This document shows, piece after piece, positions 1 through 56,213 of a stretch of DNA of 56,213 bases (position 1 is the first letter of the stretch; each line of letters opens with the position of its first letter). The translations under genes and the position numbers were made by a program. This DNA comes from Chloroflexota bacterium. Lineage in GTDB: Bacteria; Chloroflexota; Chloroflexia; QHBQ01; JADMIH01. Where the stretch lies: assembly GCA_015478675.1 (NCBI GenBank), contig JADMIH010000006.1:1-56213 (forward strand), written 5' to 3'. Under the pieces are notes generated by a model, which was given only the letters and a program-made list of their open reading frames with translations, was not told the DNA's origin and made no database searches.

Positions 1-96
1 GTGGGAAGGTAGGCTGTGGCTGGTGGTTTCTTGCACGCCCCACCTCGGCATTCTACTGACCCCGGGCCCGCTTTCAGTCCAAAACCACTCGTCATA

Positions 97-249
97 GTAA
101 CTGTTCAGAATAGAGGTGCAAGGGCTTTGCCCCTGTACACTCACCAGGGAGAAAGCCCCCTCTCCCATGAAGGGAGAGGGGCATGGGGTGAGGGCGCACC
201 CGCACATTTACATCTTGAACGTTGTTCTACCCCAACCCTGAACAGTTAC
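97..249 (+). mobile_element. MITE copy 1 (12-bp TIR, 8-bp TSD)
   Basis: This is a 153-bp non-coding element. It has perfect 12-bp terminal inverted repeats, GTAACTGTTCAG at 97-108 and CTGAACAGTTAC at 238-249. The flanking 8 bp, tcgtcata (89-96) and ttgtcgta (250-257), match at 6 of 8 positions and look like an aged target duplication. The interior holds a strong palindrome of CCCTCTCCC / GGGAGAGGG around 150-180, shared with the copies at 22502 and 24097. It encodes no transposase. GTAA ends with 8-bp duplications are known for the IS66 family, so mobilisation by an IS66-like transposase is inferred. The short ORF through it is not credible. Confidence 0.75.
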
Positions 250-262
250 TTGTCGTAACTTA

Positions 263-292
263 TTGGACAAATGCTCAACGCAGTGGTATCAT
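263..292 (+). promoter_or_regulatory. Putative sigma70 promoter of the rpoD operon
   Basis: TTGGAC (263-268) and TATCAT (287-292) are separated by 18 bp, just upstream of the 107-aa ORF and rpoD. The -35 box starts 13 bp after the MITE end. The boxes match consensus only moderately. Confidence 0.45.
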
Positions 293-317
293 GTTATCCC
301 AGCAGAGGATGTAAGTA

Positions 318-641
318 ATGGAGCCGATTACAGAGAGACGACGCAGCACGGATGCGCAAACCACGAAGCCGGCAGGTGGGGCACAGGGGCCAACTTTGCC
401 TGTCGAAACGCCGGGCAGCGCGGGCGTGGATATCCCTGCTAGCGTCTGGCCTGAGCCTACTATACTCACCTGGCAAGACCTTGTAGAGCTGCCCGGCCAG
501 ATTTTACCTGAGCAGACACGTATCCACCTCAAGAATGCGGGCAGAGAAGCCACGCTGGCGCTATTTTGCCTCTGGAAAGAATGGTTTAGCCCGCGCCAAA
601 GTTCTACGGACAAAGTTGTAAGGCACATTGAGGTAGAATAG
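318..641 (+). CDS. Hypothetical protein upstream of rpoD (107 aa)
   Basis: I do not recognise this 107-residue protein. The first 45 residues are polar and rich in Pro, Thr and Gly, so probably disordered. The second half (about 50-107) is more ordered, with a WQDLVELPGQ stretch and a helical region containing FCLWKEWF. It has no signal peptide or membrane segment. A GAGG sequence lies about 9 nt before the ATG. The stop is 23 nt before rpoD and both genes probably share the promoter at 263-292. Its position suggests a small regulatory or unrelated protein co-transcribed with the sigma factor. It could also be spurious. Confidence 0.5.
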   Translation: MEPITERRRSTDAQTTKPAGGAQGPTLPVETPGSAGVDIPASVWPEPTILTWQDLVELPGQILPEQTRIHLKNAGREATLALFCLWKEWFSPRQSSTDKVVRHIEVE

Positions 642-664
642 GCGGAAGAAAAAGAGCAAGGAAA

Positions 665-2248
665 ATGCCCAAAGCTACCAACCACCACGACAGCCAGCCG
701 GCTGAGGGACCCAAGAAGAGCGCAGCCTCCGCCACACGGAGCAAGGAGACCCCGGCACCCCCGCGTGGCAAAGGTAAAGCCGGTGCTAAGAGCGCTCCTG
801 TGAATGGCGCGCCCGCTCCCCTTTTTGATGAAGAGCCTGTCTTAGAGCCTACTCTCGGGGCATCTGAGGGAGAAAGAGGTAGCACCACCCTCGACGACCT
901 GGACGCTACGGAGCGCTTTGATCTGAGCGACACCCTCAGCTCCCGGGCCGGAGCTTCCCGCGAGAGCATTGTTGAGCTTCTTGATGAGGCTTATGATAAG
1001 CTCGGCCTCGATGAAGTCGAAGTATCGCAAGCCCCCATTGGCACCCCCAGGCCCAGTCGTATTTCGCCTTCCAAAGGTAACGGCCATTCCACCCCTGTTG
1101 TCGCCCACATGATTGACCTTGACCTGGAAATCCTCGAGGTTGAGGTGCTGGAAGTGTCTTTAGAGGAAGAGATTGAAGGAGGCGAGGAAAGCGAGCCCGA
1201 CGCCGCGGAGCTTGCGCGTGCAGCCGATGAAGTAGCAGAGGTAGAGGTTGAGCGAGCCGAAGATCTTCAAAAAGCCATAGACCGCGCGCTCTCAATGGAG
1301 GGCGTCTCTACCGACGACTCGGTGCGTATCTACCTGCGAGAGATAGGGCGCACCGCCCTTCTCAAATCGCCCGATGAAAGCGCGCTGGCCGAAAAGATGG
1401 TACAGGGGCGCAAGGCGGGAGCAGACCTTGCATCTCTTGACGCACGGCTCGCCGATGGTGAGCTTACTCCAGAAGAGCACCAGGAAGCCATGCGGGAATG
1501 CATGCTGCTCAAAGAGGAAGGCCGTCGGGCTAAAGAGCAGCTTGTGCAGGCCAATCTCCGCCTGGTGGTGAGCATAGCACGGCGATATATCGGCCGTGGG
1601 CTGTCGCTCCTCGATCTCATACAGGAAGGCAACATCGGCCTGATGAAGGCAGCCGACAAGTTCGACTACCGTAAAGGCTTCAAATTCTCCACCTATGCTA
1701 CCTGGTGGATACGCCAGGCCATCACCCGCGCTATATCAGACCAGAGCCGCACGATCCGCCTGCCTGTGCATGTCACGGAGATGGTCACCCGGCTGCGCCG
1801 CAAGGCCCATGAGCTACAGCAGCTACTGCTACGAGAGCCGACCGAGGAAGAGTTGGGCGAAGCGCTTAACATGCCCGCGGAAAGGGTGCGTAAGATACTC
1901 GACATGGCCCGCCACCCGGCTTCACTGGACGCTCCTATGGAAGAAGGAGAAGACAGCTTCCTGGGCGACTTCATACCGGATGAAGGCACCGGCGCGCCTG
2001 AAGAAGAGGCTTCTCGCCAGATGCTCAAAGAGCAAGTTGACGACATACTGCGTAAGCTGACCGACCGCGAGCGGCTTATCCTCCAGATGCGCTATGGCCT
2101 GACTGATGACCGCCCGCGCACTTTGGAGGAAGTGGCTAAGGAGTTCGGTATCACCCGCGAGCGCATCCGCCAGATCGAAACGCGCATCTTGCGCAAACTG
2201 CGCTATGCCCGCTACGGTGCAAGCAAGCTACGTGGCTACCTGGACTAG
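665..2248 (+). CDS. rpoD: Primary RNA polymerase sigma factor RpoD/SigA
   Basis: This 527-aa sigma70 directs RNA polymerase to housekeeping promoters. Residues 1-210 are a low-complexity extension rich in Ala/Pro and then Glu/Asp, replacing the usual region 1.1. Region 1.2 starts near residue 217 (DDSVRIYLREIG). Regions 2.1-2.4 follow at about 290-365, including LLDLIQEGNIGLMKA and the -10 recognition stretch FSTYATWWIRQAI. Region 3 comes next, then region 4 with the HTH ITRERIRQIE near 495 and the YLD C-terminus typical of primary sigma factors. The start has AAGGAAA just upstream. Complete region 4.2 and the size argue for the primary sigma rather than an alternative one. Confidence 0.96.
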   Translation: MPKATNHHDSQPAEGPKKSAASATRSKETPAPPRGKGKAGAKSAPVNGAPAPLFDEEPVLEPTLGASEGERGSTTLDDLDATERFDLSDTLSSRAGASRESIVELLDEAYDKLGLDEVEVSQAPIGTPRPSRISPSKGNGHSTPVVAHMIDLDLEILEVEVLEVSLEEEIEGGEESEPDAAELARAADEVAEVEVERAEDLQKAIDRALSMEGVSTDDSVRIYLREIGRTALLKSPDESALAEKMVQGRKAGADLASLDARLADGELTPEEHQEAMRECMLLKEEGRRAKEQLVQANLRLVVSIARRYIGRGLSLLDLIQEGNIGLMKAADKFDYRKGFKFSTYATWWIRQAITRAISDQSRTIRLPVHVTEMVTRLRRKAHELQQLLLREPTEEELGEALNMPAERVRKILDMARHPASLDAPMEEGEDSFLGDFIPDEGTGAPEEEASRQMLKEQVDDILRKLTDRERLILQMRYGLTDDRPRTLEEVAKEFGITRERIRQIETRILRKLRYARYGASKLRGYLD

Positions 2249-2390
2249 CCCGTTGCCTCGGCAATGTGCGGCCAATCAAAGCCTGCCTACATCGCGGAAC
2301 TATCCTGACCTGCGAGATAGCAGCTTGCCTTACAGCCGGCGAGTGACGACCGCCGGTTGCCGCGTACGGTGAGCATCACTAGAAAAGTAT

Positions 2391-4436
2391 ATGATGAAGT
2401 TATCTAAGAAGCACACCGGCTTGCTGGCTCTGCTAGTGCTGTGTGTCGTAGCGCTTGGCCTGGGGGCAACCTACCTGGCGGGCGACGCCAACAAGCTCAC
2501 TTCCAACACAAACGTGGGCAACCCTGATGAGTGGCCCACCTACATGTATGATGCTGCGCGCAGCGGCTTCAACTCGGCGGAGACGCGCCTATCGCCTGAT
2601 AACGCTTCAAAGCTGAAGCTGGTCTGGAAGCAGAAGCTCGGTAACGTGCTGGCCGCGCAACCTATAGTAAAAGGTGGGTTGATATATCTTGGCTCCTGGG
2701 ATGGCTTCATGTACGCCCTCAATGTCGCTGACGGCTCGGTAAAGTGGAAGGCTAACCTGGGGCAGACCACCTCTAAGAGGTGCGTGCCCCAAACGGCAGG
2801 CGTCACTTCAGCCCCTGTCGTCACCGACAAGGCGCTTTACGTGGGTGGCGGTGACCAGTACCTGTATGCTCTCGACCCGCAAACAGGAAGCACCCTCTGG
2901 AAGTTTCAGACGGGCGACAACAGCGAGACCGGTGGGGCATACAACTGGGCATCACCCCTACTTTACGGCGGCAGGATTTACTACGGCATCGCAGCCCTCT
3001 GCGACAGGCCCTTCCCGTACGCGCAAGTCTTCGGTGTCAACGCCGAGACCGGCAAGGCCGAGATGCAGTCGAGCTTCGTGTCCCAGGGCCAGAAGGGAGG
3101 AGGTCTATGGACCTCACCAATGGTGGACCAGGCAACGGGTAATATCTATGTAACCACAGCCTCCGGCGACTTCTATATTCCCAACAGCTACAGCATTGCC
3201 CGGCTTGATAAGAACACCCTCAAGGTCATGGATGCCTGGCAAATACCAATATCAGAGCAGGTATTCGATGGTGATTGGGGCACGACCCCCACACTCTTTC
3301 AGGACCGCGACGGCAAAACCATGGTGGGCGCAGCCGCCAAGAACGGCTACTATTACGCCTTCCGTGCAGATAAACTCGTGGCAGGACCCGTATGGAGCAC
3401 ACAGGTAGCGGATGGCGGCTCGTGTCCTCAGTGCGGTGAAGGAGATGTTTCGTCGAGCGTATACGCCTATAACACCATCTATGCGGCGGCGGGCTACCTG
3501 TCGCTCGGGACGGCGCAGAAGTTCGCGGGCACAGTTCACGCGCTCGACCCCACAACGGGTGCCGTAAAGTGGATACACCCCACCAGCGGGTCAGTGCTGC
3601 CTGCCCTTGCTGCCGCCAACGGCCTCGTAGTGGCTGCGGGTGATGACACCGTTGAGGTATTAAACGCCTCCACAGGCGACCTGTTGTGGGAGTACGCTAC
3701 GGGCGGAACAATCTACGCGCCGACCACTATCGCGGGGGGCGTCTTATACGTGGCCTCTAACGATGGTTATCTTTACGCATTCAGCGCCGGGCCTTACACA
3801 GGTAACTCGTCGCCTTACAAGGTGGCGCAGGTAGGTAGCAATCCACCTAACTTCGCTCCTTTCCGCAAGCCTCTGCTCGCTCCCAGGCTAGTAGGCGCGG
3901 AGCAATGCTTCAACGACACAAAGTATTGTGTGCGTGGCGGCTTCCTCGACTTCTGGAAGGCCAACGGCGGCCTGGCACGCTTTGGACCCGCCGTGACCGA
4001 TGAGTTGAGCGAAGCAGGTCGTACCGTGCAGTACTTCCGCGATGCCGTGCTGGAAATTGGGCCTGATCCTGACGAGAAAGGCCCTCAAATCAGGCTCAGC
4101 AAGCTAGATTTCCGCCTCTTCTATTACACTCCTACGGACACGCGTTTTGACCCCGCGCAACCTATCTCCGGCTCTACTTACATGCCTGAGACTCGCCACA
4201 ATATTTCCGAGCCTTTTCTTTCCTACTGGCGCTCTCATGGCGATGTGACTGCCCTCGGCTACCCTGTCAGCGAAGCATTAGACGAGTACAATCCCATAGA
4301 CGACCAGACCCGGCGTGTGCAATACTTTGAGCGGTCAAGGCTCGAGGTGACCAAAAGTTCTAATGGTACTGAGCAAGTAACTCTGGGCGCGCTTGGCTTG
4401 CAGCGATACTTGCAGCGATATGGCACGCTTCCGTGA
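2391..4436 (+). CDS. Exported PQQ-like beta-propeller protein with C-terminal W/GG/QYFER repeats
   Basis: This is a 681-aa surface or secreted protein. Residues 1-30 form a signal peptide or signal anchor (KKHTG followed by LLALLVLCVVALGLG). Residues about 45-460 are WD40/PQQ-like beta-propeller blades with repeats such as YALDPQTGSTLWKF, VYALNVADGSVKW and VEVLNASTGDLLWEY, as in quinoprotein dehydrogenases and BamB-like proteins. I cannot confirm a PQQ-binding or catalytic site. Residues about 500-680 carry two copies of a repeat with F..FWKANGGLARFG, GYPVSEAL and VQYFERSRLE. The sulfatase at 53234 carries the same repeat. The gene stands alone downstream of rpoD. Confidence 0.85.
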   Translation: MMKLSKKHTGLLALLVLCVVALGLGATYLAGDANKLTSNTNVGNPDEWPTYMYDAARSGFNSAETRLSPDNASKLKLVWKQKLGNVLAAQPIVKGGLIYLGSWDGFMYALNVADGSVKWKANLGQTTSKRCVPQTAGVTSAPVVTDKALYVGGGDQYLYALDPQTGSTLWKFQTGDNSETGGAYNWASPLLYGGRIYYGIAALCDRPFPYAQVFGVNAETGKAEMQSSFVSQGQKGGGLWTSPMVDQATGNIYVTTASGDFYIPNSYSIARLDKNTLKVMDAWQIPISEQVFDGDWGTTPTLFQDRDGKTMVGAAAKNGYYYAFRADKLVAGPVWSTQVADGGSCPQCGEGDVSSSVYAYNTIYAAAGYLSLGTAQKFAGTVHALDPTTGAVKWIHPTSGSVLPALAAANGLVVAAGDDTVEVLNASTGDLLWEYATGGTIYAPTTIAGGVLYVASNDGYLYAFSAGPYTGNSSPYKVAQVGSNPPNFAPFRKPLLAPRLVGAEQCFNDTKYCVRGGFLDFWKANGGLARFGPAVTDELSEAGRTVQYFRDAVLEIGPDPDEKGPQIRLSKLDFRLFYYTPTDTRFDPAQPISGSTYMPETRHNISEPFLSYWRSHGDVTALGYPVSEALDEYNPIDDQTRRVQYFERSRLEVTKSSNGTEQVTLGALGLQRYLQRYGTLP

Positions 4437-4626
4437 CCTCTGGCCCGCATCAGCGCCATTGCTAACCATTGCGTAATCACGCCGCGGCTATGAGGCTGGA
4501 CGACAGACGGCAGGTGACCGTATAAGCTCCGCCTCTATATCTTTCTACCCTTTAAATCCCACCTCACTTTGCTCACAGGGCTGCCGAAACGGATCGTGCA
4601 ATTTAGAACAAAATAGCCTTATCTAC
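4437..4626. other. Intergenic region before the 4768 gene
   Basis: Nothing gene-like is visible. The stretch becomes AT-rich towards the promoter at 4627 and I find no convincing hairpin terminator for the upstream gene. Confidence 0.5.
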
Positions 4627-4655
4627 TTGACAAATAAGAACATATTTGCTATAAT
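4627..4655 (+). promoter_or_regulatory. Perfect-consensus sigma70 promoter
   Basis: TTGACA (4627-4632) and TATAAT (4650-4655) are separated by exactly 17 bp in an AT-rich stretch. This is the best promoter in the window and drives the gene at 4768 through a leader of about 105 nt that ends in AGGAGGC. Confidence 0.85.
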
Positions 4656-4767
4656 CTTAGTACAAGAAGTGAGTGAGCAAGCATCTGCTGAGGGGTTTGC
4701 AAGCTCGCTGAAAGTAGTCGAAAAGTAGAGCTGAGTTTGAGATTTAGAGCTTAGGAGGCAAGAGTAA

Positions 4768-5676
4768 ATGAGCGCCAAGAAAAGAGCAGAGTTCCCGGTT
4801 GACGATGTAGAGGGTGAAGGCACCCAACAAGTAGCTGCCACGGGCTTCGCAGATGACCAGCAAGGCGGAAATTCAACGCACGGGTCCATCGCGAAGCCTG
4901 CGGTAAAGAGCGGAACATCGCCCGCAGCCCAGCCATTTGATCCTACACAGTACCTCAGCAACTTTGATGGCCGTGACTACCTTGAAGTAAAGTGGCGGCT
5001 CCTCTGGCTGCGCAGCCAGCACCCCGATGCTCGCATGACCACCGAGATTGTGCAGCACAACGAGGAGAGCGGCTTCGCCCTCTTCCGAGCCGAAGTTGAA
5101 GTGCCGAATGGCGGCAAAGCCACCGGCTGGGGCTCCGAGACTGTGCGCGACTTCCACGACTATATAGAAGCCGCCGAGACAAAGGCTCTTGGCCGTGCCC
5201 TCGCGGCTCTCGGCTTCGGAACACAGTTCTGCCAGGACTTCGACTTCTCATCTAACGCACGCCCCGGCACCAAACAGGTGGTAGATGCCCCTGTCAACCT
5301 TGCGGAACCGCGCAATATCATTGACCGAGCTAGCAACTTCGCCCGCAACACTAAGGGTAACAGCGGCAATGGGGCTGCCAGGGAAACTAACTCGTGGGGC
5401 TTCAAATCTGCCGCGCCGAGCAACGGAGGCCGCATGCCCGCCCAGGACGACGACTTCGACAGGCTGCCCGCCGCGTCGGAGGCGTCACCCAACGGCTTCC
5501 AGGCTACAGAGAAACAGGTTAAGGCGATATATGCTATTGGCCGAGCCAGCAAGCGACTCTCCGAGAGCCAGGTAGATGACCGCTGTGATGAGGTATTCGG
5601 TGTACGACCTACCGAGCTTACCAAAGCAGAGGCCTCACAGTTCATAGACATGCTCAAAGGTGAAGCCGCAGCCTAA
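4768..5676 (+). CDS. Possible phage-type single-strand annealing/DNA-binding protein
   Basis: This 302-aa cytoplasmic protein has a polar N-terminus. A conserved-looking core (about 55-150) contains YLEVKWRLLWL, a GWGSETV strand and the helix AETKALGRALAALGFGTQF. The AET-ALGRAL helix resembles uncharacterised phage recombination proteins of the Rad52/ERF type, but I cannot confirm that by eye. A long disordered linker (about 165-245) leads to a C-terminal domain (about 250-300, TEKQVKAIYAIGRA ... AEASQFIDMLK) that recurs at the ends of recombination proteins. The start follows AGGAGGC with 8-nt spacing and the promoter is perfect consensus, implying strong expression. A small HTH protein follows 60 nt later. 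It may be a domesticated phage gene. Confidence 0.55.
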   Translation: MSAKKRAEFPVDDVEGEGTQQVAATGFADDQQGGNSTHGSIAKPAVKSGTSPAAQPFDPTQYLSNFDGRDYLEVKWRLLWLRSQHPDARMTTEIVQHNEESGFALFRAEVEVPNGGKATGWGSETVRDFHDYIEAAETKALGRALAALGFGTQFCQDFDFSSNARPGTKQVVDAPVNLAEPRNIIDRASNFARNTKGNSGNGAARETNSWGFKSAAPSNGGRMPAQDDDFDRLPAASEASPNGFQATEKQVKAIYAIGRASKRLSESQVDDRCDEVFGVRPTELTKAEASQFIDMLKGEAAA

Positions 5677-5736
5677 TGGAGAGAAGTAGAGCAGGTGGGG
5701 CGAATGGCGCGCACCCACACAAAGCGGGAGAGAGAT

Positions 5737-5997
5737 ATGAGCGATGAGATGTACACAACCAAACAAGCCGCCCTCTACCTGGGTGTGACGGAAGCCGACG
5801 TGAGGTTGGCAGTTCGGGAAGGGAAGCTGCGCGCCTGGAATATGCCGATGCAGCGCGGATTGCTGGTACGCAAAGGCGACTTGTTGCGCTTCCGCGAGCC
5901 TGCGGGCCGCAGCTCCCTCACGCGCCAGCTTTCCCTCTTTACCGCTGACCAGCGTGGTGCAGCCCCAACGCCAGAGCGGGACAGCAACGTGGCTTAG
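5737..5997 (+). CDS. Small excisionase-like helix-turn-helix protein
   Basis: This protein of about 86 aa is a MerR/excisionase-type winged HTH: MYTTKQAALYLGVTEADVRLAVREG fits the usual 'T.keaA.yLgvs...v..ai..G.L' pattern, followed by a wing (WNMPMQRGLLVRKGDLLRF). I chose the ATG at 5737 (MSDEM) because GGGAGAG precedes it. An in-frame ATG at 5695 would add 14 basic residues. It lies 60 nt after the possible annealing protein and a terminator follows. It probably binds DNA, but its target is not evident. Confidence 0.7.
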   Translation: MSDEMYTTKQAALYLGVTEADVRLAVREGKLRAWNMPMQRGLLVRKGDLLRFREPAGRSSLTRQLSLFTADQRGAAPTPERDSNVA

Positions 5998-6023
5998 CAG
6001 GTAGTGCTGTCCTGTCCACGGCT

Positions 6024-6095
6024 AGGCAGAGGAAACGCCGTCCTTATGGGTGTGTAATTCCCAGGACATCGAGCTTCCTCTGCCTTTTCTGTTTC
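6024..6095 (+). terminator. Branched rho-independent terminator
   Basis: GGCAGAGGAA (6025-6034) pairs with TTCCTCTGCC (6075-6084) and is followed by TTTTCTGTTT. A second hairpin, GTCCT...GGG / CCC-AGGAC, is nested in the loop. It ends the 4768-5997 unit. Confidence 0.7.
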
Positions 6096-6266
6096 CCTTG
6101 CTGTTGCATGAGGGCCCGCAGGTGCGCGTCACAGCTACTTTCGGGCAGTACATTAGTCCCGAAATTAAGCCGAAACTATTGCCGCCGCTGTGCCTCTAAT
6201 GTAAGATAAGTTCATCGGGCGTCTGGCCGCCACGTCTATTACGCCTAGTTTCGCGAGGTAAGAATC

Positions 6267-6875
6267 ATGCAGACAAATGTTGTTGACGCTACAACTGAGA
6301 GGGGAGATGCGGCAGACGCCATGCGGCGCGGTATAGCTGCGGCGCAGGCAGGCAATAAGGCTGCTGCTCATGATATTTTCCAGCAACTTGCCTCAACACA
6401 CCCCTCTGAGGCTGAGGTATGGGTGTGGCTTGGTGGCACAAGCCAGGACCTGGATGAAGCAGAGCTAGCTTTTTCACGCGCTCACTCCCTCGACCCTTCT
6501 AACGAAGAAGCGGCTCTGGGCTTGCGCTGGGTCACTTTGCGCCGGCCAGTGAACGCACAGAGTGCTACGCTCTTCGCTCCTGTCGAAGCTCCTGCCTATA
6601 AAAGCTCCTACGGGGCCGCAGTACCCGCGCCTGAGCCGGCACCGACCGCAGCTGGCGCTGGCGCTTCTGAAGCTGCATACCTGGGAGAGGAAGTTTTGCC
6701 TTATGATCCCAATAGAGAAACATCTGTTGTGAGCGAGCAGAGCAGGCAACGCGTGACTTCATCTGCCTCTCGACGTGGCCTCTTATCACTAAGCCCCGGC
6801 AAGGCCCTGATCATCCTAGCGATCATTTGCTACCTGATAATCTTTGCCTGGCTGCTGACAAACGTACCGCGCTAA
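6267..6875 (+). CDS. TPR-like protein with C-terminal membrane anchor
   Basis: This 202-aa protein has tetratricopeptide-like helices in residues about 15-95 (AMRRGIAAAQAGNKAAAHDIFQQL, EAEVWVWLGG, EAELAFSRAHSLDPSNEEA). A Pro/Ala-rich linker (about 105-165) leads to a single C-terminal transmembrane helix (KALIILAIICYLIIFAWLL) with a short tail. The topology suggests a cytoplasmic TPR scaffold tethered to the membrane. No enzymatic motif is present. It stands alone, downstream of a terminator and about 190 bp before rsfS. The partner is unknown. Confidence 0.75.
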   Translation: MQTNVVDATTERGDAADAMRRGIAAAQAGNKAAAHDIFQQLASTHPSEAEVWVWLGGTSQDLDEAELAFSRAHSLDPSNEEAALGLRWVTLRRPVNAQSATLFAPVEAPAYKSSYGAAVPAPEPAPTAAGAGASEAAYLGEEVLPYDPNRETSVVSEQSRQRVTSSASRRGLLSLSPGKALIILAIICYLIIFAWLLTNVPR

Positions 6876-7052
6876 CAGCCCGGCAATCAATAAGACTACC
6901 CAATGCTCCGGCCCAAAGCTGGAGCGTTGCGCGTTACGCGAGCAATATGATGCCGAGGGCTTCAAGGTCAGGGTTAATGGCTAATCCTTGTTGCCTGTTG
7001 TTTTGCTTAGCGCCTGTTTTCCAATCATACATGGCACACATAGGAAGGATGG

Positions 7053-7058
7053 TATAAT
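7053..7058 (+). promoter_or_regulatory. TATAAT -10 element just upstream of rsfS
   Basis: A perfect TATAAT ends 10 bp before the ATG at 7069. Transcription would start near 7065, leaving almost no leader for that ATG. No good -35 box is visible. Confidence 0.5.
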
Positions 7059-7068
7059 ATAAGAGACA

Positions 7069-7458
7069 ATGACATACAGGGGCATACAGGCAAAGCGAAG
7101 GGGAGGTATTGTACTGGAAGCGAACGAGTTGGCGCGTAAAGTGGTCGAGATTGCCTCAGACCGCAAAGCGGAAGATATTGTGATGCTTGATATAAGCAAA
7201 GTGTCTATTATTGCTGATTACTTTGTCATCTGCACGGGCACAAGCGACAGGCAGGTGCGGGCTATAGCCCGAGAGATAGACGAGCAGCTTGGGAAGGACG
7301 GCGTCAATCCTATCAACATAGAAGGGCTGGTCGAAGCCAGATGGGTGCTAATGGATTATGGAGCCGTGTTAGTACATGTCTTTGATCCGGCCACACGCGA
7401 TTTTTACCGTCTTGAGCAGCTTTGGGCGGCTGCGCAGCCGGTGCTGGTAGTGCAATAA
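7069..7458 (+). CDS. rsfS: Ribosome silencing factor RsfS (Iojap family)
   Basis: RsfS binds ribosomal protein L14 and blocks joining of the ribosomal subunits when translation is down-regulated. The 129-aa product contains the whole family domain: ELARKVVEIASDRKAEDIVMLDI, the core IADYFVICTGTSDRQVRAIA, and the C-terminal WVLMDYGAVLVHVFDPATRDFYRLEQLW. Family members normally begin at the equivalent of 'LEANELARK' (residue 16). A strong GGGGAGGT lies 6-7 nt before the CTG at 7114, whereas the ATG at 7069 has no good Shine-Dalgarno and sits almost on the predicted transcription start. A CTG start is therefore possible. Coordinates keep the ATG. Confidence 0.93.
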   Translation: MTYRGIQAKRRGGIVLEANELARKVVEIASDRKAEDIVMLDISKVSIIADYFVICTGTSDRQVRAIAREIDEQLGKDGVNPINIEGLVEARWVLMDYGAVLVHVFDPATRDFYRLEQLWAAAQPVLVVQ

Positions 7459-7525
7459 CACCGCAGTAACATGGTAGTTACAATAGCAGTATATAGCTTC
7501 TTACGCCCTATGGGAGGAAAGCCAT

Positions 7526-7789
7526 ATGCAGGTTAAAACAGAACGCGGCCTCTTAAACATAGGCAACAGTCCACGACCCCCCATTCATGTCTCTATCGCA
7601 CCGAAGTCCTTTTCGGGCTATCTGGTGGTGGGGCTTGGCATTGGGGTAATCTTCGGGTTTGCCCTCGGCTCGGTGGTGACATTGCTTACGGGTGAGAAGA
7701 GTCTCCTCTTCGCACAGAGTCTGTGGGACCGACTCAAAAGGGCCAATGAGGACGAAGACCGAGTGCACTTTGAGCTGTTGCTGCAATAG
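7526..7789 (+). CDS. Small single-pass membrane protein (87 aa)
   Basis: I do not recognise this 87-aa protein. A GGGAGGAAAG Shine-Dalgarno sequence precedes the ATG. Residues 1-30 are polar, about 31-56 form one transmembrane helix (YLVVGLGIGVIFGFALGSVVTLL), and the rest is a charged cytoplasmic or external tail (LWDRLKRANEDEDRV). It follows rsfS by 67 nt on the same strand and converges on the FmdB-family gene. Its function is unknown. Confidence 0.65.
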   Translation: MQVKTERGLLNIGNSPRPPIHVSIAPKSFSGYLVVGLGIGVIFGFALGSVVTLLTGEKSLLFAQSLWDRLKRANEDEDRVHFELLLQ

Positions 7790-7886
7790 CCGCCGCGCAC
7801 AACGGCAAGATACGTTCCTCAGGGAAGGGTCAGGAGATGGGTGTTCTATTACCTGGATGTAGAGGAAGGGTCTAACCACAGGTCTG

Positions 7887-8354
7887 CTAGCCCAAACCTA
7901 TAGATGCAGGCCCGAAGTCGTCATCACCGAAGTCACCGACTTCATCTCCACCTCCAGCCATGCCGCCGATAGCGTCCATATCTATATCTCCCATTACCTT
8001 ATCAGGGTCTTCTCCTTTTTCGATGCGGGTCAGCGCCTGGTCGAACTCAGGCCCCATATCCATTTCCTCGCCCATGTTATCCTTCATGCGGCGTGCCCAT
8101 CTCGCCACCGAGCGCGGGTCGTCTTCGTTCAGCCCCTCCATGAGGCTATCAGGATCGTCCGATAGATCGTTGATGCTTGCATCACCGGCGCGTAGCATAG
8201 TAACACGCGACATCTGACGTGTGAGCTTTAAGCTGCCGCAGCGTGGGCAAGTTGCCTCGCCCGCCGCTATACGCCGCTCGGCGGCCTGAAAGCTAGGGAA
8301 GAAAATGCTGACCAGCCTCTTGCAGTCTGCACATTTGTATTCATAAATAGGCAT
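7887..8354 (-). CDS. FmdB-family zinc-ribbon protein
   Basis: This 155-aa protein begins with the signature MPIYEYKCADC. A CxxC pair at residues 8/11 and a second at 36/39 (CPRCG) form the zinc ribbon of the FmdB/CxxC regulatory family. Residues about 55-155 are an acidic tail ending in Gly/Asp-rich sequence. FmdB proteins are proposed regulators, but direct evidence for their action is scarce, so only family membership is secure. It is encoded convergently to the small membrane protein. Confidence 0.85.
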   Translation of the reverse strand: MPIYEYKCADCKRLVSIFFPSFQAAERRIAAGEATCPRCGSLKLTRQMSRVTMLRAGDASINDLSDDPDSLMEGLNEDDPRSVARWARRMKDNMGEEMDMGPEFDQALTRIEKGEDPDKVMGDIDMDAIGGMAGGGDEVGDFGDDDFGPASIGLG

Positions 8355-8471
8355 CTTTGTTCTATCCCCTCCATTTTTCGTAGCATCGTATTGTAACTTA
8401 GCGGTAAAGAGGGTGCAAGGTCGCTATCCTTCGTAACTGTTCGCACAGCATAAATACAACGCGTGCTATGC

Positions 8472-8477
8472 TATAAT
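8472..8477 (+). promoter_or_regulatory. TATAAT -10 element upstream of the GNAT gene
   Basis: A perfect TATAAT lies in the 8355-8600 intergenic region with no clear -35. GTAACTGTTCGC at 8433-8444 resembles a MITE end, but no partner end is present. Confidence 0.4.
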
Positions 8478-8600
8478 ATAAATCCGGGAAGCTATGGAGC
8501 TACTTTCTACCGTAATGAGGCTTTATCACTCGCAGCAAATGGGGCCGGCTATATCTACCCTGACGAGTGATCGCGGCTCCGCCTGGGCGGCTACATAAGC

Positions 8601-9362
8601 ATGAGCGGCAGGGAAGAAGTGGTACAAACAATAGAGGAGATGGCTGCCAACGCCTGGCCTGCACCCATTCAGCAGCAGTTAGAGGGGTGGACATTACGCG
8701 CCGCCTCCAATGTCACCAGACGCGCCAACAGTGTTCACGCTGTAGGGCCTACTCCTCATTACACTGCATGGCTCGATGAGATAACAGACTTCTACAGGCG
8801 GCTGAGCTTGCCTGTACGTTTTCAGCTTTGCGATGCTTCACCCGCCGGGCTGGATGCCTTCCTTGAAGGACACGATTACATCGTAGAGGCTCGCAGCGCC
8901 GTATATATCGCCGGTTGCCGTGCAGTGCTTGAGCGGGTGGAGAAAACCGGACGGTTCGGTGTCGCAACATACAGCATGCTGGAAGAAGGATGGCTCGACA
9001 CGTTCATCAAAATAGAGGGCATAGCGGAAGAGAAGAAGGCCGTCTACCAACAGATCCTCTCACGAATTGGGCCTCGCACCTGCTACTTGCGTCTGGAGCT
9101 TGAAGGTAAGGCGGTAGGCATAGGCAGCGCTGCTTGTGAGCGCGGCTGGTCAGGCTTGTTCAACATCGCCACAGCACCTGAGCACAGGCGCAAGGGCATC
9201 GGAAGAGAAATAGTGCGTGCTCTTGCCGCCTGGAGCCTGCAAAACGGCGCAGAGAGGCTATATTTACAGGTGCTCTCGACCAACGATGCAGCCATCAGCC
9301 TTTATTCCCGGCTCGGATTCAGCCCTCTGTACGATTATCACTATCGAACCGAGCAGCTATAA
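8601..9362 (+). CDS. GNAT-family N-acetyltransferase
   Basis: This 253-aa protein carries the GNAT fold in residues about 130-250: the acetyl-CoA pyrophosphate loop HRRKGIGRE near 196 and the C-terminal motif DAAISLYSRLGFSPLYDYHYR. The N-terminal half (WTLRAASNVTRRANSVHAVGP) resembles two-domain GNATs that act on amino-acid or thiol substrates. The substrate cannot be told from sequence. It sits 41 nt before mutS on the same strand and may be co-transcribed. Confidence 0.85.
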   Translation: MSGREEVVQTIEEMAANAWPAPIQQQLEGWTLRAASNVTRRANSVHAVGPTPHYTAWLDEITDFYRRLSLPVRFQLCDASPAGLDAFLEGHDYIVEARSAVYIAGCRAVLERVEKTGRFGVATYSMLEEGWLDTFIKIEGIAEEKKAVYQQILSRIGPRTCYLRLELEGKAVGIGSAACERGWSGLFNIATAPEHRRKGIGREIVRALAAWSLQNGAERLYLQVLSTNDAAISLYSRLGFSPLYDYHYRTEQL

Positions 9363-9403
9363 ACCCTGTTGCAATCAGGCAGCAAATAGAAGGGACTTCT
9401 AAC

Positions 9404-12217
9404 TTGGCAGAAACTCCCCTCAGGCTCCAGTACCTGCAAATCAAGCGGCAGTACCCCGATACGATCGTCTTTTTTCGCCTCGGCGACTTCTATGAGACCT
9501 TCGACGATGACGCCTCTATCGTGTCGCGCATCTGCGATGTGGTGCTTACTTCTCGCCCCACCTCCAAAGAGCAGCGGATACCAATGGCGGGAGTACCTTA
9601 TCACTCGGCTGAGGGCTACATCGCAAAGCTGGTGCAGGCAGGCTACAAAGTGGCTATAGCCGAGCAGTTGACAGCGCCCAACGTGGACGAGGAAACCGCC
9701 GCACGGCGCATCCGCCTGGGCAAAAAGGAATCGGCGGTAACCGCCAACTGGGCAGAGGCGGGGGTGCCAAACCATCGGGTAGGCAAGGGACGCGACCTTG
9801 TAGAGCGCGACGTGGTACGCGTGATTACGCCGGGCACCGTCACCGAGCCGGGAATGCTCGACGCGAGGCGTAACAACTATATTGCCGCTATGCTCATGGA
9901 GGAGACTGGCGCGGGCATCGCATACGCCGACATCACTACAGGGGAGTTCGCCACCACCGAGATACACCGCCCGGCCAATGAGCTAGCCACCGCAGTGCAG
10001 CAGGAGCTTGATCGCCTCAAACCTGCTGAGCTTTTAACACAGGATGAAGATGAGAATGGCCGCAAAGCAGGTGCAAACGCTTACCGGGTGTGGTCCAAAG
10101 GAGATAGTGTAAGCGCCAACGGCAACGGTGACGAGAGTGGTGATAGCAGTCACAGCAGCGCCACAGCTACGCCGCTAGCCGACCAATCTTCGCCTCACCG
10201 CACGGTTACTCCGGGCCATCTCTGGTCACACGATGCGGCTCGGCGCTTGCTCTTGAAGCACTTCTCCGCATCATCATTAGAGCCATACGGCTGTGCACGC
10301 CTGCCCCTGGCGACGAGAGCAGCAGGCGCTCTCCTCGCATATATAAGCGAGGCCAACCGCTCTGCTTTGCAGCAGTTGTCGCGCCTGGTAACGTACTCCA
10401 CCGAGCAGTATATGACCCTTGATCCGCAGACGCGGCGCAACCTGGAAATCTCGGAAAGCCCAGGGGGCAGGCGCAACTCGCTCCTCTCTGTGCTTGACGA
10501 CACGCGCACAGCTATGGGTTCTCGCCTGCTTGCTCGATGGCTCAACCAGCCTCTGCTCGATCTCGGACGGCTCACCGCCCGCCAGGATGCAATCGAGGCG
10601 TTTGTCGGCAACGCGGCGCTACGGGTAGAGTTGCGCTCGCTTCTCAACAACCTTCCCGACCTTGAGCGGCTCTGCACGCGCTCTGTGCAGGGCACAGCCG
10701 GCCCACGTGACATGATAGCCATCAAGAGTGTGGCTGACCGTCTGCCTGAGATTAGAGAGGCTCTCATGGCGCAAGGCCGTGCAAAAGTGCTCGGCTCCCT
10801 TGCTAATCGTATCCAACCCTGTGATGACCTCTCCGAGCTTATCGGCAGGGCTATCGCTGACGATCCCCCCGCGATACTCGGCACGGGCGATTCGATACGT
10901 GCGGGGTTCAGCCCTGAGCTGGACAATCTGCGGGCTGCATCGAGGGACGCGAAGGGCTGGATAGCGAGGTTAGAAGCGCAGGAGCGAGAGCGCACCGGCA
11001 TCAAGAGCCTGAAGGTGGGATACAATAAGGTTTTTGGCTATTACATAGAGATATCGAGCGCAAAGAGCGTGGCTGTGCCTGCGGAATATATACGCAAACA
11101 GACGTTAGTTGGAGCCGAGCGTTATCTAACGCCTGAGTTAAAGGAATACGAAAACCTGATCCTCAACGCACAGGAGAAACTGGTTGAGCTTGAGCGCGCG
11201 GCTTTCGGCGAAGTGCTGAGGCAGGTGGCAGCTTGCTCGGGCCGCCTCTTGCAGGTGGCCGAAGCGATATCCCTCCTCGATGTATTTAGCTCCCTCGCCG
11301 AGATAGCTGTGCGCCACAACTACAGCAGGCCGCTCCTTGATGATGGCACCGCGATAGAGATCAGAGAGGGGCGGCACCCGGTTGTTGAGCTTACCTTGCG
11401 CGAAGACCTCTTTGTGCCCAATGACACCTCCCTTGATAGCGCGGGTGCCGCCGTGATGCTGCTAACAGGCCCAAACATGGCGGGCAAGAGTGTCTATATT
11501 AAACAGGTGGCGCTGCTGGTGCTGCTGGCGCAAGTAGGGTCGTTTGTGCCCGCCGAGGAAGCGCACATTGGGCTTGTGGACAGGATTTTCACCCGGGTGG
11601 GCGCACAAGATGACATCGCTACGGGACGCAGCACTTTCATGGTCGAGATGGAGGAAACCGCCAACATTCTGAACCATGCCACGCACCGCTCGCTGATCGT
11701 ACTGGACGAGATAGGGCGGGGCACGTCAACTTATGATGGGCTTGCGATTGCCAGGTCAGTTGTTGAGTATATACATAATTCGCCGCGGCTTGGCTCAAAA
11801 ACGCTATTTGCCACACATTACCACGAGCTGACGGAGCTTGAGAAGTTGCTCCCCAGGGTGCGTAACTATAATGTAGCGGTGGCCGAGGAGGGCGAGAAGG
11901 TAGTTTTCCTTCACAAGATTGTGCAAGGCGGCGCGGACCGCTCTTATGGCATACACGTGGCACGTCTGGCGGGGCTGCCGAGGGCGATCCTGCGACGCGC
12001 TGAAGATATCCTGCAAGACCTGGAGGCGGGCGGAACCAAAGAGACAAGGCGCAAGGCGATGCAGCAAAGCGCAGACACAGGGCAGTTGCAAATGTCCTTC
12101 GCCGCAGGCCCCGATCCTCTGCGCCAGGATTTGCGTGGCCTCCGTCCCGAGGAGATGTCGCCCCTTGAAGCGTTAGGCGTCCTCTATGAGCTGCACAAGA
12201 AGGCGCAAGATGGGTGA
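9404..12217 (+). CDS. mutS: DNA mismatch repair protein MutS
   Basis: MutS1 recognises mispaired and looped DNA and starts mismatch repair. The 937-aa product begins at a TTG codon and has the mismatch-reading motif in GDFYETF (about 27-33). The connector, core and clamp domains follow, then the ATPase with Walker A GPNMAGKS near 689, Walker [17 protein letters not shown] and the FATHYHELT motif. An Asn/Ser/Gly/Asp-rich insert at about residues 213-270 enlarges the protein beyond the usual 850-870. No mutL is in the window. The stop overlaps the likely start of rnhA (ATGGGTGA). Confidence 0.97.
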
Positions 12218-12755
12218 GAATCGGGAAGAAAGTGAGGAACAAAATCGGATGACTTCTAAAGAAGGATCTGTGATATATACGGATGGGGCCTGCTTGAACA
12301 ACCCTGGCCCCGGCGGCTATGGCGTGGTCTTGCTACAAGGCAACCAACGCAAAGAGCTATCAGGCGGGTTCCGGCTGACCACCAACAACCGCATGGAGAT
12401 CATGGCGGCCATAGTGGGGCTTGAAGCGTTAGAGAGCAGGAGCGTTGTCACTCTTTATTCCGACTCGAAATATCTGGTTGACAGCATCACCCTCGGCTGG
12501 GCAAAGCGGTGGCGGAGCAATGGCTGGATGCGTAACGCGAAGGAGAGGGCGCTCAACCCCGACCTGTGGGAGAGGCTGCTGAATTTGTGCTCTCAGCATG
12601 AAGTGGAGTTCCGCTGGGTGAAGGGTCACGCAAGTAACAAGGAGAATAACCGTTGCGATCTTCTTTCCGTGCAGGCTGCCAGATCAGAAGGGCATGCCGA
12701 GCGTGCAGCCAGCTGCCGAGATGCGCGTCACAGAGCGCAGCAAAGCACAGATTAG
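12210..12755 (+). CDS. rnhA: Ribonuclease HI
   Basis: RNase HI cleaves the RNA strand of RNA-DNA hybrids. The acidic residues are visible: [36 protein letters not shown] and the last Asp in NNRCDLLS, together with the handle region [16 protein letters not shown]. The ATG at 12210 overlaps the mutS stop and has AGAAGG upstream, suggesting coupling. An alternative ATG is at 12249. The 30-residue basic C-terminal tail after the last catalytic Asp is longer than usual. Its TAG overlaps by two bases the TAA of the convergent gene. Confidence 0.93.
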
Positions 12756-13729
12756 AAGCCTGTGCCTTGCAGCATTCCGGCATAAACCTCCGGGTCTACA
12801 TTCCCACCGCTTACAACGCAGCAGACGCGCTTGCCCCGGAAAGTGTCGGGCTGGTATAGCATCGCGCCTACGGAGAGCGCGCCCGTTGGCTCTACTTTCA
12901 GGTTGGCGCACGCATAGAGTGTGCGCAGTCCACCGGATATATCCTCTTCGGGCACTTCGATGATTCGCCGCACGCCCTTGCTGATGATTTCCCAGTTTAT
13001 ATTGCCGAGGCTGAGTGTGCGTGTACCGTCGGCTATCGTCTGCGGCTCGGCAGGGAGCGAGACGAGCCTGCCTTCTCGCAACGATTGAGCGGCGTCGTTG
13101 CCCAGCAACGGCTCGGCGCCCACTATCTCTACATCAGGAGCGAGGAGGTCGCGGGCTACGATGATACCCGAAATAAGCCCGCCGCCCCCGATGGGGCATA
13201 TCACGCAGTCAAGCCTGCGGTCTTCTGTGTGCAGCTTCTCAAATATCTCTTTACCCAGGGTAGAGTTGCCCGCTACCACCCTGTAGTGGTCATAGGGCGG
13301 CGCGTAGAAAGCATTCGGACGTTCGGCCTTGACTTCTTCTACGCGCTCACTCCGGCTCTTGACGGAGGTGTCCACGAACTCTATTTGTGCGCCGTAAGCT
13401 TGTATTGCTGCTTGTTTGGCCTTTGATGAAGTGGTAGGCATAACTACTGTGCAGCTTTTGTTGAGGAGCATGCAGGCGTATGCCGCAGCCTGCCCGAAGT
13501 TGCCCGACGACCATGTGATCACTTCGTCTTGCGGCACTGTAGACAAGAGATTATACGCCGCGCGGAACTTGAAGCTCCCCGTGACCTGTAACGTCTCGCT
13601 AGCCACCGTCACGTCTGCATCCAGCGCCTTGTTCAGGAGGAATGTGCTCTGAAAAGTCGTAGGCTTCAGGTGGGGAGGCAGTATCTGCCATACTTCGCGT
13701 ATATACTCGCTCGTCAGTTCTTCTAACAT
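12752..13729 (-). CDS. PLP-dependent threonine dehydratase/serine racemase-type enzyme
   Basis: This fold-type II PLP enzyme resembles threonine ammonia-lyase (threonine to 2-oxobutanoate) or serine/threonine racemases. The PLP lysine is K54 in TGSFKFRAA, the substrate loop is [12 protein letters not shown], and the glycine-rich phosphate loop is [11 protein letters not shown]. It lacks the ACT-like regulatory domain of biosynthetic IlvA, pointing to a catabolic or racemase type. I chose the ATG at 13729 (MLEEL) because GGGAGGC precedes it by 5 nt. An upstream ATG at 13753 has no Shine-Dalgarno. It is divergent from the next gene. Confidence 0.88.
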
Positions 13730-13828
13730 GTAAGCCTCCCGTGTAAAATACAACTGTCCGGGAGTATAATAACCTATCGTGCAGCCAGGGGCCAGGAGTT
13801 AGTAGCTGATCCGAGGCATCACACAGCT

Positions 13829-14950
13829 ATGCAGAAGACTATCTCAGAATACAGGCGTCTATTTCCGGTGACGGAGGAGTATGCCTATCTAAACCATGCG
13901 GCCTGTTCGCCTCTGCCTCGGCCCGGCACGGACGCGCTAGCTCGGTATTGGGGCGAGCAGGGCACGAAGGGTGTGCTGAGCGAGCCGGAATACTTTCCGG
14001 TTGTGGACTATGCTCGCGAGAAGATGGCGCGGCTTATCGGGGCTGATAGTTACGAAGTAGGCTGGGTGCAGAACACCGCCAGTGCTATGAACCTGGTCGC
14101 CAACGGCCTCACCTGGCAGCGCGGCGACAACGTAGTTACGGTGCAAGGTGAGTTCCCCGCCAATGTTTATCCCTGGCTCGGCCTCAGCGGGCAAGGCGTG
14201 GAAACTCGCTTCGTGCAGCCTCGCGGTAATCGCATCTTTGTGGACGATATAGCAGCTGCCTTAGACAGCCACACGCGCCTGCTGACTATAAGCTTCGTAG
14301 AGTTCTCTACAGGCTTCCGCAACAACCTCTACCTGCTTGGGCAGCTTTGTCGGGAGCGCGGCATCCTCTTTAACGTCGATGCGATCCAGGGCATCGGCGC
14401 ATTGCGGCTCAACGTGCATGACGCAGGAATTCACTTTCTTGGGGCAGGAGCGCACAAGTGGCTGTTGGGTCCGCAGGGCGTTGGCGTCATTTACGTGCGC
14501 CATGATATGCTGGAGAGACTGCGCCCACTCACCTCTAGCTGGTACAGTGTAGCTGACAGGCACGATTATCTGGCTTACGGCCAACCCTGGGTGGACGCCG
14601 CTTCTCGCATCGAGGGGAGCACGCACAACGTCAGCGGCCTGGTAGCCTTTGATGCTGTGCTTGGGCTGATCCTGGAGGCGGGTCCTGGCTTTATCGAGGA
14701 GCGCGTCCTCCACCTGGCCGGCAGGCTGATCGACGGCCTGTTGAGCCGCGGCTATGATGTGGTAAGCTCTACACACCCCGATGAGAGATCAGGCGTGGTC
14801 TGCTTCCGCGCCAAAGGCGACCCTGCGGCTATATACGCACGCGCTGTAGTTGAGAAGATGGTGATAGCTGTGAGGGTAGGTGTAGTACGTGTGTCGCCGC
14901 ACTTTTATAACAGCGAAGAAGAGATAGATAGGTTCCTGGCTTTGCTATAG
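13829..14950 (+). CDS. Class V aminotransferase-family PLP enzyme
   Basis: This 373-aa enzyme has the fold of the cysteine desulfurase/isopenicillin N epimerase/kynureninase group. Visible motifs are YLNHAACSPLP at the N-terminus, the PLP-binding NVDAIQGIG and Schiff-base K210 in GAGAHKWLLGP. The desulfurase cysteine is absent: its region reads VRVGVVRVSPHFYN, so sulfur mobilisation is unlikely. RVSPHFYNSEEEIDRF is the typical C-terminal substrate-carboxylate motif. The substrate is unknown. It is divergent from the threonine dehydratase-like gene, 99 bp away. Confidence 0.85.
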   Translation: MQKTISEYRRLFPVTEEYAYLNHAACSPLPRPGTDALARYWGEQGTKGVLSEPEYFPVVDYAREKMARLIGADSYEVGWVQNTASAMNLVANGLTWQRGDNVVTVQGEFPANVYPWLGLSGQGVETRFVQPRGNRIFVDDIAAALDSHTRLLTISFVEFSTGFRNNLYLLGQLCRERGILFNVDAIQGIGALRLNVHDAGIHFLGAGAHKWLLGPQGVGVIYVRHDMLERLRPLTSSWYSVADRHDYLAYGQPWVDAASRIEGSTHNVSGLVAFDAVLGLILEAGPGFIEERVLHLAGRLIDGLLSRGYDVVSSTHPDERSGVVCFRAKGDPAAIYARAVVEKMVIAVRVGVVRVSPHFYNSEEEIDRFLALL

Positions 14951-14971
14951 ATAGCTCAATTTACTCAACAG

Positions 14972-15029
14972 ATGACGCACTACTGCCCCTGAAGGCAGGG
15001 TTTTCCTATAGGGGCAATCGTCATGTGCG
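14972..15029 (+). promoter_or_regulatory. Structured leader upstream of the VUT transporter
   Basis: ATGACG (14972-14977) pairs with CGTCAT (15019-15024) and, inside it, TGCCCCT (14984-14990) pairs with AGGGGCA (15010-15016). CGCAC (14976-14980) can instead pair with GTGCG (15025-15029), so two folds compete. It does not match the preQ1 riboswitch classes I know. The function is unproven. Confidence 0.35.
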
Positions 15030-15074
15030 AGACGGGAGAAATTCGCATTCGCATCTAATAGAGGAGCATGCGCC

Positions 15075-15776
15075 TTGAAGCAATTTCGCTACTTCGACCT
15101 GGTTATGGTGGCTTTTGTTGCCGTGCTGCTGATCAGCAACATAGCCTCAAATAAGCTCGTGCAATTTGGTCCTTTCGGCTATGACGGCGGAACCATTCTT
15201 TTCCCACTCAGTTACATTTTCGGGGATGTGCTTACCGAAGTCTATGGCTATAAACGTTCCAGGAGAGTTATCTGGGCAGGCTTTGGCGCGGCGGCGCTGA
15301 TGGCGCTGGTCTTGTGGTTTGTTACGACGCTGCCGCCCCTCGCGGGTATGGAGGCCCAGGCCGCAGCCTTCAATCAGGCGCTCGCTACTACCCCATTCAT
15401 CGTGCTTGGCAGCCTGATAGCTTACTTTGCCGGTGAGTTCTCTAACTCTTTCGTCCTTGCGAAGATGAAGATCCTTACGAATGGTCGCTGGCTCTGGACG
15501 CGCACCATCGGCTCGACTATCGTGGGCGAAGGGGTAGACACCCTGCTTTTCGCTACCATCGCCTTCGCTATCGGCGAAGCGCTGTTGGGCAGCCCGATGG
15601 AAGGTGGGGCGTTCCAACAACTGATCGTCTCCAACTATATCTTCAAGGTCGGGATAGAAGTGCTCTTTACCCCTATTACCTACCTCATAGTTGGATTCCT
15701 CAAGCGCAAAGAAGAAGAAGATTACTATGATGTCGGCACTAATTTCAACCCTTTTATAGTTTCGGTCACCGAGTGA
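15075..15776 (+). CDS. VUT/YhhQ-family queuosine precursor transporter
   Basis: This 233-aa integral membrane protein has about six hydrophobic helices. Characteristic family stretches are LVMVAFVAVLLISNIASNK, FPLSYIFGDVLTEVYGYKRSRRVIW and GEGVDTLLFATIAFA. The YhhQ/VUT family imports the queuosine precursors preQ0/preQ1 or queuine for tRNA modification. It starts at TTG with GAGGAG upstream, since the nearby ATG is out of frame. A structured region lies in the leader. No que genes are in the window, consistent with salvage. Confidence 0.88.
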   Translation: MKQFRYFDLVMVAFVAVLLISNIASNKLVQFGPFGYDGGTILFPLSYIFGDVLTEVYGYKRSRRVIWAGFGAAALMALVLWFVTTLPPLAGMEAQAAAFNQALATTPFIVLGSLIAYFAGEFSNSFVLAKMKILTNGRWLWTRTIGSTIVGEGVDTLLFATIAFAIGEALLGSPMEGGAFQQLIVSNYIFKVGIEVLFTPITYLIVGFLKRKEEEDYYDVGTNFNPFIVSVTE

Positions 15777-15836
15777 GCAGCGAATGCTGAGGACCACTAA
15801 TCCCTGGTCCCCAACGTCTAACGCATCCGAGAAGAT

Positions 15837-16361
15837 ATGCGCGAACGGCAAGAGATAGAGCAATACTTCTTCGATAAACCCACGCTGGGCCACCTTGCAG
15901 ACTTTGCATCGCGCTTTGATAACCCCTGCTGCCTCTGCACGCCCTCTCTTGGCGCGGAGCTTGAGAAGCGAGCCGTCCATGTCACTACCCTCGATATAGA
16001 CGAGCGATTCTCAATGCTGCACGGCTTCCGCCTCTATGACATCAACAAACCAGAGCCGCCCGGCGAGAAGTTTGGGGTAATTATCTGCGACCCCCCATTC
16101 CTAAACGTCACACTGGCCGAGTTATTTGAGGCAATCAAAGTGCTCAGCCTCAACGACTACAGCCAGAGAGTGATTATCAATTGCCTCGCCAGCCGCGCTT
16201 CCTTGATTACGCGTCTCTTCTCTCCTTTCGGGCTTCGGGCTACAGGTTACGAGCCATCTTATAGCACCATTCAGAACATAGGACGGAACAGAATGGAGTT
16301 CTTCGGCAATCTGGATGCAGCACACCCGTTACGCTTGCCTGTGCCAACAGTAGGGTGGTAG
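15837..16361 (+). CDS. EFM5/N6AMT-like class I methyltransferase
   Basis: This 174-aa SAM-dependent methyltransferase resembles the N6-adenine-methyltransferase-like family (PF10237) that in eukaryotes methylates a lysine of eEF1A (EFM5/EEF1AKMT1). Visible signatures are the N-terminal EQYFFDKPT, the CTPSLGAEL loop, LDIDERF and the catalytic-type DPPF motif in VIICDPPFLNVT. The classical glycine-rich motif I is weak, as in that family. The bacterial substrate is unknown. It follows the transporter by 60 nt. Confidence 0.72.
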   Translation: MRERQEIEQYFFDKPTLGHLADFASRFDNPCCLCTPSLGAELEKRAVHVTTLDIDERFSMLHGFRLYDINKPEPPGEKFGVIICDPPFLNVTLAELFEAIKVLSLNDYSQRVIINCLASRASLITRLFSPFGLRATGYEPSYSTIQNIGRNRMEFFGNLDAAHPLRLPVPTVGW

Positions 16362-16387
16362 CTCACAAGGTACTCCCCGTGCCTACC

Positions 16388-16416
16388 TTGATAATCTTTG
16401 CGACTATTCCTATAAT
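16388..16416 (+). promoter_or_regulatory. Sigma70 promoter of the MauE/DoxX operon
   Basis: TTGATA (16388-16393) and TATAAT (16411-16416) are separated by 17 bp, 56 bp before the ATG at 16473. Confidence 0.7.
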
Positions 16417-16472
16417 GAGTACCGGGTCTTCCTTGCGCGGGGCATAAATAATCTTCGGGGTGATAGGCTGGT

Positions 16473-17066
16473 ATGTTGACGTTCTTTACATCGCCTTATT
16501 TTCTCCTATTTGCGCGTTTGTGCGTGGGTGGGGTCTTTCTAGCTTCGTCTTTTGGTAAGATGATTGATAAAGAAGGCACTGCCGCGAGCATGAGCCGCTA
16601 TACTTTCCTGCCTGTGGGTTCAGGAAAGTTTATAGCCAACGTCTTCCCTTTTATCGAGCTTATCGTCGGGCTGATGCTGGTGTTGGGACTCTTCACGCCC
16701 CTCGCTGCTATTGCGGCTCTTCTCCTTTTTATTCTCTTCACAGGCTTAATAGTGTACGATCTGGCATCAGGTAAGGATCAGTCGTGCCACTGCTTTGGCA
16801 GGCTCTCAGATGAAAAGGTGACGCCGTGGGCGGTGGCGCGCAATGTAGTGCTGATGGCCCTTTCGCTGCTAGTAGCTGCCAGCTTCGATGGCTGGCTCTC
16901 GGTAGATGGGGCGCTCGCCGCTTCGAGTAACAGCGAGTCCTTTCCGACTGTGGTTGATGGGATACCGATCGTCCTGCTGGCGATTGCCACTGTGTGCGTG
17001 GTTGTTTTGGGCGGCCAGGCTGTGAGCATGGTTCGTAACACCTTGCGCAGCATGGGTTTCCGCTAG
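16473..17066 (+). CDS. MauE/DoxX-family redox-associated membrane protein
   Basis: This 197-aa protein has four or five transmembrane segments (about 8-28, 55-72, 76-97, 115-133 and 160-185). The MauE signature is a cysteine pair, C105 and C107 in DQSCHCFG, next to the third helix. MauE-type proteins help form disulfides or pass electrons to partner proteins. DoxX relatives sit in quinone-linked complexes. It is first in an apparent three-gene membrane operon and is expressed from the promoter at 16388. The partner is not identifiable here. Confidence 0.82.
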   Translation: MLTFFTSPYFLLFARLCVGGVFLASSFGKMIDKEGTAASMSRYTFLPVGSGKFIANVFPFIELIVGLMLVLGLFTPLAAIAALLLFILFTGLIVYDLASGKDQSCHCFGRLSDEKVTPWAVARNVVLMALSLLVAASFDGWLSVDGALAASSNSESFPTVVDGIPIVLLAIATVCVVVLGGQAVSMVRNTLRSMGFR

Positions 17067-17089
17067 AGATTCTGTAGGAGCCGTTTAGG

Positions 17090-17308
17090 ATGGCAGAAGG
17101 TTATATAGGGCAGGCAGGTGAGACGCCTTCGCAACGCTACGGATCGTGGACGTTGGGCCTTGTCATGGCCGCCGTAGCTTCCGTCGCTGCCGGGTTACTA
17201 CTCGCTACCTTTACCGACGGCATAGCGCGTCCCTGGGCGGGGCTGGCCTTTGTGGTGGCGATGGGACTGGCAATAATAGTGGGGGTTTCTAAAACTACTT
17301 CCGCCTGA
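17090..17308 (+). CDS. Small membrane protein (72 aa)
   Basis: This 72-aa protein has two hydrophobic helices (about 22-43 and 49-68) after a polar N-terminus. I do not recognise a family. It lies 23 nt after the MauE/DoxX gene and 9 nt before the next membrane gene, so it is probably part of one membrane complex or operon. Confidence 0.6.
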   Translation: MAEGYIGQAGETPSQRYGSWTLGLVMAAVASVAAGLLLATFTDGIARPWAGLAFVVAMGLAIIVGVSKTTSA

Positions 17309-17317
17309 GGGCTGAAC

Positions 17318-17926
17318 ATGATCTTTGTGATCGTGCCCCTCGGGAAGGAGGCAAAGGAAGTTCGGGATTGGGTGGTGCGCGTAGCGATGTACACGGCTGC
17401 GTCAACCCTGGGCGCGGGCCTGCTCGCCATGCTGCTCGGTTTTATCGGGCACCAGTTTTTCCTCCTCTCCGGTATCACCCTACCCTGGGTGGCCGGTGTG
17501 CTGGGCATTATCTCTATCCTCTATGCGCTACGCGAGTTAAAGATACTGCATTTGCCTGTGCCCCAGGTTGGCTGGCAGGTGCCGAAGTCGTGGATGCGCC
17601 GCAGCCGCCTGGAGGGTAACATTCTTTATGGGCTGGTGCTTGGCGCAGGCGTGCTGACTTTTATTCCATACGCCAGCTTCTTGGTCTTGCTGGCCTGGGA
17701 GTTCGTAGCCGGAGCGGTGTCGCTGAAAGCAGCTGTTTTGCTGGGAATGTTGTATGGGGCGTCTCGTGGGCTGCCTGCGGCGCTTGGCGGCATTTCTGTG
17801 CTGCGTGGCGACTATCCCTTGCCTTTAAGTGAGTGGATCATCGCACGCATGGGCCTTTGGCACGCCATCAACGGCCTGGCGCTGCTACTGATAGGGGCTT
17901 ACTTACTAGGCTCGCTGGTGCTCTGA
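17318..17926 (+). CDS. Polytopic membrane protein, last gene of the MauE operon
   Basis: This 202-aa protein has about five or six hydrophobic segments and a conserved-looking loop (VPQVGWQVPKSWMRRS). The arrangement next to a MauE protein recalls the DsbD/CcdA transmembrane proteins that feed electrons to periplasmic thioredoxin folds. It has no cysteines, however, so it cannot be an ordinary CcdA. The function is unknown. A strong hairpin follows at 18050-18096. Confidence 0.6.
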   Translation: MIFVIVPLGKEAKEVRDWVVRVAMYTAASTLGAGLLAMLLGFIGHQFFLLSGITLPWVAGVLGIISILYALRELKILHLPVPQVGWQVPKSWMRRSRLEGNILYGLVLGAGVLTFIPYASFLVLLAWEFVAGAVSLKAAVLLGMLYGASRGLPAALGGISVLRGDYPLPLSEWIIARMGLWHAINGLALLLIGAYLLGSLVL

Positions 17927-18049
17927 GGGCGTTGTGACAGGGTGGTCCCCTATGTGGGTGGGGTCTTGCTTTAGTACAATATCAGGTCACATAGCGGGTG
18001 CTGACCAAAGATATAGCCGGAAAAGCATACGCGGGGCAGCTTTCTTTTT

Positions 18050-18096
18050 GAGAACAAAGCAATAGCTTCGCTATGTGGAGTTATTGCTTTGTTCTC
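18050..18096. terminator. Bidirectional hairpin between convergent operons
   Basis: GAGAACAAAGCAATA (18050-18064) pairs perfectly with TATTGCTTTGTTCTC (18082-18096), a 15-bp stem with a 17-nt loop. It lies between the convergent MauE operon and pyrFE. Confidence 0.65.
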
Positions 18097-18098
18097 AC

Positions 18099-19571
18099 CT
18101 ACCCCTTGTTTTGCTCTCGCGCTTCTACCATGAAACGCCTTGATTCTTCTAACTTGTCAGGCGTTATAAGGTTGGATTGGAGGAGTATCTCTAGCACCTC
18201 TTCCATTGTAAGCACCATGTGGCAGCGCAGGCCGTGATCTGCCATTAGCTGTGGACCGCCCTGGCCTCTGTCTACCAGCACAATTATATCGCTCACTTTG
18301 AGGCCTGCCTCGTGCAAGTTCTCTAGCACTTCCAGCTTGCTTGCCCCATCGGATACCACATCATCCACCAGTAAGGCTGTGGCTCCTTCGCGCCACGCGC
18401 CTTCGACCATCTTCTTTGTGCCGTATGATTTGGCGGCTGCGCGGACGTACCCGGCAGGAATACCGGTGTGCTGCGACAGCGCGATGGCAAGGGGAATGCC
18501 CGCCATTGCTATGCCCACCAGGAGGTCGGGGTTGAGCCCTGCGTCCCTGGTAGTGCTTGCCATGAGCGCCGCTACCTTACGCAGCAGCGCCGGGTACGAC
18601 CCCAGCAGACGCAGATCAGTGTAGTAGGGCGACACCAGGCCCGACTTAAGGGTAACTTCCTCGAAGCGTATAGCTCCAATGTTGAACATCTCGAGCACCA
18701 CGTCATGCAGCGCGCGGGCGCGTCCGTCCTGGCGCTCAGGCACGTATTGAGCACGGGGCAGCTCTAACTGGTCGCGCCAGTGGCGGGCTGCTTCTCCGGG
18801 GTCGGATGCTTCCATGATCCCACGCGATACGTTGATCAGTAAACCGGCTCCCAGCGCGTCGACCCCGGCCAGCACCGCATCTTCTGCCTCGCCTCCCTGT
18901 ACGCCCACGCCGGGGCAAAGTATCGGTAGGTGCGGAGCGGCGCGTCTGACTTCGCGCAGGACGTGCGGGTCTGTGGCCGGGGCGACCAGGCCAACATTGC
19001 CTGATCCGTTCCAACCGGAGGCGATCTTCTCCGTGATCGTTTTGTACAAAGGATCGCCACCGGAGGTGGGTATATCTTGAAGCTCTTGCGCCCCGGGATT
19101 TGAGGTGCGCACTACCATAAAGCAGCCTTTGCCGGGGCGCGAGGTGAGCGGCGCGAGGGCTTCACGACCGGGCGCGGGCATGGCGGTGACGGCATCCACA
19201 CCGAAAAAGTCAAATGCTTCGTGGGCGCAACGCTCTACCACATGGCCGATGTCGGCGTATTTGGCATCAAGAATGACAGGTATATCAGGGTGCCGGTCTT
19301 TTATGTAGGCGCAGGTGAGCCGCAGAGCAGCGATCCCTGCCTCACCTTCGGCGGAGTAGCACTTATACTGGGCCTTGAAGAAAGCGGCGAAGGGCGCGGC
19401 TCTGTCTATGATGTTGCGGTTGTATGCGAAGAGGCCTTGCGCTACATCGCCTGACTTCACATCTGACGGCAGCTTCTCCCAGATGGGGTCGAGACCGACG
19501 CAGAGGATGCTCTTGCGAGCCGCGATAGCCAGCGCGACGCGCTCGCCCCAGGTGATAGTCTCTGTCAGCAT
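18099..19571 (-). CDS. pyrFE: Bifunctional OMP decarboxylase / orotate phosphoribosyltransferase
   Basis: One 490-aa chain carries the last two steps of UMP synthesis in reverse order. Residues about 8-275 are a type-2 OMP decarboxylase with the catalytic Asp-Lys-Asp array in LDAKYADIG (usually DAKRGDIG) and the phosphate site CPGVGVQGGEAED. Residues about 285-485 are orotate phosphoribosyltransferase with the PRPP loop LLVDDVVSDGASK. Such fusions are known in Chloroflexota and some other bacteria. It is last in the operon after pyrD and a small unknown gene. The substitution of Tyr-Ala for Arg-Gly keeps all three catalytic residues. Confidence 0.95.
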   Translation of the reverse strand: MLTETITWGERVALAIAARKSILCVGLDPIWEKLPSDVKSGDVAQGLFAYNRNIIDRAAPFAAFFKAQYKCYSAEGEAGIAALRLTCAYIKDRHPDIPVILDAKYADIGHVVERCAHEAFDFFGVDAVTAMPAPGREALAPLTSRPGKGCFMVVRTSNPGAQELQDIPTSGGDPLYKTITEKIASGWNGSGNVGLVAPATDPHVLREVRRAAPHLPILCPGVGVQGGEAEDAVLAGVDALGAGLLINVSRGIMEASDPGEAARHWRDQLELPRAQYVPERQDGRARALHDVVLEMFNIGAIRFEEVTLKSGLVSPYYTDLRLLGSYPALLRKVAALMASTTRDAGLNPDLLVGIAMAGIPLAIALSQHTGIPAGYVRAAAKSYGTKKMVEGAWREGATALLVDDVVSDGASKLEVLENLHEAGLKVSDIIVLVDRGQGGPQLMADHGLRCHMVLTMEEVLEILLQSNLITPDKLEESRRFMVEAREQNKG

Positions 19572-19646
19572 TTGTGATCTACTCCTTGTTGACCAGGGAT
19601 GCAGGGATTAGTAACTGCCTCCGCTTTAGTCCTCACTGCCTATTTC

Positions 19647-19994
19647 CTAAGAATGCCTGCTTGTCCATCGCTGCATAGCTTCCAGCTTGGCGATGGCAAG
19701 GTCGGCCATCTTTCGGCAGCGCATCTCTACCTGGTTTGCGTCTGCATCAGGCGAGAAAAGGAGCGGCCATGCGCCCGGCTCAAGAGCCAGCACATGCTCG
19801 CGCAACTGCCTGAGGGGTAATGTCTGCGTGCCCCCAAAAGTGAGATCGCGCCTTACTATCGCCAGCACAACTTCACTCTCGGCGGCCGCGGCGCAGGCAA
19901 GAACTATAGCCTGCCTGTTGTCGCTGAAAAGTTGTGCGGCCTTGAGGGTCTCCCTGGCTCTGTCGGTAGCCTCCGGGGATATGATAAAGGTCAT
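19647..19994 (-). CDS. Hypothetical protein between pyrD and pyrFE (115 aa)
   Basis: I do not recognise this 115-aa soluble protein. It is mostly helical (ATDRARETLKAAQLF, KMADLAIAKLEAMQRW) with a central beta-rich part containing VVLAIVRRDLTFGG and a PLLFSPDADANQVE loop. A strong AAGGAGG precedes the ATG. It sits inside the pyrimidine gene group, 141 bp after pyrD and 75 bp before pyrFE, so an accessory role is possible but unproven. Confidence 0.6.
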   Translation of the reverse strand: MTFIISPEATDRARETLKAAQLFSDNRQAIVLACAAAAESEVVLAIVRRDLTFGGTQTLPLRQLREHVLALEPGAWPLLFSPDADANQVEMRCRKMADLAIAKLEAMQRWTSRHS

Positions 19995-20135
19995 GCTGCC
20001 TCCTTTGCTAGTGGTTAGAGGGTTTTCTTGGAGAGGCTGTTTGACAATATTAGCAAAGATTGTAGCCGTCTCTGTGGCACACCTCCGGGCGGTCTCCTGG
20101 TATGATCGGCTTCAATCGCGAAAGAGGCGATTTCT

Positions 20136-21281
20136 TCAACAAGCTACCGGTTGTTGCGCCTTGAGCGCAAGCGTAAGCGCCACCTCCACGGCCAGCCTGT
20201 GGTTCCACATGGGGCCTGTGGCTCCCTGCACCGCGTTGGCTCCGGCCTCACAATATGCCAGGAAATCTGAGGGTGTGGCAAAGCCGCCTACACCGATTAT
20301 AACAAAGCTGTAGCTTCCCTCATCGCGTATGCGAGCAAGGCGGCGCACCATGTCCAGCCCGGTAGCTTTGAGAGCCGCGCCGCAGACGCCCGCCAGCCTT
20401 CTATCTGCACCGGGGAGGGCCTGCTCTCCCTTGTCATCGATCACCCGTAGGGGCACGGCGTTTACCGCACCATAGCCGCTCAGGTGATGGGCTGTCGCCT
20501 CAATCACGCGGCGCAACGTTGCTGCGCCTTCGGCATCAGGCGAGTAGCTGCCTATCTTGGCGAACAAAGGCAGTTGGCCTATGGCCTTTTTTACCTCCTT
20601 GCACACCTCTCCCGCCGCTTGCGGGTCGTGACATACCAGACCGTGCCCACCCAGGTTGGGACACGACAGGTTTACCTCGACAGCGTCTGCTCCGGCTTCG
20701 GTGCACATGGCGGCTGTCCTGGCGAAGTCGGCTAGATATTCTGCGGCATCGCCTGATGGTGATGGCGTGCCTGTAACGCTCCCCACAAGGGCCTGTCCCG
20801 GCCCCGCGCCACGAGCCGCCTTCTCCATATCGGCTTGCCAGATGTCGGGAGGCTGTGCGGGCATGCCGAACGAGTTGGTGATGCTCAGGGTCGTCAGGTC
20901 TACAGCTTCATCGTCGGCAAAAGGGCGAGCGACCAGCGAGGCCACCTCTATCTCGCCTGGGGGTATAGGCTGCGGCGCATGGACGTAGAGGACGTTCGGG
21001 CCGGGGTGTGAGGGCCATGCCTGGCTGCGTACCGTTTTATAGTGCAGCAAGTCGAAGCCCCACCGAAATGCCGCGTCAGTGTAATCGGAATTGAGGAGGG
21101 GCCCGGCAGGTATGCCGATGGGCCTTCGCAGCAGCAGCCCACCCAGATCCACCCACTCATTTCGTGGCAGCTCAAGGGCTGCCACTTCTTCGGCTGAAGG
21201 CTCTGCGGTGATGGGACCGAACGGGCCGGAATCGTAGTTCTCCTGATATGAGAGATTAGGGTTGTAAAACGGCCTGGACAT
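20136..21281 (-). CDS. pyrD: Dihydroorotate dehydrogenase (class 1-like)
   Basis: This FMN enzyme oxidises dihydroorotate to orotate. In the 381-aa product I see RRPIGIPAGPLLN near the N-terminus, the substrate loop SITNSFGMP and the NLSCPN motif with the catalytic cysteine of class 1 enzymes. The FMN phosphate sites VGGFATPSDFLAYCEAGA and GATGPMW lie at the C-terminus. It is longer than classical class 1 enzymes (about 310 aa) because of an N-terminal addition. I used the ATG at 21281, four bases after the preceding stop, rather than the overlapping ATG at 21305. It should be coupled to the upstream synthetase gene. Confidence 0.88.
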   Translation of the reverse strand: MSRPFYNPNLSYQENYDSGPFGPITAEPSAEEVAALELPRNEWVDLGGLLLRRPIGIPAGPLLNSDYTDAAFRWGFDLLHYKTVRSQAWPSHPGPNVLYVHAPQPIPPGEIEVASLVARPFADDEAVDLTTLSITNSFGMPAQPPDIWQADMEKAARGAGPGQALVGSVTGTPSPSGDAAEYLADFARTAAMCTEAGADAVEVNLSCPNLGGHGLVCHDPQAAGEVCKEVKKAIGQLPLFAKIGSYSPDAEGAATLRRVIEATAHHLSGYGAVNAVPLRVIDDKGEQALPGADRRLAGVCGAALKATGLDMVRRLARIRDEGSYSFVIIGVGGFATPSDFLAYCEAGANAVQGATGPMWNHRLAVEVALTLALKAQQPVAC

Positions 21282-21285
21282 GCCT

Positions 21286-22272
21286 CTATGATACCACTTC
21301 GGCAACTGAGGGGAGAGCGCAAGCGAAGCGTACCAGCCGCTCGAAGCCCATGCCGAAGCCTGCTTGACCGGCGCTGCTCTCTTTATGCATATCTATGTAC
21401 CACCTGTAGTCGTCGGCGTTTCCTCCCAGGTCAAATTGCTGCCTTATCCCTTTGGAGGCGAGCATCCTGCTTTCAAGGAGTGCGGGGTCACTCTCAGTTT
21501 CCGATGCACCCATAACCTCGCCAACGCCGGGCAAGATAAGGTCGCAACATTCTACTACTCGCGGGTCGCTCCGATTGATCTTCATTGTGAAGAAGCGTAG
21601 CTCAACAGGATAATGCGTCACAAAGAGAGGGCCCAAAGCCAGCTCGGCCAGGGCAATCTCGTGCAGGTTCGACAGGTCTTCCCCCCACTCTATGAAGAAC
21701 CCCCGCCTCTGCAAGGCTATGATTGCTTCGTCATAAGTGATGCTCGGAAAAGGGGTTTCTACACGCGCCAGCTTCTGCGCATCAGCGCCGAGCGCAGAGA
21801 AGTGTTCTGCCGATGAAGCTGCGGCGCTGCTCAACATAGTTACCACCAGCGTTTCTATGAGGGTCATTAGCTCAGGCAGAGAGTACCCTGCGGCTTCAGC
21901 TTCGATCAAAGTGAACTCAGTAAGATGACGCTCGTCGCTGCGCCGTTCTGCACGGAAAGAGCGCTCAACAGAGTAGACTTTGCCAAGCTCTCGCATCAAC
22001 GGCTCAAGGTGAAGCTGGGAGGTCTGGCGCAGATAAGAGGTGCGCCCGCGCAAGCTGACGGGGATGAGAGTGCCGGGGTCGCCGCACGCACCTGACATGG
22101 TAGTGAGGAGTTGAGGCATTAGCTGTGTGAAGCCTTCGCCGTCAAGCGTTTCCTGGGCGGAGCGCAGCATGGCAGCTTTTATCCGGGCGATCTGTGCGCT
22201 CGCACTCTGGGGCCGTGCACCATAGCTCGTAAGTGGCGCAATAGGATTGTACACTGGCATCGGAACTTCCAT
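21286..22272 (-). CDS. AsnRS-like class II synthetase paralogue (possible asparagine synthetase)
   Basis: This 328-aa protein is the catalytic domain of the AspRS/AsnRS group without the N-terminal OB-fold anticodon-binding domain. Motif 2 reads VERSFRAERRSDERHLTEF and motif 3 GFGMGFERLVRF. QLHLEPLMRELGKVY precedes motif 2 as in AsnRS. An archaeal protein of this architecture (AS-AR) makes asparagine from aspartate, which is the most likely role here. A tRNA ligase is unlikely without the anticodon domain. AGGAGGTAGAAA precedes the ATG. It leads the pyrimidine operon and is preceded by an attenuator whose predicted leader peptide contains Asn codons. Confidence 0.75.
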   Translation of the reverse strand: MEVPMPVYNPIAPLTSYGARPQSASAQIARIKAAMLRSAQETLDGEGFTQLMPQLLTTMSGACGDPGTLIPVSLRGRTSYLRQTSQLHLEPLMRELGKVYSVERSFRAERRSDERHLTEFTLIEAEAAGYSLPELMTLIETLVVTMLSSAAASSAEHFSALGADAQKLARVETPFPSITYDEAIIALQRRGFFIEWGEDLSNLHEIALAELALGPLFVTHYPVELRFFTMKINRSDPRVVECCDLILPGVGEVMGASETESDPALLESRMLASKGIRQQFDLGGNADDYRWYIDMHKESSAGQAGFGMGFERLVRFACALPSVAEVVS

Positions 22273-22314
22273 TTTCTACCTCCTGGCAGCAGATGCAGAG
22301 CCATCTTTAGCCCA

Positions 22315-22381
22315 CAAAAAAACCTTGCTCTCGCAAGGTTGGTAGTTATGCAGGCGCACTGATGCCTTCTACACCAACCTT
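22315..22381 (-). promoter_or_regulatory. Transcription attenuator before the AsnRS paralogue
   Basis: On the minus strand, AACCTTGC-GAGA-GCAAGGTT followed by six or seven T forms an intrinsic terminator (stem-loop 22321-22340, T-tract from 22315). Upstream AAGGTTGGT (22373-22381) can instead pair with ACCAACCTT (22335-22343), which contains part of the terminator stem. The two folds are mutually exclusive: antiterminator versus terminator. Confidence 0.8.
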
Positions 22382-22423
22382 GACAACCTCACGGGGCTGT
22401 TCATTAAAGGTCGTATTTGCCAC
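22346..22423 (-). CDS. Predicted 25-aa leader peptide of the attenuator
   Basis: A GTG-initiated frame encodes 25 residues (MANTTFNEQPREVV...GISAPA) and ends with TAA immediately before the right arm of the antiterminator. Asn codons (AAT) are at positions 3 and 7. An in-frame GTG at 22438 could extend it by five residues. The Shine-Dalgarno is weak. A ribosome stalled at the Asn codons would leave the antiterminator left arm (within codons 15-18) free, favouring readthrough. A ribosome that reaches the stop would cover it. This is inference from layout, as no such peptide is known to me. Confidence 0.45.
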   Translation of the reverse strand: MANTTFNEQPREVVKVGVEGISAPA

Positions 22424-22457
22424 ACCCGCACGGCGCACCGTGTCCAGGCTCAACCAG

Positions 22458-22487
22458 AGTATACCCCTCGTTGGGTTATTGTGTCAA
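22458..22487 (-). promoter_or_regulatory. Sigma70 promoter of the AsnRS-like/pyr operon
   Basis: On the minus strand TTGACA (22482-22487) and TATACT (22458-22463) are separated by 18 bp. Transcription would begin near 22451, giving a leader of about 180 nt that contains the attenuator. A MITE ends 14 bp upstream of the -35. Confidence 0.8.
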
Positions 22488-22501
22488 TGTGGTTATGCAC
22501 C

Positions 22502-22646
22502 ATAAGCGCTCAGAGTAAGAGTAGAACAAAGTTCAAGAGGTATCTGTGGCCCTCACCCGCCTTCACCCCATGCCCCTCTCCCTTCATGGGAGAGGGGCAT
22601 GGGGTGAAGGCGGGGACACCCTGTAACCCCTATGCTGAACAGTTAC
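22502..22646. mobile_element. MITE copy 3 (145 bp, perfect 8-bp TSD)
   Basis: The ends are ATAAGCGCTCAG (22502-22513) and CTGAACAGTTAC (22635-22646), inverted repeats matching at 8 of 12 positions. They are flanked by an exact 8-bp direct repeat, tatgcacc, at 22494-22501 and 22647-22654. The interior contains the palindrome CCCCTCTCCC / GGGAGAGGGG shared with the other copies. It has no coding capacity. Confidence 0.8.
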
Positions 22647-22742
22647 TATGCACCGAGGACCGACGAGGGAATCGCCAAGAACACCAAGAACGGATATAAG
22701 TTTATTGCATTGAGGAGGCAGAGGGTTGCAATTTATCCGTTC

Positions 22743-23522
22743 TCAACCGTCAGTCGTCCGCTCCGTAAGGTGTCCACAGTAGACGTTTGTGTCGTAGAGG
22801 AAATCAACTTTGCCGGCCACCTGGTACTCTTTGTAGATTGCGGCCAACTTATCGAGCATCGGCTGGTAGTCTGGGTGCCCGGGCTCCGGGGTGTAAGATG
22901 AGGATAAGAGGCGACCCTTCAGGCCATCCAAGTCAAAGACTTGCTTGTTGTTGAATGTTTGCCTGGAGAAGGTATCAGGGTTGAAGAAGCTCTCGATCAC
23001 CTTCAGGTCTATGTTTCTGTGGTCTATCGCGGCGTAATCGGTGCTATAGGTGTGCAACAAATGCTCGTATGCCGAAAGGAAAGGGGTAGAAACGGTTTGC
23101 CTCTCGTTCCAGATGAGCACAACCCAGCCTTGCGGTCTGAGGATGCGAGCGAACTCTTTTCGCGCTACTGCACGGTTGAACCAGTGGAACGCCTGGCCTG
23201 CGGTAACAAAATCAACGCTCCTGTCCTCTAGCGTAGTACTCTCGGCTGTGCCCGTAATGCTGGTGAAGCGGTCGTACTGCGCCAGTAATCGCTCGCCTGC
23301 CTCGCGCATATCGTCGTTCGGCTCAACCCCGAATACCCTGTTGCCATTCTGGAGGAAGATTTCAGCTAGGATACCTGTGCCGGAGCCTAAGTCGGCAACT
23401 ACTGAACTTTCCGCCAGCCCGCACTTCTCCCTCAAGAAGGCAACAACCTCAGGCGGGTATCCAGGCCTGTAGTTGATATAGTTCTCAACTCTGCTAGAGA
23501 ATCTCTGTGTCGGGTCTGACAA
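22743..23522 (-). CDS. Class I SAM-dependent methyltransferase
   Basis: This 259-aa methyltransferase resembles the UbiE/Methyltransf_11 small-molecule group. Motif I is VADLGSGTGILAE near residues 41-53, the acidic end of strand 2 is VFGVEPNDDM, and the post-motif region SVDFVTAGQAFHWFN is typical of a widespread family whose members often start with RFSSRVENYINYRPGYP. The substrate is unknown. It overlaps the 3' end of the frameshifted SRPBCC gene by 29 bp and lies between two MITE copies. Confidence 0.88.
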   Translation of the reverse strand: MSDPTQRFSSRVENYINYRPGYPPEVVAFLREKCGLAESSVVADLGSGTGILAEIFLQNGNRVFGVEPNDDMREAGERLLAQYDRFTSITGTAESTTLEDRSVDFVTAGQAFHWFNRAVARKEFARILRPQGWVVLIWNERQTVSTPFLSAYEHLLHTYSTDYAAIDHRNIDLKVIESFFNPDTFSRQTFNNKQVFDLDGLKGRLLSSSYTPEPGHPDYQPMLDKLAAIYKEYQVAGKVDFLYDTNVYCGHLTERTTDG

Positions 23523-24038
23523 TCGATCTGTACCTCAACTGTATTTCAAGGTGTGAAGCGCTAACTGGCGTGTAGTACTTTGTATACTCGCCACTCTGAG
23601 CTATCGCCTTGATTGCTTTATTGCGCTCCCGAAGGAGCCTTGTCATGTATGCTTTGAGAAAAAGCAGGTCTGCTATAAACCCCAATAGCCCCAGTGGTGA
23701 TGTATAGTCGAAGACGTCTATCATCGTAGTAGTATCTCCAATTGGTATAAAGTAGTGGTTGTGGTCAAAGCGTTTGAATGCGCCCTTTACCATAGAATCC
23801 CTGAAGTAATAAGGTCGTTCAAGAGCAGTAATATGCGAGGTGAGATACTGCTGAAAGCCGAAGTGAATGGCACACCATGTCACTTCTTGCCCGACGTTGA
23901 TCAACCCTGTGCGTATGCCCCAACCGCCCTCTCCTTGTGCCGACCCATAGATGACGCGTGCAGGTCTATAGATCTTGACAGGTCAAAAACTCGCTCAATA
24001 GGCGCGTCTATTCTGATGGTGAGATAGACTGTCGGCAT
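23494..24038 (-). pseudogene. Frameshifted SRPBCC (START-like) family gene
   Basis: Two overlapping reading frames together give one ligand-binding SRPBCC protein. The first begins MPTVYLTIRIDAPIERVFDL (ATG 24038) and reads through RHKERAVGAYAQG to a TGA near 23904. Homology continues in the next frame as LINVGQEVTWCAIHFGF and runs to 23494 through the family features RFDHNHYF and MIDVFDYTSPLG. A single missing base near 23904-23910 explains both. It could be a genuine mutation, a sequencing or assembly error, or rarely programmed slippage. If repaired, the product is about 180 aa. It lies next to a methyltransferase and between MITEs. Confidence 0.75.
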
Positions 24039-24096
24039 TGCCGGTCTATTATACAACCCAAACAACCATTGTGACACACGCTTCACGAGTCCGCAC

Positions 24097-24332
24097 GCAG
24101 GTGTTCAGAGTTGGGGTGCAGGGGCGTCCCTCCCCTCACCCCCATGCCCCTCTCCCACAAGGGGAGAGGGGGCTTTGTGCATGCTGAGTGCACAGGGGCG
24201 GCCCCCTGACGGGGTTACAAGGTTGATTAAACCCCCCCTCTCCCTTCATGGGAGAGGGGCATGGGGGTGAGGGCGGGTGAGGGCGTACAGATACCCTAAG
24301 AAGATTGCTCCACCCTGAAGCTGAACAGTTAC
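24097..24332. mobile_element. MITE copy 2 (236 bp, exact 8-bp TSD)
   Basis: The ends are GCAGGTGTTCAG (24097-24108) and CTGAACAGTTAC (24321-24332), matching at 9 of 12 positions. Exact direct repeats gtccgcac flank it at 24089-24096 and 24333-24340. The next four bases, gcag, are also shared, so the duplication could be read as 12 bp. It is longer than the other copies because it contains two of the CCCCTCTCCC / GGGAGAGGGG palindromes. It has no coding capacity. Confidence 0.78.
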
Positions 24333-24347
24333 GTCCGCACGCAGCTT

Positions 24348-24375
24348 TTCACAAGCACAGCCTCTATGTTATAAT
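24348..24375 (+). promoter_or_regulatory. Sigma70 promoter of pepP
   Basis: TTCACA (24348-24353) and TATAAT (24370-24375) are separated by 16 bp. The MITE ends 15 bp upstream of the -35. Confidence 0.6.
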
Positions 24376-24434
24376 CGCATCTTGAATGTGCTTGTCAGGC
24401 CAGTGTGCAGCCCTAGTGAAAGGAGTAATCTGCT

Positions 24435-25607
24435 ATGGTGCAGGTTCCTAACCCCGCGGAGATAAATGGCGGTGAGACAAAAACCGCCCCTTTATACAGC
24501 TCTCAGACGCTGCTTCGCCGCCTCGATAAGGTAAGGGCGAAGATGGGCGAGATGGGCATTGACAGCATGCTCATATCGCACCCGGATAATCGCCGCTATC
24601 TGAGCGGCTTCAGCGGCCACGACCAGCCGCCCCTCGATACTGCCGGTTTTTTGCTCATCGGGACAAAGGATATCTGCCTTATCACAGATGGCCGCTACAA
24701 CATCCAGGCGGCGGGCGAGCTTGCCCCTGAGCTTGGCGTCACCGTGGTGGTTCGCTCGGGCAAAATAGCGCCGACCCTCGCCGAGCAGATTTCTGCCCGC
24801 AGCTACAAAAAGCTGGGCTTCGAGACCGCCCACCTGATCCATTTATGGTGGCGCGCCCTCGACAAGTTGCTCCCTGATACTGATCTTGTGCCTGTGCAGA
24901 AACTGGTAGAGCCCATGCGCCAGGTGAAAGACGCGGATGAACTTGGCATCATACGCCGGGCTATTTCTATATCCGACCAGGCGTTCAACATCGTGAGCAA
25001 GCGCATTGAGCCGGGAATGACCGAAAAGCGGGTGGCGTGGGAGATCGAGAAGACAATGCGCGACCTGGGGGCCGACGGGCTAGCCTTCGGCACTATCGTC
25101 GCCGCCGGGCCGAACGGGGCTATGGCCCATGCCGTCCCCGGCGACCGTCCGATCAAGGAAGGTGAGCCTATCGTAATAGACATGGGCGCGAGGCTCGACG
25201 GCTACAACTCGGATATGACGCGCACCCTCTGCCTCGGTGAGCCTACCGATAAGTTCCGCGAGATTTATAGTATTGTGCTCGACGCTCAGCTTCAGGCCGA
25301 AGAGAATCTCAAGGCCGGGGTGAGCGGCGTGCAAGGTGATGCCTACACTCGTGATGTGATCGCGGCGGCGGGCTATGGTGACAACTACACCCACAGCACA
25401 GGTCACGGCATCGGTCTCGAAGTGCACGAAGGGCCGAGCCTCAGCAAGCTGTCGGAAGACACAATACCCGAGGACGCTGTAACGAGCGTCGAACCTGGTA
25501 TTTACATAGAAGGCTGGGGAGGGGTGCGCATAGAGGACCTTGTGCTATTCCAGCCCAACAAAGTAGAAGTGCTGACGAAAGCTGAGAAGCAAGGGCCTAT
25601 CAAGTAG
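24435..25607 (+). CDS. pepP: Xaa-Pro aminopeptidase/dipeptidase (M24 family)
   Basis: This two-metal peptidase removes residues next to proline. The 390-aa product has the N-terminal creatinase-like domain (about 25-160) and the pita-bread catalytic domain (about 168-385). The five metal ligands are visible: D249 and D260 in IDMGARLDGYNSDMTRT, H324 in TGHGIGLEVHE, E353 in SVEPGIYIEGW and E367 in VRIEDLVL. It precedes efp, an arrangement common in many bacteria, with an intergenic palindromic repeat between them. Confidence 0.94.
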   Translation: MVQVPNPAEINGGETKTAPLYSSQTLLRRLDKVRAKMGEMGIDSMLISHPDNRRYLSGFSGHDQPPLDTAGFLLIGTKDICLITDGRYNIQAAGELAPELGVTVVVRSGKIAPTLAEQISARSYKKLGFETAHLIHLWWRALDKLLPDTDLVPVQKLVEPMRQVKDADELGIIRRAISISDQAFNIVSKRIEPGMTEKRVAWEIEKTMRDLGADGLAFGTIVAAGPNGAMAHAVPGDRPIKEGEPIVIDMGARLDGYNSDMTRTLCLGEPTDKFREIYSIVLDAQLQAEENLKAGVSGVQGDAYTRDVIAAAGYGDNYTHSTGHGIGLEVHEGPSLSKLSEDTIPEDAVTSVEPGIYIEGWGGVRIEDLVLFQPNKVEVLTKAEKQGPIK

Positions 25608-25680
25608 TGCATAACGCGTAAGGCATGAGCACAACGCTGGGAGGCTCAAGAGATAACCGTCTTCAGCCCATTACGCACTA
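25604..25680. repeat. Intergenic palindromic repeat (family B, copy 1)
   Basis: An imperfect palindrome has TAGTGC...GCGTAA at the left and TTACGCACTA at the right. Its core (GAGCACAACGCTGGGAGG) is shared with the copy at 26285. It lies in the pepP-efp gap. Confidence 0.55.
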
Positions 25681-25706
25681 CAAAATAGGAGTCTGAAAGG
25701 ATAAAG

Positions 25707-26267
25707 ATGACAGTCACAACAAGTGAGTTAAAAAAAGGGTTGACGATTATGCTCGATGGAGAGCTATATAAAGTTACAGACTGGCAGCATAACAAGCAGG
25801 GGCGTGGCAGCGCGCAGGTGCGCTTGCAGCTAAAGAACCTCCGCACCGGCTCGAACATCGAGCGCACCTTCCAAGCTGGCGCTAAATTCGATGATGCACG
25901 CCTGGAGCGTCACACTTTGCAGTTCATGTATGCCGACGGCGACCAGTACAACTTCATGGACCCGGAGTCCTACGAGCAGTCAGCGCTCAACAGCGATTTG
26001 CTCGGCGACTCGGTGAACTATATTAAAGAGGGTGATACGGTAGACATTCTAATGCACAACGACCAGTTTGTAGATATAGACCTGCCTGCTGCTGTAGTGC
26101 TCAAGATTGTGCAGAGCGATCCCGGCGTGAAAGGTGATACAGCCACCGGCGCTGTCAAATCCGCCAGATTAGAGACGGGCCTCACCGTCAACGTCCCCCT
26201 CTTCGTCAACGAAGGCGACAGCGTCAAGGTAGACACACGATCCGGTAAGTACCTGGAACGAGTGTAG
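25707..26267 (+). CDS. efp: Elongation factor P
   Basis: EF-P binds between the P and E sites and relieves stalling at polyproline. The 186-aa protein has all three domains: KOW-like (1-64), OB (65-128, including FMDPESYEQ) and the C-terminal OB (129-186, ending TRSGKYLERV). The loop tip, normally PGKG with a modified lysine, reads KQGRGSAQVR with Arg33 at the tip. EarP-type EF-Ps also use arginine, but their loop differs. The modification, if any, is therefore unclear. Confidence 0.96.
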   Translation: MTVTTSELKKGLTIMLDGELYKVTDWQHNKQGRGSAQVRLQLKNLRTGSNIERTFQAGAKFDDARLERHTLQFMYADGDQYNFMDPESYEQSALNSDLLGDSVNYIKEGDTVDILMHNDQFVDIDLPAAVVLKIVQSDPGVKGDTATGAVKSARLETGLTVNVPLFVNEGDSVKVDTRSGKYLERV

Positions 26268-26284
26268 GGACTTGTAATACATAA

Positions 26285-26356
26285 TGCGTAGTGCGTAAGG
26301 TACAAGCGCAACGCTGAAGGTTAAAGAGACACCCAATTACGCAACACTCAACACTC
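26285..26356. repeat. Intergenic palindromic repeat (family B, copy 2)
   Basis: The left arm contains GTAGTGCGTAAGG and the right arm AATTACGCAACACT. The core CAAGCGCAACGCTGAAGG matches the copy in the pepP-efp gap. It lies between efp and accB. Confidence 0.55.
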
Positions 26357-26375
26357 AACAGATAGCGGAGTTCAC

Positions 26376-26912
26376 ATGGTAAGGCTTCCCGATAAAGGTG
26401 ATGAACAGGGCCAGGCTGATGCTCCAACCCTGGGTGATTTGAGCCGTGAGGTCAAAGAGCTAGTACGTCTCATCTCGTCCACTGACATAAGCGAGCTTCA
26501 GCTGGAGAGCGGGCAGGTTCGGATTATTATCAAGCGTGGCAGCCAACACCCCGGCGGTCATGTCACTCCCATTTATGCGCCGATCTACTCAGTTGCTGCT
26601 GCCGAGGCCGCAAGTCCCGTGAGCCTTATCGGCCACAATCCGGCGCATGGTGAAGACATTGCCCTTGCCGAAGGAGAACAGTTGATCGTTGCTCCTATGC
26701 TTGGCACCTTCTACTCCGCTCCCGCCCCCACTGAGGACCCTTTCGTCACGGAAGGCGATTCCGTCGAGCCGGGGCAGGTGGTCGGCATTATAGAGGCTAT
26801 GAAGATGATGAACGAGATCGAGTCGGAAGTCGCAGGCCGTATCGCTCGCATTCTGGTCCAAAATGCTCAGCCCGTCGAATACGGGCAGCCGTTGATGGTA
26901 GTCGCAGGTTAG
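26376..26912 (+). CDS. accB: Acetyl-CoA carboxylase biotin carboxyl carrier protein
   Basis: This carrier holds the biotin that shuttles CO2 in the first step of fatty-acid synthesis. The 178-aa product has an N-terminal helical region (LSREVKELVRLI), a Pro/Ala-rich linker, and the biotinyl domain from about residue 103 with PMLGTFYSAPAP and biotinylated K143 in EAMKMMNEIES. The usual partner accC does not follow. It lies directly after efp, a common neighbour. Confidence 0.93.
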   Translation: MVRLPDKGDEQGQADAPTLGDLSREVKELVRLISSTDISELQLESGQVRIIIKRGSQHPGGHVTPIYAPIYSVAAAEAASPVSLIGHNPAHGEDIALAEGEQLIVAPMLGTFYSAPAPTEDPFVTEGDSVEPGQVVGIIEAMKMMNEIESEVAGRIARILVQNAQPVEYGQPLMVVAG

Positions 26913-27089
26913 GCTGTTGGAGCCACGAGCTTTGCGTCCGCGCTGAGAAAGTGCTTGCTCGGACCTGGTGCAAAGAGAATCCACCTGCAAGGGCTTAGAG
27001 CATTGCAAGATATATAACGCCCTCTGCTTTTACCCCTTTACCTCTCTGTCCGCTAACGAGTGGAAGAGTGTGCCTGGAGTGTGCCTGAC

Positions 27090-28193
27090 ATGAGCATACG
27101 CAAGATTGGCCTGGGGCTGCTGGTAAGTGGCATTAGCCTCTACTTTGTTCTGCGCAACGTCGAGTGGCGCCAGGTCTGGGATCACTTGCAGCGGGTGAAC
27201 ATCGGCCTTTTCCTCCTTTCGATGCTCCTTATGCTGCTGGCCTATTTTTTAATGGCCTGGCGGTGGCAGCATTTACTCGATCCTCTTGAAATCTCTGCTT
27301 CCGCCGGAGCGACTGACGGCACTGCTCCCCGGGGAGTGCGCAGCCGCGAAAGTGTCTTTAGTCTTTATGGCAAGGTGCTGACAGGCTACTTCTTCAATGC
27401 CTTTTTCCCCGCCAGAGCCGGCGATATTGTGCGTGCATACCTGTTGGGTCGCACAACAGGCTTACGCAAGACCACCGTCATAGCGACTATCGTTATCGAG
27501 AAAGCCTTCGATGGGATCGCGCTTCTTCTGATGCTGCTGCTCAGCCTCCTGCTCCTTCCTTCAGCCACTTCTGCCAGAGGGATCGGGATTGACCCGACGG
27601 GCCTCGCATGGGCAGCGGGCATTGGGCTGCTGGCCGCTGTGGTGGGCCTCGCGCTCTTTTACTTCTACAGCGCCCTTATAGCTTCCTTCGCGGAAAAGAT
27701 CATGTCGCTTTTGCCACTGCCGCAGAAAGTGCGGCGATTGCCTGTGCGCCTTGTGGAAACCTTTGCATCTGGTATGCACGTCTTCAAAAGCCCGCGCCCT
27801 CTGGCAAGCGCGGCTCTCATCTCGCTCGTCGTTTGGGCGGTGGTGGCGCTCATGTTCTTCGTGGCGCTCGCCTCATTTCAATCTCCTCTCTTTGGCGACC
27901 TCGAAAATCCCGTTGGACTTCTATTTATGACCGCTATCGTCAACCTGGGGCTGCTGGTACCCGCTTTGCCCGGTAATGTGGGCACATACGAGGCGCTCTG
28001 TGTGGCAGCTATGGCCTTTTTCAAGGTGGACAAAGAGTTGGCCGTAGCCTTTGCCCTCATATTCCACGTCGGCCAGCTTATCACTACACTGGTAGTCGGC
28101 CTCTTTGCCTTCTGGTCGCAGAATATGTCCCTCTCTGAGATGCGCCCCGTTGAGACGGAAGCCGAGGAGGAAGTCACCAACGCGCTGGCATAG
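27090..28193 (+). CDS. Flippase-like membrane protein (UPF0104/LPG synthase TM domain)
   Basis: This protein of about 367 aa has eight or so transmembrane helices. Family stretches include SLYFVLRNVEWRQVWDHL at the N-terminus, TGYFFNAFFPARAGDIVRAYLLGR (the conserved Pro-Arg-GD signature) and LVPALPGNVGTYEALCVAAM near the C-terminus. It belongs to the group containing the transmembrane part of lysylphosphatidylglycerol synthase and AglD-like proteins, which act on or flip lipids. The soluble catalytic domain of MprF is absent. The start is uncertain: ATG 27090 (MSIRK) is preferred to the GTG at 27060. Confidence 0.82.
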   Translation: MSIRKIGLGLLVSGISLYFVLRNVEWRQVWDHLQRVNIGLFLLSMLLMLLAYFLMAWRWQHLLDPLEISASAGATDGTAPRGVRSRESVFSLYGKVLTGYFFNAFFPARAGDIVRAYLLGRTTGLRKTTVIATIVIEKAFDGIALLLMLLLSLLLLPSATSARGIGIDPTGLAWAAGIGLLAAVVGLALFYFYSALIASFAEKIMSLLPLPQKVRRLPVRLVETFASGMHVFKSPRPLASAALISLVVWAVVALMFFVALASFQSPLFGDLENPVGLLFMTAIVNLGLLVPALPGNVGTYEALCVAAMAFFKVDKELAVAFALIFHVGQLITTLVVGLFAFWSQNMSLSEMRPVETEAEEEVTNALA

Positions 28194-28299
28194 ACGCGTG
28201 TGGAAAGAGCACGCTAAGCTGCTCCTCTTGCATTGTGCTAAACTAACACCCATCCCCTTCTCTCAGGGAAAGGGGAATAGATTAGATGAACACAGAGCA

Positions 28300-28329
28300 A
28301 TAAAAGCCCCTCCCATTTATGGGGAGGGG
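28300..28329 (-). terminator. Rho-independent terminator downstream of obg
   Basis: CCCCTCCC (28307-28314) pairs with GGGAGGGG (28322-28329) and on the minus strand is followed by CTTTTATT. It lies 130 bp beyond the obg stop. The rest of 28194-28455 holds further short palindromes but no gene. Confidence 0.6.
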
Positions 28330-28455
28330 TCCTTCCCTAGTGCAATGCTAGGGGTCATAACCCCTGGCTGGACAAGACCATCTGTAGCTCAGATATCCTC
28401 TGCCGTAGCCTACTATACACGGGCTGGCGCTGCTTGCAGATCAGTAACCACCTGG

Positions 28456-29916
28456 CTAGCTTTTCTGCTTGCCCGGACCTTCGTGGCGCTTGCGCCTCGA
28501 TGGGCTCTTCTCGAAGCGCACCCAAGGTTCGTCGCTCCACTCTAGCTCGGTGTGTGCTATGGTAACTGTGTCGCCTGGCTCGATGCCTGCCTCCCTTAGC
28601 GCGTGAGTTACCCCCAGCTTCTCCATCTCTTTTTGCAGCCGCTCAAGGGCGAAGGGATTGCTCATGTCCGTCATCGTGACGAGCCGTTCTATGCGGGGGC
28701 CGGTAACCCGGAACATCCCTTTGCCCTCCTGTGCCACTTCATACCGGTTAGACTCGGCGGCTACGTGGTGCGGTCGCACCACTACCTCTTCCCCTTCCTC
28801 TTCCTCCCACTCAGGCCTGGGCAGTTCACGCAGCCTGGCCGCAACCACCCGCATTAGCTCCTTCACCCCGGCTCCTGTGGCCGCAGAGATAGGATAGACA
28901 TCATAGCCCATGCCGTTGAACTGCTTTGTGAGGGCGGGCAGGCGATCACGCACTTCTTGCAAGTCAATTTTGTTGATCGCTATGATCTGCGGCTTGGTCG
29001 CCATAAGAGGATCATATTCTTCAAGCTCATCATTGATCCTCTTGAAATCGGCTACAGGGTCGGTAGTCTGCGAGACGTGCGCCTCTACCGAGGATGGGTC
29101 CTCCACGCCGCTCTCCGCGGCAGCTTGCCGCATTTCTTCTTGCCACAGCCCTGCCGAGCCGTCTACCATGTGTACTAGCAGACGGGTGCGCTCTACGTGC
29201 CGCAGAAAATGCAAGCCGAGGCCAGCCCCGCCACTCGCGCCCTCTATCAGGCCGGGAATATCTGCCATGACAAAGGTCTCATCGTCCACAGTCACTACCC
29301 CCAGCATAGGAGCAAGGGTAGTAAACGGGTAGTCGGCTATCTTCGGCTGGGCGGCGCTCACGGTGGCGAGCAGAGTAGATTTACCAACGTTCGGGTAGCC
29401 GAGCAGACCTACGTCGGCGATAATCTTTAGCTCAAGGTGCAAGAGGCGCTCTTCACCGGGCTCGCCTTTCTCCGCGAAGCGAGGAGCCTGATGGGTCGAA
29501 GTGGCGAAATGCACGTTGCCCAATCCGCCTCTGCCACCACGCGCCACCATAAGGGTCTGGCTGGGCCGCACCATATCCGACCGCACTATCTCGGAGGCCG
29601 CACCCGACACAGGGTTTTCGTCAACGACCTCAACGAATGTCCCTGGGGGCACATCTATATAAAGGTCCTCGCCTGCCTTGCCGTGCTTCTGGCGGCCACT
29701 TCCTGCACCTCCATGAGTTGCCTTGAAGTGCTGTTTGAAGTGGAAGGGCAAGAGTGTGTTAAGGTCAGGGTTGACGCGCAAGTATACGCTGCCGCCCCGC
29801 CCGCCATCTCCACCGTCGGGACCGCCCTTCGGTTCGTACTTTTCTCGTCGAAACGACGCGCTGCCATCGCCGCCGTTCCCGGCCTTTACCCAGATGCGTG
29901 CTCTATCGTAAAACAT
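28456..29916 (-). CDS. obg: GTPase Obg/CgtA
   Basis: Obg is an essential GTPase that acts in large-subunit ribosome assembly and stress signalling. The 486-aa product has the glycine-rich Obg fold (1-160, with GGDGGRGG and VARGGRGGLGN), the G domain with P-loop GYPNVGKST at 173-181 and DIPGLIEGAS as G3, then NKID. A C-terminal OCT domain (about 390-460, with FRVTGPRIERLVTMTDMSN) follows. The basic tail (SRRKRHEGPGKQKS) may contact RNA. It starts a minus-strand gene group. Confidence 0.96.
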   Translation of the reverse strand: MFYDRARIWVKAGNGGDGSASFRREKYEPKGGPDGGDGGRGGSVYLRVNPDLNTLLPFHFKQHFKATHGGAGSGRQKHGKAGEDLYIDVPPGTFVEVVDENPVSGAASEIVRSDMVRPSQTLMVARGGRGGLGNVHFATSTHQAPRFAEKGEPGEERLLHLELKIIADVGLLGYPNVGKSTLLATVSAAQPKIADYPFTTLAPMLGVVTVDDETFVMADIPGLIEGASGGAGLGLHFLRHVERTRLLVHMVDGSAGLWQEEMRQAAAESGVEDPSSVEAHVSQTTDPVADFKRINDELEEYDPLMATKPQIIAINKIDLQEVRDRLPALTKQFNGMGYDVYPISAATGAGVKELMRVVAARLRELPRPEWEEEEGEEVVVRPHHVAAESNRYEVAQEGKGMFRVTGPRIERLVTMTDMSNPFALERLQKEMEKLGVTHALREAGIEPGDTVTIAHTELEWSDEPWVRFEKSPSRRKRHEGPGKQKS

Positions 29917-29962
29917 GGTCTTTGGGATTGGGGATTAGAGGCTACGGATCAGTAGCTGCTCT

Positions 29963-30400
29963 CTAATTCCTTGTTTTCAGCAAAACCTCGGCTTTGCTAA
30001 CTATCTCCTTATCTTTTCGGTAGGTGAGTAGACTCGATGCCTGGTCAATGGGTATCCAGCGAACTTCAGATACCTCCCAGTTTGGGCCACCGAGGAGATA
30101 GTTATCTGCCCTCATAAGGTAGTGATATACAGTCTTACGGGTAAGGCCCTCCTTCGGACGCCTGTAGAAGTATACCACTTCATCAATGGGCAAGAGGATA
30201 TGAGCATCGAGGCCTGTTTCCTCCCTGACCTCACGCACGGCGGCTTGCTCACGGCTCTCCCCAGCCTCTATATGCCCTTTGGGAAGCGACCAATCATCGT
30301 GCCGCGCTCGCTGCACAATCACAATCTCGTAGCCCTGATCAACCTGACGGTAAACAACGCCTCCCGCCGAGTATTCGCTTGTGGTTTCTGCTCCTGCCAT
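29963..30400 (-). CDS. Nudix hydrolase (Ap4A/MutT type)
   Basis: This 145-aa Nudix enzyme carries the complete box GHIEAGESREQAAVREVREETG (GX5EX7REUXEEXGU). The N-terminal SAGGVVYR and SLPKGHIE resemble bis(5'-nucleosyl)-tetraphosphatases and related (di)nucleotide or inositol-phosphate hydrolases. The substrate cannot be fixed by eye. It lies 46 nt upstream of obg (29917-29962) on the same strand. Confidence 0.88.
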   Translation of the reverse strand: MAGAETTSEYSAGGVVYRQVDQGYEIVIVQRARHDDWSLPKGHIEAGESREQAAVREVREETGLDAHILLPIDEVVYFYRRPKEGLTRKTVYHYLMRADNYLLGGPNWEVSEVRWIPIDQASSLLTYRKDKEIVSKAEVLLKTRN

Positions 30401-30516
30401 TTTTTGCGCTCTGAGGAGGGTAAATATGCAAGCGTCCAGATAAGAGCAAGATGGGTGCCCTTGCCTACGAAGCAGGGTAAAGCATGAGGGGGTAAGGATA
30501 GTACATGCATGATCCC

Positions 30517-31188
30517 TTACGTTTCACGCATCTGCCTTGCAGTCACCCGCAGGGGTGCTATCTCAAGGAGATCACCCATACTTTCAAGCAGGTAATCAGG
30601 CTCGGCGGCAGCTAACTCCTGCTGAGAGCCTGCACCCCACAGAACGCCTGCCGTGTGCATGCCTGCCCCCTTGCCCGCCTCGATGTCTACTACCGCATCA
30701 CCTACGTAGAGCATTTGAGAGGCCGCTATATTCAGCTGCCTGGCTGCTACGAGCAGCGGGTCGGGGTGGGGCTTGTGCCGGGTGGAGTCCTCGTGCGTGA
30801 CTATCATGTCGAAGTATGACGCAAGGCCGAAGAGGTCAAGACCTTCGGTTGCTACCTCTATTCCCTTAGAAGTAACCACCCCCAGCTTCAACCCCATATC
30901 GCTCAACCGGGTCAGCGTCTTGTGCGTGCCGGGCACAAGGGTCACCGCAGTGTCGTGTGTGGACCGCTGGTAGGTACGGTAGACGTTGCGTAGCTCCACG
31001 CTGCGCCCAGGGGCTAACTCCTCAAAGCATTCAGGCAAAGAGCGCCCCAGAGTGGGCAGGATTTCTTCGCGGCTCATCTCACGCCCCAAACAGGTGCTAG
31101 CTGTATGCTGCCAGCAGTCAATGATGTGGTCAATAGAGTGAATGAGCGTTCCGTCAAGGTCAAAGAGTACAGCTTTTAGAGGTTGCAT
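30517..31188 (-). CDS. HAD-family phosphatase (Gph/PpaX-like)
   Basis: This HAD phosphatase of about 223 aa has motif I in FDLDGTLIHSI, motif II in VVTSKG, the lysine motif around HKPHPDPLL, and motif IV in YVGDAVVDIEAGKGAG. The helical cap is of type C1. Phosphoglycolate phosphatase or pyrophosphatase PpaX are the closest types, but the substrate is undetermined. I use the ATG at 31188 (MQPLKAVLFD) since an upstream ATG at 31248 adds a 20-residue tail outside the fold. Confidence 0.87.
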   Translation of the reverse strand: MQPLKAVLFDLDGTLIHSIDHIIDCWQHTASTCLGREMSREEILPTLGRSLPECFEELAPGRSVELRNVYRTYQRSTHDTAVTLVPGTHKTLTRLSDMGLKLGVVTSKGIEVATEGLDLFGLASYFDMIVTHEDSTRHKPHPDPLLVAARQLNIAASQMLYVGDAVVDIEAGKGAGMHTAGVLWGAGSQQELAAAEPDYLLESMGDLLEIAPLRVTARQMRET

Positions 31189-31266
31189 AGCTTTCTTATA
31201 GCCGGGCAGGGTTTGCGCTGCATTCGTCCGGTGGTGGCGCAGATGCATGTAAACAAAGGCATGAGC

Positions 31267-31318
31267 TAAGCCCCTACCCTGTGGTGAGTAGGGGTTGCGG
31301 TCTACTTCGCGGGGCTTA
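31267..31318 (-). terminator. Alternative hairpins at the greA 3' end
   Basis: TAAGCCCC (31267-31274) pairs with GGGGCTTA (31311-31318), overlapping the greA stop. CCCCTAC can alternatively pair with GTAGGGG (31288-31294). There is no long T-tract, so termination is plausible but not sure. Confidence 0.4.
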
Positions 31319-31783
31319 GCCGACTTTCAGGATGGTGAACTCTTCGATGCCTCCGGGGGTCTCGACGCGCACTTTGTCCCCCTTTTTGTGGCCCATGAGC
31401 GCCTTGCCTACGGGCGATTCGTTTGAGATACGCGACTGCCGCGGGTTGGCCTCGGCAGAACCAACCATCGTCCAGTCGTACTCCTCCCCTTCGCCATCGC
31501 GTAGCTTTACCTGTGAGCCGAGCGCTATCGTGTCGCTTTTTACTCCCTCGATCACTTTGGCATTCTGGAGCATATGCTCCAGCGTGCGAATGCGGCCTTC
31601 GACCCAGGCTTGCTCATTTTTGGCGTCTTCGTACTCGCCACTCTCCGATATATCGCCATCCAGCTTGGCCTGCTGAATGCGGTCGGCCACCTCCGGGCGG
31701 CGTGTCATCTTTAGATGTGTAAGTTCTTCTTCGAGAGACGATTTACCCTCAGCAGTGAGGTATACAGGCTTGTCCATTACCAT
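31316..31783 (-). CDS. greA: Transcription elongation factor GreA
   Basis: GreA enters the secondary channel of RNA polymerase and stimulates cleavage of backtracked RNA. The coiled coil carries the acidic tip DGDISESGEYEDAKNEQ (with the D/E pair), flanked by the family start KPVYLTAEGKSSLEEEL and the C-terminal SPVGKALMGHKKGDKVRVETPGG. It has about 155 residues from the ATG at 31783, which follows GAGAGGAAG. The upstream in-frame ATG at 31825 lies inside the structured leader. The leader contains an intrinsic terminator, recalling the attenuated greA leader (GraL) of E. coli. Confidence 0.95.
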   Translation of the reverse strand: MVMDKPVYLTAEGKSSLEEELTHLKMTRRPEVADRIQQAKLDGDISESGEYEDAKNEQAWVEGRIRTLEHMLQNAKVIEGVKSDTIALGSQVKLRDGEGEEYDWTMVGSAEANPRQSRISNESPVGKALMGHKKGDKVRVETPGGIEEFTILKVG

Positions 31784-31828
31784 ATTTAACTTCCTCTCAG
31801 GGTAACTCTTACAGAGCGCCCGCAATAG

Positions 31829-31864
31829 AAAAAACTGAGAAGCCTAACTTTCCGGCGCTCTCAG
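31829..31864 (-). promoter_or_regulatory. Intrinsic terminator/attenuator in the greA leader
   Basis: On the minus strand CTGAGA (31859-31864) pairs with TCTCAG (31835-31840), with GCC/GGC inside, and is followed by six T (31829-31834). This lies between the promoter and greA. GAGCGCC of the left arm can instead pair with GGCGCTC about 40 nt downstream, near 31814-31820, giving an antiterminated fold. Confidence 0.65.
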
Positions 31865-31890
31865 CTCAGTAAACCCTTCGGGTTGGCGCT

Positions 31891-31919
31891 ATTATACGCA
31901 AAACGGGCGTAGCGCGCAA
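31891..31919 (-). promoter_or_regulatory. Promoter of greA
   Basis: On the minus strand TATAAT (31891-31896) has TTGCGC (31914-31919) 17 bp upstream. Transcription would start about 100 nt before the greA ATG. Confidence 0.55.
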
Positions 31920-31997
31920 GCTTTTGCACATACCAATTGGTACTACCCCTTCGGGGGCCGCTCCTTTCGGGACCTTTGTTGCCGGTAAGCGCCTCCT

Positions 31998-32519
31998 CTA
32001 CGACATCTCGCCTTGCCCAACCTGGAATCCACCGCTTTTGCTTGCAGCGGCCTGCCGTAAGGCCATGCGAACTAGCTTGACCTGTCCTGAAGTTATCGCT
32101 TGGGGCAGTCCGTCGGGCGTGAAGAAGCGAGCTTCATCAATTTCGGCGTTGGACTTGAAGTTGTCTAGTGTCTCACCGCCCGCCGGGTGGCAGGCGAAGA
32201 TCATATCTACGACCCTGCGATTGCGGTGCGACGACAGGGACAAGAGAGCATCTATCTCGACCTCGATGCCTACCTCTTCGCGGATTTCTCTACGCAGGCA
32301 CTCCTCCAGCATCTCGCCCGGCTTCAATCCACCCCCTGGCAAGCCCCAGGGCCTTCCTCCACGATAGGTATGGCGAAGTAGCAGCACATTGCCTTGTTCG
32401 TCGCGCACCAGGCCCATCACCCCCACGTTGAACTTGGGAGTGAGCCAGAAGATAATAGCTCCGCGCATTGCTCGTGTCAGCGGCAAATGACCCCAGAGAT
32501 AAGTTACCGTTCTGTTCAA
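31998..32519 (-). CDS. Nudix hydrolase
   Basis: This 173-aa Nudix protein has the box GGGLKPGEMLEECLRREIREEVG. The preceding WGLPGGGLKPGE and SLSSHRNRRVVDMIFACH resemble MutT/ADP-ribose pyrophosphatase-type enzymes. Its hydrophobic N-terminus (AMRGAIIFWL) may simply be the first strand. It starts at TTG (32519) with GAGAGGA upstream. The substrate is unknown. It lies between greA and a lipoprotein gene, all on the minus strand. Confidence 0.85.
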   Translation of the reverse strand: MNRTVTYLWGHLPLTRAMRGAIIFWLTPKFNVGVMGLVRDEQGNVLLLRHTYRGGRPWGLPGGGLKPGEMLEECLRREIREEVGIEVEIDALLSLSSHRNRRVVDMIFACHPAGGETLDNFKSNAEIDEARFFTPDGLPQAITSGQVKLVRMALRQAAASKSGGFQVGQGEMS

Positions 32520-32549
32520 TAGTTGTCCTCTCCGATGATTGTGTAATAG

Positions 32550-33515
32550 TCACGGTGCTGAACTATCCAGCACCACCTCACCTGTCATCGCATCAAAGAA
32601 GATGAAGGTCTGTTTTGCAGGGTCTGAGCCGAACATTTCGTAAGCCAGTTGTGGGGAAGAACCCCCGGCTTGTGGAGTGGGGAGCGGGCCGAGGCCGAGG
32701 CCGTCAGGGGCCAGCAAGGCCACACCTATCTCAGCCGATTTGCCGCGCGCTCCCGCTTTGTCAAGCACTTTATCTGAGTCTACCATTTTAGAGAGATCAA
32801 GCGCGGAGAGGCTAAGGTATGACATGTTATCTGCGGCGAAAGCGTTAACCATGTCGCTGTTTACCCCGCCTTGTTTCACCAGGTCTATCTGTGTGCCGTC
32901 GATGCTAACTGCTATTGCCCCATTCGCCGACGGCGAGAAGACCACAAGCGTCCAGTTGCTTCCCTTGCCTCCGGGTGTTGTCTCGTTGACGCTTGGATCG
33001 CCTAAGCTGCTGCCCAGCACATTCTTTTGCTGGCCTGGGCGCACGTTGCTAAGCAGTGCAAAGCGGGCATCAGATTGCCAGGCCAGCGCCTTTGGCTTAA
33101 GGCTTGCGAGCGCTTGCAGAGCAGTTATCTCCGCGCCTGTGCTTGTGGCTGTCACCGGTGTGGGGCTGGGTTGGTTATCGCTAACCGTAGATATCGCGGG
33201 GGCGGCGGTTCTATCTACTACGCTGCCTGTTGGGGCCGGCATGGTTCCTGTCAGGATGCCCTGTGGCGTAGCCGCCAGGTCAGTTGGTGAAGTCTCTCCC
33301 AGCGTGAGCGTTGACTGTGGTGTAGTTATGGTAGCTATCATAGCTGTCGTTGGCGTGATGTTCGGGGTAGCGATGCTCATCGTAGGGCCGGGTGTCGGCG
33401 TCATGCCGGCGGGTTGGCTGTTGTCGCATGCGCTGAGAATAATCGTGCTTACCACCAGCACGCAAAGTAATCTAGTCAACGGCGTTCCGCTGTGTGTCAA
33501 AATGCTATCCTCCAT
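32550..33515 (-). CDS. Predicted lipoprotein
   Basis: This lipoprotein of about 321 aa has an N-region with Arg, a hydrophobic core LLCVLVVSTIIL and lipobox LSAC, so it should be lipid-anchored outside the cell. Residues about 22-140 are a Thr/Pro/Ala/Ile-rich linker. The C-terminal domain (about 140-320) contains LASLKPKALAWQSDARFALLSNVRP and ends TFIFFDAMTGEVVLDSSAP. It resembles exported domains of unknown function. I chose the ATG at 33515 to place the signal peptide at the start. The role is unknown. Confidence 0.75.
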   Translation of the reverse strand: MEDSILTHSGTPLTRLLCVLVVSTIILSACDNSQPAGMTPTPGPTMSIATPNITPTTAMIATITTPQSTLTLGETSPTDLAATPQGILTGTMPAPTGSVVDRTAAPAISTVSDNQPSPTPVTATSTGAEITALQALASLKPKALAWQSDARFALLSNVRPGQQKNVLGSSLGDPSVNETTPGGKGSNWTLVVFSPSANGAIAVSIDGTQIDLVKQGGVNSDMVNAFAADNMSYLSLSALDLSKMVDSDKVLDKAGARGKSAEIGVALLAPDGLGLGPLPTPQAGGSSPQLAYEMFGSDPAKQTFIFFDAMTGEVVLDSSAP

Positions 33516-33702
33516 TGTTTTTGCGTAAAAGGTGATATTGCCTTGCAAGGATGAGGCACATGTTGCCTGCCGACTTATATCCTTCATAAGCCGAAGTTTG
33601 CTCCCCAGAGTCTTTGGCCCGCCTTATTATAACCCAGGCGCGTAGTCTGGGCTGCGAGTCGGTCATTCTCCGGCTCCTTGACAACACTGTTTGCTCTTTG
33701 CC

Positions 33703-33727
33703 AAAGAAAAATCCCCAGCCATGGGGA
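33703..33727 (-). terminator. Rho-independent terminator after hpt
   Basis: On the minus strand TCCCCA-TGGC-TGGGGA (33712-33727) is followed by TTTTTCTTT (33703-33711), 47 bp beyond the hpt stop. Confidence 0.75.
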
Positions 33728-33773
33728 GGGGGTCTTGCCAGGTGTCAGGCGCGGCTAGCTATCAGAAAGGCAG

Positions 33774-34367
33774 CTACCGCTTGTTCTTTAGCACCCCTAT
33801 GTACGGAAGGTTGCGGTAGCGCTCATTGTAGTCAAGCCCGTAGCCGATGACAAACTGGTCAGGGATCTCGAAGCCTATATAGGCCGTTGGCACATCTATC
33901 AGCCGGACGCTCGACCTGTCGAGTAGAGTACATATCCGCAGCGATGCGGGTTGCCGCCCGCGCAACAATTTCATCAGGTAGCCAAGAGTGAGGCCGGTGT
34001 CTATTATATCTTCGATCAGCAGCACATGACGGCCTGTGATAGGCTCGTCAAGGTCTTTAAGTAGCCGCACGCCGCCCGAATTACGGGTTTCGGGGCCGTA
34101 GGGTGTGATCGCAAGGAAGTCTGCGCTGACGGGCACATCGAGTGGTATGGCACGCATCAGGTCGGCCATGAAAGGCACCACGCCTTTGAGTACCCCAAGC
34201 ATATGCAGCGGCTTGTCGGGTGTTACGCCCAGGCTGCGGTAGTCCTGGGCTATTTCATACGCCAACTCACCAATGCGGCTCTGTAGCTCATCTTCGGAGA
34301 CAAAGACTTCCACATCAATATCGGCGAGTATAGAGGATTCGGTTGTCAGAGAAGGGGTCTCGATCAT
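33774..34367 (-). CDS. hpt: Hypoxanthine phosphoribosyltransferase
   Basis: This enzyme salvages hypoxanthine (and often guanine) to nucleotides using PRPP. The 197-aa product has the PRPP loop VLLIEDIIDTGLTL, the flexible-loop residues in FLAITPYGPETRNSGGVR, LGVLKGVVPFMADLMRAI and the C-terminal VIGYGLDYNERYRNLPYIG. The N-terminal 20 residues precede the fold. It lies 24 nt after the nuclease-like gene on the same strand and ends before a clear terminator. Confidence 0.95.
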   Translation of the reverse strand: MIETPSLTTESSILADIDVEVFVSEDELQSRIGELAYEIAQDYRSLGVTPDKPLHMLGVLKGVVPFMADLMRAIPLDVPVSADFLAITPYGPETRNSGGVRLLKDLDEPITGRHVLLIEDIIDTGLTLGYLMKLLRGRQPASLRICTLLDRSSVRLIDVPTAYIGFEIPDQFVIGYGLDYNERYRNLPYIGVLKNKR

Positions 34368-34391
34368 AAATCACTAGCCCTGGTAAGGAGG

Positions 34392-35045
34392 CTAATTATC
34401 GTTCGGTTGGGGTTGCTCTGCTTCTAGCTCTTCGGTGGGTATGCCAAATCGCTCAAGGAGGCGTTGGTAGTCGCGCCGGTATATGAGCTTGATATTGATC
34501 TCAGGGTAGAGTGCGCGCAGCAATCGCAGCTTGCGGTTCTTTCGCCGCACAAGCGATTGTCGCATGGTGGTCAACTCTATGTAGAGGTCATATTCGGTGA
34601 GATAAAAATCGGGGGCGAACATCACCGTCGGGCGGCCCTCTCTCCACTGTAATGGGAACTGGTTCGGCTCGTACTGCCATTCAATGCCGTAGTAGTTGAG
34701 CAGGCGAGCAAATTCCGCCTCGCTCTCGTGGTGGAACTCTATACCCGCTATCGAGATGACGCCCTCTTTGGCTTTCGTTGGGATAGAGTCGTCAGGAGTG
34801 TAGGGGCGGGTGCTGGCTTGAGGTTGGAGGGGGTTAGCAGGGGCCGGACTGTTGATGGGTTCTGTAAGGTTACTGCTTTGTGGGGGAGATGCTGGCGCTG
34901 GCGGGGTCAGAGAGTTAGTCTCTTTTTTAGAGACGATCTGGGGCTTCTCTGTGCGTCTTTTGCGCGGCTCGGTTGTTTTAGGCCTCTTCATCTTCTCTGC
35001 TGCGTCCAAATCAGCAACGAGAGGGGGTGAATGGCGTATGGGCAT
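34392..35045 (-). CDS. PD-(D/E)XK-like nuclease-fold protein next to hpt
   Basis: This 217-aa protein has a Lys/Pro-rich disordered N-terminus (1-95). A compact domain (about 97-205) reads GIEFHHESEAEFARLLNYYGIEWQYEP, then APDFYLTEYDLYIELTT, then a helix RRKNRKLRLLRALYP and strand IKLIYRRDY. The order of an N-terminal Glu, PD, ten residues and E-L-T fits the PD-(D/E)XK nuclease core, as in Holliday-junction or restriction-type enzymes, with T replacing the K. The target is unknown. The start is uncertain: ATG 34991 (MKRPK) is an alternative. It probably shares an operon with hpt. Confidence 0.6.
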   Translation of the reverse strand: MPIRHSPPLVADLDAAEKMKRPKTTEPRKRRTEKPQIVSKKETNSLTPPAPASPPQSSNLTEPINSPAPANPLQPQASTRPYTPDDSIPTKAKEGVISIAGIEFHHESEAEFARLLNYYGIEWQYEPNQFPLQWREGRPTVMFAPDFYLTEYDLYIELTTMRQSLVRRKNRKLRLLRALYPEINIKLIYRRDYQRLLERFGIPTEELEAEQPQPNDN

Positions 35046-35285
35046 CTATTGCTCTATTCTAGGCGCCGTCAGTCACCTCAAGGTAAATTCAGCGTGCGGC
35101 TGTAAGTTAATTATATCAGGCCCATAGCACTGGCACAATATGCTTTTCCACATCTTTTACATAATGTGTTAAGCACTTTCTATACCAGAGAGGCAACACT
35201 ATAATGTTACGCATCCCTTTGTCTGCGGGCACGCTGCCTTTCCACAAGCTCTTGCTAAGAGTACGCTTACCAACTTTCCACAGGT

Positions 35286-35315
35286 TTGACCCAGGTCAGA
35301 GCCAGGGGGTATAAT
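35286..35315 (+). promoter_or_regulatory. Promoter of the FHA genes
   Basis: TTGACC (35286-35291) and TATAAT (35310-35315) are separated by 18 bp, about 67 bp before the GTG at 35382. It shows that the upstream in-frame start at 35286 cannot be used. Confidence 0.7.
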
Positions 35316-35381
35316 TCTGGTGCGGCCAGCGTGCCGTGCTTTGTTTTGCGGTGGGCTTCGGCTTTTGGACTGGAGATAACT

Positions 35382-36197
35382 GTGCAGGCTTTGCAACGCT
35401 TTGAAGAGTTCGTAGAAAGACTAATGGAAGGGTCGTTCGCACGCCTCTTTCGCAGCCCTATTCAGCCTGCCGAGATTGCCAAGCGCCTTGAGCGCGAGAT
35501 GGAGGCCCACCCCACGATAAGTGTCGGGCGCACCTATGTGCCTAATGTTTACGAGGTGACACTTAACCCGGAGGACTTCGCTGAGTTCGAGCCTTTTCGC
35601 CATTCGCTTGAACACAACATGGCCGAGTTCGTCTCCGATCTCGCATCTGAGCGGGGTTATTCACTCGTGTCGCGGCCCAGGGTTACACTCCAGGCAGGCG
35701 AAGGCACACCGCGCCGGGGCATCGAGATCGATTCCCAGTTGAGTGATCAGCCTGCTGCCTCAACTATCACGAGTAGCGCGGGTGCGCCCACGGCACGGCG
35801 TAGCGGGGGCGAGGAGCCGCAAATAACGCGTACTCATGCTATGCCGCAGATAACACGTAATCGCCCCCAAGCAGGCGTCGCCGGCTCCAGGCCGGTTGCA
35901 GCTCCCCCGCTCGCCTATCTTCAGCCGCAAACAGGCGATATGGTGGGACGCGACTTCCCGGTCAGCAAAACACTGGTGTCTATGGGACGTGGACTCGACA
36001 ACGATCTTGTGGTAGACGATCCGCGCGTCTCTCGGCATCACGCGCAAATCACCTTCCGCCATAGCCACTACTTGCTGCGCGACCTGCGCTCCACCAACGG
36101 CACATTTGTCAACAACCAGCCCGTCGAGGCTGTAGTGCTCGCCTCAGGAGATATAGTTTCCCTCGGCGGCTTTGAACTTACCTTTGTTCAGGAGTAG
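35382..36197 (+). CDS. FhaA-like protein: DUF3662 plus FHA domain
   Basis: This 271-aa cytoplasmic protein has DUF3662 at about 1-115 (FVERLMEGSFARLFRSPIQPAEIAKRL) and a disordered linker. A C-terminal phosphothreonine-binding FHA domain (about 185-271) follows, with GRGLDNDLVVDDPRVSRHHA and STNGTFVNN. In Actinobacteria FhaA binds phosphorylated MviN/PknB partners at the growing cell wall. Start is GTG 35382 with GGAG 6 nt upstream. It pairs with the membrane FHA gene at 36283. Unlike the actinobacterial cluster, no PP2C, kinase, rodA or PBP follows. Confidence 0.88.
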   Translation: MQALQRFEEFVERLMEGSFARLFRSPIQPAEIAKRLEREMEAHPTISVGRTYVPNVYEVTLNPEDFAEFEPFRHSLEHNMAEFVSDLASERGYSLVSRPRVTLQAGEGTPRRGIEIDSQLSDQPAASTITSSAGAPTARRSGGEEPQITRTHAMPQITRNRPQAGVAGSRPVAAPPLAYLQPQTGDMVGRDFPVSKTLVSMGRGLDNDLVVDDPRVSRHHAQITFRHSHYLLRDLRSTNGTFVNNQPVEAVVLASGDIVSLGGFELTFVQE

Positions 36198-36201
36198 CCT
36201 C

Positions 36202-36275
36202 GTGAAACGTGAGGGATTATAGATACAGTATCTTTACCCCGCGGCTCATGCAGTAGATAGTACGTCACGTTTCAC
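36202..36275. repeat. Intergenic palindromic repeat (family B, copy 3)
   Basis: GTGAAACGTGA (36202-36212) pairs exactly with TCACGTTTCAC (36265-36275). The core GGGATTATAGATACAGTATC is shared with the copy at 44564. It lies between the two FHA genes. Confidence 0.6.
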
Positions 36276-36282
36276 TTGATAT

Positions 36283-36741
36283 ATGCCTAACCTCCAGACA
36301 CTGCCGTTCGATATATTCATTCTCGGCTTACGCATTGCGTTTATCGGGCTTATATACATCTTCCTCTTTCAAGTGATGCGCGTTATCGTCCGTGACCTGA
36401 GGCAAGTTGCCCCAGCCGAGCCGGTGCAACCGAGATCAAAGTATGGCAAGCTGGTAGTTGTTGAGCCGGGACGGAGCAACCTGGAGCCGGGCACAACTTT
36501 CACCTTGCAATCTGTCACTTCGTTGGGTCGGAAACCGAGCAATAGCATAGTGCTTGACGATGACTTTATATCAGCCGAGCACTCCTTGATAAGCTGGCGC
36601 GACGGCCGTGCCTGGCTTGAAGATGTAGCCTCCACTAATGGCACCTTTCTCAACGACGCAGAAGTCACGCGCCCTGTAGCCGTTTCAGAAGGCGATATCA
36701 TAGGAGTAGGCGGCGTCCGCTTCAAGTGGACAGAGGCGTGA
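36283..36741 (+). CDS. Membrane-anchored FHA-domain protein (FhaB/FipA-like)
   Basis: This 152-aa protein has one N-terminal transmembrane helix (about 10-36, ILGLRIAFIGLIYIFLFQVM) followed by a linker and an FHA domain (about 57-150) with LGRKPSNSIVLDDDFISAEHS and STNGTFLND. Serine and histidine of the phosphopeptide site are present (SAEHS). The layout matches mycobacterial FhaB/FipA, which reads Thr phosphorylation at the membrane during division. It follows the DUF3662-FHA gene and precedes the VanW gene on the same strand. Confidence 0.9.
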   Translation: MPNLQTLPFDIFILGLRIAFIGLIYIFLFQVMRVIVRDLRQVAPAEPVQPRSKYGKLVVVEPGRSNLEPGTTFTLQSVTSLGRKPSNSIVLDDDFISAEHSLISWRDGRAWLEDVASTNGTFLNDAEVTRPVAVSEGDIIGVGGVRFKWTEA

Positions 36742-36820
36742 AGTAGGTATTAGTAACCGGCAGATAGCAATTTGTTGCGTAGGGTACAAGACCGGATAAC
36801 GAGAGGGTTGGGGGTTTGTT

Positions 36821-39256
36821 ATGGATAACAGAAGCAATGGAGAAAGCCCGGGTAATAGCCGGGAGAACAGTCTCAATGGAGACATGGACCAGAATGCCGG
36901 CTGGCCGCAACGCCCCACCTGGCCGCGCCCTGAAATTTCGCGGCCTCGGCTCGATCCGCCCCAGCAGGCAGACAGGCTCAACGCATCCCCGGCCCAGTCT
37001 GCGGGGCGGCAGGGCTATTCACCTGCCTCTAAAGCCCCTGGCGCACCTGACCCCAGGCAAGGCGAAGGCGAGACCAAAGAGACGCGTCTCCTGCCTACAG
37101 TTGAGCCTTCGCGCTTCGACCGCAACCAGGGCGCACGCACAGCGCCAACCTCTCCGCCCCGGAGCAGCAAAGCGCAGCCGCCACCCGCACAGCCCAGGCA
37201 GCCCTACACGCCGTCTCCACCTCCACCTGTGCAAGGCCCGCAAGGGCGCAAATCCGGTGGGTGGCAGTATGAACGGGATGAGCAGCCGGAGTATGAGGAG
37301 AATGAAAGCTATGCGCCTGCACGTGATTACCGGCCCCTGCCTCAGGCGAAAAATCGCGCTGTAAATGTCAACACCAACCGTAGCTACCTTGCTGTTGATG
37401 TTGAGGGCGTAAAGAAGCGTCGCGGCGGGTGGATCCTCTGGACGCTTGGGGGCATCCTGGCGATAGCAGTGATAGCTGTAGTTGCCTTCTCTCTAGCCTG
37501 GCAGGGACAATATGCAGGCAAGATATATTCAGGCGTTTCGGTCCTGGGCGTCAACCTGGGCGGGAAGACGCCGGACGAAGCAAAGAGCATATTGAACGAC
37601 AAAGTGCAGGCTTTCATCTCGCAGCCTGTGGTGCTTACATGGCGCGGTAAAGAGTGGCGGCCAAGCGCCGACCAGATAGGGGTGACGATAGACGTTGACG
37701 GCACAGTGAACCAGGCGTTTCAGGTAGGCAGGGATGCGGACATCGTAGCTAATGCCTCTCAACAGTGGACTGCTGCTCAGCAGGGCTACATGGTGCCGAT
37801 TACACTACGGTTGAGCGAGCCTGCTTTGCAAAGTTACCTCTCCACCATCGCCGCTAATGAGATAGATGAGACGCTATTCGACGGCGATGTGCGACTAAAC
37901 GGCACCCAGATAGTCGCCATGCCGGGTAAAGAGGGCCGCAGCCTACGTACCTATGACGCTATAACTATGGTGCGCGAGGCGATGCGCGATACAGTAGCCA
38001 AACTGGAGCAGGGCACGGCGAAACCCGCATCGGTAGAGCTGCCTGTAGATGTGCTTCAGCCGACCGTTTCGGCCCAGGAGGTGTCGTACGTGCAGGGGCT
38101 GCTGGCAGTGCGTATTAGCTCGCCTATAACCGCCACCGCCCCCGGCAAGACTTTCTCCCTCTCTCCCGACGCACTGGTGAGCCTTACCACTATAGAGCGT
38201 AACCCTGATCGCTCGGCACAGCGCCACATTGAGTTGGGGTGGAAAGAGAACGAGCTAAAGACCCTCGCTGACAAGTGGGCAAGCGAGTCGAACCGCTCGT
38301 CCCAAAACGCTCGTTTTGCCTGGAATAACGGCTCCATCTCGGTGCTGAGCGAGTCGGCAGACGGCTTCCAGATAGATGCCACAACTGTGATTAGCTCTGT
38401 AAAAGAGGCGACAGGCACAAGCGACAAGCGGCAATACGCGCTGCCCGGCAAGGTTATAACCCCTACAGTGTCGAGTAAAGACATTGGCGCGCTCGGCATC
38501 AAGGAGCTTATGGGTACAGGCACCTCTACCTTCAAAGGCTCGTCCCCTGAGAGGGCGACAAATATAAAGGTGGCTGCGAATCTGCTGAACGGCGCCGTAG
38601 TGCCGCCTGGAGGCACGTTCTCCTTCTTACAAACGATGGGCGGCATAGATGAGGCGCATGGCTTCGTGCCCGGCTATGTGATCGCTGCTGAAAGGACTGT
38701 GCTTGGCGTCGGCGGGGGCGTTTGCCAGGTGTCAACCACCGCCTTTAGAGCCGCCTTCTGGAGCGGAATGCAAATTACTGAGCGCAATCAACACTCCTAT
38801 CGCGTCGGTTGGTACGAGGCCAACGGCGAGCCTGTGGGCTTTGACGCAGCGGTCTTCGATCCTGGTGTTGACCTGAAGTTCGTCAATATCACCTCTAATT
38901 ATCTGCTGGTAGAGGCCGCTACCACCTCCGATACTCTTGTGATCAACTTCTACGGCACGAAGATCCCCGGCCAGGTAAAGCTTGAAGGCCCTGTGATTTC
39001 CAACAGACAACCCGCCCCTCCAGACGTGTACGAAGTAGACACACGGCTGCCCGCAGGCTCTAAGAAGCAGGTGGAAACGGCCCGCGCCGGTCTTGATACC
39101 GTTATCACGCGCCGCATAGTCACACCGGGGCAAGCTGATAAAGTGGATCAGTTCTACAGCGCGTACAAGCCCTGGCCCAACTGGTTTATAGTAGCCTCGG
39201 CGTCGCAGATACCTGGCGGGGCGAAAGTGGCTTCGCAGCCCACGCCGAATCCATAG
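36821..39256 (+). CDS. VanW-family membrane protein with peptidoglycan-binding-like domains
   Basis: This 811-aa protein has residues 1-190 rich in Pro, Gln and Arg and probably cytoplasmic and disordered. One transmembrane helix follows at about 203-225 (ILWTLGGILAIAVIAVVAF). The extracellular part has two PG_binding_4/YoaR-like domains (about 230-550, GVSVLGVNLGGKTPDEAKSIL). A VanW domain (about 570-720) contains PPGGTFSFLQTMGG, GVGGGVCQVSTTAF and ERNQHSYRVGWYE. VanW proteins are linked to cell-wall or glycopeptide-resistance loci but their activity is unknown. The long disordered cytoplasmic tail could be a phospho-target of the FHA proteins upstream (inference). Confidence 0.88.
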   Translation: MDNRSNGESPGNSRENSLNGDMDQNAGWPQRPTWPRPEISRPRLDPPQQADRLNASPAQSAGRQGYSPASKAPGAPDPRQGEGETKETRLLPTVEPSRFDRNQGARTAPTSPPRSSKAQPPPAQPRQPYTPSPPPPVQGPQGRKSGGWQYERDEQPEYEENESYAPARDYRPLPQAKNRAVNVNTNRSYLAVDVEGVKKRRGGWILWTLGGILAIAVIAVVAFSLAWQGQYAGKIYSGVSVLGVNLGGKTPDEAKSILNDKVQAFISQPVVLTWRGKEWRPSADQIGVTIDVDGTVNQAFQVGRDADIVANASQQWTAAQQGYMVPITLRLSEPALQSYLSTIAANEIDETLFDGDVRLNGTQIVAMPGKEGRSLRTYDAITMVREAMRDTVAKLEQGTAKPASVELPVDVLQPTVSAQEVSYVQGLLAVRISSPITATAPGKTFSLSPDALVSLTTIERNPDRSAQRHIELGWKENELKTLADKWASESNRSSQNARFAWNNGSISVLSESADGFQIDATTVISSVKEATGTSDKRQYALPGKVITPTVSSKDIGALGIKELMGTGTSTFKGSSPERATNIKVAANLLNGAVVPPGGTFSFLQTMGGIDEAHGFVPGYVIAAERTVLGVGGGVCQVSTTAFRAAFWSGMQITERNQHSYRVGWYEANGEPVGFDAAVFDPGVDLKFVNITSNYLLVEAATTSDTLVINFYGTKIPGQVKLEGPVISNRQPAPPDVYEVDTRLPAGSKKQVETARAGLDTVITRRIVTPGQADKVDQFYSAYKPWPNWFIVASASQIPGGAKVASQPTPNP

Positions 39257-39442
39257 TGCCCAGGGGCCAAGGGGTCAATAATTGGAGAGCGCGGATAAGG
39301 AGTTAAGGAAAGATACTGATTTTAGCGTAGGTCCTGCTAGAACCGCGAGGGGATTAGGACGTTATATTATATACGAAGACGAACAACTATCGCCCTCAAC
39401 GTCGATGTTCCGCTCAATGTTACCAGCCCTAGGAGGAAAAAT

Positions 39443-41458
39443 TTGAAAAAGGAGAAGATCGTTTCGCTCGGAGGGGTCGCGGTGCTTCTGGTTACTCTGC
39501 TGCCATCGGCTTTGCCAGATAGCGCCGCAGAAGCCGCGCCTACGCAAGCTCTTCCCGCCCAGCAGGACCAGCCGCCCGATACCAGCGCCTTCCAGAGTGT
39601 ATGGAACCGCACCGACTCGCTCGTCGCTTCGGGGCGTGTTAGCCGCACATGGTTCTGGGGTCCGCAGCCCTTCTGGACCACCCGCGAGGTCTATGTAGAT
39701 GATCCCACCGGCACAGGCTCTCGCCTCGTCCAATATTGGGACAAGAGCCGCATGGAGATCAATGACCCTAACGGTAACAAGAGCGATCCCTTCTATGTTA
39801 CCAACGGCCTCCTCACCGTTGAGCTTATCAGCGGCCAGATGCAGGTGGGCAATAGCACATTTGAGACCCGCAAGCCCGCCAACATTAACATAGCGGGCGA
39901 CTTTGATGATCCTAACGCCCCTACTTATGCATCGTTCGTTGGGCGCGCTAACGCCGGTGGTGACCATCCTGACCCTAACAAGATGGGCGAGAAGGTGATT
40001 ACCACCATCAATCGCGATGGCACTATCGGCAACGACCCAGGTAAGAGTAGCGTGCCCGGCATCGAGGTGGCTTACTATGATGATGTAACCCGCCACAATG
40101 TGCCTAAAGCCATATGGGACTTCCTTAATTCCCAGGGCCAGGTGCAAAATGGCGACAAGGTGGTTACAGAGCCGCTGGCAAACCCCTGGTTCTATGCCAC
40201 AGGTCGTCCTATATCGGACGCATACTGGGCAGTAGTCAAGATAAAGGGCCGCCCCACCGCCACCCTGATCCAGGCCTTCGAGAGGCGCGTAGTTACCTAC
40301 ACCCCCTCAAACCCGGACGGCTTCCAGGTAGAGAATGGCAATATCGGCGCGCATTACCGTGACTGGCGTTACATGGGTCCAGGTAAGATGAACCCCGAGT
40401 TTCCTCTGAAAAGTCCGCACATCGGCTACGGCTTCAACGTGCAGCTTTACTACACAGACAAGGACAAAGTGCTCCAGATTGCCCGCAACGCAGGCTTCAA
40501 CTGGGTGCGCCAGCAAGTGGCGTGGCAAGACCTGCAAGGCCCCAACCGGCTCTTCGCCTGGGGCGAGCTTGACAGCGTTGTAGAAGCAGCCGCTCGCAAT
40601 AAGGAAAAACTGATCCTCTCTATCGCCAAGTCGCCGAAGTGGGCCTCGCCCAAGACGAATGGGGGGATGCCTGAGAACCCGCTCGACTTCGGCAACCTGA
40701 TGTACATGATGGCCCGGCATTACCAGGGCAAGGTGTACGCATACGAGCTGTGGAACGAGGAGAACTTGCAAGGTGAGACGGGCGGGCCTGTCAACGTAGC
40801 CCAGTATGTAGATATGCTCAAGTATGGCTACAGCGGCGTCAAGTGGGCCGATCCGAAGGCTATAGTGCTCTTTGGCGCGCTCACCCCAACGGGTGTGAAC
40901 GACCCTAACCGTGCCGTTGACGATGTGAAGTATTTGCAGCAGATGTACGCTTACCAGGGCGGCATTGCCAAAGATTACTTCGATGTACTGGCTGCGCACC
41001 CCGGTTCCAATAACAACTCACCGGATCAGATGTATCCTGATAACCCAGGCGACGGCCACTGCCCGCCCAAGTACGCCTCTCAGGAAGGCACCTGCTGGCG
41101 CAACCAGCCATCCTTCTACTTCAGACGTATTGAGCAGCAATACGCCGTGATGAACGCCAGCGGTGACGGCAACAAGCAAATGTGGCTAACCGAGTTCGGT
41201 TGGAGCACCTATAACACCGCCGACGGCTACGAGTACGGGCAGCTTATCAGCCCTGAGCTACAGGCTCAATATCTCGTCCGCGCCTTCCAGAAGAGCAAGA
41301 CCGACTACCCGTGGATGGGCGTGATGGCCGTCTGGAATCTCAATTTCAGCACACTACAGGGTATTTCACTCCAGGATGAGAAAGTACCGTGGTCCGTGCT
41401 GAACCCCGATTTCACCCCACGTCCCGCTTATACCGCGTTGCAGAACATGCCCAAGTAG
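39443..41458 (+). CDS. Secreted clan GH-A glycoside hydrolase with N-terminal QYWDKSRMEIN module
   Basis: This 671-aa secreted protein starts at TTG with GGAGGAAAAAT upstream. Residues 1-32 are a signal peptide. Residues about 50-310 are a module also present in the sortase fusion at 49753 (LVQYWDKSRMEIN, NGLLTVELISGQMQVGNS, IQAFERRVVTYTP). Residues about 325-670 are a TIM-barrel glycosidase with acid/base Glu in AYELWNEENL and nucleophile Glu in MWLTEFGWST, as in GH5/GH39-type enzymes. The substrate is undetermined. It lies alone downstream of the VanW gene, and 39257-39442 holds only an AT-rich promoter-like stretch. Confidence 0.85.
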   Translation: MKKEKIVSLGGVAVLLVTLLPSALPDSAAEAAPTQALPAQQDQPPDTSAFQSVWNRTDSLVASGRVSRTWFWGPQPFWTTREVYVDDPTGTGSRLVQYWDKSRMEINDPNGNKSDPFYVTNGLLTVELISGQMQVGNSTFETRKPANINIAGDFDDPNAPTYASFVGRANAGGDHPDPNKMGEKVITTINRDGTIGNDPGKSSVPGIEVAYYDDVTRHNVPKAIWDFLNSQGQVQNGDKVVTEPLANPWFYATGRPISDAYWAVVKIKGRPTATLIQAFERRVVTYTPSNPDGFQVENGNIGAHYRDWRYMGPGKMNPEFPLKSPHIGYGFNVQLYYTDKDKVLQIARNAGFNWVRQQVAWQDLQGPNRLFAWGELDSVVEAAARNKEKLILSIAKSPKWASPKTNGGMPENPLDFGNLMYMMARHYQGKVYAYELWNEENLQGETGGPVNVAQYVDMLKYGYSGVKWADPKAIVLFGALTPTGVNDPNRAVDDVKYLQQMYAYQGGIAKDYFDVLAAHPGSNNNSPDQMYPDNPGDGHCPPKYASQEGTCWRNQPSFYFRRIEQQYAVMNASGDGNKQMWLTEFGWSTYNTADGYEYGQLISPELQAQYLVRAFQKSKTDYPWMGVMAVWNLNFSTLQGISLQDEKVPWSVLNPDFTPRPAYTALQNMPK

Positions 41459-41508
41459 CGGCGATATAGTTCGGTGATAGCTCCACTATCGGAGTGACAC
41501 AAACAAGA

Positions 41509-41554
41509 AAGAGTAAGAGAGGCGACCCTTAGAAGGGTCGCCTCTCTTACTCTT
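41509..41554. terminator. 21-bp perfect hairpin between convergent genes
   Basis: The arms 41509-41529 and 41534-41554 are perfectly complementary over 21 bp with a TAGA loop (GAGGCGACCCT / AGGGTCGCCTC at the tip). On the minus strand it is followed by TTTCTTGTTTG. It probably terminates both convergent genes. Confidence 0.75.
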
Positions 41555-41664
41555 CCGGCCATTTAGCAAGCCGGGTATCTACCTTACGCAAACGGCTCAG
41601 ATTATGGTACGCCTGCACAGAGACGCCTTGAGGATTATCTACTCCAAGTCTGAACACTTACTAT

Positions 41665-43023
41665 CTACTTGTGCGTTACCACCGTCGTGCCTATAGGTGC
41701 CCAGTCGAACATCCATTTGGAGGCGTCTACGGGCAGGTTGACGCAGCCGTGGCTCATCGGCTGGCCGAAGTTGTTGTGCCAGTAAGCTCCATGTAAAGCA
41801 TAGCCTGAGTAGAAGTACATGGTATAGGGCACATCCGGTATGTAGTAATAATCGGCCCCAGCACCACCCTGCATTGGGGTGGACTTGTACTTGGCGTAAA
41901 TACGGTAGGTGCCTTCTACTGTCGGGTGGTCAGCTACTCCTGAACTCATCTTGGAGGAGAAGACGGGCGTCTGGCCTTCATAGGCGTACATCATCTCCGT
42001 GGTGAGGTTGACATCTACCCACTTGGGGCCGAACTGCCCCATAGGGGGCGCAGGCTCGGTAGGCGGGGCGCTATTGGCGGGGCTGTTGCCCTGATCGTTG
42101 CCCTTCACGATAGTCAACACCTGGCCCACACGCAGGAAGTTCCCATCATTCAGCTTATTCAAGCTGATAAGGGCGTCAATGGTGGTGTTGAAGTTGGCGG
42201 CAATCGAAGAGAGATTGTCTCCTGGCTGCACAGTGTATTGTACCGGCTTGCCTGGCTCCGCCGCTGCGGGCACTGAGGCAGGCTCAGGTGTAGTGGTAGC
42301 CTGGACCGCAAGAGGCGTGCCGGTTGGAGTGGGCGGTGGAGGTGGCAGAGGTGGTGGAGGTGGTGTAACAGTTGCCGCAGATGCTCCCGGTATAGCCAAC
42401 ACCTGCCCTACATACAGAAAGCTCGACGGTGTTATGCCGTTGGCGGCTGCCAGCGACTCGCGGCTGACCCCAAACCGCTGCGCAAGGGTTATCAAATTGT
42501 CGCCTGGCTGTACTGTATAGGTGGCAGGATTAGCCTGGGGCGGTTGGTTGGTGGCTGGGGGTGTGGTCGGCGCGGGGAGGGCGGGGCTGGCGGCGGGTAC
42601 TATCAGGAGCACCTGCCCGGCGTAAATGTTGGTAGAAGTAAGGCCGTTGGCGCGCATCAAGGCGTCGGTTGTGGTGCCGTAGCGCACTGCGATGGTGCTC
42701 AATGCATCGCCCGGTTGTACGGTGTATGTCGTTTGGCCCGATGGCGGTATGCTCTGGGGCGGGTTGGAGCCGGGCGACGGGATAGTGAGCACCTGGTTCA
42801 CATATATGGTAGAGCGCGAAGGCAGCGAGTTAGCGGCGATGATGGCGTCTACCGTGACCCCGAAGCGTGCAGCGATGCCGCTAAGGGTATCGCCCGGCTG
42901 CACAGTATAGCTGCCGGCGGCATATACGCCCGCTACCTGGCCCAGGATCATCAACAGCAAGAAGAGGCCAGCCAACGCCCACCTGCCCCAGGTGCGTCGG
43001 AGCTTGGCAGGTTTATATTTCAA
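41665..43023 (-). CDS. L,D-transpeptidase (YkuD) with four LysM repeats
   Basis: This secreted cell-wall enzyme cross-links or anchors peptidoglycan. From the TTG at 43023 (preceded by GGAGGGAACAT) the 452-aa product has a signal peptide (LAGLFLLLMILGQVAGVYA) and four LysM repeats, each starting YTVQPGD. Pro/Thr-rich linkers separate them. A C-terminal YkuD domain carries the catalytic HNNFGQPMSHGCVNLP with His and Cys. The longer reading from 43071 would place a charged stretch before the signal peptide and lacks a Shine-Dalgarno. Confidence 0.92.
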   Translation of the reverse strand: MKYKPAKLRRTWGRWALAGLFLLLMILGQVAGVYAAGSYTVQPGDTLSGIAARFGVTVDAIIAANSLPSRSTIYVNQVLTIPSPGSNPPQSIPPSGQTTYTVQPGDALSTIAVRYGTTTDALMRANGLTSTNIYAGQVLLIVPAASPALPAPTTPPATNQPPQANPATYTVQPGDNLITLAQRFGVSRESLAAANGITPSSFLYVGQVLAIPGASAATVTPPPPPLPPPPPTPTGTPLAVQATTTPEPASVPAAAEPGKPVQYTVQPGDNLSSIAANFNTTIDALISLNKLNDGNFLRVGQVLTIVKGNDQGNSPANSAPPTEPAPPMGQFGPKWVDVNLTTEMMYAYEGQTPVFSSKMSSGVADHPTVEGTYRIYAKYKSTPMQGGAGADYYYIPDVPYTMYFYSGYALHGAYWHNNFGQPMSHGCVNLPVDASKWMFDWAPIGTTVVTHK

Positions 43024-43117
43024 ATGTTCCCTCCAATAAACAAGAGCGTGGTTATCCACATCCTTTAGCATTCTTATGTATACATGCTCATAATAGCACC
43101 CAGGATGTCACACGTCA

Positions 43118-43309
43118 ATAGGCCCTTATGTCTAGCTTAGGGCTTATGCGTGCTAAATCAAGCAGAGGAAAACGTTTTGCCGCTGATTGGTTTTGGGCCT
43201 GAGAAGCCCTGGGCCGTAAGCACTGCCCCCAATTGGGAGTTCTCTTGCTGGGTCCTCATGCACACAGAACCGCTCAATTCGTCTGACGCATAGGCCCTTA
43301 TGTCTAGCT
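43118..43309. repeat. 20-bp direct repeats in an intergenic region
   Basis: ATAGGCCCTTATGTCTAGCT occurs at 43118-43137 and again, identical, at 43290-43309. The 152 bp between them hold no ORF or recognised RNA. This could be a small insertion with its duplication, or a regulatory repeat. The rest of 43024-43441 is non-coding. Confidence 0.55.
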
Positions 43310-43370
43310 GTGCGCAGCCAATGGCCTACAGGTGACGTGAGGGGCAGCCTGGAAAGATATATCTGGCGCG

Positions 43371-43426
43371 AGAGGCGCGGGATGTGCAGAGTAAACAACA
43401 ATGCTCTCTGTACATCCCGCGCCTCT
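43371..43426. terminator. 15-bp hairpin downstream of selD
   Basis: AGAGGCGCGGGATGT (43371-43385) pairs perfectly with ACATCCCGCGCCTCT (43412-43426). It begins 15 bp past the selD stop. No T-tract follows, so its role is uncertain. Confidence 0.5.
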
Positions 43427-43441
43427 GCGGTGAAATTGAGA

Positions 43442-44533
43442 TTAGCTGACTACTACGCCCCGGCCTTCTTCTACTTCGCCAACTTCCCAGCAAGAGCCTC
43501 CTTCATCCTCGAAGATTGCGCGTACCCGGGCTATTTGCTCGGCGGGTATTGAGGCGAAGAGGCCGCCGGAGGTCTGAGGGTCAAACAAGAGGGTGAGGAG
43601 GTCGGAGCGAGTGTTGCCTTCCACATGTACTCTTACCACATTTTGGGGGCCGTTGGGGTGGGCGGCTTCGGCTTCTTCCACGAGAAGGTAGTCACGGTTG
43701 CGCCCTGTGCCGCCAGGCACTTGCTTGTCTTTGACATAGTCGAGAGCGCCATTTATCAACGGCACCTCAGAGGCGTCTATCCGCAGCCGCACTCCGCTCG
43801 CCTCAGCCACCTCCGAGGCATGCCCTAGCAGCCCGAAGCCTGTAATATCGGTGCAGGCGCGGATGCCCACCCCACGCAAGATGCGCGAAGCAGGGCCGTT
43901 TAGCTTCAGCATCCAATCTACAGCCTCTTGCAGGTGGGCAGGGTCGGCCCGGTCATTCTTGGCGGCTGTGGTGATAACGCCCGTACCGAGCGGCTTGGTG
44001 AGGATCATGCGGTCGCCGGGGCGCGCTCCGGCCTTTTGCATGATACGAGCCGGGTCTACAAGGCCTGTAACGCAAAGGCCGTACTTTGGCTCACGGTCGG
44101 TGACGGTGTGCCCTCCGCCAATTACCCCCCCCGCCTCATGCACTTTGTCAGCGCCGCCTTGCAAGATGGCGGTAAGTATCGCTTTATCAAGGTCGGTGGG
44201 GAAAGCCACGATGTTGAGGGCAAGGAGTACCTCGCCCCCCATCGCGTAGACATCGCTCATAGAGTTGGCGGCAGCTACTGCCCCGAAAGTGTAAGGGTCG
44301 TCTACCACGGGCGGGAAGAAGTCGAGGGTCTGCACAAGCGCCTGTGTGTCACTGAGGAGGTAAACAGCCGCGTCGTCGCCGGGGGCCAGACCTACTATTA
44401 AGTTGGGGTGCGTGTGAGACACTAAAGGGCGCAGCACCTGCGCCAGGTCGCCAGGACCCATCTTAGAGGCTCAACCGGCGCACGAAGCCAGGCTGGTTAG
44501 CCGCACGATAGTGCGCTTGTCCATATCTGACAT
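43442..44533 (-). CDS. selD: Selenophosphate synthetase SelD, a selenoprotein (Sec21 encoded by UGA)
   Basis: SelD makes selenophosphate from selenide and ATP, the selenium donor for selenocysteine and selenouridine and for some molybdenum enzymes. The plain ORF (from 44461) starts MGPGDLAQVL and lacks the catalytic residues. Reading upstream in frame gives MSDMDKRTIVRLTSLASCAG, then UGA at 44471-44473, then ASKMGPGDL. The UGA is at residue 21, exactly where SelD has its catalytic Cys/Sec, followed by the catalytic Lys24. GGAGGTGAT, a nine-base anti-16S match, lies 7 nt before the ATG at 44533. The rest shows GDDAAVYL, GGHTVTDREPKYGL and FDPQTSGGLF, all SelD motifs. The product has 363 residues including Sec. 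Confidence 0.95.
44428..44473 (-). promoter_or_regulatory. UGA-Sec codon with bacterial SECIS-like hairpin
   Basis: The UGA is at 44471-44473. GGCGCA-GGUGC-UGCGCC (44428-44444) forms a 6-bp stem with a GG-starting loop about 32 nt after the UGA, within the spacing known for bacterial SECIS elements. A smaller hairpin, GGGUC-CUGGC-GACCU, lies nearer the UGA. Confidence 0.7.
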
Positions 44534-44563
44534 GGCTGCTATCACCTCCTTTCCAGGGCTTCA

Positions 44564-44634
44564 TAGTGTGTACTGTGTAAGGGATTATAGACACAGCGTC
44601 TGTGCCCTCATCTTACACAGTACTCAGCACACTA
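44564..44634. repeat. Intergenic palindromic repeat (family B, copy 4)
   Basis: TAGTGTG...TACTGTGTAA pairs with TTACACAGTA...CACACTA. The core GGGATTATAGACACAGCGTC resembles the copy between the FHA genes. It lies between htrA and selD. Confidence 0.6.
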
Positions 44635-44642
44635 TACCAGTC

Positions 44643-45890
44643 CTATCGCGTGCCCAGGGTGGCTGGGACACTTAGGAGCTTGCCGTTGCGTATGACGCTC
44701 AAGGTAATCTTATCGCCTGGGCGGAACCTGGTGAGTATATCCGTCAGTGGATTGTTCTCATCAATCGTGATGTCGTTAGCCTTCAGGATAACATCACCAG
44801 GTTGCAGGCCCGCACGTTCGGCTCCGCTGTTGGGGGTCACATCTTCGACAAGCACACCGCTGGTCAGTAGATTGCCATTTGGGTCCCGCAGGTCGTAATA
44901 GGATGCTATCTGACGCGTAACGGGCTTTGTTGCAACCCCCAGGAAGGGGCGTGGTATGCTACCGCTTTGCAGGAGTTGCGCAGAGATCGTCTTTACGGTA
45001 TTGACAGGTATAGAAAAGCCGAGGCCTTCCGCCACATCGCCTTGCCCACTGGTGCTTCCAGTGCTGCGTACCACGGCAGTGTTGATGCCTATGACATTGC
45101 CCGACAGGTCGAGGAGCGGGCCGCCTGAGTTGCCACGGTTGATAGCGGCGTCGGTCTGAATCATATCGTCCATTGTGCCGTTATCACTCTGCAACTGGCG
45201 GTGCAAGCCGCTGACCACTCCTACCGTCACGGTATTGCGGAAGTCGCCGAGCGCCGAGCCAATGGCGATTACTGTCTCGCCCACCTTGATCTGGCTGGAG
45301 TCGCCGAGGCTTGTGAAGCCGGGCACAGGTCCACTCACTTTGAGTACGGCAAGGTCTGTAACCGGATCGGCGCCGACGAGTTGAGCGGGAACGCTGTCAG
45401 CGGTGGTGGAGTTCCGCGAGGTGTCAGAGGAGAAGATAACACTCAACCCGTTCTGCGCCGCGCCTGCGATCACGTGGTTGTTAGTTATTATGTGCCCCTG
45501 GTTGTCTATGATCACACCTGAGCCGAGCGCCTCGCCGCTGAAGCCCTGGCTGGGATCGAGCTTGTTGACCACAGTAACTACAGCTGGGCCTGTTTGCTCG
45601 ACCACTTTTACCGTGGCCTGCTGCTCGGCGGGTACTTGCCACGCGGCTCCGGTCTGCGCCTGCGGCGCTGTGTCAGCCGGGGCGGAGGCGCTAGAGGCGC
45701 TATCTGTAGAGTTGCCTTGTTGCCCTGTCGCGGTTGTCCCCTGCTGCGTCTGTGACACGTGGGCTGTCGGAGTGGCCCCGGCTTGTGGCACTGTGCTCAA
45801 GCTGCAACCCCCGATTAAAGGCGGAAAGAATGCGAGCACGACTATAAGCCATATGGGAGCCTTTTTACGTAGACTGTTTGACTGGTACAT
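44643..45890 (-). CDS. HtrA/DegP-like serine protease lipoprotein with PDZ domain
   Basis: This extracytoplasmic quality-control protease has 415 residues. The N-terminus (RKKAPIWLIVVLAFFPPLIGGC) is a lipoprotein signal with Cys29 at the lipobox, followed by a Ser/Thr/Gln-rich linker. The trypsin-like triad is His139 (ITNNHVI), Asp179 (PVTDLAVLKV) and Ser255 (NRGNSGGPLL). One PDZ domain follows at about 315-410 (NSGAERAGLQPGDVILKAN). It lies upstream of selD on the same strand, separated by a palindromic repeat. Confidence 0.94.
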   Translation of the reverse strand: MYQSNSLRKKAPIWLIVVLAFFPPLIGGCSLSTVPQAGATPTAHVSQTQQGTTATGQQGNSTDSASSASAPADTAPQAQTGAAWQVPAEQQATVKVVEQTGPAVVTVVNKLDPSQGFSGEALGSGVIIDNQGHIITNNHVIAGAAQNGLSVIFSSDTSRNSTTADSVPAQLVGADPVTDLAVLKVSGPVPGFTSLGDSSQIKVGETVIAIGSALGDFRNTVTVGVVSGLHRQLQSDNGTMDDMIQTDAAINRGNSGGPLLDLSGNVIGINTAVVRSTGSTSGQGDVAEGLGFSIPVNTVKTISAQLLQSGSIPRPFLGVATKPVTRQIASYYDLRDPNGNLLTSGVLVEDVTPNSGAERAGLQPGDVILKANDITIDENNPLTDILTRFRPGDKITLSVIRNGKLLSVPATLGTR

Positions 45891-46040
45891 AGGAGAACCC
45901 TGCCTTGCTATTCTAAATGATCAATGACTTGCAGCATACGCCCGCTGCATCTACTAAATAGTAAGCAGAGTTCGGGCCACGAAGCCCTTCGGAACTTACG
46001 AATCGCGCTGGCCTTAGATCAAGCTGTTGCAGCTTGCACC

Positions 46041-46334
46041 TCACTTCTGTTGGAAGCTGTCGTTAGTATAGAGCTTTGTGCCGGATGATGCAGCAGGGCG
46101 TACATACATGTCTAGATATAAGCGCCGCCAGTACTCATCATGTGTCACTCGCGTGTAGCCTAAATCCGCCAGGCGGTTTCTTATGTCTCCAATACTGGCT
46201 ATATCAAGGTAAGCAAACCACAACGTAGAATCCGCGTTACTATCCGTGCTCTGCCCGATCAGCGATAGCTGGTCAGATGAACTAAGATTGATATGCTTGC
46301 CGGAGAGAGCAGCAGGTTCATAGATGGTGATCAA
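46041..46334 (-). CDS. Short hypothetical protein, possibly a gene remnant
   Basis: This 97-aa frame contains a plausible folded C-terminal part (TLWFAYLDIASIGDIRNRLADLGYTRV, then EYWRRLYLDMYVRP). It recalls the soluble C-terminal tail of polytopic glycosyltransferases of this phylum. It has no good Shine-Dalgarno and no membrane part, so it may be the leftover 3' end of a deleted gene. No function can be given. Confidence 0.35.
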   Translation of the reverse strand: MITIYEPAALSGKHINLSSSDQLSLIGQSTDSNADSTLWFAYLDIASIGDIRNRLADLGYTRVTHDEYWRRLYLDMYVRPAASSGTKLYTNDSFQQK

Positions 46335-46392
46335 CTGCGAAAGCTAGGCAAGCAGCGCCCTCTGTCACTCACACTACCCACTTACCACCAAT

Positions 46393-47838
46393 TCATAATT
46401 CCCAGCCGAACCACCCCGCAGGGTCGGTGGCGGTCTGTGAAGGGCGGTATTCGCCGCTCAGGGGGTTCTGGGTGTAGTCGCCTTGCCATTTGCCGTTGTG
46501 GATGTTCCACAGGGCGTCTGCCACCGCGTCTACGTCGGCTGTGCTGTTGTAGAAGCCAAACGAGATGCGTACAGCGCCGGGCATGCCGCGCCTATCGCCG
46601 CAGCTTACCTCCTCACGCAATTCATGTATGCGATCAGTGGAGAGGCCAAAGAGACGCATGAGGTAGGGGTGGGCGCAAAAGCCGCCTGTGCGCGTGCCTA
46701 TCGCATATTCGTGGCTGAGGATAGCTGCGGTTTGCTGATGGTCGCTGTTCGCCAGGTTGAACGAGATAACGCCCAGCCTGTCTTGCGGCAGAGCAGAGTC
46801 GCGTGGGCCATATATTTGCAAGCCTGGAATGGCGTTCAGCTTTTCGAGGGCATACGAAGTGAGCTTGTGTTCGTGCTCAACTATCTCATCCCAGCCGAGG
46901 TCGTCCTGGAGAAATCGCGCCGCCGCTGCCATAGCGATAGCGCCCACAACGTTGGGGCTGCCCGCTTCTTCGCTGTCCGGCGGACCACTCCACATCTCCT
47001 CTTCTTCGGAAACGAACAGCACCGTCCCCCCACCTACAAGGTCGGGCATCCGGTTCTTGAAAGCCTCATGCGGGCCGATCAGCGCGCCGCAGCCCAGGGG
47101 GGCGTACATCTTGTGCGCCGAGAAAGCAACAAAGTCTATCGAGTCCGGATCGCCGACGCGCCCCACGCAGACCGGCCTGTGTGGGGCTAGCTGTGCCGCA
47201 TCCACCAGCAGCATAGCTCCCGCTTCGTGTACCAGGCGAGCTATGGGGTGTATATCGGGGATAACCCCCGTCACGTTCGAGCCGCCGGAGATCGCTACCA
47301 GCCTTACGTGTCCCTTGTTGGCCTCGAGCCGCTCTTTCAGATTCGGCAACACAGGTGCGCCGAAGTCGTCCACCGATACGCTTTCGACGTGGGCGCAGCG
47401 CCTTCGCCAGGCAAGAATGTTCGAGTGGTGCTCCATAAGGGTGGTGAGCACAACATCGTCTTCGCCCAGGGGTATGAGGCTGGCACACCTGTTTATAGCT
47501 TCTGTGGCGTTGCGCACGAAGACCACATGCCGCTCGCTCAGATCTGCGCCCATAAAGTGGGCAACGCGCTCCCGCGCCTGCTCATAAGCAAGTGAGGAGA
47601 CTTGCGACTTGAAGCCGCTGCCGCGATGCACAGCGGCGTACCATTCGAGGAAGCTATCAACCTTTGCTTTTACAGGACGCGCAATAGGAGTGGAAGCTGC
47701 GTTATCGAGGTTTATATATGGCCGGAGGGTGCCGTCGAGGACGGGAACGAGGGTGTGACCGCCTACTATGAGGTCCGACAGGTCGCCGCCGTTGGATTGC
47801 CGCTCTGTTTTTGTACAGTCAATCTCCTCAGCTTTCAT
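46393..47838 (-). CDS. Cysteine desulfurase-like PLP enzyme near selD
   Basis: This class V aminotransferase-fold enzyme of 481 aa starts at ATG 47838 with GGGAGGAACCTCT upstream. The PLP lysine is K243 in FSAHKMYAPLG. A cysteine sits at the desulfurase position, C388 in TRTGGFCAHPYLMRL, as in SufS/CsdA enzymes that release sulfur or selenium from (seleno)cysteine. MEHHSNILAW and TGVIPDIHPIARLVHEAG are family motifs. It has extra N- and C-terminal segments. Its closeness to selD makes delivery of selenium possible (inference). No suf genes are present. Confidence 0.85.
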   Translation of the reverse strand: MKAEEIDCTKTERQSNGGDLSDLIVGGHTLVPVLDGTLRPYINLDNAASTPIARPVKAKVDSFLEWYAAVHRGSGFKSQVSSLAYEQARERVAHFMGADLSERHVVFVRNATEAINRCASLIPLGEDDVVLTTLMEHHSNILAWRRRCAHVESVSVDDFGAPVLPNLKERLEANKGHVRLVAISGGSNVTGVIPDIHPIARLVHEAGAMLLVDAAQLAPHRPVCVGRVGDPDSIDFVAFSAHKMYAPLGCGALIGPHEAFKNRMPDLVGGGTVLFVSEEEEMWSGPPDSEEAGSPNVVGAIAMAAAARFLQDDLGWDEIVEHEHKLTSYALEKLNAIPGLQIYGPRDSALPQDRLGVISFNLANSDHQQTAAILSHEYAIGTRTGGFCAHPYLMRLFGLSTDRIHELREEVSCGDRRGMPGAVRISFGFYNSTADVDAVADALWNIHNGKWQGDYTQNPLSGEYRPSQTATDPAGWFGWEL

Positions 47839-48052
47839 AGAGGTTCCTCCCTTGCGCTCATCTTTGAGCGCGATAAGCACGGGCATGCCCATAGAGTCAG
47901 AGATAATATACCCCTCATATAAAGCCTTTGCAAGGCGAGTATGCGGCGTAAGTGGTCAACTCGGAGCGTGGCTACCTGCTAAACCACTGACCGCTGCTAT
48001 GATTGGCGGCCAGTGTAAGTAGCTCTCCACAAACTGCGTGGTCAGTCTCTTG

Positions 48053-48058
48053 TATAAT
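48053..48058 (+). promoter_or_regulatory. TATAAT -10 element before the 48130 gene
   Basis: A perfect TATAAT lies 72 bp before the ATG. I see no good -35. The remainder of 47839-48129 is non-coding and divergent. Confidence 0.4.
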
Positions 48059-48129
48059 AAACTAAGGGTTGAGCAAATAAAGAGTCGAGAGCGCCGCACA
48101 AACGCTAGAAGTACATAGAGGAGCTACTA

Positions 48130-48612
48130 ATGAACGATAGCGCAGAAAACAATGCGAACCGATCCGCTGAAGAAATAGCTTGGGACGAGGAGTTCAGCAA
48201 TATGAAGGGAAGTAGCCCTGGCATAGCGGCAGGCATGGCCGACCTGCTGGCGCTGGCGGTGAAAGTGCCTGCGGCTTTGCTACAGATGCCGCTGAATATG
48301 CTGCCTCCAGAGGCGGCACGACATGCGCGCACGGCAGCGCGTGAAGGTTTTCTGGCGGTGCGCTCGCTTCTTGATGCGCTTGGTGATGGCATCGAGGACC
48401 TGCTGGCAGAGCCGGACGATCAATCTTCGTCTACAGTTAGCGGCCCACAAGGTACGTGGGGCACGGCACGGCAATCTACCGTGCCGGTTGTTCCGTCAGG
48501 CAAGGCCAAAAAGATCGAGGTGAGCGACGACTCCACCCCGGCTGTAGCAATATCACCTGCGGAAATGGAGTCGACCGAAGGCCGAGGTTTGCGGGCTGAT
48601 ATAGATTATTAG
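48130..48612 (+). CDS. Hypothetical protein (160 aa)
   Basis: I do not recognise this 160-aa soluble protein. A GAGGAG Shine-Dalgarno sequence precedes the ATG. Residues about 10-95 are helical and partly amphipathic (GMADLLALAVKVPAALLQMPLNMLP, ARHARTAAREGFLAVRSLLDAL), which might bind a membrane surface or a partner. Residues 96-160 are Ser/Thr/Pro-rich and probably disordered. It has no enzymatic motif. It is followed by a strong bidirectional terminator. Confidence 0.6.
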   Translation: MNDSAENNANRSAEEIAWDEEFSNMKGSSPGIAAGMADLLALAVKVPAALLQMPLNMLPPEAARHARTAAREGFLAVRSLLDALGDGIEDLLAEPDDQSSSTVSGPQGTWGTARQSTVPVVPSGKAKKIEVSDDSTPAVAISPAEMESTEGRGLRADIDY

Positions 48613-48639
48613 CAGTAAGACCATGGGCGGCGAACGACG

Positions 48640-48683
48640 GGGCTGATGGGTGGGCGCTGCTACTAATCCCCACCCATCAGCCC
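48640..48683. terminator. 15-bp bidirectional terminator hairpin
   Basis: GGGCTGATGGGTGGG (48640-48654) pairs perfectly with CCCACCCATCAGCCC (48669-48683), followed by TTCGCTTCC. It separates convergent genes. Confidence 0.7.
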
Positions 48684-48697
48684 TTCGCTTCCTGCGT

Positions 48698-48945
48698 CTA
48701 GCTTTTCGTTGCAGGCTTCCACATGTGAAGAGTATGGCCCGCGGGGTCTTTGATAGAAAAGACGCGGCCAAAGGGCAAGTCGGTGGGTGGGCTTGCCATC
48801 TCTACGCCCCGGGCCGCTAAACTGTTGTAAGTCTCATCTGCATGGTCAACAAGCCACCAAATATCTGTGGAAGTAGCTTCGGTCGCTAGCTGAATAGCAA
48901 ACGTAGAACCCAGAGATTGCTTGAACTGTTGAAAATCAGGCGAAC
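48698..48945 (-). pseudogene. Truncated glyoxalase/VOC-family gene
   Basis: The frame ending at 48698 carries the C-terminal part of a VOC (glyoxalase/bleomycin-resistance) protein: STFAIQLATEATS, WWLVDHADETYNSLAARG, then GRVFSIKDPAGHTLHMWKP. The N-terminal half of the fold is missing. Upstream of about 48945 the sequence is instead the C-terminal end of the WYL regulator in another frame, so a deletion has joined two gene remnants. The frame can be extended to an ATG at 49030 but that part is unrelated sequence. Confidence 0.7.
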
Positions 48946-49610
48946 TATCCCTGTGGCTTCTTCTGCCAGGAGGGCGCGTAGAGATAGAGGCTCCAGCACT
49001 TTTACCTGTTGTCCCCAGCTGAGCAACCATTGCACAATTTCTTGTTCGCGGCGCACCTGGAGAGTTAGCAGCAGACCTTCCGCTGTATCTTCCATCTTTA
49101 CTGTGAAGAACGATGGGGCCTCTCGTACCCAGCGGCTAACTTCCGGATCGAAAAAGGCGCGAACAGTGATATTGCGCTGCCCTTCTGCAAAGTCTTGAGA
49201 GTAACTGTATCCCCGGCTGTATTGCCTGATATAAAGCGCAAGCTGTTCTGAAGGTTGTCTACTTCCGCGTGCAACTTCTCAGTTAGCACAGCTTCTATCT
49301 TGCGGCTGGCCGACTGCGCGGCTGCGCGGTACTGGGCGTCAAAGTTTTGCGCCATGAACTCGCTGCCGAGGAGCAGCATAATCGCTTCATCAGGATTAAA
49401 GGCGAGCGGTGGCAGAAAATAGCCTTCTACAAGCGAGTAGCCCTGGCCGGGAACGGCGGCCACCGGTACGCCCGCCTCGCAGAGCGCCTGTACATCTCTA
49501 TAGATTGTGCGCTTGCTCGTCTCAAAGGTAGCAGCCAGCTCTTCAGCGCGCTGCCGTTTCCTGGCCTGCAACTCCAGCACGATTGCCAACAAGCGGTCGG
49601 TACGGTTCAT
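48886..49610 (-). pseudogene. Frameshifted WYL-domain transcriptional regulator
   Basis: Residues 1-60 are the HTH of a DeoR/YafY-type regulator (MNRTDRLLAIVLELQARK, TSKRTIYRDVQAL), followed by the start of the WYL region (LPPLAFNPDEAIMLLLG). After GNTAGDTVT near 49200 the frame breaks. The homologous continuation, SQDFAEGQRNITVRAFFDPEVSRWV, lies in the next frame and runs through VRREQEIVQWLLSWG to about 48945, where it fuses with the VOC remnant. One base is missing or added near 49198-49205. The ligand-sensing domain cannot be made without correction. Confidence 0.8.
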
Positions 49611-49689
49611 ATCTATTTATGCCTTTGTGGTCGGTGATCGGCTGCATAGGGTGAGCCGGTCACTCACCGACCGAAGGCTAATACCTCTC

Positions 49690-49720
49690 AAAAAAGAAGG
49701 GCACACTTAGACGCGTGCCC
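49690..49720 (-). terminator. Rho-independent terminator after the sortase gene
   Basis: On the minus strand GGGCAC...GTGCCC (49699-49720) is followed by TTCTTTTTT (down to 49690), 33 bp past the stop at 49753. Confidence 0.8.
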
Positions 49721-49752
49721 CCTTTAGAGGCTATCTATTGCGCCCGCGAGCC

Positions 49753-51183
49753 TTATTGGGCTGCCTGGGCGAAGACCACCAGCCGTTTGTCATAGTTTTG
49801 CTGGCTGCGGTTGTAGATGCCCGCACAGGTGATGAGGTTGAGCCGGCTGGCGGAGGTAGCACCGAAAATGTCTTGCAGCGGGCATTTATCCCAGATGCAG
49901 GTGATTTGTGTGGTCACTACGAAAGCGCGGTCCTGCCCCTTGTCATCCCGCACATAAATACGGTCGCCCGGTTTCAAGGTGTTGATGAAGTAGAAGACAG
50001 CCTGCTTGATACCATACCAATCAAGATGACCATCTATAACAGCATTGCCCACGTTGCCGGGTACTGTGCCCGGCTTGTACCAGGCCACGTTAGCCGGGTC
50101 TTTCGGGATATCCATGTTGTTGTTCTTATCAACGCCAACCTGCTCTACCTTTGTATGCACTCCGAGCGCAGGTATTGTTAGCAACATAGGCATACCGGGC
50201 ACGGCCCTCGACTGTTTTTGGGGGCCGGGGCTGTCAGGGCCATAGCGCCACTGGTAGTAGTGCTGGCCGATGTTACCCATCTGCACCTGCCAGCCTTGTG
50301 CGAGACCCGGCACATAAGTGAGGACGCGGCGCTCAAAAGCCTGGATCAGCACCTCCTGGCGCTTGCCTTCGATCTTGGTGTTGGCCCAGTATGCGTCGGA
50401 GATAGGCAGGCCCATCGCGAACACCCACGGGTCGAGGAGAGGCTTGTTGGCTGTTGACATCCCTGAGCGTACCGCGCCTGAGCTGTTGAGGAAGCTCCAG
50501 AAGACTTGTGGCACGTTATGGCCTGTGCTTTTCTCGAAATAGGCGATCTTAGTTTCGGGGGCCTTCTTTGTAGGATCGTCTTTGACTGCGCCTGCCTTAT
50601 CAATGCGGCCTGTGGCATAGCCGCCATTGCTCTTGTCGGGCTGGCGACGTTCTCCTGCCGAGGTATTAGATACTGTGCCAAAGGAGGCGTAGGTGGGTGC
50701 GGTGGTGTCATCCGCGTCGGAGGCGAGAGGTATGGGCGCCGGTTTCTGGGTGATAAACTTGCTGTTGCCAACCTGCATCTGCCCTGAGATAAGCTCCACC
50801 GTAAGCAAGCCGTTGGTCACAAACCACTTATCGTCAGGCGACGCTTTGGGGTTGTTGATTTCCATGCGGCTTTTATCGAAGTACTGTACCAGGCGTTGTC
50901 CTGAGCCGTCAGGCGCTTCAGCATAAGGCTCCATCCCTGTAGCTGCGGGTGCAGGCCCCCATGTCCACGAGCGGGCTGTAGCTTTAGACGCTACCGGCTG
51001 GTCGTTGCGCATCCAGACATTCTCAAAGGCTGAGTCGGCGAAGGGAAGCGATGCTGGGAGGGCTGCCTGCTGTGCCTGGGCGGCTTGCGCTGCGGGCGCG
51101 ATAGGGAGAGAGGCGAGGGTAAGCGCGCCTACTACAGAGAATGTAGTGATGCGTGCTCTTGCTAATTTCATACTTCTGGTCAT
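49753..51183 (-). CDS. Sortase fused to a secreted QYFDKSRMEIN module
   Basis: This protein of about 476 aa has a signal peptide (ARARITTFSVVGALTLASLPIAPAAQA). A module (about 45-320) is homologous to the N-terminus of the glycoside hydrolase at 39443 (FENVWMRNDQPVAS, LVQYFDKSRMEIN, ISGQMQVGNS, IQAFERRVLTYVPG). A C-terminal sortase domain (about 335-476) has His in VIDGHLDWYG, Cys in NLITCAG and Arg in DKRLVVFAQ, resembling class E/F sortases. Sortases normally cleave C-terminal sorting motifs, and no such substrate is apparent here. I chose the ATG at 51183 to place the signal peptide first. Confidence 0.87.
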   Translation of the reverse strand: MTRSMKLARARITTFSVVGALTLASLPIAPAAQAAQAQQAALPASLPFADSAFENVWMRNDQPVASKATARSWTWGPAPAATGMEPYAEAPDGSGQRLVQYFDKSRMEINNPKASPDDKWFVTNGLLTVELISGQMQVGNSKFITQKPAPIPLASDADDTTAPTYASFGTVSNTSAGERRQPDKSNGGYATGRIDKAGAVKDDPTKKAPETKIAYFEKSTGHNVPQVFWSFLNSSGAVRSGMSTANKPLLDPWVFAMGLPISDAYWANTKIEGKRQEVLIQAFERRVLTYVPGLAQGWQVQMGNIGQHYYQWRYGPDSPGPQKQSRAVPGMPMLLTIPALGVHTKVEQVGVDKNNNMDIPKDPANVAWYKPGTVPGNVGNAVIDGHLDWYGIKQAVFYFINTLKPGDRIYVRDDKGQDRAFVVTTQITCIWDKCPLQDIFGATSASRLNLITCAGIYNRSQQNYDKRLVVFAQAAQ

Positions 51184-51262
51184 GCTGAGATTCTTTCTCC
51201 TGATAAACATTGGACTATATACACTACGGAGGATAAGCAATAAGGGCTGCTGCTCCTCCCCT

Positions 51263-51898
51263 CTATTTATTTAGTTTACCTGACAAATAGCCGCCGCGCA
51301 AGAGCGCCCTGTAGTCTTCCGGTGTGTCAACATCGCGTGGGCGTTCGTCCTCTGTAAAGGGTACTCGGCAGACCATCTGGGGGTGGGTTGTTACCAGCTT
51401 GCTGACGCCTGTATCGCCCGTGAGGGCCAGCAGTTCAGGAAAGGCCTCGCGAGCGCATAGAGTTGGCGGGCCTGGCTCGTCGCCGTAGAAAGGAATGGTG
51501 ATGGGCATTCGCCTCTTGCCGTAGGCAAGCACCAATCTCTCGACGATTCGCGGCGCAACAGCAGGCTCATCGCCGAGCATGATCATCGCGGCTTCAATCT
51601 CACCCATAAGAGCCTCTATGCCCACCGCCAGCGACGTTGATATTCCGTCCATATACAGGGCGTTGATCACGAATCTGGCCTGTAAGCCTCTGATCGCCTC
51701 ATACACATCGGGTAAATCGGGGCGCACGACTACCACCAGATCGGCAGGCTTTAGAGCCTCTGCATTGCGGACAGTGTGCCAGATAACCGGCCTGCCGTCG
51801 TGCAGCGGCAGCAGCAGCTTTGGCTCAGCGCCCATCCTATGACCACGCCCAGCAGCCAGGATGAGCACAGCTATATGTTGTTCCGCCAGCTTTGCCAT
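51263..51898 (-). CDS. mocA: Molybdenum cofactor cytidylyltransferase-like protein (MocA family)
   Basis: This nucleotidyltransferase of about 211 aa has the signature AVLILAAGRGHRMGAEPKLLLPL at its start, then LVVVVRPDLPDVYEAI, ALYMDGISTSLAVGIEAL, IMLGDEPAV and PRDVDTPEDYRALL. MocA adds CMP to molybdopterin for xanthine-dehydrogenase-type enzymes, and the family also includes selenium-dependent hydroxylase maturation proteins. The ATG at 51898 replaces longer, unsupported starts. It is divergent from the xdhC pair, whose start is 31 bp away. Confidence 0.85.
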   Translation of the reverse strand: MAKLAEQHIAVLILAAGRGHRMGAEPKLLLPLHDGRPVIWHTVRNAEALKPADLVVVVRPDLPDVYEAIRGLQARFVINALYMDGISTSLAVGIEALMGEIEAAMIMLGDEPAVAPRIVERLVLAYGKRRMPITIPFYGDEPGPPTLCAREAFPELLALTGDTGVSKLVTTHPQMVCRVPFTEDERPRDVDTPEDYRALLRGGYLSGKLNK

Positions 51899-51917
51899 GT
51901 GATCTATAGCCTTCGTG

Positions 51918-51923
51918 TATAAT
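51918..51923 (+). promoter_or_regulatory. TATAAT -10 element for xdhC, leaderless layout
   Basis: TATAAT ends 6 bp before the GTG at 51930, so the mRNA should begin at or next to the start codon. The in-frame GTG at 51915 overlaps the -10 and cannot be used. Confidence 0.5.
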
Positions 51924-51929
51924 CTTGAT

Positions 51930-52262
51930 GTGGAGACAGATACATTCCTGAGCGATATTGTACCAGCAATTGAGCGTTGGCGGGCGGAAGGGCAGCGCAT
52001 AGCGATGGCAACTGTGGTGCGTGTAGAAGGCACAGCCCCACGACGCGAGGGTGCGCGGCTGGTGGTCTCTTCTAAAGGTGAGATTGCAGGCTCGGTGAGC
52101 GGAGGTTGCGTCGAGGGCGCGGTCATTGTCGAGGCGCTAGAGGCGCTGCAAAAGAGTGAACCGAAGATAGTGCGCTATGGCATTACGCCCGATATGATCA
52201 CAGACGTTGGTCTGTCATGCGGCGGCACGATCTACGTTTTTATCGAAGCTCTGGATGCCTAG
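51930..52262 (+). CDS. XdhC/CoxI family protein, N-terminal-domain half
   Basis: This protein of 110 residues matches the XdhC_CoxI N-terminal domain: FLSDIVPAIERWRAEG, MATVVRVEGTAPRREGARLVVS, IAGSVSGGCVEGAV and the cysteine motif VGLSCGGTIYVFIE. XdhC binds molybdenum cofactor, aids its sulfuration and inserts it into xanthine-dehydrogenase-type enzymes. The usual C-terminal Rossmann part is encoded by the next gene. Start is GTG 51930. The TAG overlaps the next ATG (ATGCCTAG), so the two should be translationally coupled. Confidence 0.88.
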   Translation: METDTFLSDIVPAIERWRAEGQRIAMATVVRVEGTAPRREGARLVVSSKGEIAGSVSGGCVEGAVIVEALEALQKSEPKIVRYGITPDMITDVGLSCGGTIYVFIEALDA

Positions 52263-53016
52263 CTTGACGGCGATTTCTCCCTACTTAGAGCTTGCCGCTT
52301 TGCTCCGCAGAGGCTGTCCTGCCTCTCTTGCCACAGTGGTAAGCTCCAGCGACCCTCACCTCCTACCCGGCACTGCCCTTCTCTTTACCGGCGAAGATAG
52401 CTCACTATCTATTCACCCTGAGCTGGATGCTCTACTGGCAGCCGATACTCAACGTCTGTTGGCTGAGGAACGCTCTGAAGTGCTGGCTTACCATACCCCC
52501 TCAGGCGATGTGGAGATATTTGTCGAGAGCTTTCTCCCCCCACAGCAGCTTATCATCGTTGGAGCCGTACATGTAGCGATAGCCCTCTCCAAGATAGCTA
52601 AACTCCTGGGCTACAAAGTGACCCTGGTTGACCCACGCGGCGTATTCGCCACCGCTGAGCGCTTCCCGGAAGCTGACCGTATTATCGTTGACTGGCCTGA
52701 AGATGCTTTTCAGCAGATTGAAATAAACATGAGCACCTCAATCGCGGTTCTCACCCACGACCCAAAGCTGGATTTGCCCGCGCTCTTGCTGGCGCTCAAC
52801 TCCGAAGCCCGGTACGTAGGCATGATTGGCAGCCGCTCCACTGCTGCCCAACGCAAAGCTGGCCTCGCCGCAATGGGCGCTACAAAGGCGCAGTTGAGCC
52901 GCATACACTCGCCTGTCGGCCTCAACATAGGCGCCCGCACTCCCGCAGAAATAGCCCTGTCGGCCATGGCCGAGATCGTGGCGGTGCGTAGGCGCGGGGC
53001 AAGCAGTCCTAGCTAA
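52255..53016 (+). CDS. XdhC/CoxI family protein with C-terminal Rossmann domain
   Basis: This 253-aa partner of the preceding protein has an N-terminal part (about 1-95) related to XdhC_CoxI (LLRRGCPASLATVVSSSD, GDVEIFVESF). A Rossmann-type C-terminal domain (about 97-245) follows, with QLIIVGAVHVAIALSKIAKLLGYKVTLVD, VDWPEDAF, YVGMIGSRSTAAQRK and GLNIGARTPAEIALSAMAEIV. Together the two genes make a split XdhC. The ATG at 52255 overlaps the stop of the upstream gene. No molybdenum hydroxylase subunits are in the window. Confidence 0.9.
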   Translation: MPSLTAISPYLELAALLRRGCPASLATVVSSSDPHLLPGTALLFTGEDSSLSIHPELDALLAADTQRLLAEERSEVLAYHTPSGDVEIFVESFLPPQQLIIVGAVHVAIALSKIAKLLGYKVTLVDPRGVFATAERFPEADRIIVDWPEDAFQQIEINMSTSIAVLTHDPKLDLPALLLALNSEARYVGMIGSRSTAAQRKAGLAAMGATKAQLSRIHSPVGLNIGARTPAEIALSAMAEIVAVRRRGASSPS

Positions 53017-53022
53017 AGGAGT

Positions 53023-53080
53023 CTCTCGTGGAGCGCATGTGGGCACCTGGTCCCCAGGTCGTACTTTGTTAGCACGAGAG
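53023..53080. terminator. Hairpin downstream of xdhC
   Basis: CTCTCGTG (53023-53030) pairs with CACGAGAG (53073-53080), with ACCTGG/CCAGGT nested inside. There is no T-tract. The rest of 53081-53233 is the leader region of the sulfatase gene. Confidence 0.45.
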
Positions 53081-53233
53081 CTATCCCGAACTCGCCTGAG
53101 CCTTATTTTACAGAATCTTTACATGCATCTCACGCACATCTAACATCCTCTCCGCTCTACATTGGTATATTGTCTTTACAATGGCGCGTAATATACGATA
53201 CACAGCACATAGCGCGCCCCAGGAGGAACAAAG

Positions 53234-55333
53234 ATGATGCAGAAAAAGAGCCGGCTCGCACCCCTGCTCAGTGTGCTCGTGGTCTTGTCTACACAGCTCA
53301 TTCCAGGCTCGACGGCTACATCGGCGAAGCCTTTGCTACAGACCGGCCCCTCACGGCTGTTCCCTGAGACAGGCAAAAGTGTTGGCGGTGTATTCCTCGA
53401 TTATTGGAACACGCATGGCGGACTGCCCCAGCAGGGTTATCCCATTTCGGGCGAGATGCAGGAGAAGAGCGATACCGACGGCAAGATGTATACAGTGCAG
53501 TACTTCGAGAGGGCAGTGTTCGAATTACACCCTGAGAACGCCGCACCCAACAACGTGCTGCTGTCGCTGCTCGGCAACTTCCGCTACAAGCAGAAGTACC
53601 CCAACGGCGCGCCGGGCCAGACGATGAACAACTCTGCCGGCAGCATGCTCTTCCCCCAGACCGGCAAGCGTGTGGGCGGCCTCTTCCTGCAATACTGGAA
53701 GGCTAATGGGGGCCTCGCGCAGCAGGGCTATCCCATCTCCGAGGAGTTCCAGGAGAAGTCGGACCTGGACGGGAAGACCTACACGGTGCAGTACTTCGAG
53801 AGAGCGGTGTTCGAGATGCACCCTGAGAACAAGCCCCCTTATAACGTGCTGCTTTCGCAGCTTGGCACCTTCCGCTACCGCGATAGGTACAGCGCAGGCG
53901 ATGGCAGTACCCAGTCCAGCGGCAAACCCAACATCGTCTTTATCCTCACGGACGATCTCGACGCCAGTGAGGTCGCCTATATGCCGAAGCTCAAATCGCT
54001 GTTGGTGGACCAGGGCACTACTTTCTCCAACTTCTTCGTGACCGACTCGTTGTGCTGCCCTTCGCGCTCTTCAATACAGCGCGGCCAGTACGTCCACAAT
54101 CATGGCGTGCTCGGCAACTCGCCTCCAACCGGCGGCTTCCAGACCTTCTTCGCCAGGGGCAACCAGGATTCGACTGTGGGCACATGGCTGAAGTCGGCGG
54201 GGTACAGGACTGCGCTCATGGGCAAGTACCTCAATGGCTACCCGCAGACTGCCGCCGAAAACTACGTGCCCCCCGGCTGGGACGAGTGGGACAGCCCCAC
54301 AGACAACCAGGCTTACGGCGAGTATAACTACAAACTGAACGAGAACGGCACCGTCAAGCTGTACGGCTCTTCTCCGCAAGACTACCTGACCGATGTTATC
54401 TCCGGCAAGGCTGCCAACTTCATACAGCAAGCGGCCGGGGCCAACACGCCATTCTTTATGTACCTTGCGACATATGCGCCCCACCAGCCTGCCACGCCCG
54501 CTCCTCGCCACGCCAATCTCTTCCCCGATGCGAAAGCGCCTCGCACTCCCGACTTCAACGAGCAGGACGTGAGCGACAAGCCTCAGTTCATCCAAAACCT
54601 GCCTCTGATGACGCAATCTGTGATAGACACTACTGATGCACTTTATCGCAAGAGGCTGCAATCGCTCCAGGCGGTGGACGACCTGATTGGCAACGTGGTG
54701 GACACATTAAAGGCGCAGGGCAAGCTGGATAGCACCTATATCGTTTTCACCTCGGATAATGGCTTCCACCTCGGCCAGAAGAGGATGCCCGCCGGTAAGC
54801 AGACCGCTTACGACACCGATATTCGCGTGCCTATGATCGTGCGTGGGCCGGGAGTGCCTGCCGGACGCACCAGCGACCTGCTGACGATGGAAGTTGACTT
54901 CGCCCCTACCTTCGCCCAACTAGCAGGAGCCGCCGCACCTGACTTCGTGGATGGACGCTCCCTTGTGCCATTACTCAGTAATAACCCACCTCAAGCCTCG
55001 AGCTGGCGGCAGGGCGCATTGATAGAGCACTACGCCGGGTCCGACGAGCCGTTCCAGTCGGACTTCGAGCTACAGCAGCAAAAGAAAGGCAGCCGTACCA
55101 CCATCCCGACCTACCAGGCGGTGCGCACCCAGAACTACACCTACGTTGAATACACTACCGGTGAGCGCGAGCTATACGATCTGCGCAGCGACCCCTATGA
55201 ACTGCAAAACATCTACAAGAGCGCCGACCCCGAGCTCCTAAAGCAGTTGGCAAGCATGCTGGACGGCTTGCGCAAATGCTCCGGCGCTAACTGTCGCATC
55301 GCTGATAGCGTGGCGCTTTCCGGTGGCAAGTGA
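53234..55333 (+). CDS. Secreted type I sulfatase with two N-terminal W/GG/QYFER repeats
   Basis: This 699-aa exported enzyme hydrolyses sulfate esters. A signal peptide (1-30) is followed by two near-identical repeats (about 40-122 and 137-219: GYPIS, TVQYFERAVFE.HPEN, NVLLS.LG.FRY). The sulfatase domain (about 232-690) has Asp240-Asp241 (FILTDDLDA), the formylglycine motif Cys274 in CCPSR, MGKYLNGYP, and VFTSDNGFHLGQKRMPAGKQ. Conversion of Cys274 to formylglycine needs an FGE-type or radical-SAM maturase, neither of which is in the window. The repeats match those of the beta-propeller protein at 2391. AGGAGGAACAAAG precedes the ATG. Confidence 0.93.
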   Translation: MMQKKSRLAPLLSVLVVLSTQLIPGSTATSAKPLLQTGPSRLFPETGKSVGGVFLDYWNTHGGLPQQGYPISGEMQEKSDTDGKMYTVQYFERAVFELHPENAAPNNVLLSLLGNFRYKQKYPNGAPGQTMNNSAGSMLFPQTGKRVGGLFLQYWKANGGLAQQGYPISEEFQEKSDLDGKTYTVQYFERAVFEMHPENKPPYNVLLSQLGTFRYRDRYSAGDGSTQSSGKPNIVFILTDDLDASEVAYMPKLKSLLVDQGTTFSNFFVTDSLCCPSRSSIQRGQYVHNHGVLGNSPPTGGFQTFFARGNQDSTVGTWLKSAGYRTALMGKYLNGYPQTAAENYVPPGWDEWDSPTDNQAYGEYNYKLNENGTVKLYGSSPQDYLTDVISGKAANFIQQAAGANTPFFMYLATYAPHQPATPAPRHANLFPDAKAPRTPDFNEQDVSDKPQFIQNLPLMTQSVIDTTDALYRKRLQSLQAVDDLIGNVVDTLKAQGKLDSTYIVFTSDNGFHLGQKRMPAGKQTAYDTDIRVPMIVRGPGVPAGRTSDLLTMEVDFAPTFAQLAGAAAPDFVDGRSLVPLLSNNPPQASSWRQGALIEHYAGSDEPFQSDFELQQQKKGSRTTIPTYQAVRTQNYTYVEYTTGERELYDLRSDPYELQNIYKSADPELLKQLASMLDGLRKCSGANCRIADSVALSGGK

Positions 55334-55359
55334 CGGCTGGCAAATAGCCAGTAGCAACT

Positions 55360-55399
55360 GAGGCAATACGCACGTGTAGCTCTCGGTGCGTATTGCCTC
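55360..55399. terminator. 14-bp hairpin after the sulfatase gene
   Basis: GAGGCAATACGCAC (55360-55373) pairs perfectly with GTGCGTATTGCCTC (55386-55399) with a 12-nt loop. It ends 10 bp before the TATAAT of the next gene. Confidence 0.6.
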
Positions 55400-55409
55400 G
55401 CTTGTGTCG

Positions 55410-55415
55410 TATAAT
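55410..55415 (+). promoter_or_regulatory. TATAAT -10 element, leaderless layout
   Basis: TATAAT ends 6 bp before the ATG at 55422, so transcription should start at or very near the start codon. No Shine-Dalgarno is visible. Confidence 0.5.
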
Positions 55416-55421
55416 GCAGAT

Positions 55422-56141
55422 ATGTGCAAGATATTCTTTACCGGCTTGCTGGGAGCCGTAGCCCTGTTGGTCGCTGGTTGCGGAGCGAGTCCCGCCGCTC
55501 CCGATGCCCAGCCTACTCCGGCGTTGGCTTCCCCGACCCCGGTCGCGATTACTGGCGGTATGGCTGCTTCTCCCAGTGCTACTGTGATTCCAACCTCGGT
55601 GGCTGCCGCGAGCGCAACCTCTACTGTAGTACAAGCCGCCGTAACACCCACAGAATGGGTGCCGCCAACTTCCCTGGCGGGTACTCCCATAGCGGGTGCT
55701 GAAGCCACCCTTACCGCTGCGCCAAGCCTGCCTACCGAGTCGTTAGTGATTACTAACAGCCGGGGCTTAGCGGTTAACATGAGGGTGGAGATCGCATCGT
55801 CCGAGGCTGACCGCGAGCTTGGGCTGATGTTTCGTTCCAGCTTGCCGCAGGACGCGGGTATGCTATTTGACTTCGGACTGGATACGACAGGAGGCTTCTG
55901 GATGCAAAACACGATCCTGCCCCTCAGCATCGCCTTCATTCAGAGCGATGGCAAGATCATAGATGTAAAGGACATGCAGCCCCTGGACACAACCACAGTC
56001 AACGCATCAGGCCCCTATCGCTATGCTCTGGAAACCAACCAGGGTTTTTTTGCCGCGCACGACATAACGCCCGGTAACCAGGTTACATTACTGGGCGTAC
56101 AAAGCGCACTGTTGCCGGGTATGCCGTCTTGCACGAAGTGA
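55422..56141 (+). CDS. DUF192-domain lipoprotein
   Basis: This lipoprotein of 239 residues begins CKIFFTGLLGAVALLVAGC with the lipobox Cys near residue 20. A Pro/Ala/Thr-rich linker (about 21-105) leads to a DUF192 domain (about 110-225) with the family motifs RELGLMFRSSLPQDAGMLFDFG, FWMQNTILPLSIAFI and Y.LETNQGFFAAHDITPGNQV. DUF192 proteins are widespread and of unknown function. I chose the ATG at 55422 because it places the lipoprotein signal at the start. The alternative at 55386 begins inside the terminator hairpin. Confidence 0.88.
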   Translation: MCKIFFTGLLGAVALLVAGCGASPAAPDAQPTPALASPTPVAITGGMAASPSATVIPTSVAAASATSTVVQAAVTPTEWVPPTSLAGTPIAGAEATLTAAPSLPTESLVITNSRGLAVNMRVEIASSEADRELGLMFRSSLPQDAGMLFDFGLDTTGGFWMQNTILPLSIAFIQSDGKIIDVKDMQPLDTTTVNASGPYRYALETNQGFFAAHDITPGNQVTLLGVQSALLPGMPSCTK

Positions 56142-56213
56142 AACGTAGTGCGTAATACGTGAAGGGTCGAGGTAGAGATACATCATCTATGACCCTCTAC
56201 GCGATAAGCATTA
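56141..56213. repeat. Intergenic palindromic repeat (family B, copy 5, cut by the window end)
   Basis: GTAGTGCGTAATACGTGAAGGG is followed by AGGTAGAGATACATCATCT and GACCCTCTACGCG. AGGGTC pairs with GACCCT. It resembles copies 2 and 3 and runs to the window edge. Confidence 0.5.

What the first reader, a model, noticed from the sequence alone, without database searches (positions are those of the whole stretch)
43442..44533. selD is a selenoprotein gene hidden by an in-frame UGA
A plain ORF call starts at 44461 and loses the catalytic site. In-frame upstream sequence restores the conserved SelD N-terminus, with UGA at residue 21 in CAG-U-ASK, the exact catalytic Cys/Sec position. A nine-base Shine-Dalgarno match precedes the new ATG at 44533. 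A hairpin with a GG-starting loop about 32 nt after the UGA fits bacterial SECIS rules. The genome should therefore contain selA, selB, selC and possibly other selenoproteins missed by standard annotation.
Basis: partly seen in the sequence, partly recalled or inferred. Interest (0 to 1): 0.8.

Follow-up and report, generated by a model that had tools for sequence, protein, structure and literature searches.

The report
Two hidden selenoprotein genes, selD included

Summary
Window 43442-44533 (-) encodes full SelD only if the in-frame TGA at 44471-44473, at the catalytic Cys/Sec site, is read through. In 190 genes examined (window included) that codon is TGA in 166 and TGC/TGT in 24, 12 of the latter fetched on purpose as controls. 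A bacterial SECIS rule is met by 110 of 163 unique TGA genes, against 28.8 after synonymous shuffling and 3 of 24 Cys genes. SelA, SelB and tRNA-Sec are in most related Chloroflexota genomes tested; the window's own genome is not held. Sec-SelD is known, so this part is a new member of a known kind.

The corollary, other missed selenoproteins, holds inside the window. At 17090-17926 (+), beside a MauE gene, a CcdA-like membrane protein has a TGA where CcdA has its catalytic Cys. In 15 Chloroflexota genomes with a TGA in this gene, it lies at that column (two placed by eye), and all 15 have SelB. The family is absent from a 119-family inventory of 2026. Its role in disulfide chemistry is inferred.

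The parts
43442..44533 (-). selD, selenophosphate synthetase, 363 aa with Sec21
   Evidence: TIGR00476 361.9 bits, cut-off 125; translation
44471..44473 (-). in-frame TGA read as Sec (catalytic site)
   Evidence: TGA in 166 of 190 genes, TGC/TGT in 24
44428..44444 (-). distal hairpin, probable SECIS of selD (loop GGUGC or GUG)
   Evidence: Top-ranked hairpin position over 163 TGA genes; rule test; covariation
44445..44459 (-). proximal hairpin between UGA and SECIS; does not itself meet the SECIS loop rule in the window
44541..44551 (-). Shine-Dalgarno match AAGGAGGTGAT
   Evidence: sequence
17090..17926 (+). second selenoprotein gene: CcdA/DsbD-like membrane protein, 278 aa with Sec73
17306..17308 (+). 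in-frame TGA at the column of the first CcdA cysteine
   Evidence: TGA at this column in 15 other genomes; Cys in 12 of 12 full-length CcdA-like proteins aligned
17338..17351 (+). weak SECIS-like hairpin CCTC-GGGAAG-GAGG, 33 nt after the UGA
   Evidence: 4 bp, -4.8 kcal/mol; family-level support only
17317..17335 (+). proximal hairpin CATGATC/GATCGTG
   Evidence: 7 bp; L193 has CATGATT/AATCGTG, one compensated pair
16473..17066 (+). MauE/DoxX membrane protein directly upstream of the second selenoprotein gene
   Evidence: PF07291 102.8 bits, cut-off 27

Best explanation
43442-44533 is a selD whose in-frame UGA is decoded as selenocysteine by SelB and tRNA-Sec, guided by a SECIS hairpin whose loop starts 32-33 nt downstream. 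The Sec stands at the catalytic cysteine position (E. coli Cys17, recalled) used to make selenophosphate, so the enzyme needs its own product in order to be made. The window also encodes a second selenoprotein, a CcdA-like membrane protein whose Sec replaces the first catalytic cysteine of that family and which probably carries electrons across the membrane in thiol/disulfide chemistry. Shown: conserved UGA, Sec/Cys interchange, SECIS signal over both families, machinery in relatives. Inferred: Sec insertion in this organism, enzyme activity, and the role of the CcdA-like protein.
For: selD: TIGR00476 match; TGA in 166 of 190 genes, Cys codons in the other 24; SECIS rule met by 110 of 163 unique TGA genes against 28.8 (synonymous null), 51.6 (within-gene codon permutation) and 3 of 24 Cys genes; pairing of the six columns 0.758 against a shuffle maximum of 0.648; SelB in 28, SelA in 29 and clear tRNA-Sec in 27 of 30 relatives with TGA-SelD. 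TGA is also used as an ordinary stop: 11 of 43 window ORFs of 150 aa or more end in TGA. CcdA-like gene: homology on both sides of the TGA; TGA at the same column in 15 genomes; Cys in 12 of 12 CcdA-like homologues aligned; SelB in 15 of 15; SECIS-like hairpin in 13 of 15 sequences against a null mean of 4.1 and maximum of 9.
Against: The window's own genome is not held. The selD hairpin of this sequence is within the range of shuffles, and 53 of 163 TGA genes show no hairpin by my strict rule. Machinery does not discriminate within the phylum: SelB is also in 12 of 13 genomes whose SelD has no stop; G334 has a TGA-SelD but no SelA or SelB match. For the CcdA-like gene, the window protein matches no Pfam family, its own hairpin has 4 bp and misses the -7.5 kcal/mol rule, and the structural match to CcdA is weak.
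Confidence: 0.93

Rival explanations
1. The real selD starts at ATG 44461 (339 aa); the TGA is a true stop or a sequencing error, and the similarity upstream is a relic.
For: Standard calling gives this ORF, and the close database relatives are called the same way.
Against: TGA is at the same column in 166 of 190 genes and a Cys codon in the other 24; no other codon was seen. The short form lacks the catalytic motif. SECIS signal is above null.
Confidence: 0.03
2. UGA is read as a standard amino acid, either genome-wide or by leaky read-through, and not as Sec.
For: No direct test of Sec insertion exists for this organism.
Against: 11 of 43 window ORFs of 150 aa or more end in TGA; the alternative codons are only Cys codons; relatives have SelA, SelB and tRNA-Sec.
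Confidence: 0.03
3. For 17090-17926: two separate genes, a 72-aa membrane peptide ending at the TGA and a 202-aa protein starting at ATG 17318.
For: The ORF caller starts at 17318. 10 of the 12 database relatives that I aligned start at the equivalent Met. The window's SECIS-like hairpin is weak.
Against: Homology crosses the TGA in L191-L195; the codon is TGA at that column in 15 genomes and Cys in full-length CcdA-like proteins; SelB in 15 of 15.
Confidence: 0.08

Closest known systems
SelD / SPS, Sec-containing form (TIGR00476; UxxK in Table 1 of PMC13188914)
   Same: Full-length match, Sec at the catalytic position, UASK motif, SECIS-like hairpin downstream
   Different: Nothing in kind. 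The SECIS sits at 32-33 nt here and at 16-21 nt in other members
CcdA / DsbD_TM membrane electron carriers (PF02683, PF13386)
   Same: Sec aligns with the first conserved Cys; L191, a relative, matches DsbD_2 over cut-off (32.6 against 24.9 bits)
   Different: Sec in place of Cys; second conserved Cys is Ile in the window and L192, kept in L191; the window protein itself matches no Pfam family
TsoB rhodanese/DsbD fusion-like selenoprotein (NF045694)
   Same: Also a selenoprotein with a DsbD-like part; the Cys homologue P0219 matches its model weakly (20.7 bits, cut-off 805)
   Different: TsoB is listed with two Sec in a UxxxxU motif and a rhodanese part; the window protein and four relatives tested do not match its model
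E. coli fdhF SECIS (sequence recalled)
   Same: Apical GCA-GGU..-UGC of the selD hairpin resembles the fdhF apical stem-loop
   Different: About 14 nt further from the UGA, with another hairpin in between

Membership tests
SelD (TIGR00476) | Full-length match to the curated selD model | tested here: met
   361.9 bits, cut-off 125, residues 11-332
SelD (TIGR00476) | Cys or Sec at the catalytic position with Lys three residues on (UxxK) | tested here: met
   U21-A-S-K; Cys/Sec only in 190 of 190 genes with a codon
SelD (TIGR00476) | Selenophosphate synthesis | not testable with these tools
   needs an assay
Bacterial Sec decoding | SECIS: stem-loop, G in first two loop positions, 16-37 nt from UGA, -7.5 kcal/mol or better | tested here: met
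   selD hairpin: loop GGUGC at 32 nt, -9.4 kcal/mol, or GUG at 33 nt, -11.3
Bacterial Sec decoding | selA, selB and tRNA-Sec in the same genome | not testable with these tools
   genome not held; relatives have them
CcdA/DsbD_TM | Curated domain match | tested here: not met
   window protein: no Pfam family; relative L191 matches DsbD_2. So it is called CcdA-like, not CcdA
CcdA/DsbD_TM | First conserved Cys, or Sec in its place | tested here: met
CcdA/DsbD_TM | Second conserved Cys | tested here: not met
   Ile in the window and L192, Cys in L191
CcdA/DsbD_TM | Fold of solved CcdA | tested here: inconclusive
   Model pLDDT 79; 5vkv CcdA probability 0.84, highest of the rows shown, but E 0.21 and TM 0.32/0.38; not among the 50 VIA-align rows
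Bacterial Sec decoding (CcdA-like gene) | SECIS by the same rule | tested here: inconclusive
   window hairpin only 4 bp and -4.8 kcal/mol; family signal above null

The most novel reading that the evidence does not exclude
The window's second gene (17090-17926) represents an undescribed selenoprotein family: a Sec-containing, CcdA-like membrane electron carrier of Chloroflexota, often encoded near a MauE protein, a redoxin and a Cys-rich MauA-like exported protein. In the window and in L192 the second CcdA cysteine is lost, so a lone Sec would form a mixed selenenyl-sulfide with a partner protein in place of the usual Cys pair.
Probability: 0.8. Interest if true: 0.62.

Novelty: new variant of a known kind. 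Interest (0 to 1): 0.5.

Why it matters
selD by itself is a new member of a known kind, though the database copies of this clade that I looked at are called without their catalytic site. The second gene matters more and is why the label is 'new variant': it suggests that Sec is used in a transmembrane electron carrier of the CcdA type whose relatives are filed as hypothetical proteins that start just after the UGA. It would extend a selenoproteome described as mostly thioredoxin-like (PMC13188914) to a membrane redox carrier, and it points to a MauE/redoxin/Cys-rich-protein module that can be tested.

Tried and rejected

Literature. Seen as passages: PMC4561486, PMC1794560, PMC13188914 (section 7 parts 1 and 2 of 3 with its Table 1), PMC5322559, PMC9312934. 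Searched for terms with no hit: PMC12013277, PMC5029168. Not held: PMC12013261, the paper cited for TsoB, so it was not read. That the CcdA-like family is undescribed rests on paper searches, on that Table 1, and on NCBIfam scans of the window protein and of L191-L195. The library lacks most subscription papers.

Full report
WHAT WAS CLAIMED.

THE OBSERVATION. Sequence and coordinates are right. The ordinary ORF is 43442-44461, 339 aa. From ATG 44533 with TGA read as Sec the protein has 363 aa, with Sec21 in CAG-U-ASK. An 11-nt Shine-Dalgarno match ends 7 nt before the ATG. The protein matches TIGR00476 selD with 361.9 bits against a cut-off of 125. The names of its relatives place the window in Chloroflexota; this is inferred.

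RELATIVES OF selD. None of the 120 listed database proteins (7997 found) has the catalytic motif in its first 45 residues; most begin at the Met after the TGA. In the rows listed, 13 have no stop inside and the others have one TGA. Of 191 genes, window included, 190 gave a codon at residue 21: TGA 166, TGC 18, TGT 6 (L013 gave none). This is no random sample: 12 stop-free genes were fetched as controls, and some genomes occur twice. On a quick tree of 92 SelD proteins Sec and Cys change at least 5 times.

SECIS OF selD. Taken alone the hairpin is nothing special (109, 16 and 116 of 200 shuffles fold as well, for 55, 70 and 43 nt). Over 163 unique TGA genes, a scan of all six-pair hairpin positions puts the window's hairpin (positions 30-46 counted from the U) first: all six pairs form in 51.5% of TGA genes and in none of 24 Cys genes. 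Under the published rule (PMC13188914, passage; I asked for 5 or more contiguous pairs) 110 of 163 TGA genes qualify. Synonymous shuffling gives a mean of 28.8 (20 shuffles), permuting codons within each gene 51.6, and 3 of 24 Cys genes qualify. Pairing of the six columns is 0.758 against a shuffle maximum of 0.648, and double-changed paired cells number 95 against a maximum of 55. Some changes alter the protein while keeping the stem: Ala/Arg (GCG/CGC) in the window, Glu/Leu (GAG/CTC) in L108, Thr/Ser (ACT/AGT) in L025. 53 of 163 TGA genes show no hairpin by this rule.

TWO SECIS POSITIONS. The qualifying hairpin lies near 16-21 nt (H1, 50 genes) or 32-35 nt (H2, 76 genes); 16 genes have both. 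Among 50 tree rows with only one of the two, at least 13 changes are needed, so the SECIS may have moved repeatedly within one gene family. The window uses H2; its H1 loop does not meet the rule. The labels depend on a threshold and 36 of 89 inner branches of the tree are weak, so this is a lead.

MACHINERY. No genome is held for the window. Of 30 relatives with TGA-SelD, SelB is over cut-off in 28 (not G334, G313), SelA in 29 (not G334), and tRNA-Sec over 60 bits in 27 (not G306, G313, G098). The tRNA-Sec cut-off itself is leaky (5 of 14 control genomes pass), so I count only the clear group. Of 13 genomes whose SelD has no stop, SelB is in 12 and SelA and clear tRNA-Sec in 13, so machinery does not discriminate within the phylum. 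In a first set SelB was over cut-off in 8 of 9 genomes with TGA-SelD (not G002) and in 1 of 5 with Cys-SelD.

KNOWN OR NEW. [quoted passage not shown] A 2006 survey already lists selenoproteins in Chloroflexi (PMC1794560, passage). So selD here is a new member of a known kind.

THE SECOND GENE. Looking for further in-frame TGA in gaps between ORFs, I read the stretch before the ORF at 17318. From ATG 17090 one frame runs to 17926 with a single TGA at 17306-17308. A protein search found 89 relatives, mostly 200-206 aa; 10 of the 12 that I aligned start at the equivalent Met, one later, and one, P0209, is full length, with a DsbD_TM domain and Cys at the site. In DNA, homology crosses the TGA in five genomes, each with TGA at the same column (L191-L192; L193-L195). 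A profile search of 400 Chloroflexota genomes gave 26 with a match: 12 have one TGA inside (G036 also a TAG) and 14 no stop. With the three of the class search (158 genomes) this makes 15 genomes with a TGA. In all 15 it falls on the column of the first CcdA cysteine; L203 and L210 were placed by eye because the automatic alignment took another segment. Of the 14 matches without a stop, 11 have Cys there, L206 and L211 do not reach the column, and L216 aligns a Gly next to a Cys. Of 14 full-length CcdA-like proteins found with P0209, the 12 that I aligned all have Cys there. SelB is over cut-off in 15 of 15 of these genomes.

SECIS OF THE SECOND GENE. Of 15 sequences (window plus 14; L210 not included) 13 have a G-loop hairpin of -4.5 kcal/mol or better, against a null mean of 4.1 and a maximum of 9 in 300 shuffles; three of the 13 (L203-L205) are near-copies. 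Only 5 reach -7.5. The window's own hairpin has 4 bp (-4.8), and 23% of its own shuffles do as well; L193 and L201 have none. Another hairpin sits between the UGA and the SECIS in several, including the window and L193, which differ by one compensated pair.

NEIGHBOURS AND ROLE. In the window the gene follows a MauE protein. Of the neighbours tested, MauE is found upstream in L192, L202 and L210; a redoxin or thioredoxin in L193, L194 and L195; Me-amine-dh_L over cut-off in L192 and L194 and under it in L195. Cys-rich exported-looking proteins of 127-155 aa precede the gene in L193, L200, L202, L207, L208, L209 and L210 by eye, but Pfam gives them no meaningful family. L201, L203, L204 and L205 show no such Cys-rich gene, nor does the window. 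MauD and MauE serve disulfide formation in methylamine dehydrogenase (recalled). The most likely role is electron transfer for disulfide handling of such exported proteins. This is inference.

STRUCTURE. The AlphaFold model (mean pLDDT 79) is a multi-helix protein. Solved CcdA (5vkv) has the highest Foldseek probability of the rows shown (0.84) but E 0.21, so the fold is suggestive only.

VERDICT. The selD claim is supported at high confidence and is ordinary in kind. Its corollary led to a probable new selenoprotein family, which carries most of the interest.

Noticed in passing
17090-17926 (+), TGA at 17306-17308: Second in-frame-TGA gene, a CcdA-like membrane protein beside MauE; probably an undescribed selenoprotein family.
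   Followed up: yes
selD relatives L001-L190: The SECIS hairpin lies at about 16-21 nt in some selD genes and 32-35 nt in others, with at least 13 changes on a tree of 50 rows: apparent repeated relocation within one gene family.
   Followed up: partly
44567-44626: 15-nt inverted repeat (93%, 30 nt apart) between the HtrA-like gene and selD, with TATAAT in the spacer on the minus strand; possibly an operator or promoter of selD.
   Followed up: no
43371-43426: 21-nt inverted repeat (95%) just downstream of selD, perhaps a terminator without a clear T run.
   Followed up: no
51263-53016: A molybdenum cofactor cytidylyltransferase-like gene (132 bits, cut-off 186) beside an XdhC-like gene; such proteins serve molybdenum hydroxylases, some of which use selenium (last point recalled).
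   Followed up: no
46393-47892 (-): SufS-like cysteine desulfurase (290.9 bits, cut-off 475) upstream of selD on the same strand, a possible selenium donor.
   Followed up: no
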